The notes below the pieces were generated by a model, which searched no databases, was not told the DNA's origin, and saw only the letters and a program-made list of their open reading frames with translations. The translations under genes were made by a program, and so were the position numbers. DNA of 32,334 nt from Desulfobulbus propionicus. GTDB lineage: Bacteria; Desulfobacterota; Dissulfuribacteria; Dissulfuribacterales; DYLC01. The stretch lies in the NCBI GenBank assembly GCA_020722285.1, contig DYLC01000007.1, positions 1 to 32,334 on the forward strand, read 5' to 3'. Shown here one piece after another: positions 1 to 32,334 of this stretch; positions within the stretch are counted from its first letter, which is position 1, and every line of letters begins with the position of its first letter.

Positions 1-130
1 TTTGTGGATGCTCGCTGGTTTTGCGAAATACGATATCTGGCCAATCTTCTGTTAGTAACTCACCCCACCCGTGGCGGGGATTTATCATAAAGTAACTTTT
101 GACTATTTTTGCACAATTGCCGGTGAAAAT
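1..130. other. Window edge, no recognisable gene
   Basis: Frame 1 is open from base 1 to a stop at 88-90, but the 29-residue fragment has no motif I recognise and could be the tail of a cut gene or chance. A short hairpin lies at 63-79 (CCCC and CC paired with GG and GGGG around an A-C mismatch, loop CGT). It has no T-run, so it is at best a weak terminator. Nothing else is evident before the repeat that begins near 131. Confidence 0.3.
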
Positions 131-336
131 CAAAAATACGCAATTTCAACAAGTTAAGTTGAGTTACTTGGAAGAATTTTCGTTTAAGGGCAAGGCGCGA
201 GGAGGCGAAAAAGCGCAACATACTCCCTGTATGCGAGCATTTTTCGCTGACAAGCAACGCAGCCATGCCCACCCTGCTTCACAGGGTTAGGAAAGCTAAA
301 GCTTGCGAGCGAAAGGGCAATTTTTGGAACCTCCCT
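131..336 (+). repeat. Dispersed MITE-like element, copy 1
   Basis: This is a long copy of the dispersed intergenic element. It opens with a 30-bp module (131-160) that is identical to 9455-9484. It then carries the shared core, including a CCCTG/CAGGG hairpin near 269-285 and the GCTAAAGCTTGCGAGCGAAAG block. It ends in TTTTTGGAACCTCCC, the family's terminal inverted repeat. The right end stops about 8 bp before the pilC stop codon, so the pilC transcript runs directly into it. No open frame in it looks coding. Confidence 0.8.
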
Positions 337-343
337 TGATAGA

Positions 344-1558
344 TTACCCACCAACAGCACTGGCCATCTGGAATATAGGCAGATACATTGCAATAATAAT
401 CGTTCCTATTGTTCCACCCAGAAACACGACCATCAACGGCTCTATCATTGCAGTCAGACCATCAACGGCCACATCCACCTCTTCGTCATAAAAATCAGCA
501 ATCTTGTTCATCATCTGGTCGAGCGCACCTGTAGCCTCACCAACCGCTATCATCTGTACTACCATAGGGGGAAAGACCTTAGCCTCTTCCAATGGCTGGG
601 CAATGCTCTTGCCTTCAGTCACGCTTGTTTTCACCTTATAGATGGCATCCTCAATGATCTTATTGCCGGCAGTGCCTGCGGCCACATTCAGCGCCTCTAA
701 GATGGGAACACCGCTTGTGATCAATGTTCCCAAAGTCCTGGTCATCTTTGCCACAGCTACCTTTCTCAGCAATATACCAAAGATAGGGGCCTTTAAGAGA
801 TATTTGTCAATCAACTTTTTACCATTTTCCGTTTTATAATACTGCTTAAAGGCTATAACCATAGCAATAAACATTATGATGATAAAAAAGATATAATTAA
901 TCACAAAATCACTCATATTCATTACCATCTGTGTGGGCAAAGGAAGTTCTTTCCCACCTTCCTTAAATATCTTGGCAAAGGAAGGGATTACAAAAATAAG
1001 AATTACGCCCAATACCAGCACAGATATTGCAAGAACGATAGCGGGGTATGTCATTGCGCTTTTCACTTTTCTTTTCAGCCTCTGTGCCTTTTCCATATAT
1101 TGGGCAAGCCTTGCCATGACATCATCCAGGATACCACCTATTTCACCAGCTGCCACCATGTTCACATAAAGCTTGTCAAAAAGTTTCGGGTGTTTTTTGA
1201 GGGACTCGGCAAAGGTGGAACCAGTCTCTACATCAGCCTTTATTTGTGTAAGAATCTCCTTAAATTTGGGGTTATCCTGCTGCCTCGCAAGGGCGTCAAG
1301 CCCCTGGATGAGGGGAAGACCGGAGTCAATCATTGTTGAAAGCTGCCTTGTGAATATTACAATCTCATTTTGTTTTACTTTTGGGCTGAAAAAGGCTGAA
1401 AAATACTCTGCAAGCGGTTTTGTCTTGACACTGACCTTGGTTGGAACGATGCGTTTGCGTTGCAGGAGAAGCCTCAGGGTTTTTTCATCAACCGCATCCA
1501 TCTCGCCTTTTACAATCGAACCAGACGTATCCCTGCCATGATATATAAAAACTGGCAT
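344..1558 (-). CDS. pilC: Type IV pilus / type II secretion inner-membrane platform protein (PilC/GspF family)
   Basis: 404 aa, the usual length for PilC/GspF. This inner-membrane platform protein couples the cytoplasmic assembly ATPase to pilin extrusion. Two T2SSF repeats are visible, at about residues 67-190 (FTRQLSTMIDSGLPLIQGLDAL) and 270-395 (MTRTLGTLITSGVPILEALNVA). Each is followed by hydrophobic segments, giving about three membrane spans (roughly 168-190, 218-240, 375-397). The N-terminal 60 residues have the soluble VDEKTLRLLLQRKRIVP region typical of PilC. The start is well supported by a strong Shine-Dalgarno (CCTCCTTT on the plus strand, 1571-1578). No pilB, pilT or pilin gene is nearby, so it is either a solitary gene or its partners lie elsewhere. 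I favour PilC over GspF on N-terminal appearance, which does not settle it. Confidence 0.9.
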   Translation of the reverse strand: MPVFIYHGRDTSGSIVKGEMDAVDEKTLRLLLQRKRIVPTKVSVKTKPLAEYFSAFFSPKVKQNEIVIFTRQLSTMIDSGLPLIQGLDALARQQDNPKFKEILTQIKADVETGSTFAESLKKHPKLFDKLYVNMVAAGEIGGILDDVMARLAQYMEKAQRLKRKVKSAMTYPAIVLAISVLVLGVILIFVIPSFAKIFKEGGKELPLPTQMVMNMSDFVINYIFFIIIMFIAMVIAFKQYYKTENGKKLIDKYLLKAPIFGILLRKVAVAKMTRTLGTLITSGVPILEALNVAAGTAGNKIIEDAIYKVKTSVTEGKSIAQPLEEAKVFPPMVVQMIAVGEATGALDQMMNKIADFYDEEVDVAVDGLTAMIEPLMVVFLGGTIGTIIIAMYLPIFQMASAVGG

Positions 1559-1604
1559 ATCCAGTAAATCCCTCCTTTGAGAGTTTTACAAAAATGTTTT
1601 TTAG

Positions 1605-1610
1605 ATTATA
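1605..1610 (-). promoter_or_regulatory. Candidate -10 box for pilC
   Basis: On the minus strand this is a perfect TATAAT, about 47 bp upstream of the pilC start in a very AT-rich divergent gap. It predicts a leader of about 39 nt carrying the strong ribosome-binding site. The -35 at 17 bp spacing is poor (TGTAAG), so support comes mainly from the -10 match and its position. Confidence 0.35.
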
Positions 1611-1682
1611 GTTTAACTTAAATATTTCTTACATACTATTATTTATTAAATTATCGGCAATATAACAAACCTACTTGACTAT

Positions 1683-2528
1683 ATGGCACAAATCTCTGCG
1701 TTCGACGCAATTATACTCGGTATTGTGGAAGGTTTCAGTGAATTTCTTCCGATTTCTTCAACCGGACACCTGATACTTGCCTCACATCTATTGAGGCTTG
1801 ATGCCAACCCAGAGCTTAAGACTGGCATAGATGCATTTTCTATCGTCATACAATCAGGGGCATTGCTTGCGGTTTTTGGCATATATTGGGGGCATGTCAA
1901 GACAATAACGCGAGGCATCTTCATAAGAAGCAGTCAGGGACAAACCCTTGCCCTAAATCTGTTAGCAGCATTTTTGCCTGCTGTTTTCGTAGGATTAGGC
2001 TTTGGCAGTTGGATTAAGGCAAAGTTGTTTGGTCCAATGCCAGTAATCATCGCCCTTTTTGCAGGCGGTGTTTTTATGATTATCTTAGAGCAATTGCGAA
2101 GGAAAAAATACCTCGCAAGACTACAAAACCCTTTAACCATCTATGACTTAACGCTGGCAAACGCCTTTGTTATCGGCATATTTCAGTGCATTGCCATGTG
2201 GCCAGGGACAAGCCGTTCCATGATTACGATGGTTGCAGCGTTATTGATCGGATGCAGCCCTCTTGCCGCTGCTGAATTCAGTTTTTTGCTTGCGCTTCCA
2301 ACGCTTGGGGCAGCCACTGCCTATGATTTTTTAAAACATGGAAAAGATATCCTAAGTGTAGCAGGCAGTTCTGGGCTTTGTTTGGGTTTTGTATTTTCCT
2401 TTTTAGTGGCTTGGCTTAGCGTCAAGGGCTTCATATCCTTTATCGCTCGCTTTGGTATGTCAGCTTTTGGGTGGTACAGGATAGCAATTGCCATCATCAT
2501 GTTTATATTGCTTACAGGAAAGTTTTAA
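1683..2528 (+). CDS. uppP: Undecaprenyl-diphosphatase (UppP/BacA)
   Basis: 281 aa integral-membrane enzyme that dephosphorylates undecaprenyl diphosphate, recycling the lipid carrier for peptidoglycan and other surface polymers. Overproduction in other bacteria gives bacitracin resistance. Both family signatures are present: the glutamate-rich GIVEGFSEFLPISSTGH near residues 13-29 and PGTSRSM near 174-180. Several hydrophobic helices fill the rest. Divergent from pilC. No Shine-Dalgarno precedes the ATG. A possible -10 (TATAAC, 1661-1666) would give a leader of about 10 nt, so initiation may be close to leaderless. Confidence 0.95.
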   Translation: MAQISAFDAIILGIVEGFSEFLPISSTGHLILASHLLRLDANPELKTGIDAFSIVIQSGALLAVFGIYWGHVKTITRGIFIRSSQGQTLALNLLAAFLPAVFVGLGFGSWIKAKLFGPMPVIIALFAGGVFMIILEQLRRKKYLARLQNPLTIYDLTLANAFVIGIFQCIAMWPGTSRSMITMVAALLIGCSPLAAAEFSFLLALPTLGAATAYDFLKHGKDILSVAGSSGLCLGFVFSFLVAWLSVKGFISFIARFGMSAFGWYRIAIAIIMFILLTGKF

Positions 2529-2557
2529 AAATTGATCTTTTGCTCAATGACTATGTT

Positions 2558-2658
2558 ATTTTCCGGCGGAAAATGCTCACAGACAAGGAGTATGCTGTGC
2601 TTTTCAGCCTCAAAATGCCTTGCCCTTGAACAAAATCTCTAATTTTTGGAACCTCCCT
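2558..2658 (-). repeat. Dispersed element, copy 2 (partial), with 17-bp palindrome at its edge
   Basis: This copy is reverse-oriented relative to copy 1 for its core (AAAATGCTCACA, GAGTATGCTGTGC, GCCTTGCC blocks). It ends at 2658 with TTTTTGGAACCTCCC. The half bearing the CCCTG/CAGGG hairpin is missing. At its left edge, 2558-2574 is a perfect inverted repeat (ATTTTCCG, centre G, CGGAAAAT) lying 30 bp past the uppP stop. It could act as an RNA hairpin at the uppP 3' end, but no T-run follows it. Confidence 0.65.
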
Positions 2659-2684
2659 TACAAATTCATTTTAGGAAGAAAATT

Positions 2685-4127
2685 ATGACTGAAAAAACGC
2701 TTTCAAAAGCTGAACACAAAAAACTGACAAAAGAACTCACAAAGACACGAAAGCATGTTTGGACACTGCTTGATGAAAAAGAAAAACAAAATGTCCTGAC
2801 CTACGCGCAAGCATACAAGGACTTTATTACTGCTGCAAAAACCGAACGGGAATCTGTGATGTTTCTCGAAGCAAAGGCAAAGGATATGGGATTTGTCCAC
2901 CTTGTTGCTGCCAGTAAAGATGACAGGCTCTTAATGAAAAATATCAGAGGCAAAAGCCTTGCCTTGATTGTGCTTGGCAAAGCCCCTCTTACAAACGGTG
3001 TGCGCATAGTTGCCTCACACATTGACGCCCCACGCATAGATCTGAAGCAAAATCCCGTGTATGAAGACCTGAGCATGGTATTTTTGAAAACCCACTACTA
3101 TGGCGGCATCAAGAAGTTTCACTGGGTTGCAAGGCCGTTAAGCCTGCATGGCGTTGTGTTTAAACAGGATGGAACGCAGGTTCAGATAACCATCGGAGAG
3201 AAGGCGGATGACCCTGTCGTTACCATTAACGACCTGCTGCCACATCTTGCTTCAAAGGTGCAGGGTGACAAGAAGATTTCTGAGGCTGTGCCTGCTGAAA
3301 AGCTTAATGTGCTCGTTGGAGGCTATCCATTGGCAGCGCCTGAAGAGGCAAAAGATGTGGTCAAACTCGGCATCTTGAAGCTGCTTCATGACACTTATGG
3401 GATAATTGAAGAAGACTTGGTAAGCGCTGAAATAGAGATCGTACCAGCAGGCGAGGCAAGGGATGTGGGGTTTGACAGGGCATTTGTGGGAGGCTATGGG
3501 CAAGATGATCGTTCATGCACATATGCCTCGTTTGCAGCCTTAAGCGAGCTTATAAATACAAATAAACAGCCAGAGCAGACCTCCATAGCCTTATTTATGG
3601 ACAAAGAGGAGATTGGAAGCGATGGTAATACAGGGGCAAAATCCCGCCTGCTTGAGCTTATTCTCTATGACCTGTCGCGTCACACACAGGAAAAGATTGA
3701 ACCGGATACAGCCCTTCGCATCATGGCTGCATCCAGGGCAATCTCTGCCGATGTAACAGCAGGCATTGACCCTGACTATCAGGATGTGCATGAAAAGAGA
3801 AACGACGCACTGATAGGACATGGCATCTGCCTGACCAAATACACTGGCTCAAGGGGTAAATCCTCTGCCAACGACGCCCATGCAGAGTATCTGGGCTGGA
3901 TTAGAGGGGTTTGGAATGAAGCAAAGGTAATCTGGCAGGCAGGCGAGCTTGGCAAGGTGGATGAAGGTGGCGGTGGCACAGTCGCCAAATATCTTGCATG
4001 GTATGGAATGGATGTTGTAGATGCGGGTACACCACTTTTGAGCATGCACGCTCCTTTTGAAATCGCACACAAGGCAGACCTTTACATGACCTATAAGGCG
4101 TATCTCGCCTTTTATGAGGCAAAATAG
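2685..4127 (+). CDS. apeA: M18 family aminopeptidase
   Basis: 480 aa cytosolic metallo-aminopeptidase of the M18 (aspartyl aminopeptidase) family. These form large tetrahedral assemblies that trim N-terminal, often acidic, residues from peptides. Putative dinuclear-zinc ligands lie in the expected order: H112 (ASHIDAPR), D274 (GQDDRSCT), the E308-E309 pair (DKEEIGSDG), D356 (SADVTAG) and H455 (SMHAPFEI). I chose the ATG at 2685, which has an AGGAAG ribosome-binding site at 2673-2678. A TTG at 2646 in the same frame would start inside the repeat element and add 13 atypical residues. It sits alone, convergent with hemW. The symbol follows common use for bacterial M18 enzymes; substrate preference cannot be read from sequence. 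Confidence 0.88.
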   Translation: MTEKTLSKAEHKKLTKELTKTRKHVWTLLDEKEKQNVLTYAQAYKDFITAAKTERESVMFLEAKAKDMGFVHLVAASKDDRLLMKNIRGKSLALIVLGKAPLTNGVRIVASHIDAPRIDLKQNPVYEDLSMVFLKTHYYGGIKKFHWVARPLSLHGVVFKQDGTQVQITIGEKADDPVVTINDLLPHLASKVQGDKKISEAVPAEKLNVLVGGYPLAAPEEAKDVVKLGILKLLHDTYGIIEEDLVSAEIEIVPAGEARDVGFDRAFVGGYGQDDRSCTYASFAALSELINTNKQPEQTSIALFMDKEEIGSDGNTGAKSRLLELILYDLSRHTQEKIEPDTALRIMAASRAISADVTAGIDPDYQDVHEKRNDALIGHGICLTKYTGSRGKSSANDAHAEYLGWIRGVWNEAKVIWQAGELGKVDEGGGGTVAKYLAWYGMDVVDAGTPLLSMHAPFEIAHKADLYMTYKAYLAFYEAK

Positions 4128-4150
4128 CGCATTCTTAAACACGTGTCAGC

Positions 4151-4192
4151 ACATGAGGTCATTGGTAAGGCAGATTGCCTTTGACCTCATGT
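4151..4192. terminator. Composite hairpin between convergent apeA and hemW
   Basis: Perfect 11-bp outer arms (ACATGAGGTCA at 4151-4161, TGACCTCATGT at 4182-4192) enclose a second perfect 6-bp stem (AAGGCA at 4167-4172, TGCCTT at 4176-4181, loop GAT). A 5-nt bulge lies on one side. It fills the 76-bp convergent gap, so it would form in both transcripts. No clear U-tract follows on either strand, so it may stabilise 3' ends or work as a bidirectional terminator. Confidence 0.65.
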
Positions 4193-4203
4193 TCGTTTGC
4201 GCG

Positions 4204-5343
4204 TCATACCATCTCCGCCAACACGATATTGGCAAGCCGCCTGCCCTTGCGGGTTAGACTTAAGGTGTTATCGGTTTTTTGCAAAAGTCCCAGCGCTTCA
4301 TGTCGTTTGATGACATCGGCATAATGTGCAAATACATCCATATCAAACTCTAAAGAAAGTGCTGTTAATTCAACGCCTTGTGTCATGCGAAGCCCAAGCA
4401 TCATCCTCTCGCCAAGCCTTTGCCTTTTATCTAAATGCTCCTGCCAGGCAACAGGCTTTATGCCCTGCTCAATCATGGAAATATACTTCAATATATCTGT
4501 TACATTTCCAATTCTCTGTTGTCCCAAATAAGACACAGCCGACACGCCAACCCCAACATACTCTTCACCTTGCCAATATTTTAAGTTATGACGACAAAAA
4601 TGCCCTTTTTTGGCAAAATTAGATATTTCATATTGAATATAGCCTGCCTCGTTCAGCATGTCCTCAGTTGCGTCAGTCAAAGCCTCCCTAAGCTCCTCAT
4701 CAGGCAGGGTCAGCGCTCCTGAATGTAACTTTTGTTCAAGAGGGGTGCCTTTTTCAATAGTCAGTTCATAGGCAGATATGTGATGAGGCTCCATCTCTAT
4801 CGTCCTTAGAAGTTCCTCTTTCCAGACAGCCAACGTCTGATCATGCCAGCCATAGATCAAATCCATACTAACAGAGGAAAAATTCAATGTTTTTGCAAGC
4901 TCAAGCGCCTCCACAGCCTGCCTGACATCATGTTGCCTGCCAAGTTGTCTCAGTCCTTTATTTGATAATGACTGCACCCCGATGCTTAATCTTGTCACGC
5001 CAGCATCTTTAAGCATCAAAAGAGCCTCTTTTGTAACTGTGCCAGGATTTGCCTCCACAGTCACCTCAGGTGAGATATCCCAATTGCAACCCTCAAATAT
5101 CTCAGCTATAATTGTTGTCAGCTTGGTGGCGTTTAATGCAGTTGGTGTGCCTCCGCCAATATAGAGCGTGTCAAAAAAGCTCATTGCGATTGAGGGTTGA
5201 GCCTTATTGCTACGCTGCTTTATCTCCTGTGTCAAAGCATTTAGATATCTTTCTTGAATATGCTCAGGCCAAACGCCTGAAACAAAGTCACAATAAGGGC
5301 ATTTGGACTTACAAAAAGGTATATGAACATAGAATCCATGCAT
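4204..5343 (-). CDS. hemW: HemW-type radical SAM protein (CPO-like)
   Basis: 379 aa, matching HemW, a radical-SAM homologue of oxygen-independent coproporphyrinogen III oxidase that is thought to act as a heme chaperone. The cluster motif is C11-x3-C15-x2-C18 followed by D and F20 (FCKSKCPYCDF). The F in place of a fourth cysteine is typical of HemW rather than HemN. A glycine-rich SAM-binding segment (LYIGGGTPTALN) and the HemW-type C-terminal winged region (LGLRMTQGVEL) are present. I chose the ATG at 5343 because the motif then sits at the N-terminus and an AAGGA lies just upstream. Longer in-frame extension to 5427 adds 28 residues not seen in the family and overlaps the glnA leader. It is divergent from glnA with a 96-bp gap. 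Confidence 0.9.
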   Translation of the reverse strand: MHGFYVHIPFCKSKCPYCDFVSGVWPEHIQERYLNALTQEIKQRSNKAQPSIAMSFFDTLYIGGGTPTALNATKLTTIIAEIFEGCNWDISPEVTVEANPGTVTKEALLMLKDAGVTRLSIGVQSLSNKGLRQLGRQHDVRQAVEALELAKTLNFSSVSMDLIYGWHDQTLAVWKEELLRTIEMEPHHISAYELTIEKGTPLEQKLHSGALTLPDEELREALTDATEDMLNEAGYIQYEISNFAKKGHFCRHNLKYWQGEEYVGVGVSAVSYLGQQRIGNVTDILKYISMIEQGIKPVAWQEHLDKRQRLGERMMLGLRMTQGVELTALSLEFDMDVFAHYADVIKRHEALGLLQKTDNTLSLTRKGRRLANIVLAEMV

Positions 5344-5439
5344 TATAATGTCCTTACTTATCCATAAAAAAAGGTATTTTACGGCATAACTTAAGAAACT
5401 TCCCAATTTTGATGTAAAATCAAACACAAGGAGAACATA

Positions 5440-6768
5440 ATGACAAGAGATGAAATTTTAAAGATTGTAAAAGAAGAAAACGTCAACTTTTTCAGGGTGC
5501 AATTCACTGACATCTTTGGAATGATCAAAAATGTTGCAATCCCACGCAGCCAACTTGAAAAGGTATTGGATGGCAAGATGATGTTTGACGGCTCATCTAT
5601 CAATGGTTTTGCAAGGATTGAAGAGTCTGACATGTATCTGAAGCCTGATTATGACACGTTCTGTGTGCTTCCCTGGAGGACAAAAGATGGCTCTTCAGCA
5701 GCACGCATAATCTGTGACATTACGCTTCCAAATGGCGATCCGTTTGTTGGTTGTCCTCGCTACAACCTCAAAAGGGTTATGGCTGAGGCTGAAAAGACTG
5801 GCTACAGGATGAATGTCGGCACTGAATGCGAATTTTTCTTCTTCAATCTGGACGAAAAGGGTAATCCTACCACAAACACCCATGATGTTGCTGGTTATTT
5901 CAGCGTTGATCCAGAGGATCACGGTATCAACTGTCGTCGCGAGATCATCTTGACCCTTGAGGCTATAGGCTTTGAAATAGAGGCATCCCACCACGAGGTT
6001 GCAGAAGGACAACATGAGATCAACTTCAAGTATGCTGATGCGCTTACGGCTGCTGACAACACAGTGACCTTTAAGTGGGTTGTCAAGAACATAGCGCGTA
6101 AGTATGGCCTGCACGCCACCTTTATGCCAAAGCCAGTATTTGGCATAAATGGTTCAGGAATGCACACAAACCAGTCACTTTTTACACTTGACGGACAGAA
6201 CGCATTTTTTGATGAAAATACCCCGATGCAGCTTAGCCAGGTGGCAAGAGCCTATGTAGCAGGGCTTTTGAAGCATGCAAGGGGCATGGCGGCTGTGACC
6301 AATCCTCTTGTAAACTCTTACAAACGTCTTGTGCCAGGCTATGAAGCGCCTGTCTATGTGGCATGGTCATCATCCAACAGGAGCGCCCTTGTCAGAATCC
6401 CAGCCTCGCGCGGCATGGGCACTCGTTGTGAGCTTCGTTGCCCTGACCCAACCTGCAATCCATACCTCGCCTTTGCCCTCATGCTCAATGCAGGACTTGA
6501 CGGCGTGGTGAACAAAATCCAACCGCCTCCAACGACTGATCAAAACATCTACAAGATGACAGCAGAAGAAAAGGCTGCTAAAAATATTATGAGTATGCCT
6601 GCATCCCTGAAGGAGGCGTTGGAAGAGTTCAAAAACAACCCTATTGCAAAGTCCACACTTGGTGACCACATCTTTGAAAAGTATGTGAGTGCAAAGGAAA
6701 AGGAGTGGGATAAGTTCAGGATCAGCATTACTGACTGGGAGACTGAAAACTACCTGTCAATTTACTAA
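5440..6768 (+). CDS. glnA: Glutamine synthetase type I (GSI-alpha subtype)
   Basis: 442 aa cytosolic dodecameric enzyme making glutamine from glutamate, ammonia and ATP. It reads very like Firmicutes/Thermotoga GlnA: beta-grasp at residues 15-100, then the catalytic domain with [21 protein letters not shown], and [13 protein letters not shown]. The length and the segment [13 protein letters not shown] fit GSI-alpha, which lacks the adenylylation tyrosine loop and the roughly 25-residue insert of GSI-beta. R59 in GFARIEESD aligns with B. subtilis Arg62, which is needed for glutamine feedback inhibition. This suggests control by feedback rather than by GlnE. Ribosome-binding site AAGGAG at 5428-5433. 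A possible -10 (TAAAAT, 5415-5420) lies close upstream; I see no sigma54 site here. Confidence 0.96.
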
Positions 6769-6789
6769 GTGTATCCCCATGAATATCTA

Positions 6790-6860
6790 CAAATGCTCAC
6801 ATACAGGAAGTATGCTGCGCTTTTCAGTCTCTTCACGCCTTGCCATCAACAAGATTACAA
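6790..6860 (-). repeat. Dispersed element, copy 3 (eroded fragment)
   Basis: Contains the core blocks AAATGCTCACATACAGG, AGTATGCTGCGCTTTTCAG and CACGCCTTGCCATC in reverse orientation. Both terminal inverted repeats and the CCCTG/CAGGG hairpin are missing. It starts 21 bp after the glnA stop and runs up to the direct repeats at 6857-6897. Confidence 0.6.
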
Positions 6861-6897
6861 AAATGTAGAAAAATAACAACAAAATTGTAGAAAAATA
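6857..6897 (+). promoter_or_regulatory. Paired direct repeats, candidate activator binding sites for glnN
   Basis: Two 19-bp copies, at 6857-6875 and 6879-6897, differ at one base (consensus ACAAAAWTGTAGAAAAATA). They repeat with a 22-bp period, about two helical turns, placing them on the same DNA face. Each contains a small dyad (ACA...TGT). They lie about 80-100 bp upstream of the predicted sigma54 start site, the usual place for enhancer-binding-protein sites. They do not match NtrC sites. The nearest NifA-type half-site pair (TGT at 6864, ACA at 6876) has spacing 9, not the canonical 10. Which protein binds is unknown. Confidence 0.5.
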
Positions 6898-6915
6898 TTT
6901 GCTTTTAAAGGTAAC

Positions 6916-6930
6916 ATGCTTACAAAGCAT
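6916..6930 (+). promoter_or_regulatory. Dyad upstream of the sigma54 promoter
   Basis: Perfect 6-bp arms ATGCTT and AAGCAT around ACA, ending 11 bp before the -24 element. The ACA spacer is the same as that of the larger palindrome at 6957-6979. Possible regulator site or small hairpin; function not evident. Confidence 0.35.
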
Positions 6931-6940
6931 CATTTTTAAA

Positions 6941-6957
6941 TTGGCACTTTTTTTGCT
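6941..6957 (+). promoter_or_regulatory. Sigma54 (RpoN) -24/-12 promoter for glnN
   Basis: TTGGCAC, five T, then TTGCT matches the established consensus TGGCAC-N5-TTGCW at every defined position. The GG (6943-6944) and GC (6955-6956) are exactly 12 bp apart. The start site would fall near 6968. It points towards glnN, giving a leader of about 330 nt that includes repeat copy 4. The upstream direct repeats supply candidate activator sites, and a NifA-type sigma54 activator is encoded just past glnN. Confidence 0.8.
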
Positions 6958-6979
6958 TTTACTTAAACATTAAGTAAAA
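6957..6979 (+). promoter_or_regulatory. Perfect palindrome centred on the predicted glnN start site
   Basis: Arms TTTTACTTAA (6957-6966) and TTAAGTAAAA (6970-6979) are perfectly complementary around ACA. The centre (6968) coincides with the +1 predicted from the sigma54 element. It overlaps the last base of the -12 element. This is the geometry of an operator whose bound protein would block open-complex formation. An RNA hairpin at the 5' end of the transcript is the alternative, though half or less of the stem would be transcribed. It is not a motif I can assign to a known regulator family. Confidence 0.6.
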
Positions 6980-7098
6980 TTTAAAGGCACAATTAACAAC
7001 ACGATACGAGATGTTCAAGATTACAGCCAAATGACACATAATTTTTTTGTAACTATCCAATATAATGCCAAAAAACGAACGAAAACCACTGTACTGTA

Positions 7099-7268
7099 GG
7101 GATATTACAAAAAATGCCCTTTCGCTCGCAAGCTTTAGCTTTCCTAACCCTGTGAAGCAGGGTGGGCATGGCTGCGTTGCTTTTCAACGAAAAAATCACA
7201 TACAGGGAGTATTTTTCGCCTTCTCACGCCTTGCCATCGAACAAAATTTCTAATTTCTGAAACTTCCC
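7099..7268 (-). repeat. Dispersed MITE-like element, copy 4 (complete), in the glnN leader
   Basis: 170-bp complete copy in reverse orientation. The ends read GGGATATTACAAAAAAT and, on the other strand, GGGAAGTTTCAGAAATT (12 of 17 match). TA immediately flanks both ends (7097-7098 and 7269-7270), as expected for a TA target duplication. The internal CCCTG/CAGGG hairpin is at about 7149-7163. A 62-codon frame crossing it from 7065 has no ribosome-binding site and is repeat-derived. Confidence 0.85.
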
Positions 7269-7274
7269 TATAAT
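7269..7274 (+). promoter_or_regulatory. Candidate secondary -10 for glnN at the repeat junction
   Basis: Perfect TATAAT made by the TA flank of repeat copy 4 plus host sequence, 25 bp upstream of the glnN ATG. A start near 7281 would give an 18-nt leader including the ribosome-binding site. The -35 region inside the repeat (TTTCTA at 16-bp spacing) is weak. Confidence 0.35.
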
Positions 7275-7298
7275 AAAATCTTTCTTAAGGAGAGCATA

Positions 7299-9431
7299 AT
7301 GAGCAGTGACACTTACTACGACTACCCAGAACAGGACACGATTAACCTGCCCGTCCTTTTCGCCAGCAATGTCTTCAGCGACAAAGTCATGAAGGCCAGA
7401 TTACCCAAGGAGACCTACAAGAGTCTGCGCAGGACTATAGAGGGGCTCGCTCCCCTGGCCCCTGAAACCGCCGCTGTAGTGGCTAACGCCATGAAGGATT
7501 GGGCGATTGAAAAGGGCGCCACTCACTATACCCACTGGTTCCAACCTCTTACCGGCGCCACTGCAGAAAAACATGACTCTTTCATCGCTCCTACCCAGGA
7601 TGGCGGTATCATCATGGAATTTTCTGGAAAGCAGTTGATCCAGGGTGAGCCTGACGCATCTTCCTTCCCCAGCGGCGGTTTGCGCGCCACTTTTGAGGCT
7701 CGTGGCTACACTGCATGGGACTGCACCTCCCCGGCTTTTCTGAAAGAGGATGCTGCAGGCAATGTAACCCTCTGCATACCGACTGCTTTCTGCTCGTACA
7801 AGGGCGAGGCATTGGACAAGAAAACCCCCTTGCTTCGCTCCATGGCTGCCGTTTCCAAACAGGCCATGCGCGTGCTGCGCATTATGGGGAACACCACCTC
7901 CAGCGCTGTAACCTCTACGGTCGGCGCCGAACAGGAATACTTTTTAGTGGACAAGGAGTATTACCTGAAGCGCCTTGACCTTTTAAACTGTGGTCGCACC
8001 CTGTTCGGTGCGCCTGCTCCGAAGGGACAGGAGCTTGAAGATCAGTATTTCGGCGCCATAAAGGATCGCGTTTCAGCCTATATGAGGGATTTGGACGTCG
8101 AACTCTGGAAGATGGGTATCACCTCCAAGACAAAACATAACGAGGTAGCACCTGCACAGTACGAGATGGCCCCTGTTTTTGCCACCACCAATATTGCCAC
8201 AGATCAGAACCAACTCGTCATGGAAACCATGCAGAAGATAGCTCTGCGCCACGAAATGGTCTGCCTGTTGCACGAAAAGCCTTATGCTGGCATAAACGGC
8301 TCTGGCAAACACAATAACTGGTCGCTCTCCACTGATGATGGCATCAACCTGCTTGATCCTGGCACGACCCCAGAAAACAATGCACAGTTCCTTGTCATGC
8401 TTTGCGCCCTTCTAAAGGCGGTTGATACCCATGCCGACATCATGCGCGCCACCTGTGGTAGCGCAAGCAATGACCATCGTCTTGGCGCTAACGAGGCCCC
8501 GCCTGCTATTATCTCTGTATTTTTAGGCGAGGAGCTTTCAGATATACTAACCACCCTTGCCGAAGGCAAAAAGGTCAGCGCAAAAAGTGGCAGTGACTTC
8601 CTGAGGATCGGCGTTGATTCCCTGCCTGATTTGCCTAAAGACAATGCTGACCGTAACCGCACATCACCATTTGCCTTCACTGGCAACAAGTTCGAATTCC
8701 GCATGGTCGGCTCATCACAGTCTATCGCTGGTCCTAACGTGGCTCTGAACACCATTGTTGCCGAGGCCTTGGATGAAATCGCTACCCGTCTTGAAAAAGC
8801 AACAGACGTAAATGTGGAGATATTGAATATTATCAAGGATACGGTAAAGCAGCATGGCAGAATCATGTTCAATGGCAACAACTATAGCGACGAATGGGCA
8901 AAAGAGGCGGAAAAACGCGGATTGCCTAACATTTGTAATACTGTTGACGCCCTTAAGAGTTTTATAACTGACAAGGCGCTCACCTTGTTTGGCAAGTATA
9001 ACGTATTAAGCAAAGAGGAACTCCATTCCAGATATGATATCTATGTGGAGCAGTATTCAAAGCATATCAATATTGAGGCACGGACTTCAATCCAGATGAC
9101 ACACAGGCTATATCTGCCATCTGCTATTCGCTTCTGCACCGAGCTTGGCAACTCTATAGCTGTAGCAGGAAAGGCTGGGGCTGTTCAAAAAGAATTATTG
9201 AAACAAATTGATAGCCTGATGACCTCAGCAAACAAGAATCTTAAGCAGCTCGAAACCGAGACAGCTAATGCAGCAGCTATTAACGATGTAGAAAAGCAGG
9301 CAGCAGCCTACCGCGATAATGTAGTCGTAGCGATGAATGCTCTGCGTGCTGACATTGATGCCATGGAACAGCTGCTACCGGCTGACCTCTGGCCAGTTCC
9401 GATCTACAGCGAATTGCTGTTCAATCTGTAA
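7299..9431 (+). CDS. glnN: Glutamine synthetase type III (GlnN)
   Basis: 710 aa, the size of GSIII, a double-ring dodecameric glutamine synthetase of different architecture from GlnA. The N-terminal GSIII-specific domain (about 1-170) contains the [21 protein letters not shown] signature. Catalytic blocks follow: [44 protein letters not shown], and [16 protein letters not shown]. The C-terminal region (about 600-700) is helical. Ribosome-binding site AAGGAGAG is 7 bp before the ATG. It follows glnA on the same strand after a 530-bp gap with its own sigma54 promoter, so it is probably induced separately, for example under nitrogen limitation. By eye the first half uses more C-ending codons and GGCGCC than its neighbours, which may mean horizontal origin or high expression; I have not computed this. 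Confidence 0.96.
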
Positions 9432-9454
9432 CTTTGCCTTAATAGGCATAAAAC

Positions 9455-9646
9455 CAAAAATACGCAATTTCAACAAGTTAAGTTACTTGGAAGTTACTTG
9501 GAAAAAATTTTGTGCGCTGGCAAGGCGTGAAAAGGCTGAAAAGCACAGCATACTCCCCCAAATATTCCTGACAAGGGGAGGTCAGGAGGGGTTTTCAGAT
9601 AAACAACACAACCATTAAGCTAAAAGGCATTTTGGGGAACCTCCCT
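9455..9646 (+). repeat. Dispersed element, copy 5 (mosaic)
   Basis: Starts with the 30-bp module shared exactly with copy 1 (131-160), contains a local duplication of AGTTACTTGGA, and has the GGCAAGGCGTGA and AGCACAGCATACTCCC core. Its middle (about 9559-9625) is unlike the other copies (GACAAGGGGAGGTCAGGAGGGG). It ends in GGGGAACCTCCC, one base before the end of the nifA-like gene. It fills the convergent gap between glnN and that gene. Confidence 0.7.
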
Positions 9647-9647
9647 T

Positions 9648-11246
9648 TCATAATTGGACAAGATTATATTTTTGTATCTTATAGCCGATCTGCCTTGGGG
9701 TAAGCCCTAGTTCCTTGGCTGCCTTTGTCTGCACCCATTTATGCTTGATGAGAGCAGCCAGGATTTGCCTCTTTTCAATCTCCTTCAAAGAAAGCGATGG
9801 GCTGGACGACTGTTCCTGTTGCAAGGATTTTTGTGTCTGATTCATGGGTTTAAGGCATGGAATAGTGGAAACCGGACAGGTATTGCTGATAAAAAAAGGA
9901 AGCTCCTCAGGCTGGATACAGTCAGACTCTGTCATGATAAGCAGGCGCTCTATCAGATTTTGAAGCTCCCTTACATTTCCAGGCCAGTCATAAGAGATAA
10001 GGATATCAAGCGCCTGACGTGAAAGCTTGACATTCTTATGGTGGCTGAGGTTGTACTGTCTGAGGAAATGATCCACAATAGGTGGGATGTCCTCTACCCT
10101 GTTTCTTAAAGGCGGGATGACAATTGGCACTACGTTCAAACGATAATAGAGGTCTGCCCTGAATGTTCCATCTGCCACAGCAGCGTCAAGCCCCCTGTTG
10201 GTGGCTGCAATCACCCTTACATCCACCTGAACGGTATTCGAGCCTCCGACCCTCTCAAACTCCTGCTCCTGAAGCGCGCGCAGAAGTTTTGCCTGTAAAC
10301 TAAGCGGCAGCTCGCCTATCTCGTCAAGGAATAACGTGCCTTTGTCAGCCATTTCAAATCGGCCTTTTTTACGAGCAAATGCCCCTGTGAAAGCGCCTTT
10401 TTCATGGCCAAAAAACTCACTTTCCAGCAGGGTTTCAGGGATAGCTGCACAGTTAATCTTGATAAAAGGGGCTTTCTGGCGTTGACTACCCTCGTGAATC
10501 GCCCTTGCTATCAGTTCCTTCCCTGTGCCTGATTCACCCATGATGAGCACGGTAGCGCGGGTAGGGGCAGCCTTTTCCACTGTAACAAGCACATCCTGCA
10601 TTATCTTGCTCACGGCCACGATGTTTGGATATTTGTAGCGGGCGTGCAGTTCAGCCTTAAGAGAACGGTTTTCCTCTATCAGATGTTCCTGCTTGCTGTA
10701 AATCGCCTGATGCAGATTCAAAAACTGGGCGGTCAGGGCTGCAACCACTGTTAAAAAACGGATATCTTCTTCAAAAGATACATCTTGTGCAAAAAGCCTG
10801 TCAACGCTTAAGACACCGACGGTTTCACCATTCAGAATAACAGGCACACCGATAAAGGATATCTTGTCTTTTTTAAGTAAAAAGCTGTTTCTTGAGCCTG
10901 TCTTGTTCAAAAACAGGGGTTCATCCTTGATATCAGGCACAACAAACGGCTGGGCAGACTTAAAAACCTGGCCTGTGATACCCTCTCCAATACTGTAAAC
11001 CCCCCGCTCTTCCTCTTCCTTAGTCAGGCCGTAGGACGTGCGGATACGAAGCCGCCCCCCTGTCCTGTCCACCAGTGACAGGGTTGCGCGCTCCATGTGC
11101 AAGGTTTCATGAAGTATCTTGAGAATAGCGCGCAGAGTATGGTCCAGATCCGTGGCTCGTCCGATCAGCAAGGCTATCTCGTGAAGCGCTTGCAGCTCAA
11201 TCTGCTGTATCAAAGCAAAATCAGGGTCAGGTCCTGTAGTCAGCAT
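9648..11246 (-). CDS. NifA-type sigma54-dependent transcriptional activator
   Basis: 532 aa enhancer-binding protein of the NifA class. A GAF domain spans about 15-175, where NifA senses metabolic state or PII-type proteins. The AAA+ domain (about 208-440) has Walker A GESGTGKE (237-244), the sigma54-contacting GAFTGA loop (284-289), Walker B FLDEIGE and RADLYYRL. A Fis-type helix-turn-helix lies at about 509-526 ([18 protein letters not shown]), close to NifA's. The linker before it has two cysteines (C457, C464), unlike the four-cysteine motif of oxygen-sensitive rhizobial NifA. The start overlaps argJ by 20 bp and lacks a clear Shine-Dalgarno, suggesting translational coupling. No nif genes are in the window. 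Its position beside glnN, which has a sigma54 promoter, makes glnN a plausible target; that is inference. Confidence 0.88.
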
Positions 11247-12450
11247 TAATTTTCACATAATCCAAGGAAAAATCACAGGTGATACAGTAATAACTGGCAT
11301 CTCCAAGTCCTACCTCAAGGTTGATGTCATAAACAGGGGCTGACATTACTGCTTTAGCCTTTGCTTCAGCCTCCTCTCCGATGGCAATGCCTCTTTTCAC
11401 CACCAAAACATCGCCGATGAACAGACTCGCTGTATCCTGCTCGAAAATCGCCTGCGAACGGCCTGCTGCAGCAAATATCCTGCCCCAGTTAGGATCGCGG
11501 CCAAAAAAAGCTGTTTTAACAAGAGGAGACTGTGCAATTGTCCTTGCAATCTGTTTCGCATCCTCATGAGTTCGAGCTCTGGTTACGTTGATGGTGATCC
11601 GATGATGCGCTCCTTCACCATCCTCCACAATCATATTGGCAAGCTCAGCCAGAACCTCATCAAGAGCTGCCTCAAACGCCCTTGCATAGGTCTTATTCTC
11701 CTCTATCTCTGCCTCCCATGTAAGTCCGTTGGCCATCAGAAGCACTGTGTCGTTCGTACTGGTGTCGCCATCCACAAGTATGCGGTTAAAGCTTTTTTCT
11801 GTAGCATTTTCAAGACAATTCTGGGCATAGACAGGGCTTATCAAGGCATTTGTAAGGACGAAGGCAAGCATAGTGGCATGTGGCCCGCTCATGTCCGGCC
11901 CAATCATACCAGCTCCCTTTGCAATCCCAAGGATACGCACTTCAAAACCATCCAGATTTATATCTCTTACCGAAATTTTCTGACGTGAATCCGTGGTCAT
12001 AATGGCCTGTGCAACCTGTTCAAGCCCTGACTCATGCAGACTTGAACAAAGCCTCGGCGCTGCCTGAGCGATCCTGTCAACTGGCAGTCTTGCTCCGATT
12101 ACCCCGGTTGAAGCTGCCAGCACCTCATCAGGAGGTATATTTAGCTCCCTCGCAATCAACTCAGTTGTTAAGTTGACGTCGTCAAGCCCTTGATGCCCTG
12201 TGCAGGCATTGGCGTTTCCGCTATTTACAAGGATAGCCCTTGCATAAGGCTCTTTTTCCTTCAATCTTTCAATGGTCTTGATAACAGGCGCGGCCTTGAC
12301 CTGATTATCCGTGAAAACGCCTGCAATGACCGCAGGCACCTCTGAATAAATCAAACCGAGGTCAAGGCGTCCCTTGTATTTTATCTCAGCCTCAACAGCC
12401 GCGGCCTTAAAACCTTTTACATAAAAATTTTGCTGTAAATTCTTTGTCAT
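11227..12450 (-). CDS. argJ: Bifunctional ornithine acetyltransferase / N-acetylglutamate synthase (ArgJ)
   Basis: 407 aa. ArgJ transfers acetyl from N-acetylornithine to glutamate, closing the arginine acetyl cycle; many members also use acetyl-CoA. The precursor self-cleaves before a threonine nucleophile, here T193 in HATMLAFVLTNA. Other family blocks are visible: VNSGNANACTG, STGVIGARLP, MTTDS, DGDTSTNDT and FGRDPNWGRI. The segment before the cleavage Thr reads MIGPDMSGPHATML, about four residues longer than the common MIxPNMATML. Ribosome-binding site AGGAAGGA sits 5 bp before the ATG. A terminator-like hairpin lies only about 37 bp upstream. The 3' end overlaps the NifA-type gene. Confidence 0.93.
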   Translation of the reverse strand: MTKNLQQNFYVKGFKAAAVEAEIKYKGRLDLGLIYSEVPAVIAGVFTDNQVKAAPVIKTIERLKEKEPYARAILVNSGNANACTGHQGLDDVNLTTELIARELNIPPDEVLAASTGVIGARLPVDRIAQAAPRLCSSLHESGLEQVAQAIMTTDSRQKISVRDINLDGFEVRILGIAKGAGMIGPDMSGPHATMLAFVLTNALISPVYAQNCLENATEKSFNRILVDGDTSTNDTVLLMANGLTWEAEIEENKTYARAFEAALDEVLAELANMIVEDGEGAHHRITINVTRARTHEDAKQIARTIAQSPLVKTAFFGRDPNWGRIFAAAGRSQAIFEQDTASLFIGDVLVVKRGIAIGEEAEAKAKAVMSAPVYDINLEVGLGDASYYCITCDFSLDYVKINADYRT

Positions 12451-12486
12451 AAGAATCCTTCCTGCATAATCTCAAACATTATGACG

Positions 12487-12509
12487 AAAAAAACAGGGGA
12501 CTGCCTGTT
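12487..12509 (-). terminator. Rho-independent terminator upstream of argJ
   Basis: On the minus strand, AACAGG, loop CAGTCC and CCTGTT form a 6-bp stem that runs straight into a run of T (A at 12487-12493 on the plus strand). It lies between the FnIII lipoprotein gene and argJ. It ends about 37 nt before the argJ start, so it either closes the upstream operon or attenuates read-through into argJ. Confidence 0.65.
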
Positions 12510-12575
12510 GATCTTTTCAGCCCAAGCCCGGTTGCATCAATAAAATACCTTAGTTTTCGCATAGTTACAAACATT

Positions 12576-13664
12576 TTACCTTAATATCTCAACATCGGCT
12601 TTTTCTGAGAAACTACTTTCATTTGCAGGGCTGGCAGTATCAACCGCTGTAACCCAGTAGCGATAAACACCATCAGGCAAAACAGTCGTGTCATTAAAAC
12701 GCGGAGTGACGAGTGGTTGCTGATTGAGCCTTACGACCAAGTCGCTTTCTCCTGTCTGTCTGTAAACAAAATATCCTTTCAGATTAGGCTCCGAACTTTC
12801 CTGCCACAGCAATTCTATCATATCTGTGTCTGATTGTAAAAATTTAGCAACCAATCCCCTTGGGGCCTTTGGAGGAGTCAGATTGCCTACATAAAATGCC
12901 TTTTTTTCGCTTAACTCCCCTTCAATAGAGGTTCCGAAATAATCCAACTCACAAGATACGGCGTAGGTATTTTCCTGATTGCTCGAAACTGATTTATCTG
13001 TAAAGCTGTTCTGAGTAAGTTTTTTCTGAAGTTTTTTCCAGGCTCCATCTTTTGTCTGTTTGTAAACATTAAAGGAGACAGGCAGATTCAATGCAGAGCC
13101 ATCAGCCCACGTTAATGGTGCTTTCCAGCTCAACTCCATGCCATTTTTGGAAAGCCTAAGTTCAAGCCCGGCGGGAACACCAGGCTGAATATGCCAGGCA
13201 AACGTAACTCTGTTGGATGCGTCGCTTGTGTTAAGAAAGCCCTTCTTTGTTTTGACTTCATAGACATAAAGTTTTTCTGGCTGAAGGGTCCTGTCTTCGT
13301 AAAACATCTTTCGTGACACCTCCGGCACGGCCTCAAAGGGTATGACTACAGGGGCATCAAAGCTCACTGGACATAAAGTGCAGACGTTTTCATTGAGACT
13401 CAAGGGAAATTCGGCCTTGTAAAGCTCAAAACCCTCAAGCCTGTAAATAGGACTTCCATCTGTGTTCCGGATAGGCACTGTCCAGCCAAGCTCTGCGCCT
13501 GAGGCAGTTATCCGATAGCTTAGGTCAGCTATCGGCTTGGGCCTGATAGTCCCAGGGGGGACAGGCATGCCTTTCCTGCCGCATCCGGTAAGGCACAGAC
13601 CCAAGAAAAGGGCAGTGAAGAGATATCTACCCCATCTTTTAGGAGAAAATATTTGATTTATCAT
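12576..13664 (-). CDS. Lipoprotein with fibronectin type III repeats and LptM-like N-terminus
   Basis: 362 aa predicted outer-membrane or periplasmic lipoprotein. A short hydrophobic signal ends in the lipobox LTGC (C28). The sequence after it, CGRKGMPVPP, resembles the N-terminus of LptM/YifL, a small lipoprotein that assists maturation of the LPS translocon. The rest looks like three fibronectin type III modules at about 45-135, 145-235 and 245-345 (recurring APRGLVA..., ELLWQESSEPNLKGYFVYR, YWVTAVD patterns). The ATG at 13664 forms an ATGA overlap with the argH stop, so the two are translationally coupled; an upstream in-frame start at 13682 is less likely. Function is unknown. The LptM reading rests on about ten residues and on position next to argH. 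Confidence 0.75.
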   Translation of the reverse strand: MINQIFSPKRWGRYLFTALFLGLCLTGCGRKGMPVPPGTIRPKPIADLSYRITASGAELGWTVPIRNTDGSPIYRLEGFELYKAEFPLSLNENVCTLCPVSFDAPVVIPFEAVPEVSRKMFYEDRTLQPEKLYVYEVKTKKGFLNTSDASNRVTFAWHIQPGVPAGLELRLSKNGMELSWKAPLTWADGSALNLPVSFNVYKQTKDGAWKKLQKKLTQNSFTDKSVSSNQENTYAVSCELDYFGTSIEGELSEKKAFYVGNLTPPKAPRGLVAKFLQSDTDMIELLWQESSEPNLKGYFVYRQTGESDLVVRLNQQPLVTPRFNDTTVLPDGVYRYWVTAVDTASPANESSFSEKADVEILR

Positions 13665-15064
13665 CCCAAACGTTGTTTCCACGTTTTGATCGCCTCCTTG
13701 ACCTGAGTAAAAGATGTCCCTCCCAAAGAGGCACGGCTCTGGGCCGAGCCTTCCGGAGTTAACCTTGAGAGAAGATCCTCTTCAATAAACGGTGAAGCAC
13801 CTTTCAAAAAAAACATATCAAGTTCACTTAACATCAAGCCCTTTTCAACGCAATGTCCCACGATTTTTCCTGCTATCTCATGGGCATCCCTGAATGCAAC
13901 GCCTTTTTGAACCAGATAGTCCGCAAGATCAGTAGCTGTCAAAAAGCCTCTCTGAATGTGTTCTCTCAGCACCTCCAGTCTGGGGCTTATGCGCTCCACA
14001 AGACGTGACATAACGAGCAGACAGGCCTTAATGGTGTCAACAGCATCAAAAAGAGGCTCTTTGTCCTCCTGAAGGTCTCGGTTGTAAGTCATCGGAAGCC
14101 CTTTGAGCAAAGTCAGAAGGGCAACAAGGCTGCCATAGACCCTCCCTGTCTTTCCCCTTACAAGTTCTGGCACGTCAGGATTTTTTTTCTGGGGCATGAT
14201 GCTTGAGCCAGTGCAGAAAGCGTCAGGTAGCTCAATAAACCTGAACTCATCAGATGACCAGAGGATGATCTCTTCTGAGAGCCTGCTGAGATGCATCATG
14301 ACAACGCTTGCATCTGCCAGAAACTCCACGACAAAATCCCTGTCAGCCACAGAGTCCATACTGTTTGCTGTCGGCTTTTCAAAGCCAAGCTCCCTGGCAA
14401 CGAAATCCCTGTCTATGGGAAAGCCTGTGCCTGCCAGGGCGGCAGCGCCAAGGGGACAGAGATTGACCCTTTTCCTGCAATCAACAAGCCTTTCAATATC
14501 CCGTTGAAACATCTCGCAATAAGCCAGAAAATGGTGCGCCCACAAAATAGGCTGCGCCTTTTGCAGATGGGTATAGCCCGGCATCACAAGCTCAGGATGT
14601 GCTGTTGCAAGGGTTACAAAAGCCCGTTGCAGACCCTTTATCAGCCCGCATATCTCATCAATCTCATAGCGTAGATAAAGGCGCACATCAGTGGCAACCT
14701 GGTCATTTCTGCTCCTGGCAGTGTGAAGCCTCTTTCCGGCCTCGCCAATGCGCTCGGAAAGCCTGCGCTCAATGTTCATATGCACATCTTCAAGCTCTGC
14801 CTGCCACTGAAACTTGCCTGCCTCAATCTCAGATAAAAGCTCTTGGAGCCCTTTTTTAATGTCATCAGCGTCTTTTTGCGTAATTATACCCTGTTTTGCA
14901 AGCATTTTGGCATGAACGATGCTTGCTTGGATGTCAAACGGCGCAAGCCTCCTGTCAAAGTGCACAGAGCAGGAAAAAGACTCCACCAGCCTGTCCGTTG
15001 CCTCGCTGAACCTGCCGCCCCAGGGTTTTTTTGTCTCTTGTGTTGTCTGTTTTTCTGAACCCAT
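13661..15064 (-). CDS. argH: Argininosuccinate lyase (ArgH)
   Basis: 467 aa, typical length. It splits argininosuccinate into arginine and fumarate, the last step of arginine synthesis, as a cytosolic homotetramer. The fumarase/aspartase-superfamily signature GSSIMPQKKNPDVPELVRGK (about residues 282-301) carries the catalytic serine. TARSRNDQVATD (about 114) and PGYTHLQKAQP (about 160) are the other active-site blocks. The protein starts MGSEKQTTQETKKPWGGRFSE, with WGGRFSE as in homologues. It follows the polyprenyl synthetase by 41 bp and overlaps the lipoprotein gene by four bases. argG, often adjacent, is not in the window. Confidence 0.97.
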   Translation of the reverse strand: MGSEKQTTQETKKPWGGRFSEATDRLVESFSCSVHFDRRLAPFDIQASIVHAKMLAKQGIITQKDADDIKKGLQELLSEIEAGKFQWQAELEDVHMNIERRLSERIGEAGKRLHTARSRNDQVATDVRLYLRYEIDEICGLIKGLQRAFVTLATAHPELVMPGYTHLQKAQPILWAHHFLAYCEMFQRDIERLVDCRKRVNLCPLGAAALAGTGFPIDRDFVARELGFEKPTANSMDSVADRDFVVEFLADASVVMMHLSRLSEEIILWSSDEFRFIELPDAFCTGSSIMPQKKNPDVPELVRGKTGRVYGSLVALLTLLKGLPMTYNRDLQEDKEPLFDAVDTIKACLLVMSRLVERISPRLEVLREHIQRGFLTATDLADYLVQKGVAFRDAHEIAGKIVGHCVEKGLMLSELDMFFLKGASPFIEEDLLSRLTPEGSAQSRASLGGTSFTQVKEAIKTWKQRLG

Positions 15065-15105
15065 AACTCAATCCTTATAATACTAAGGGCAACGCAGGGT
15101 TTGCC

Positions 15106-16074
15106 CTACCTTGTTCGCTCCACCACAAAACGGGCAATATTCTCAAGCTGTATCCTCGTAATATTGTCTTCAAAACCCTGCAGGCATGTTATTGCCTGTG
15201 CTGCAAATGCCATGGCCTTTTCCTGCGCCTTTTGCAATGCGCCAGTGGAGGCAAGCAGGCTTCTTACCCACACAATCTCCTGTTCATCCGCCTGTCTCGA
15301 AAACAAAATCCTCTCAAGCCTCTCTCTATCAGAACTGCTTGCAGCCTCTCTGGCAAGGACAACCGGAAATGTCAGCTTTCCCTCTTTCAGATCTGTGCCA
15401 ACCTTTTTGCCAAGCGCTTCCGAGTCAGCAGAGTAATCCAGCAGGTCATCTGCTATCTGAAACGCAGCCCCTACCGCCATACCATAGTTTTTCGCCAGTT
15501 CAACCTGAGTTATGTCTGCTCCTGCCAGTATTGCCCCGATCTGGCAGGACGCTGCGATCAAAGCCCCTGTTTTTCTGTCAATAATCCTGTGACACATCTG
15601 CTGCGTAAGCTCAGGTGTCTTGCTGTTTAGAAGTTGTATGATCTCGCCCTCTGACATAAGGGCAACTGTCTTAGCTATGACCGAGGCAATCTCCGCAATG
15701 CCAAACTCTGCTGCGATATAAATAGCCTTTGCATAAAGAAAATCGCCTGCCAGGATAGTCGCCTTGTTGCCCCAGAGTTTGTAGGCAGGAGGCAGGTTTC
15801 TGCGCATCTCGCCTTCATCTATTACGTCATCGTGAAGAAGGCTTGCGCTGTGAAGGTATTCAGGCACAACTGACAGCTCAAACACCTGCTGATCTTCTCT
15901 GCCGCAAAGCCTTGCAAACAACACGGTCAAAAGTGGACGGATACGCTTGCCCCCGGATTTTACGATATATTCACAGACCTCATTGACAAACGGCGTATGA
16001 GCTTCAAACCTGCCGGTAAGGCGCCTTTCAATCTCTGTAAATTCCATCTCAAATACTTGTAAAATATCAGCCAT
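15106..16074 (-). CDS. Trans-polyprenyl diphosphate synthase (IspB/HepT-like)
   Basis: 322 aa. It condenses isopentenyl diphosphate onto allylic diphosphates, most likely making the side chain of menaquinone or ubiquinone. The first aspartate-rich motif is DDVID (82-86, in SLLHDDVIDEGEMRRN) and the second is QIADDLLDY near 205-213. GGKRIRPLL and GDFLYAKA are also diagnostic. The residues before the first motif are small (SASLL), consistent with a long-chain product rather than farnesyl or geranylgeranyl; exact chain length cannot be read. I chose the ATG at 16074, which has GGAGAGG upstream; a start at 16095 would add seven residues over that ribosome-binding site. First gene of the minus-strand argH cluster. 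Confidence 0.9.
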   Translation of the reverse strand: MADILQVFEMEFTEIERRLTGRFEAHTPFVNEVCEYIVKSGGKRIRPLLTVLFARLCGREDQQVFELSVVPEYLHSASLLHDDVIDEGEMRRNLPPAYKLWGNKATILAGDFLYAKAIYIAAEFGIAEIASVIAKTVALMSEGEIIQLLNSKTPELTQQMCHRIIDRKTGALIAASCQIGAILAGADITQVELAKNYGMAVGAAFQIADDLLDYSADSEALGKKVGTDLKEGKLTFPVVLAREAASSSDRERLERILFSRQADEQEIVWVRSLLASTGALQKAQEKAMAFAAQAITCLQGFEDNITRIQLENIARFVVERTR

Positions 16075-16098
16075 GTAAACCTCTCCGCACAACAATCA

Positions 16099-16168
16099 GG
16101 GAAGTTCCAAAAAATGTTTTTTTGTGCCCAGTAGCTGTGTTGTTTTGAAACTAAAAATGCTCACATAT
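16099..16168 (+). repeat. Dispersed element, copy 6 (truncated)
   Basis: Begins with a good terminal repeat, GGGAAGTTCCAAAAAATG, and ends with the internal AAAAATGCTCACATA block. The bulk of the core is missing. It lies between divergent polyprenyl synthetase and mutS. Confidence 0.5.
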
Positions 16169-16259
16169 TTGACTCTTTTTGCTTAGCCATCTAATCTTTC
16201 GATTTTTTACAAAACAATCAATCTTTTACTTTTTTACGCTATAGGTTATTTTACGTCCT

Positions 16260-18935
16260 ATGTCAAAGGAAAAAGACCAGCTTACCCCAATGCTTCACCA
16301 ATTCATGCAGGCAAAGGCAAATTATCCTGATGCTATCCTGTTTTTCCGCATGGGCGATTTTTACGAGATGTTTTTTGAAGATGCAGAGCTGGCTGCCCCC
16401 ATCCTCGATATATCCCTGACGCAACGAGGCAAACACAAGGGTGAACCTGTGCCCATGTGTGGCATCCCTGTGCAGTCAATGAATCAGTACCTTGCCAGGC
16501 TTGTCGCATCAGGGAAAAAAGTTGCCATCTGCGAACAGCTTGAGAACCCAAAAGCTGTCAAGGGGATTGTGAAACGGGATGTGGTGAGGGTGGTAAGCCC
16601 TGGTCTTATGGTGCCAGAAGAAAGCAGCCTTCAAAAGGACAACAACTTCCTCGTCAGCATTGCATGGCAGGCTATTTCACCTTGTTACGGCATTTCCTGC
16701 CTTGATCTTTCCACAGGCGAGCTAAAGCTGACAGAATTAGACCATGAAACCGAGTTGGTGTCAGAGCTTTCACGGCTCTTTCCATCAGAACTGCTGGTGT
16801 CCGAGGGCATGAAAGGCTCTCAGCTTTTAAAAAAAATAGAACTCATCTTTCCGGGTATTTTTATTGGCTTCAGGCAGGATGAATGGTTTTGCGCCAAGCG
16901 GGCCAAGGAAACCATAGAAAAACACTTCAATCTTATCGGCCTTGAGGGTCTGGGGCTTCAAGGGCTTGGAACAGGGCTTGCTGCCTGTGGCGCCCTGTTG
17001 TTGTATGTGCTTGAGACACAGAAAAACGCTGTAAGCCACATCAAGCCCCCGCTTTTTTACAGCCTGAAAGATTGTCTCATCATGGACGAATCAACCCAGC
17101 GCAACCTTGAACTTGTGGCAAACTCCTTGGACAGGTCAAAAAAAGGCTCCCTGCTTTCAGTGATAGACAAAACAGTAACCGCAATGGGAGCGCGGCTCAT
17201 TCGAAACTGGCTACTTTATCCATTAAAAGACCTGAAGACAATAAAAAAAAGGAACAATGCAGTGGCTGAACTGAAAGAGCAGCCTCAAAAGAGGCGTGAA
17301 CTAAGGGGCTACCTTTCAAAAATTGCAGACATGGAAAGGCTCATCACAAGACTTTCCATGGGCAATGCCAACCCAAGGGACATGCTTGCACTTAAACACT
17401 CATTGCTCTCCAGCCAAGAGGTGAAAAACTGCCTTGAAGGCGCTGAAGCTCCATCTATCATCGCGATATTACGGGATAAAATCAATTCGTTGCCGGAAAT
17501 AACAACCCTTATCTCAAACGCCATAAAGGAAGATGCCCCGGCCATGATTAGGGATGCCAGGATCATCAGAGAGGGATTTTCCCCTGAGTTGGATGAACTG
17601 ATTCACATCCAGCGTAATGCAAGGGAACTGATAGCGGCAATAGAACAAAAAGAAAGACAGCGGACAGGGATCAACACACTGAAGGTAGGTTTTAACAGGG
17701 TTTTTGGTTACTACATCGAGGTGACACGTTCGTATCTTGAGAAGGTGCCTCAGGACTTTATCCGCAAACAGACCCTTGCAGGAGCTGAACGCTTCATTTC
17801 AGAGGAACTTAAAGAGCTTGAAGAGAAGATACTTGGGGCAGAGGAAAAACGAGTTTCCCTCGAATTAAACATTTTTGAACAGATACGCATTGAAATACTC
17901 AAAAAAGCTGAGGCTGTCCAGGAAGCCGCCTGCCTCATAGGTATGCTGGATGTGCTTGCCGCCCTTGGGCAGGTTGCTGAAGACCACAACTACGTAATGC
18001 CACAGCTTGATACTACCTACGGCATAGAGATCATCAAAGGCAGACACCCCGTGGTGGAAAAAGGCCTGCCTGTCGGCGAATTTGTCCCAAACGATATTTT
18101 TTTTGGTGAAAATACAGACAGAATGCTCATTATCACAGGGCCTAACATGGCAGGCAAGTCCACAGTACTACGTCAGACAGCGCTTATTGTGTTGATGGCG
18201 CAGATGGGATCGTTTGTGCCTGCAGATAAGGCCACGATAGGGCTTGCAGACAGAATTTTTTGCAGGGTAGGGGCAACAGACTATCTGGTAAGGGGACAGA
18301 GCACATTCATGGTTGAGATGAGCGAGACAGCCAACATCCTGCACAACGCCACAACACGAAGCCTTGTGGTGCTGGATGAGATAGGAAGGGGCACAAGCAC
18401 CTATGACGGCCTTGCCATTGCAAGGGCAGTGGCGGAACATCTTGTTCACAAGGATAAAAAAGGAGTAAGGACACTTTTTGCCACCCACTATCATGAGCTT
18501 ACCGAACTTGCCGATAAAGAGCCCGGGGTGACCAATCTGCATGTATCTATCCAGGAATGGCAGGAAGACCTGGTATTCCTGCATAAACTTGAACCAGGGC
18601 CCACAGATAAAAGCTATGGCATTGAGGTGGCCGGACTGGCGGGGGTTCCGCCATCTGTGGTCGAACGGGCAAAGGAGATCCTTATCGAAGTGGCGGGAAA
18701 ACAACCTAATTTCAAGCAACCATCTGATAATATCTTTACAAACAGGGAAAATAGTGGCAAAAAAAGAGGGACTAAAAGACAATTGCCACGGCTTAGTTAC
18801 GGGTTGCTTCCTTTATTTTCTGATGCTGACAAAATCAGGCAGAGGCTAAAAGAAACCAATGCGGACAGGCTTACCCCTCTTGAGGCATTGAATCTCGTTT
18901 ATGAGTTAAAAAAATTAGCAGAGAACCAAGAGTGA
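16260..18935 (+). CDS. mutS: DNA mismatch repair protein MutS
   Basis: 891 aa, a standard MutS1. It recognises mismatches and small loops and signals to MutL. The mismatch-reading motif F34-Y35-E36 (GDFYEMFF) is in domain I. Connector, lever and clamp domains follow. The ATPase has Walker A GPNMAGKS at about 627-634, Walker B LDEIGRGTSTYDG near 705, and FATHYHELTEL. A lysine-rich linker (about 800-835) precedes the C-terminal helix-turn-helix region. No strong Shine-Dalgarno is seen before the ATG. A weak sigma70-like pair (TTGACT at 16170, TCTAAT at 16191, spacing 15) may serve it. The stop codon overlaps the GTG start of amiC. No mutL is in the window. Confidence 0.97.
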   Translation: MSKEKDQLTPMLHQFMQAKANYPDAILFFRMGDFYEMFFEDAELAAPILDISLTQRGKHKGEPVPMCGIPVQSMNQYLARLVASGKKVAICEQLENPKAVKGIVKRDVVRVVSPGLMVPEESSLQKDNNFLVSIAWQAISPCYGISCLDLSTGELKLTELDHETELVSELSRLFPSELLVSEGMKGSQLLKKIELIFPGIFIGFRQDEWFCAKRAKETIEKHFNLIGLEGLGLQGLGTGLAACGALLLYVLETQKNAVSHIKPPLFYSLKDCLIMDESTQRNLELVANSLDRSKKGSLLSVIDKTVTAMGARLIRNWLLYPLKDLKTIKKRNNAVAELKEQPQKRRELRGYLSKIADMERLITRLSMGNANPRDMLALKHSLLSSQEVKNCLEGAEAPSIIAILRDKINSLPEITTLISNAIKEDAPAMIRDARIIREGFSPELDELIHIQRNARELIAAIEQKERQRTGINTLKVGFNRVFGYYIEVTRSYLEKVPQDFIRKQTLAGAERFISEELKELEEKILGAEEKRVSLELNIFEQIRIEILKKAEAVQEAACLIGMLDVLAALGQVAEDHNYVMPQLDTTYGIEIIKGRHPVVEKGLPVGEFVPNDIFFGENTDRMLIITGPNMAGKSTVLRQTALIVLMAQMGSFVPADKATIGLADRIFCRVGATDYLVRGQSTFMVEMSETANILHNATTRSLVVLDEIGRGTSTYDGLAIARAVAEHLVHKDKKGVRTLFATHYHELTELADKEPGVTNLHVSIQEWQEDLVFLHKLEPGPTDKSYGIEVAGLAGVPPSVVERAKEILIEVAGKQPNFKQPSDNIFTNRENSGKKRGTKRQLPRLSYGLLPLFSDADKIRQRLKETNADRLTPLEALNLVYELKKLAENQE

Positions 18936-20851
18936 CATATCGTATTTGCATAATCATATTGTTTTTTATCTTTGTGCTGGGCTTTTCAGACTGTGTCTGG
19001 GCAAAAAAGTCCAACACATGCGCCCCTGTCAATAATTCTCCGGAACTGTCCTACAAAAAAGTCAAGGAAAAATACCTTGCCATCACCAACAATCCCAGGC
19101 TTCGCAACAATAAAAAGGCATGGGAGGAGGTGATCATAGCCTTCACGTCCGTTTACCTGAAGAACCACGATGACAAGGAAGTGGGCCCAAAGGCTATCTG
19201 GATGATAGCCCGCTGCTATTACGAGCTTTTTTTATATACACACGACACCAATGATATCTTGGATGCAATCAGTCGCTATGAATTGCTGGTTGAAAAATAT
19301 CCTGATAACAACCTGGCGGACGATGCCCTCCACTGGCTTGGGGTCTTACACAAGAATCGTGGAGAAACTGAAAAGGCCTATAATGTGTTAGCCCGTCTGC
19401 TGGAAAAATATCCTGACGGAGATAAGGCAAAGGAGGCAAAGGAACTATTGGCCTCTCTTACGCCACCAGAACCGTCCCGCCAGATCATAACCGCCGAAAC
19501 AACCAGCAGTTCTCAGCCTCAGATTTCCAATCCTGGCATACAGGAATCGCACAACGATTTGCCTTTGCCTGCTGACCTGCCTTCAGACACCACAAATCAG
19601 CCAGGCACGCCTGTTGTTCAGGCTGTAAGACATTGGTCTGTGGTGGACTACACAAGGGTTGTTGTGGATGTAACCGAACCTGTGAGTTTTACGGAAGGAT
19701 GGCTTCCAGCAGACGAAAAGGCAGGCAAACCCAGGCGTTTTTTTCTGGATCTTAAACCTGCAAAGAAACTCCTGAATCTCTCTGACCTGGACATCCATGA
19801 CGGCCTTTTAAAAGGTGTGCGATTAGGACAGTTCAATGCCGACACAGTGAGGATAGTCTGTGATCTTGGAGAAACCAAGGACATCAAGGCGTTTTTTCTG
19901 GACGACCCATTCAGAGTGATCATTGATGCGTTTGGCAGTGAGTACAAAAATGAAGAGGTGGAGCAGCCACAACAGATCCATGCGATCGCAAAAGAGGCAC
20001 AGCGATCCAAAGATACTGACCATACAGATAGTCTTGCCAAAAAAGAACAAGAAAATGAAAAAACAGCAGTCCTTATTGACAAAAAACAGCAAGAAGAAAT
20101 TGCTACATTTGTGCCAAAAACAGGCAAGAAAAAATTTACTCTCGCCCAGCAGCTTGGTCTTGGGGTCAAGCGCGTGGTATTAGACCCCGGACATGGGGGT
20201 AAGGACCCTGGGGCGATCGGACCGAATGGACTCAAAGAAAAAAACGTCACACTCCAAGTGGCCAAGCGCCTCAAAAAGATTCTTGAAACTGATTATGGTT
20301 GCGAGGTTTTCTTGACACGAGACAAAGACGTGTATTTGAGCCTTGAGGAACGCACAGCCATTGCAAATGCAAAAAAAGCCGACATCTTTGTCTCAATTCA
20401 CACTAATGCAGAACCAAGCAACAGGATTCAGGGGGTGGAGACTTATTTTCTGAGCATGGCTGTGGATGACGAGGCAATGAGGGTGGCTGCCCTTGAAAAC
20501 TCCACCTCAAGCAAAAGGCTTGGCGAGTTGAAGAGCATTCTGAATCAGATACTTAAAAATGCCAAGGTCAAGGAATCTTCGAGGCTTGCCTCATTCATAC
20601 AGGGAAATCTTGTGGGCAAGATCAAGAAACAACACAACAATGTAAAGGACAGAGGCGTCAAACAGGCGCCGTTTTTTGTGCTGATTGGCGCTAAAATGCC
20701 TGCTATACTCACAGAAGTGGCGTTCATCACAAGCCCTGAAGAAGAAAAATACCTCTCAAACGACAAATTCTTAAAAGATCTGGCTGATGGACTGGCGCAT
20801 GGCATTCACGGCTACACACGCGACACGGAAAACGCTGGCATAGGCGGTTAA
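18932..20851 (+). CDS. N-acetylmuramoyl-L-alanine amidase with TPR and AMIN domains (AmiC type)
   Basis: 639 aa exported cell-wall amidase that cuts the muramoyl-alanine bond during septal peptidoglycan splitting. A Sec signal covers about residues 1-24 (VWA, then KKS). A TPR-like helical region lies at about 30-175 and a proline/serine-rich linker at about 178-225. The AMIN domain, which targets septal or outer-membrane-proximal wall, is at about 235-335. A charged linker follows, then Amidase_3 at about 410-635. The zinc-site residues are in LDPGHGGKDPG, LKEKN, SIHTNA and LTEVAF. The start is GTG at 18932, overlapping the mutS TGA as GTGA, which implies translational coupling. The TPR extension makes it longer than E. 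coli AmiC (about 417 aa). Confidence 0.92.
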   Translation: MTYRICIIILFFIFVLGFSDCVWAKKSNTCAPVNNSPELSYKKVKEKYLAITNNPRLRNNKKAWEEVIIAFTSVYLKNHDDKEVGPKAIWMIARCYYELFLYTHDTNDILDAISRYELLVEKYPDNNLADDALHWLGVLHKNRGETEKAYNVLARLLEKYPDGDKAKEAKELLASLTPPEPSRQIITAETTSSSQPQISNPGIQESHNDLPLPADLPSDTTNQPGTPVVQAVRHWSVVDYTRVVVDVTEPVSFTEGWLPADEKAGKPRRFFLDLKPAKKLLNLSDLDIHDGLLKGVRLGQFNADTVRIVCDLGETKDIKAFFLDDPFRVIIDAFGSEYKNEEVEQPQQIHAIAKEAQRSKDTDHTDSLAKKEQENEKTAVLIDKKQQEEIATFVPKTGKKKFTLAQQLGLGVKRVVLDPGHGGKDPGAIGPNGLKEKNVTLQVAKRLKKILETDYGCEVFLTRDKDVYLSLEERTAIANAKKADIFVSIHTNAEPSNRIQGVETYFLSMAVDDEAMRVAALENSTSSKRLGELKSILNQILKNAKVKESSRLASFIQGNLVGKIKKQHNNVKDRGVKQAPFFVLIGAKMPAILTEVAFITSPEEEKYLSNDKFLKDLADGLAHGIHGYTRDTENAGIGG

Positions 20852-20866
20852 TTTTTACTTGCTTTT

Positions 20867-20894
20867 TTTACAAAAAGTTTTATTAAGCTACAAT
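20867..20894 (+). promoter_or_regulatory. Sigma70 promoter for pal-skp
   Basis: TTTACA (20867-20872), 16-bp spacer, TACAAT (20889-20894): five of six matches in each box. The start would be near 20901, giving a leader of about 56 nt to pal. It lies just past the amiC stop, so pal-skp is probably transcribed independently of mutS-amiC. Confidence 0.6.
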
Positions 20895-20898
20895 CTGT

Positions 20899-20920
20899 TG
20901 CAGTTTTACACTTAACTGCA
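20899..20920 (+). promoter_or_regulatory. Dyad at the pal start site
   Basis: Perfect 7-bp arms TGCAGTT (20899-20905) and AACTGCA (20914-20920) around 8 bases, beginning at the predicted +1 of the pal promoter. It could be an operator or a 5'-end stabilising hairpin in the mRNA. No known regulator matches it in my reading. Confidence 0.4.
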
Positions 20921-20956
20921 CTCCACTACTACTCAATATCAAAAAGGAGAAAGACA

Positions 20957-21511
20957 ATGTATCTTTCCAGAATAAAACCGATTCTCACAGCAGCCATCGT
21001 ATGCAGCATATTTGTTGCTCAGGGTTGTTCAAAAAAACCAGAGCCAGATGCTGCCGCAGATATGGCTTCAACAAGCGCCACAGACACTTCAGCCTACTCA
21101 ACGCCTATCAGAAGTGGCACTTCAGATGGTGAAGGCATCAAAATACCTGACCTCATCTCAGAGGGAAGAACCAGCGGCCCGATGCTGCCTGTGTATTTTG
21201 ACTATGACAGCTTTTCACTGAGGCCTGACATGTCAGCCAGGATGCAGACAAACGTCCGCTTTCTGCAAGATAACCCAAAAGTGAGCATAGAGGTGCAGGG
21301 TAACTGTGATGAGCGTGGGACAAACGAGTACAATCTTGCGCTTGCCGAGAAAAGGGCAAAGAGCGTAAAATCATATCTTTCAAACATGGGTGTCAAGGCT
21401 GACAGGGTAGAGGTTGTAAGCCTTGGTGAAGAGCAACCCCTTGATCCCGGACATACAGAGGCAGCATGGGCAAAGAATCGCAGGGCGGATTTTGTAATAA
21501 TCAAGAAATAG
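20957..21511 (+). CDS. pal: Peptidoglycan-associated lipoprotein (Pal, OmpA-like)
   Basis: 184 aa. A lipoprotein signal ends in AQGC (C24). A low-complexity Ala/Ser/Thr tether spans about residues 30-60. The OmpA_C domain (about 75-184) has YFDYDSFSLRPD, the peptidoglycan-binding block GNCDERGTNEYNLALAEKRAKSVK and a final NRRADFVI. Pal anchors the outer membrane to peptidoglycan and works with the Tol system in constriction. Ribosome-binding site AAGGAG precedes the ATG. skp follows after 18 bp. No tolA, tolB, tolQ or tolR is in the window, though they commonly sit beside pal. Its proximity to a septal amidase gene fits an envelope-division theme. Confidence 0.94.
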   Translation: MYLSRIKPILTAAIVCSIFVAQGCSKKPEPDAAADMASTSATDTSAYSTPIRSGTSDGEGIKIPDLISEGRTSGPMLPVYFDYDSFSLRPDMSARMQTNVRFLQDNPKVSIEVQGNCDERGTNEYNLALAEKRAKSVKSYLSNMGVKADRVEVVSLGEEQPLDPGHTEAAWAKNRRADFVIIKK

Positions 21512-21529
21512 CACTGGCGGACAGCAGCA

Positions 21530-22096
21530 ATGAAATCTAACTATCTGAGTATATCTAACGGGTTTGTTTTTGTAGTACTTTTTGCCTTTGTGGCAGGTTG
21601 TCTTTTTTCTTCCCAGTCAATGGCTGCAGAGCAGAAGGGGATGAAGATAGCAGTAATCAACATGCAGAAGGTAGTAAGGAAATCCAAGGCAGGCCAGAAG
21701 GCAAGTGAGTCTCTTAACAAGAAATTCGAGGCGCTTCAGGCTGAACTCAAGACCAAACAGGACTCCATAAAGGCCCATAAGGATGCCCTGGATAAAAAAC
21801 TGCCTCTCATGAATGAAGAGGCAAGGGCAGATGCAGAGAGGGAGTATCGCAAGATGCTCAGGGACTTCAAGCAGCAAAGCGATGACGCCCAGTTTGATAT
21901 GAGACAGGCTGAGGCAGAAATCATGGAGCCGGTGCTCAAATCGCTTGAGAAGATTGTGACCAAAATCGGAGAGGCCGGTGGTTATGCCATGATTGTTGAG
22001 GCAAACATGCCCGGGCTTTATTACTTTACACCAGACGCAGAAATCACTGAGTCTGTCATTAAGACTTATGACGAGGATGCTGGCAAGGCCAAGTAA
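21530..22096 (+). CDS. OmpH/Skp-family periplasmic chaperone
   Basis: 188 aa, the Skp/OmpH length. Skp trimers hold unfolded outer-membrane proteins in the periplasm for BAM. After the signal, KIAVINMQKVVRKSKAGQKA is the conserved Skp start. Long charged coiled-coil tentacles follow (about 60-130), then AEIMEPVLKSLEKIVTKIGEAGGYAMIVE closing the body domain. The signal contains VAGC (C24), a possible lipobox, as well as an AMAAEQ signal-peptidase-I site near 31-35. I favour the latter, because Skp is normally soluble. The ribosome-binding site is weak, so it may be coupled to pal. Usual partners bamA and lpxD are absent. Confidence 0.88.
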   Translation: MKSNYLSISNGFVFVVLFAFVAGCLFSSQSMAAEQKGMKIAVINMQKVVRKSKAGQKASESLNKKFEALQAELKTKQDSIKAHKDALDKKLPLMNEEARADAEREYRKMLRDFKQQSDDAQFDMRQAEAEIMEPVLKSLEKIVTKIGEAGGYAMIVEANMPGLYYFTPDAEITESVIKTYDEDAGKAK

Positions 22097-22104
22097 CAAC
22101 TACA

Positions 22105-22288
22105 GGGAGGTTACAAAAAATAGAAATTTCGTTCAAAGGCAAGACGCGAGGAGGCGAAAAAAACGCAGCATACTCTTCTGTATGTGAGCATTTTTTTTAC
22201 TGACAAGCAACGCAGGCATGCCCACCCTGCTTCACAGGGTTAGGAAAGCTAAAGCTTGCGAGCGAAAGGACAATGTTTGAAACTTTCC
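22105..22288 (+). repeat. Dispersed MITE-like element, copy 7 (complete)
   Basis: 184-bp complete copy. It begins with GGGAGGTTACAAAAAAT and ends with GTTTGAAACTTTCC; the terminal repeats match at 12 of 17. The core includes GAGGCGAAAAAAACGCAGCATACTC, GACAAGCAACGCAGG, the CCCTG/CAGGG hairpin and the GCTAAAGCTTGCGAGCGAAAG block. Unlike copy 4, TA does not flank it exactly. It starts 9 bp after the skp stop. Confidence 0.85.
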
Positions 22289-22305
22289 TGTTGCAAGGCT
22301 TGCCA

Positions 22306-22349
22306 CATCTGAATAGCCACGTTGGCAGATGCCTCGTGGTTATTTTTTT
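22306..22349 (+). promoter_or_regulatory. Candidate attenuator in the transketolase leader
   Basis: A terminator stem pairs CCACG (22317-22321) with CGTGG (22335-22339), with inner GGCA (22324-22327) to TGCC (22330-22333), and is followed by T-rich 22340-22349. It ends only 16 nt before the transketolase ATG. An alternative stem pairs CATCTG (22306-22311) with CAGATG (22326-22331), using bases from both inner arms, so the two folds exclude each other. This is terminator/antiterminator geometry. A plain terminator for pal-skp is the simpler reading, but then the transketolase promoter has almost no room downstream of it. Confidence 0.55.
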
Positions 22350-22365
22350 CTAAAAGGACCAAGAA

Positions 22366-24315
22366 ATGTTGCCAAAACTGAACATCGAAACTCAGCCAGA
22401 GTTAACCAACGAAGATATCGCCCTGTTGGATGCAGCAAGAAGGCGCTGCGCAGGCAGGATTATCCTATCTACATCCCTTGCATCAAGCGGTCACCCAGGC
22501 GGCTCCCTGTCCTCAATAGACACGCTGCTGGTGTTATATTCATGCAGCAATTATGACATTACCAATGTCTCTCTGTCTGACAGGGACAGGATTGTCGTGA
22601 GCATTGGACATATCTCACCTGCGGTTTACAGTGTGCTCGTTGAAGCAGGATTTTTAAAAGAAGATGAGTTTCTGTGTGAATTTAGACGTGCCGGCGCTGC
22701 CTGCGCAGGTCACGTTGAGACAGCAGTTGCGGGGGTGGAATTCGGCACAGGCAATCTTGGCCAGGGGCTTTCCGTAGGCTCAGGTTTTGCCCTTGCAGCC
22801 GGATGCCAGAAAAAAAACTTTAAGACTGTTGTCATCATGGGCGATGGAGAACAGCAAAAAGGACAGATTGCAGAGGCAAGGCGATTTGCGGCAAAATATG
22901 AACTTTCAGACCTGATAGCTGTGGTTGACAGAAATCACCTCCAGATAGGGGGGGCTACAGAGGACGTAATGCCTGTCAGGGTAAGGGATGAATATGCTGC
23001 TGCAGGCTGGAATGTGGTTTATGTGCCTGATGGTCATGACTTTAATGTGATTTACAAGGCGCTCAGAAGGGCGTGGCTGCATGAAAATCTTGAACCCAAA
23101 AGGCCAACAGTCCTGGTTGTCAGAAGCATTATGGGACACGGTATCTCCTTTATGGAAAACAAGGCCAAGTATCACGGCTCAACACTCAAGGATGAGGATG
23201 CCAGAAAGGCCCTGATTGAGCTTGGACAGGATGCCTCTCTTTTCCAGGCATGGAAGGAAAGACGCGAAGCTCATGCAGTAAAATGTCCCGTACATCAAAA
23301 CGCAGGCACATATCCCCAGATTGATCCTGGAGAGCCAAAGGTGTATGGAGTTGACGAGAAGACTGACTGCCGTTCAGCATACGGAGATGCCCTTGAGGAC
23401 CTGGCGCGCCTGAATAATCATGGCGGGCTGGTAAAAATAGCCGGGTTCAGCTGTGACCTTGAGAGTTCCGTAAAGATGCAAGGGATCAGAAAGGTATCGC
23501 CTGATGGTTTTTTTGAGGCTGGCATCCAGGAGCATCACGCCGCCACCTGCGCAGGCGCTCTGAGCAAAGAGGGGGTTGTTGCTTTTTTCAGCACATTTGG
23601 CGTATTTGCTACTGCTGAGACCTACAATCAACACAGGCTGAATGATCTAAACAATACCCATATCAAGGTTGTGTCAACCCATCTTGGCTTAGATGTAGGC
23701 GAAGATGGCCCAACCCATCAGAGCATTGATTATCTTGGCCTGATGAACAATTTGTTCGGTTTTTCTGTGTTCATGCCAGCGGATCCCAATCAGACAGGAC
23801 ACATAGTGCGACATGTGGCTAAAACGCCAGGCAATGCCTTTGTGGGCATGGGGAGGTCAAAACTGCCCACCATCACAGACGGAAATGGTCAACCTTTTTT
23901 TGGAAAAAATTACAATTTTGAATCAGGCAGAGCAGACCTTTTGAGAGCCGGTGAAAATGCCACGATCATTGTCTATGGCACGCTTGTAAGAGAGGCGTTG
24001 AAGGCCCATGACCTGCTCATACAGAATGGTTTGTCTGTAGCGGTTTTGAACATGGCAAGCCTGAAGCCTCTGGATGAAGAGGCAATTGTCAGGGCTGCGA
24101 TGCAAGGTCCTGTCGTCACACTTGAGGATCACATACCGCAAACAGGTCTTGGCGCCCTTGTTTCAATGGTTATGGCTGCAAGAGGTATCTCGCAAAAGCT
24201 CAAAATGCTTGGAGTGACTCGATATGGCTCTTCTGGAAATCCTGTAGATCTTTACAAAGCCCAGGGACTGGATGCCCAGTCTGTATCAGATACTGTGCAG
24301 CAGCTTGCAGTCTGA
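22366..24315 (+). CDS. tkt: Transketolase
   Basis: 649 aa thiamine-diphosphate enzyme moving two-carbon units between sugar phosphates in the non-oxidative pentose phosphate pathway. The N-terminal half has the substrate-binding SSGHPGGSLSSID (H43) and the ThDP-binding GDGEQQKG...DRNHLQIGG (from about residue 154). The pyrimidine domain contains the activating glutamate in FEAGIQEHHA and the HLGLDVGEDGPTHQSIDYLGLM block. A C-terminal transketolase domain (about 520-645) completes it. All the halves are in one chain, not split as in archaea. Ribosome-binding site AAGGACC is 7 bp before the ATG. See the candidate attenuator just upstream. engB follows after 26 bp. The D-R-N form of the ThDP motif resembles the transketolases annotated in thermophiles and archaea. 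Confidence 0.93.
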   Translation: MLPKLNIETQPELTNEDIALLDAARRRCAGRIILSTSLASSGHPGGSLSSIDTLLVLYSCSNYDITNVSLSDRDRIVVSIGHISPAVYSVLVEAGFLKEDEFLCEFRRAGAACAGHVETAVAGVEFGTGNLGQGLSVGSGFALAAGCQKKNFKTVVIMGDGEQQKGQIAEARRFAAKYELSDLIAVVDRNHLQIGGATEDVMPVRVRDEYAAAGWNVVYVPDGHDFNVIYKALRRAWLHENLEPKRPTVLVVRSIMGHGISFMENKAKYHGSTLKDEDARKALIELGQDASLFQAWKERREAHAVKCPVHQNAGTYPQIDPGEPKVYGVDEKTDCRSAYGDALEDLARLNNHGGLVKIAGFSCDLESSVKMQGIRKVSPDGFFEAGIQEHHAATCAGALSKEGVVAFFSTFGVFATAETYNQHRLNDLNNTHIKVVSTHLGLDVGEDGPTHQSIDYLGLMNNLFGFSVFMPADPNQTGHIVRHVAKTPGNAFVGMGRSKLPTITDGNGQPFFGKNYNFESGRADLLRAGENATIIVYGTLVREALKAHDLLIQNGLSVAVLNMASLKPLDEEAIVRAAMQGPVVTLEDHIPQTGLGALVSMVMAARGISQKLKMLGVTRYGSSGNPVDLYKAQGLDAQSVSDTVQQLAV

Positions 24316-24341
24316 ATTATTGCGCGCTTTAAGACTGCCTC

Positions 24342-24938
24342 ATGTCCCTTGTCTTAAACCTTGCAAAAGTCGCATTTCTAAAAAGTGCATCTCATATAGA
24401 CGATCTGCCTGAAACGTCATTTCCTGAAGTGGCGTTTGCAGGCAGGTCGAATGCAGGCAAATCTTCCCTCTTAAACCGGCTGTTTCAACGCAAAAATCTT
24501 GTAAAAACCAGCTCCAGACCAGGCCATACGCAGCTTCTGAATTTTTTTGAAGTGGATGGCCGCGCCTATTTTGTTGACATGCCTGGCTATGGTTTTGCGA
24601 AAGCCCCGGAGGATATTCAGATTAAATGGCGTAAGCTCCTTGAAAACTATGTTCAGCACAGAGATGCCCTCAGGCTTGTTGTGTGTATATTTGATGTGAG
24701 AAGAAGACCTGATCACCTGGATATGGCTCTGCTTGATTTTTTAAAGTCATGTGAACGGAATGTGTTTGTTGTGCTGAACAAGTCAGATAAACTTAATGCC
24801 AGAGAGCTTGCGCGTCAAACGCAATTGCTCCGCCAGTGTCTGCATATTGAGAAGGATAAAATTTTCGTGCTTTCCTGTCTTACAGGAAAGGGCGTGGATG
24901 CCCTGCGAGAGAGGCTTTGCAACGGTATATCTCAATGA
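24342..24938 (+). CDS. engB: EngB/YihA-type ribosome biogenesis GTPase
   Basis: 198 aa TrmE-Era-EngA-like GTPase of the EngB (YsxC/YihA) family, required in several bacteria for maturing the large ribosomal subunit. G1 is GRSNAGKSS (about 31-39), the G2 region SSRPGHTQ, G3 DMPGYGFAK (about 79), G4 NKSDKL and G5 SCLTGKG. Length and motif order match the family. The start lies 26 bp after transketolase, with no strong Shine-Dalgarno, suggesting co-transcription. The last 7 bp overlap the end of the convergent nuclease-helicase gene, so the two mRNAs are complementary at their 3' ends. Confidence 0.95.
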   Translation: MSLVLNLAKVAFLKSASHIDDLPETSFPEVAFAGRSNAGKSSLLNRLFQRKNLVKTSSRPGHTQLLNFFEVDGRAYFVDMPGYGFAKAPEDIQIKWRKLLENYVQHRDALRLVVCIFDVRRRPDHLDMALLDFLKSCERNVFVVLNKSDKLNARELARQTQLLRQCLHIEKDKIFVLSCLTGKGVDALRERLCNGISQ

Positions 24939-27853
24939 CATATACCGTCTCCCTCTACGAACAGACACCTCTGGTCACTTTGCACAAACTCCACCAGCCT
25001 GCCAATCAAACGCGAGTGCTTAGATGCCTGTCTCCAGTCTCCCACCCCTATAAACCGTTGTCTGGCGCGGGAAAGAGCAACATTTAATCTTCTCGGATCA
25101 TCCAGAAATCGGTTTGCAGCAGGGTTATCAGCGCTGTGTGATTGGCAGGCCTCCCAATCTGCGCCAGTCAGGGAAAATATAATTTCCATCCGTTCATCAC
25201 CCTGAAATCTCTCCACAGTGTCAACCATCGCCCTGATCACATCCTGTGCAATCGTTGTGTCTCGCCCAAGGGCTGTTCTTATAGCTGCTACCTGCGCCCT
25301 GTAAGGGGCTATCACCCCAAGCAATCCCTCAAGCCTTTCATGGTCTGAATCTTCAGAGATGCCGTGTATTTTTAAAAGCCTTGTAACAATATTCGCTATT
25401 AAATCTGCCTCAAGCTGATTTGTCCGGACAGATTGCTTTTCTATATTCTTTTCATTATGACAAATCAAAACAATCTGCACATCAGACAGCAGAATATCGG
25501 TTAGTTGATCGACTTCAATACAGCAGGATGTTCTTTTCTGGCCCTGTTTTTTATAAGGGCTTGTGTGAAGCATCCCCTCGTAAAATTCTTTGGAAATAAA
25601 ATCACAGATTGCCTCCGGCATTCTGAACTGCTCATCAAGCATGACCTTGATGTTTTTATTGCCATAATCCAGCTCAAAAAGGCTTTCAAACAGACTTTTT
25701 TTCAAATCCGGCGTTGTTTCAGAAAGAACTACCGGTGGAAGCTGCCTGTGATCTCCAACAAGGATGTGCGCTTGGGCAAGGCTTAATATCCCCAAAAGAT
25801 GGGGTGCAAATATCTGCGATGCCTCGTCTATCAGAGCTACATCAAAAAGACCGCCTGAAAGCAGATTGTCATAGTTTCCTGAAAGCCAGGCATGGGTTGT
25901 TCCCACAAAGACTTCCATGTCTGCGAGTCCCTGCCTGATCCTCTCGATCTGACGCAGCATCAGATGGCCAAAGCGCGAACTGTCTTTCAGCTCTTGCGCA
26001 GGAAGAGGCTCCTGAAAACATCTTTCGCTGTTGAGCCTGTAAACAGATATGTCAGGACAGATGCGCGAAAGTTTTTTGCTCACCTCATCTACAGCCCTGT
26101 GGGTATAACAGGCAACCAAGCATCGTTTGCCTGCTGATTGCTGTGCCTTGATAATTCTGGCGATAGTAGTGGTCTTTCCTGTGCCTGGAGGCCCTTGAAT
26201 CAGCAGGAGTTTTTGAAGGCCAAGGGAGAGGCTCACAGCCCTTTTCTGCATGGCAGAAACAGCATCGGCAGTCTCATCAGCCTCCCACAGGCTGACAGCA
26301 TTTGGGGCAAGATTTTCGGTGATGCCATTTAGCAGCTCAAGATAAATGGCAAGCTCCTGATCCTTGAACAAATGAGCAAAGGATGCAAAGTTTTTCTCAA
26401 ACATCGCCTCCTTGACATGAAGCTCAAGAAATGCTGGTTTGAATGCGCCAGTCTGAACTGATGCAGACGTCCTGACCCTGATGCTTTTTTCCGTGACACT
26501 TTCCACCACTGCCTCTGCGCAATCCCCTGCAATCGTTCCCTTTTCGCAGCTTAAAAGACATGCGTCGCCCTCGCGAATCTCTGAACAGTTTGGATGCTCA
26601 AGATGTAAGTTAAGAACTTCTGCCTCAAGATTATATGCCTTGATCCTGACTGCCCTGCCGTCCTGAATGCGGTCACTGATAGGGGTTGTCAGATTTTTGA
26701 TTTGTTCACGGCGAATAGCGTCATATTCAGTCAATAGTTGTCTGTAAAACCTTTCGAAAAACACGAGGTTGGTATGCGAGTCAGCATGTTTCCGATCTGA
26801 ATGCCCAAAAAGCCCGTTAAGCATTGAACAATCCTGCTTTTGCCTGCACGAAACGCATCTGCCATCAGACAGGCTCTGAACAGTAGTCGCACAAAGATCG
26901 GCAAATACCAAAGAATTCCTGAGCCGCATCACATGAAATGCATCGTTATAAGCATAGGAGACCTGCTTTGCCACACCCTCCCGCAGCTCTTCATCACCGG
27001 AATATAAGACAAGGGGATTTAGTATTTTTTTCCCCCTGTAACGCCATGAAAGCATAAGGGAATATGCCTGAGCCTGAAAAGCATGGCCTTTTTGCACCTT
27101 GCCACCCCAGCACCGCCCGGTTTTAAGCTCCAGAGCCCTGATTGAGTTGTCTTCATACTTCAACACAGCATCAATCTTGCCTTTAAGGCCAAAAAAAGGG
27201 TTTATCATGTAGCGTTCGCTTTGAATGTTTATGGCAGAATCAAGATGTTTTCGGCGAAAGCGATAAAGTCTGTTGAGATGAGCCCGTACAGTTTCTTCTG
27301 TCTTGACAGGGCAGATGTCCATGAGAGCAAATGAGGTGACAACATCGCTGAAGGCATCCTGCAAACGCCTGCGAAGCGCATCGTGTTTCTCCGGCGCTTT
27401 GAGAACAGATTCAAATACATTGTGAATCAGCGATCCCCTGAGCATGGGTTCACTTGGAGACTGACTCATGAAACGTTTCACGTGAAACCGGCGCTGGCAA
27501 TAATCGAGCTCTGTCAGGGCTGTCACATTTACAAGCCAGCCCGGCTCCACAACAAGCAATGAGCCATGCTGTCTGTCAAGCTCTATCTCATCTCCGTTTT
27601 GAACAAATCCTGTCATGTTCAGGCTGACAGAAGTTTTTCTCAGGCCAGGCCCTGCATTGGAAAGCACCTCTGCCAGAAAACCTGTATTGCTTTCAAATCC
27701 ATTGGAAAGCCTTACAGTAAAAACACTGTTCGCTGGTTTGACATTTTGTGCGGATTGTCCGTTGAAAAAGGGCAGACTTTCAACAAGCAATGCATTTTCG
27801 GATGGCGCTACTTCAAGAAGTCGTGCATGCAGAAATGGGGAAAATCTGATCAT
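24932..27853 (-). CDS. Dna2-like nuclease-helicase (Fe-S PD-(D/E)XK nuclease fused to SF1 helicase)
   Basis: 973 aa from the ATG at 27853 (980 from a TTG at 27874; neither has a clear ribosome-binding site). The N-terminal half is a RecB/Cas4-type nuclease: H144 (GSLIHNVFE), D228 (GKIDAVL), E242-x-K244 (LELKTG) and QAQAYSLML. Four cysteines frame it: C119 (LDYCQRRF), then C333-x2-C336-x5-C342, the exact spacing of the iron-sulfur ligands in eukaryotic Dna2. The C-terminal half is an SF1B (Upf1/Dna2) helicase: GPPGTGKTTT near 554, IDEASQI near 671, VGDHRQLPP, TVERFQGDE and RLNVALSRARQRF. It probably unwinds and trims flapped or broken DNA ends. Biological role in this organism is unknown. Last in a minus-strand row with the acyl-CoA synthetase. 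Confidence 0.85.
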   Translation of the reverse strand: MIRFSPFLHARLLEVAPSENALLVESLPFFNGQSAQNVKPANSVFTVRLSNGFESNTGFLAEVLSNAGPGLRKTSVSLNMTGFVQNGDEIELDRQHGSLLVVEPGWLVNVTALTELDYCQRRFHVKRFMSQSPSEPMLRGSLIHNVFESVLKAPEKHDALRRRLQDAFSDVVTSFALMDICPVKTEETVRAHLNRLYRFRRKHLDSAINIQSERYMINPFFGLKGKIDAVLKYEDNSIRALELKTGRCWGGKVQKGHAFQAQAYSLMLSWRYRGKKILNPLVLYSGDEELREGVAKQVSYAYNDAFHVMRLRNSLVFADLCATTVQSLSDGRCVSCRQKQDCSMLNGLFGHSDRKHADSHTNLVFFERFYRQLLTEYDAIRREQIKNLTTPISDRIQDGRAVRIKAYNLEAEVLNLHLEHPNCSEIREGDACLLSCEKGTIAGDCAEAVVESVTEKSIRVRTSASVQTGAFKPAFLELHVKEAMFEKNFASFAHLFKDQELAIYLELLNGITENLAPNAVSLWEADETADAVSAMQKRAVSLSLGLQKLLLIQGPPGTGKTTTIARIIKAQQSAGKRCLVACYTHRAVDEVSKKLSRICPDISVYRLNSERCFQEPLPAQELKDSSRFGHLMLRQIERIRQGLADMEVFVGTTHAWLSGNYDNLLSGGLFDVALIDEASQIFAPHLLGILSLAQAHILVGDHRQLPPVVLSETTPDLKKSLFESLFELDYGNKNIKVMLDEQFRMPEAICDFISKEFYEGMLHTSPYKKQGQKRTSCCIEVDQLTDILLSDVQIVLICHNEKNIEKQSVRTNQLEADLIANIVTRLLKIHGISEDSDHERLEGLLGVIAPYRAQVAAIRTALGRDTTIAQDVIRAMVDTVERFQGDERMEIIFSLTGADWEACQSHSADNPAANRFLDDPRRLNVALSRARQRFIGVGDWRQASKHSRLIGRLVEFVQSDQRCLFVEGDGICH

Positions 27854-27879
27854 GAGGCCTGCGAATGGCGACAAACAAT

Positions 27880-28986
27880 TTATCTCAGTCCAAGGGCAGC
27901 TTCAAGCCTTGCAAAATCCATTTGCTTGTTAAAAAGCTGGATAAAATCATTCACTTTTCTTTTCTGATGAAAACGGGTTTTACCAAAGAAGATCTCAATG
28001 TTGTCCACCGTAGCCATTGTATCGAGCTGTGTTAGGATAATGGGAACACCCATTGCCTCCGCCCTGCCAAGGATGATTGGGTTTGGCCTCATGTTGCCTG
28101 TCAGCACAAGGCATTTGGTAGAGGTCTCAAGGGCAGCAAGCTGGATATCAGCCCTGTCGCCACCTGTTATGACTGCCTTGTTTGGTTTTCTGCGAAAGTA
28201 TCGAAGCGCGCTGTCCACACTCATGGCGCCAACCATGAGGTTTTCCACCAGTTCATCCAGATGGTCACTTGCGCAAAGCACCTCGCCTCCAAGCCCATCT
28301 ACGATCTCGCCAACGCTTACAGACATGAGCAGCCTGTCTTTCGGAATCACAGCAAAGCAGGCTATTCCATGGTTTTCAATATAGGGTTTTGCCAGATTGT
28401 TGACAAAGTTAAGCCTGTGCTTTGGTACGCGGTTTATGACTACTCCGAGGAGGTTTTGTCCAAACCTAACCTTAGAGGTAATGATGTCGTCAAGAACCTG
28501 AAGATCTGATCCATAGGGCACAACCACAAGGATTTTCACTCCAAGAAGCTCGGCAATGTGAGGTGGAGAAAGGTCAACAAGCCAGGCCTCCCTCAGACTT
28601 GCCCCGCCTTCAAGAACAACCATATCCCGATCTCTCTTGATGTTCTGAAAAGCATCGGAAACAGTCTGTTGAAAGTCAATTTCGACCTCTCCTTTGAGTA
28701 TGCCTTCAACCAAATGGTCGCTGAGTGTGACAGGGCACATGTCAGCAAGGGGGTCTTTGAATGCAAACTGTTCCTTGAGGGACAGGGTGTCTTCATCCAC
28801 ATAGCTGGCAGATTTGGGTTTTTCAGGCACATGGGATGGCATTTTTGAGCTTACGCTTACAGGCTTCATGTAGCCTGTCCTGAGGTTCAACGACTGAAAA
28901 TGATGCAACAGCCCGATGCAAAGGGCACTTTTGCCTGAAAAAGTGTGTGTAGATGTGACATAAACAGCATGTATGGCATTAGTCAT
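27880..28986 (-). CDS. BioD-like ATPase with DRTGG domain (phosphotransacetylase N-terminal-like)
   Basis: 368 aa. Residues about 1-210 form a dethiobiotin-synthetase-like P-loop domain with T-S-T-H-T-F-S-G-K-S (11-20), as in the N-terminus of long Pta proteins. Residues about 215-330 are a DRTGG domain (NKAVITGGDRADIQLAAL), which in other proteins is regulatory and often paired with CBS domains. The catalytic phosphotransacetylase (PTA_PTB) domain is absent, so it is not expected to make acetyl phosphate. Its start overlaps the stop of the ADP-forming acyl-CoA synthetase by 8 bp. I infer a regulatory or accessory role in acetyl-CoA/acetate metabolism. Annotation as phosphotransacetylase would overstate the evidence. 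Confidence 0.8.
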   Translation of the reverse strand: MTNAIHAVYVTSTHTFSGKSALCIGLLHHFQSLNLRTGYMKPVSVSSKMPSHVPEKPKSASYVDEDTLSLKEQFAFKDPLADMCPVTLSDHLVEGILKGEVEIDFQQTVSDAFQNIKRDRDMVVLEGGASLREAWLVDLSPPHIAELLGVKILVVVPYGSDLQVLDDIITSKVRFGQNLLGVVINRVPKHRLNFVNNLAKPYIENHGIACFAVIPKDRLLMSVSVGEIVDGLGGEVLCASDHLDELVENLMVGAMSVDSALRYFRRKPNKAVITGGDRADIQLAALETSTKCLVLTGNMRPNPIILGRAEAMGVPIILTQLDTMATVDNIEIFFGKTRFHQKRKVNDFIQLFNKQMDFARLEAALGLR

Positions 28987-31105
28987 GTTTGAACTCCTGA
29001 TTTTGACTTGAAAGTACCAGCCTCATATCTATTCCCATAACCCCTTTTCCATCCTCGAACACAGTCAGGGGATTTATGTCCAGCTCAACGATCTCCGGAA
29101 ACTCTGTAACCAACTGGGATATCTTCAGGATAGTCTCTACTATTCCATTGATCGCAAGTTTTTTTCTGCCTCTTACCCCGTACAAAATAGCAGATGAACG
29201 AAGCTCCGAGACCATTGCCTCTGCCTCAGCCCTGCTAAACGGCGCTATACGAAACGAGACATCCTTAAGCACTTCCACAAAGATGCCTCCAAGGCCAAGC
29301 ATAACGAGCGGGCCAAATTGTGGATCGCGGTTCATCCCCAGGATCACCTCTGCATTGCCTTGAACCTGCTTCTGTACCATGCATCCCCAGATATCTGCCT
29401 CGGGCATGAATCTTTGCGTCCTTAGAGTAATGAGATCAAAGGTGTCCCTGACTTCCTGTCTGCCGCTTATACCCAACCGCACCCCTCCTATATCTGTCTT
29501 ATGAAGTATGTCAGGCGAAGCAATCTTCATGACCACAGGAAAGCCGATGCTTTCCGCAAAATCCGCTGCCTCCTCCGGGTCTTTGCAGAGTTTTGACAGC
29601 GGGATCGGGATGTCGAGTGCCTGAAGTACCTCCCGTGCCTCTGATTCGCCTATCTCAAGCCTTTTATCCTGCCTTACCCTGGAAAATACCTGTCTGATTT
29701 TATCCCGGTCTATTGCAAATAATTCAAATACAGGCAAGGGTTCTGAGCGCCATACACTGTGATAATGCATAGCCTGCAGCGCACTAATCGCCAGTTCAGG
29801 AGACTGATAGTTAGGGAGATGGTTTGCCATAAGAAGATCATGGCCTGCCTTTACCCTCTGGCCACCGATAAAGGACGCTATCATTGTCTTGCCGGAATCC
29901 CTTGATGCCTTAAGCACAGCCTCTGCTGTTTTTTCAGGCTCAGTCATGATTTGTGGGGTAAGTATTGTGAGGATTGCATCAACATTGGGGTCTTTTGCCA
30001 CAATGCCCAAGGCAGCTTCATAGCGGTCTGCAAGCGCATCTCCCAGCACATCCACAGGGTTCAAAACGCTCGCTGCAGGCGGAAGCGCTTTCCGGAGTTT
30101 TTGAAGGGTCTCATCAGAAAGGCCTGCCACCCTCAATCCAAACCGTTCAATGGCATCTGTTGCCATGATGCCAGGCCCCCCAGCATTGGTTATTACAGCG
30201 ACCCTGTTTCCTGCCGGAATCGGCTGCCATGCAAAGGCAATAATCAGGTCAAAGATGTGTCTAATGGAATTCGCCCTGATAATCCCTGCCTGTTTGAAGG
30301 CAGCCTCATAGGCCTGTTCGCTGCCTGCGAGTGTGCCTGTGTGAGAGCTGACGGCCCTTGAGCCAGCATTGGTTGAACCTGATTTTATGGCAATGATGGG
30401 TTTTGTCTTGGTGATCTTGCGGGCTTTTTCAATAAATTTTGTGCCATTGGCAATACCTTCAAGGTATGCCATGATCACTTTGGAGTCGTCATCGCTCTCC
30501 CATGCATTTAAAAAATCCAGTTCATTCAGGTGAGCCTTATTGCCAAGGCTTACAAATCTTGAAAAGCCCAGGCCAAGTTCCAGAGACATATCTAAGACAG
30601 AGGTGCAGAGAGCTCCTGACTGAGACATGAAGGCAACATGGCCATCAATCGGCATGTCTGCTGCAAAGGATGCGTTCAGGCAGGAACCAGGAACCATAAT
30701 GCCAAGACAGTTAGGGCCGACAACAGACATCCCATGTTGATCGGCAAGTTTAGCTATTTCCATCTCGGCCAGAAGGCCGGCATGGCCTGTTTCACGAAAT
30801 CCCGCGGAGATGATTACCGCTGCCCTGACACCGCATAGGGCGCATTGTTCAAGGCAATCCAAAACTGCCTTGGCAGGGATTGCAATCACTGCAAGTTCAA
30901 CCTCAAGGCCTTCTGTGATAATGTGGTTAAGTGATGGATATGCTTTAAGGCCAAGGATATTTTCAGCAGTTGGATTAACGGGAAAGATGTTGCCTTTGAA
31001 GCCGCTTTTGACAAGATTTGCAAGTATTTCAAATCCAAGTTTTTTAGGCTGCTGCGAAGCGCCAATCACGGCTACGGATTTTGGGAAAAACAGACTCTTC
31101 AGCAT
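28979..31105 (-). CDS. Acetate-CoA ligase (ADP-forming), fused alpha-beta
   Basis: 708 aa single-chain NDP-forming acyl-CoA synthetase. It interconverts acetyl- (or other acyl-) CoA, ADP and phosphate with the acid, CoA and ATP, conserving energy during fermentation or activating acids. In order: CoA-binding Rossmann domain (about 1-130, SVAVIGASQQPKKLG), succinyl-CoA-ligase-like domains with the phosphorylated histidine H255 (AVSSHTGTLAGSEQAYEAAF), and a C-terminal ATP-grasp domain (about 480-700, GFPVVMKIASPDILHKTDIGGVRLG). The ATG at 31105 has GGAGAG 6 bp upstream; a TTG at 31111 is rejected as it would overlap that site. Overlaps the DRTGG gene downstream by 8 bp. Substrate (acetate, propionate or aryl acids) is not determinable here. 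Confidence 0.92.
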   Translation of the reverse strand: MLKSLFFPKSVAVIGASQQPKKLGFEILANLVKSGFKGNIFPVNPTAENILGLKAYPSLNHIITEGLEVELAVIAIPAKAVLDCLEQCALCGVRAAVIISAGFRETGHAGLLAEMEIAKLADQHGMSVVGPNCLGIMVPGSCLNASFAADMPIDGHVAFMSQSGALCTSVLDMSLELGLGFSRFVSLGNKAHLNELDFLNAWESDDDSKVIMAYLEGIANGTKFIEKARKITKTKPIIAIKSGSTNAGSRAVSSHTGTLAGSEQAYEAAFKQAGIIRANSIRHIFDLIIAFAWQPIPAGNRVAVITNAGGPGIMATDAIERFGLRVAGLSDETLQKLRKALPPAASVLNPVDVLGDALADRYEAALGIVAKDPNVDAILTILTPQIMTEPEKTAEAVLKASRDSGKTMIASFIGGQRVKAGHDLLMANHLPNYQSPELAISALQAMHYHSVWRSEPLPVFELFAIDRDKIRQVFSRVRQDKRLEIGESEAREVLQALDIPIPLSKLCKDPEEAADFAESIGFPVVMKIASPDILHKTDIGGVRLGISGRQEVRDTFDLITLRTQRFMPEADIWGCMVQKQVQGNAEVILGMNRDPQFGPLVMLGLGGIFVEVLKDVSFRIAPFSRAEAEAMVSELRSSAILYGVRGRKKLAINGIVETILKISQLVTEFPEIVELDINPLTVFEDGKGVMGIDMRLVLSSQNQEFKHD

Positions 31106-31120
31106 AAGCAACTCTCCGTC

Positions 31121-31149
31121 TTGACACTTAAGTGCAAGTAGTGTTTATT
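31121..31149 (+). promoter_or_regulatory. Sigma70 promoter of tRNA-Arg
   Basis: Perfect -35 TTGACA (31121-31126), 17-bp spacer, -10 TTTATT (31144-31149), four of six. The start would be near 31156, five bases before the mature tRNA. A 10-bp palindrome CACTTAAGTG (31125-31134) overlaps the -35 and spacer. Confidence 0.65.
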
Positions 31150-31160
31150 ATTCTTCTTAC

Positions 31161-31236
31161 GCCCTCGTAGCTCAGGGGATAGAGCACAGGATTCCTAATC
31201 CTGGAGTCGCAGGTTCGATTCCTGCCGGGGGCACCA
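31161..31236 (+). tRNA. tRNA-Arg (anticodon CCT)
   Basis: Full cloverleaf. Acceptor GCCCTCG/CGGGGGC with one T-G wobble, D stem GCTC/GAGC, anticodon stem CAGGA/TCCTG with loop TTCCTAA giving CCT at 31194-31196. T arm GCAGG-TTCGATT-CCTGC. Discriminator A and encoded CCA (31234-31236). It reads AGG arginine codons. No rho-independent terminator is evident after it. Confidence 0.97.
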
Positions 31237-31318
31237 TCTTTGCCTGTCCTCTGTTCCCATTTCAGAAATTACACATAAAAGCAGGCTTAGTCAATAAACT
31301 TAACGCAACCTAATCAAG

Positions 31319-32248
31319 ATGTCTCTCACCAAAAAGCAACTTTTATCCCTTTTGAATATTCCGTTGCTGGAGCTTATGCAGCAGGCAATGGCAGTCAAGC
31401 TTGCACATCGTGGCTCAATTTTTTCTCTTTGTACAATTTGCAATGTTAAATCAGGCAAATGCACAGAAGATTGTGTGTTTTGCGCACAATCAGCCAAATA
31501 TCATACCTATGCGCCAGTGTATGGCTTGCGGGATATTGAAGATGTTCTGAAAGAGGCCGCCAAGGCAAGGGAAAATGGGGCGACCAGATTCAGTCTTGTG
31601 GCAAGCGGCAGGGGGCCAAGAGAGTCAGAACTGCACGAGTATGCCAGATATATTGATATTATAAGGCGTGAGGTCAGGATAAACGTCTGCGCATCCCTCG
31701 GCATCCTGGATGTAAAAGGGCTTTGTCAGCTAAAGGAGGCAGGGCTTTCCCGCTATCATCACAATCTTGAAAGCTCCCGGTCTTTTTTTCAATCTGTATG
31801 TTCAACCCATTCATATGACGAGCGTCTTGAGACGATAAATGCTGCACGGGCCGCAGGGCTTGAGGTCTGTGCTGGCGGTATAATTGGTCTGGGAGAAAAC
31901 ATGCTCTCAAGGCTTGAGCTGATCTGCGAGCTTTCAAGGCTTGAGGTTGAGTCTGTTCCATTAAATATCCTTGTGCCAATCCCAGGCACACCTCTGGAAG
32001 GACAAAAAATGCTTTGCATAGAAGATATCATCAGAGCAGTAGCAATCATGCGTATAGCTCTTCCAAAGAGCGCTTTGCGTATAGCAGGAGGGCGAGATTC
32101 TGTTCTCAAGGATTTTCAAGGACTTGCTTTTATGGCAGGGGCTGATGCTATGTTGATCGGCGGCTACCTTACCGTGCGTGGCAGAGACGTACTGGTAGAT
32201 ATCGAGATGGTAAAGGAGTTGACGAGGTTGTGGGGAAATGTGGTGTAA
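31319..32248 (+). CDS. bioB: Biotin synthase (BioB)
   Basis: 309 aa radical-SAM enzyme that inserts sulfur into dethiobiotin. The [4Fe-4S] ligands are C48-x3-C52-x2-C55 (SGKCTEDCVFCAQS). Residues likely to hold the sacrificial [2Fe-2S] cluster are visible in NVCASLGIL and LEVCAGGIIGLGE, with the arginine of LRIAGGRD. YHHNLESSRSFF is the conserved substrate/SAM region. It is shorter than E. coli BioB (346 aa), mainly at the N-terminus and C-terminal tail. It stands alone: no bioF, bioA or bioD in the window. The BioD-like domain of the gene at 27880-28986 belongs to a different subfamily. No Shine-Dalgarno precedes the ATG and I see no BirA or BioR operator. Confidence 0.93.
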   Translation: MSLTKKQLLSLLNIPLLELMQQAMAVKLAHRGSIFSLCTICNVKSGKCTEDCVFCAQSAKYHTYAPVYGLRDIEDVLKEAAKARENGATRFSLVASGRGPRESELHEYARYIDIIRREVRINVCASLGILDVKGLCQLKEAGLSRYHHNLESSRSFFQSVCSTHSYDERLETINAARAAGLEVCAGGIIGLGENMLSRLELICELSRLEVESVPLNILVPIPGTPLEGQKMLCIEDIIRAVAIMRIALPKSALRIAGGRDSVLKDFQGLAFMAGADAMLIGGYLTVRGRDVLVDIEMVKELTRLWGNVV

Positions 32249-32288
32249 AAGGCAGACTGTTTCTGATTGCAGAGTTTCTCTGACTGAC

Positions 32289-32334
32289 GGGAATGTCCAA
32301 GACTTGCTATTTCGCCCGCAAGCTTTAGCTTTCC
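32289..32334 (-). repeat. Dispersed element, copy 8 (cut by window end)
   Basis: Starts with a divergent terminal repeat (GGGAATGTCCAAGACTTGC) and continues with TTTCGCCCGCAAGCTTTAGCTTTCC, the same arrangement as the left part of copy 4. The remainder lies beyond the window. It begins 40 bp after the bioB stop. Confidence 0.6.

Follow-up and report, generated by a model that had tools for sequence, protein, structure and literature searches.

A perfect palindrome over the predicted start site of a sigma54 promoter of glnN: candidate operator or rare coincidence

In the window (the whole 32,334-nucleotide stretch of DNA that was analysed), the gene of a type III glutamine synthetase, glnN, is preceded by an ordinary and, as far as its sequence tells, well-supported sigma54 promoter, and the start site predicted from this promoter falls exactly at the centre of a perfect inverted repeat. 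The palindrome is real and occurs once in the source genome (1.69 Mb in 100 contigs, completeness ~90%); it is either a candidate operator or a rare coincidence. A gap of 530 bp separates glnA from the downstream glnN, and the locus comprises the following features:

5440–6768, + strand: glnA, type I glutamine synthetase (GSI), 442 aa (Pfam Gln-synt_C, 6.9e-139, and Gln-synt_N)
6791–6856, no strand: interspersed repeat copy forming the left border of the promoter island (~35 overlapping matches, 22 beginning at 6791 and 12 ending at 6856)
6857–6875, + strand: enhancer candidate 1, ACAAAAATGTAGAAAAATA, ACA-N4-TGT dyad, -111 to -93, direct repeat
6879–6897, + strand: enhancer candidate 2, ACAAAATTGTAGAAAAATA, -89 to -71, direct repeat, 22 bp (two helical turns) from candidate 1
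6942–6957, + strand: predicted sigma54 promoter, -24 TGGCAC (6942–6947) and -12 TTGCT (6953–6957), perfect consensus, with rpoN in the genome
6957–6979, no strand: perfect inverted repeat TTTTACTTAA-ACA-TTAAGTAAAA, 10-bp arms and 3-bp spacer, its centre (6968.0) being the predicted +1
7049–7275, no strand: interspersed repeat modules (genome repeat matches), the bulk of the glnN leader
7299–9431, + strand: glnN, type III glutamine synthetase (GSIII), 710 aa (Pfam GSIII_N, 3.4e-79; Gln-synt_C-ter, 2.1e-43)
9648–11246, - strand: NifA-class enhancer-binding protein (GAF-AAA+-HTH_8), candidate activator (TIGR01817 nifA, 572.7 bits; cut-off 528.85)

Motif positions and spacing bear out the reading of TGGCAC-N5-TTGCT at 6942–6957 as a full sigma54 consensus in the initial annotation, and the GG-N10-GC spacing is present within this TGGCAC-N5-TTGCW match. 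The positions given there were correct to the base, except that the range in its title (6941–6979) began one base early, and its naming of glnN agrees with the GSIII_N and Gln-synt_C-ter matches, which identify the product as a GSIII. With the start taken 12 bp 3' of the -12 C (6956), the predicted +1 is 6968. The genome encodes RpoN (TIGR02395, 452.9 bits against a cut-off of 277.35), and ten HTH_8 matches were found in it, mostly in proteins with a sigma54-activator domain. The perfect consensus has six matches genome-wide; at no more than one mismatch there are 99, against 22 for the reversed control. Transcription probably starts at 6968, and RNA polymerase-sigma54 would transcribe glnN from about this position.

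The arrangement resembles NtrC/NifA-type sigma54 nitrogen promoters such as the enteric glnAp2 in its -24/-12 elements, in its tandem candidate sites ~70–110 bp upstream, in having a glutamine synthetase as target, and in belonging to a genome that encodes both RpoN and enhancer-binding proteins. It differs from them in that (i) the target is a GSIII rather than a GSI; (ii) the enhancer candidate has the form ACA-N4-TGT; (iii) a perfect palindrome lies across +1; and (iv) the leader is 330 nt long and contains an interspersed repeat. Even if the palindrome is not an operator, the locus is a clear case of predicted sigma54 control over a type III glutamine synthetase.

Such control appears to be recurrent and is unsurprising, since among the 80 nearest GSIII loci 8 distant, non-Firmicutes ones have a sigma54-type site 74–143 bp upstream of the match start; none of these 8 sites has arms longer than 3 bp near +1. 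L002 and L003, the GSIII sequences nearest to that of the window (deltaproteobacterial, 70–71% identity), are without a sigma54 site. Their leaders contain hairpin pairs whose loops follow AxxGxx (ATTGAA/AAAGTG and ATTGAT/AAAGAA) ~50–160 bp upstream of glnN, which is the form expected of ANTAR antiterminator targets. The window shares with L002 and L003 a putative regulatory region upstream of glnN; their hairpins lie near the gene, whereas the window leader contains no ANTAR-type hairpins and has a sigma54 site instead. Judged from these hairpins and from the sigma54-type sites elsewhere, the control of GSIII genes appears to have developed differently from one lineage to another. In a Lachnospiraceae locus (L038), GGGCACTTTTTTTGCT lies ~105 bp upstream of glnN and is followed by CGGGAATTCCCG, a 12-bp palindrome near the predicted +1; the position of this palindrome is similar to that of the window palindrome and its sequence is unrelated. 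Neither the single same-family genome examined (G001) nor the order relatives searched yielded a glnN. The glnA of G001, 80% identical to that of the window, has a sigma54-type site ~100 bp before its start, with no +1 palindrome; at -154 lies ACATTTTTGT, which on the opposite strand reads ACAAAAATGT.

Upstream of the promoter, at -111 to -71, are two 19-nt direct repeats, identical at 18 of 19 positions and each with ACA-N4-TGT; a 19-nt repeat this good appeared in 0 of 300 shuffles of the 183-bp promoter island (6857–7039). The pair looks like an enhancer, arranged as tandem activator sites are. An activator presumably binds here: an enhancer-binding protein, as dimers on both ACA-N4-TGT repeats, would switch glnN on. 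Because it is adjacent to glnN, the protein encoded at 9648–11246 is the leading candidate for this activator; its gene is convergent to glnN and overlaps argJ, and homologues at 55–67% identity were found across the order. A nitrogen response regulator encoded elsewhere in the genome would be a possible alternative. The link between the NifA-class protein and glnN is drawn from adjacency, and the candidate repeats do not have the TGT-N10-ACA spacing of NifA upstream activator sites; no such site was found between 6401 and +1, where only TGT-N12-ACA and TGT-N9-ACA occur, at -104. We therefore do not claim glnN as a member of a NifA regulon, which the nearby NifA-class activator might suggest; nor was nifH found, with no match over the cut-off in the ~90% complete assembly (best score, 40.9 bits). 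The NifA-class activator may have been redeployed, passing from a role in nitrogen fixation to one in ammonium assimilation. The candidate enhancer, this neighbouring activator and the interspersed repeat at 7049–7275 had all gone unmentioned in the initial annotation.

The promoter island is unique DNA with interspersed-repeat copies on both sides. These repeats consist of separable modules of ~66, 50 and 170 bp, with 47–56 matches genome-wide at 71–95% identity; a 241-bp query gave 47 matches in the genome and 6 in G001. The repeat is much rarer in relatives and folds weakly, and more copies are present in the window at 173–336, 2571–2658, 9505–9557 and 22101–22282. The -24 box lies 357 bp from the glnN ATG; removal of the 227-bp block 7049–7275 brings it to 130 bp, inside the 74–143 bp range of the other GSIII loci. 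Insertion of the repeat would thus suffice to explain the long leader. A scan of the glnA–glnN gap for RNA families (Rfam) gave nothing above the gathering score, and the leader showed no intrinsic terminator and no significant fold.

The perfect 10-bp-arm palindrome at 6957–6979 was confirmed to lie exactly over the predicted +1. Of 4000 dinucleotide shuffles of the 183-bp island, 50 contained any perfect repeat with arms of at least 10 bp (spacer of up to 8 bp) and in none did such a repeat have its centre 2 bp or less from +1; scaled, the chance of such a repeat within 2 bp of +1 is ~4e-4 for the glnN promoter alone, and a local Markov model gave 6e-5 per centre. The palindrome was chosen post hoc, and the case against chance becomes weaker once all sigma54 sites and the free choice of feature are allowed for, a correction made by judgement (~20 plausible sigma54 promoters). 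The arms are 9/10 A+T in a start region that is 74% A+T. TTTT after TTGC is common at the sigma54 sites of this genome, so some of the left arm comes as no surprise. The ~265 kb of genome sequence scanned, from loci that overlap in part, contained 20 such perfect repeats, and the palindrome alone among them has arms with fewer than 3 G/C each. A second dyad, ATGCTT-ACA-AAGCAT (6917–6931), also has an ACA spacer, with a different half-site spacing; it was rejected as a related site, having 6-bp arms only, which we estimate, without simulation, to be at chance level in A+T-rich DNA. A perfect 11-bp-arm inverted repeat, TTTATGCCAAA-N7-TTTGGCATAAA, is also present within the glnA coding sequence (6121–6149).

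Searches for other copies do not support the earlier proposal of a repressor layer implied by the palindrome. A genome search at up to two mismatches returned the glnN site and no second one, and the relaxed core gave 24 matches against 85 for the control, that is, below control. Matches in the order relatives were at control level, with no enrichment, and no candidate regulator emerged. None of the other sigma54 candidates of the genome that were tested has arms longer than 6 bp near +1, and an equal-sized +1 palindrome was found neither there nor at the GSIII sigma54-type sites tested. There are two further exact ACTTA-N5-TAAGT matches; one is in a gap next to genes of flagellar type, the other at a gene's 3' end, and neither precedes a regulator gene. 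Among viral contigs, the single palindrome match, in a contig of eukaryotic-virus-like genes, was taken as chance. A literature search for the 8-mers brought up nothing relevant among the matches listed. Taken together, the sigma54 promoter, the identity of glnN and the overlap of palindrome with the predicted +1 are supported, and the step from palindrome to repressor is not.

On balance, we lean by a little towards the palindrome being incidental, a private operator coming close behind. The palindrome most likely stands outside any conserved control system: a singleton A+T-rich perfect repeat may have arisen in the A+T-rich start region, through chance or quasi-palindrome correction, and would then be without function. 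Against this reading speak the low chance probability at this promoter and the lack of any other such A+T-rich repeat in the ~265 kb, and a regulator with a single target would be compatible with the absence of other sites. The operator is a serious possibility, if a somewhat less probable one. A dimeric helix-turn-helix repressor covering -11 to +12 would block open-complex formation or promoter escape, and expression of glnN would require that the enhancer-binding protein is active and that the repressor has come off. The perfect arms, the odd spacer, the centring exactly at +1 and the low chance probability argue for such a site, as does precedent for repressors on sigma54 promoters: according to a review, BadR binds and represses the sigma54-driven rpoS promoter of Borrelia (PMC12472547). 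A repressor on a sigma54 promoter would thus not be categorically new. The B. burgdorferi promoter and that of glnN are alike as sigma54 promoters that could bear a repressor beside an activator; BadR is the reported repressor of the former, and the BadR TAAAATAT motifs, as they appear in the reference list of the review, are unlike the palindrome (PMC12472547). In Desulfovibrio vulgaris, the sigma54 regulome study describes nitrogen regulons under one-component activators, and the word 'repressor' is absent from it (PMC4641369). Against the operator, with no second site, no autoregulated regulator is visible and none was identified, and the two other ACTTA-N5-TAAGT matches do not lie before a regulator gene.

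If the palindrome is an operator, a repressor would sit exactly where sigma54 polymerase melts DNA, at a central nitrogen gene; this melting step is generally held to be under the sole control of the activator. The fuller scheme, in which a private dimeric repressor on +1 gives glnN two-key control at the open-complex step and the redeployed NifA-class activator supplies the other key, is unlikely. We consider it highly improbable that the palindrome acts through structure, whether as a cruciform or a readily melting A+T stretch that influences open-complex formation, or as a hairpin in read-through RNA from glnA. The read-through RNA would fold, weakly (-6.8 kcal/mol, z -2.06), and the arms are rich in A+T; however, a cruciform of 10-bp A+T arms closed by a 3-base loop would be weak, the scan for intrinsic terminators gave none, and RNA starting at 6968 carries one half of the palindrome, which excludes a hairpin in that transcript. 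There is equally little to be said for the view that glnN is not expressed from the sigma54 site, with transcription instead starting nearer the gene or reading through from glnA and the upstream elements having decayed after repeat insertion. The distance to the ATG, the repeat block in between and a TATAAT shortly 5' of glnN would fit this view, but the -24/-12 elements and the tandem candidate enhancer are intact with no visible decay, a promoter scan gave no sigma70-type promoter, and the distance left after subtraction of the repeat block matches that of other GSIII loci.

A plasmid search gave zero matches. Elsewhere in the window, positions 24932–27874 encode a 980-aa protein with similarity to a helicase (IGHMBP2-like) and a Cas4-like nuclease, which bears a weak likeness to the PLuB/Hhe anti-phage helicases.
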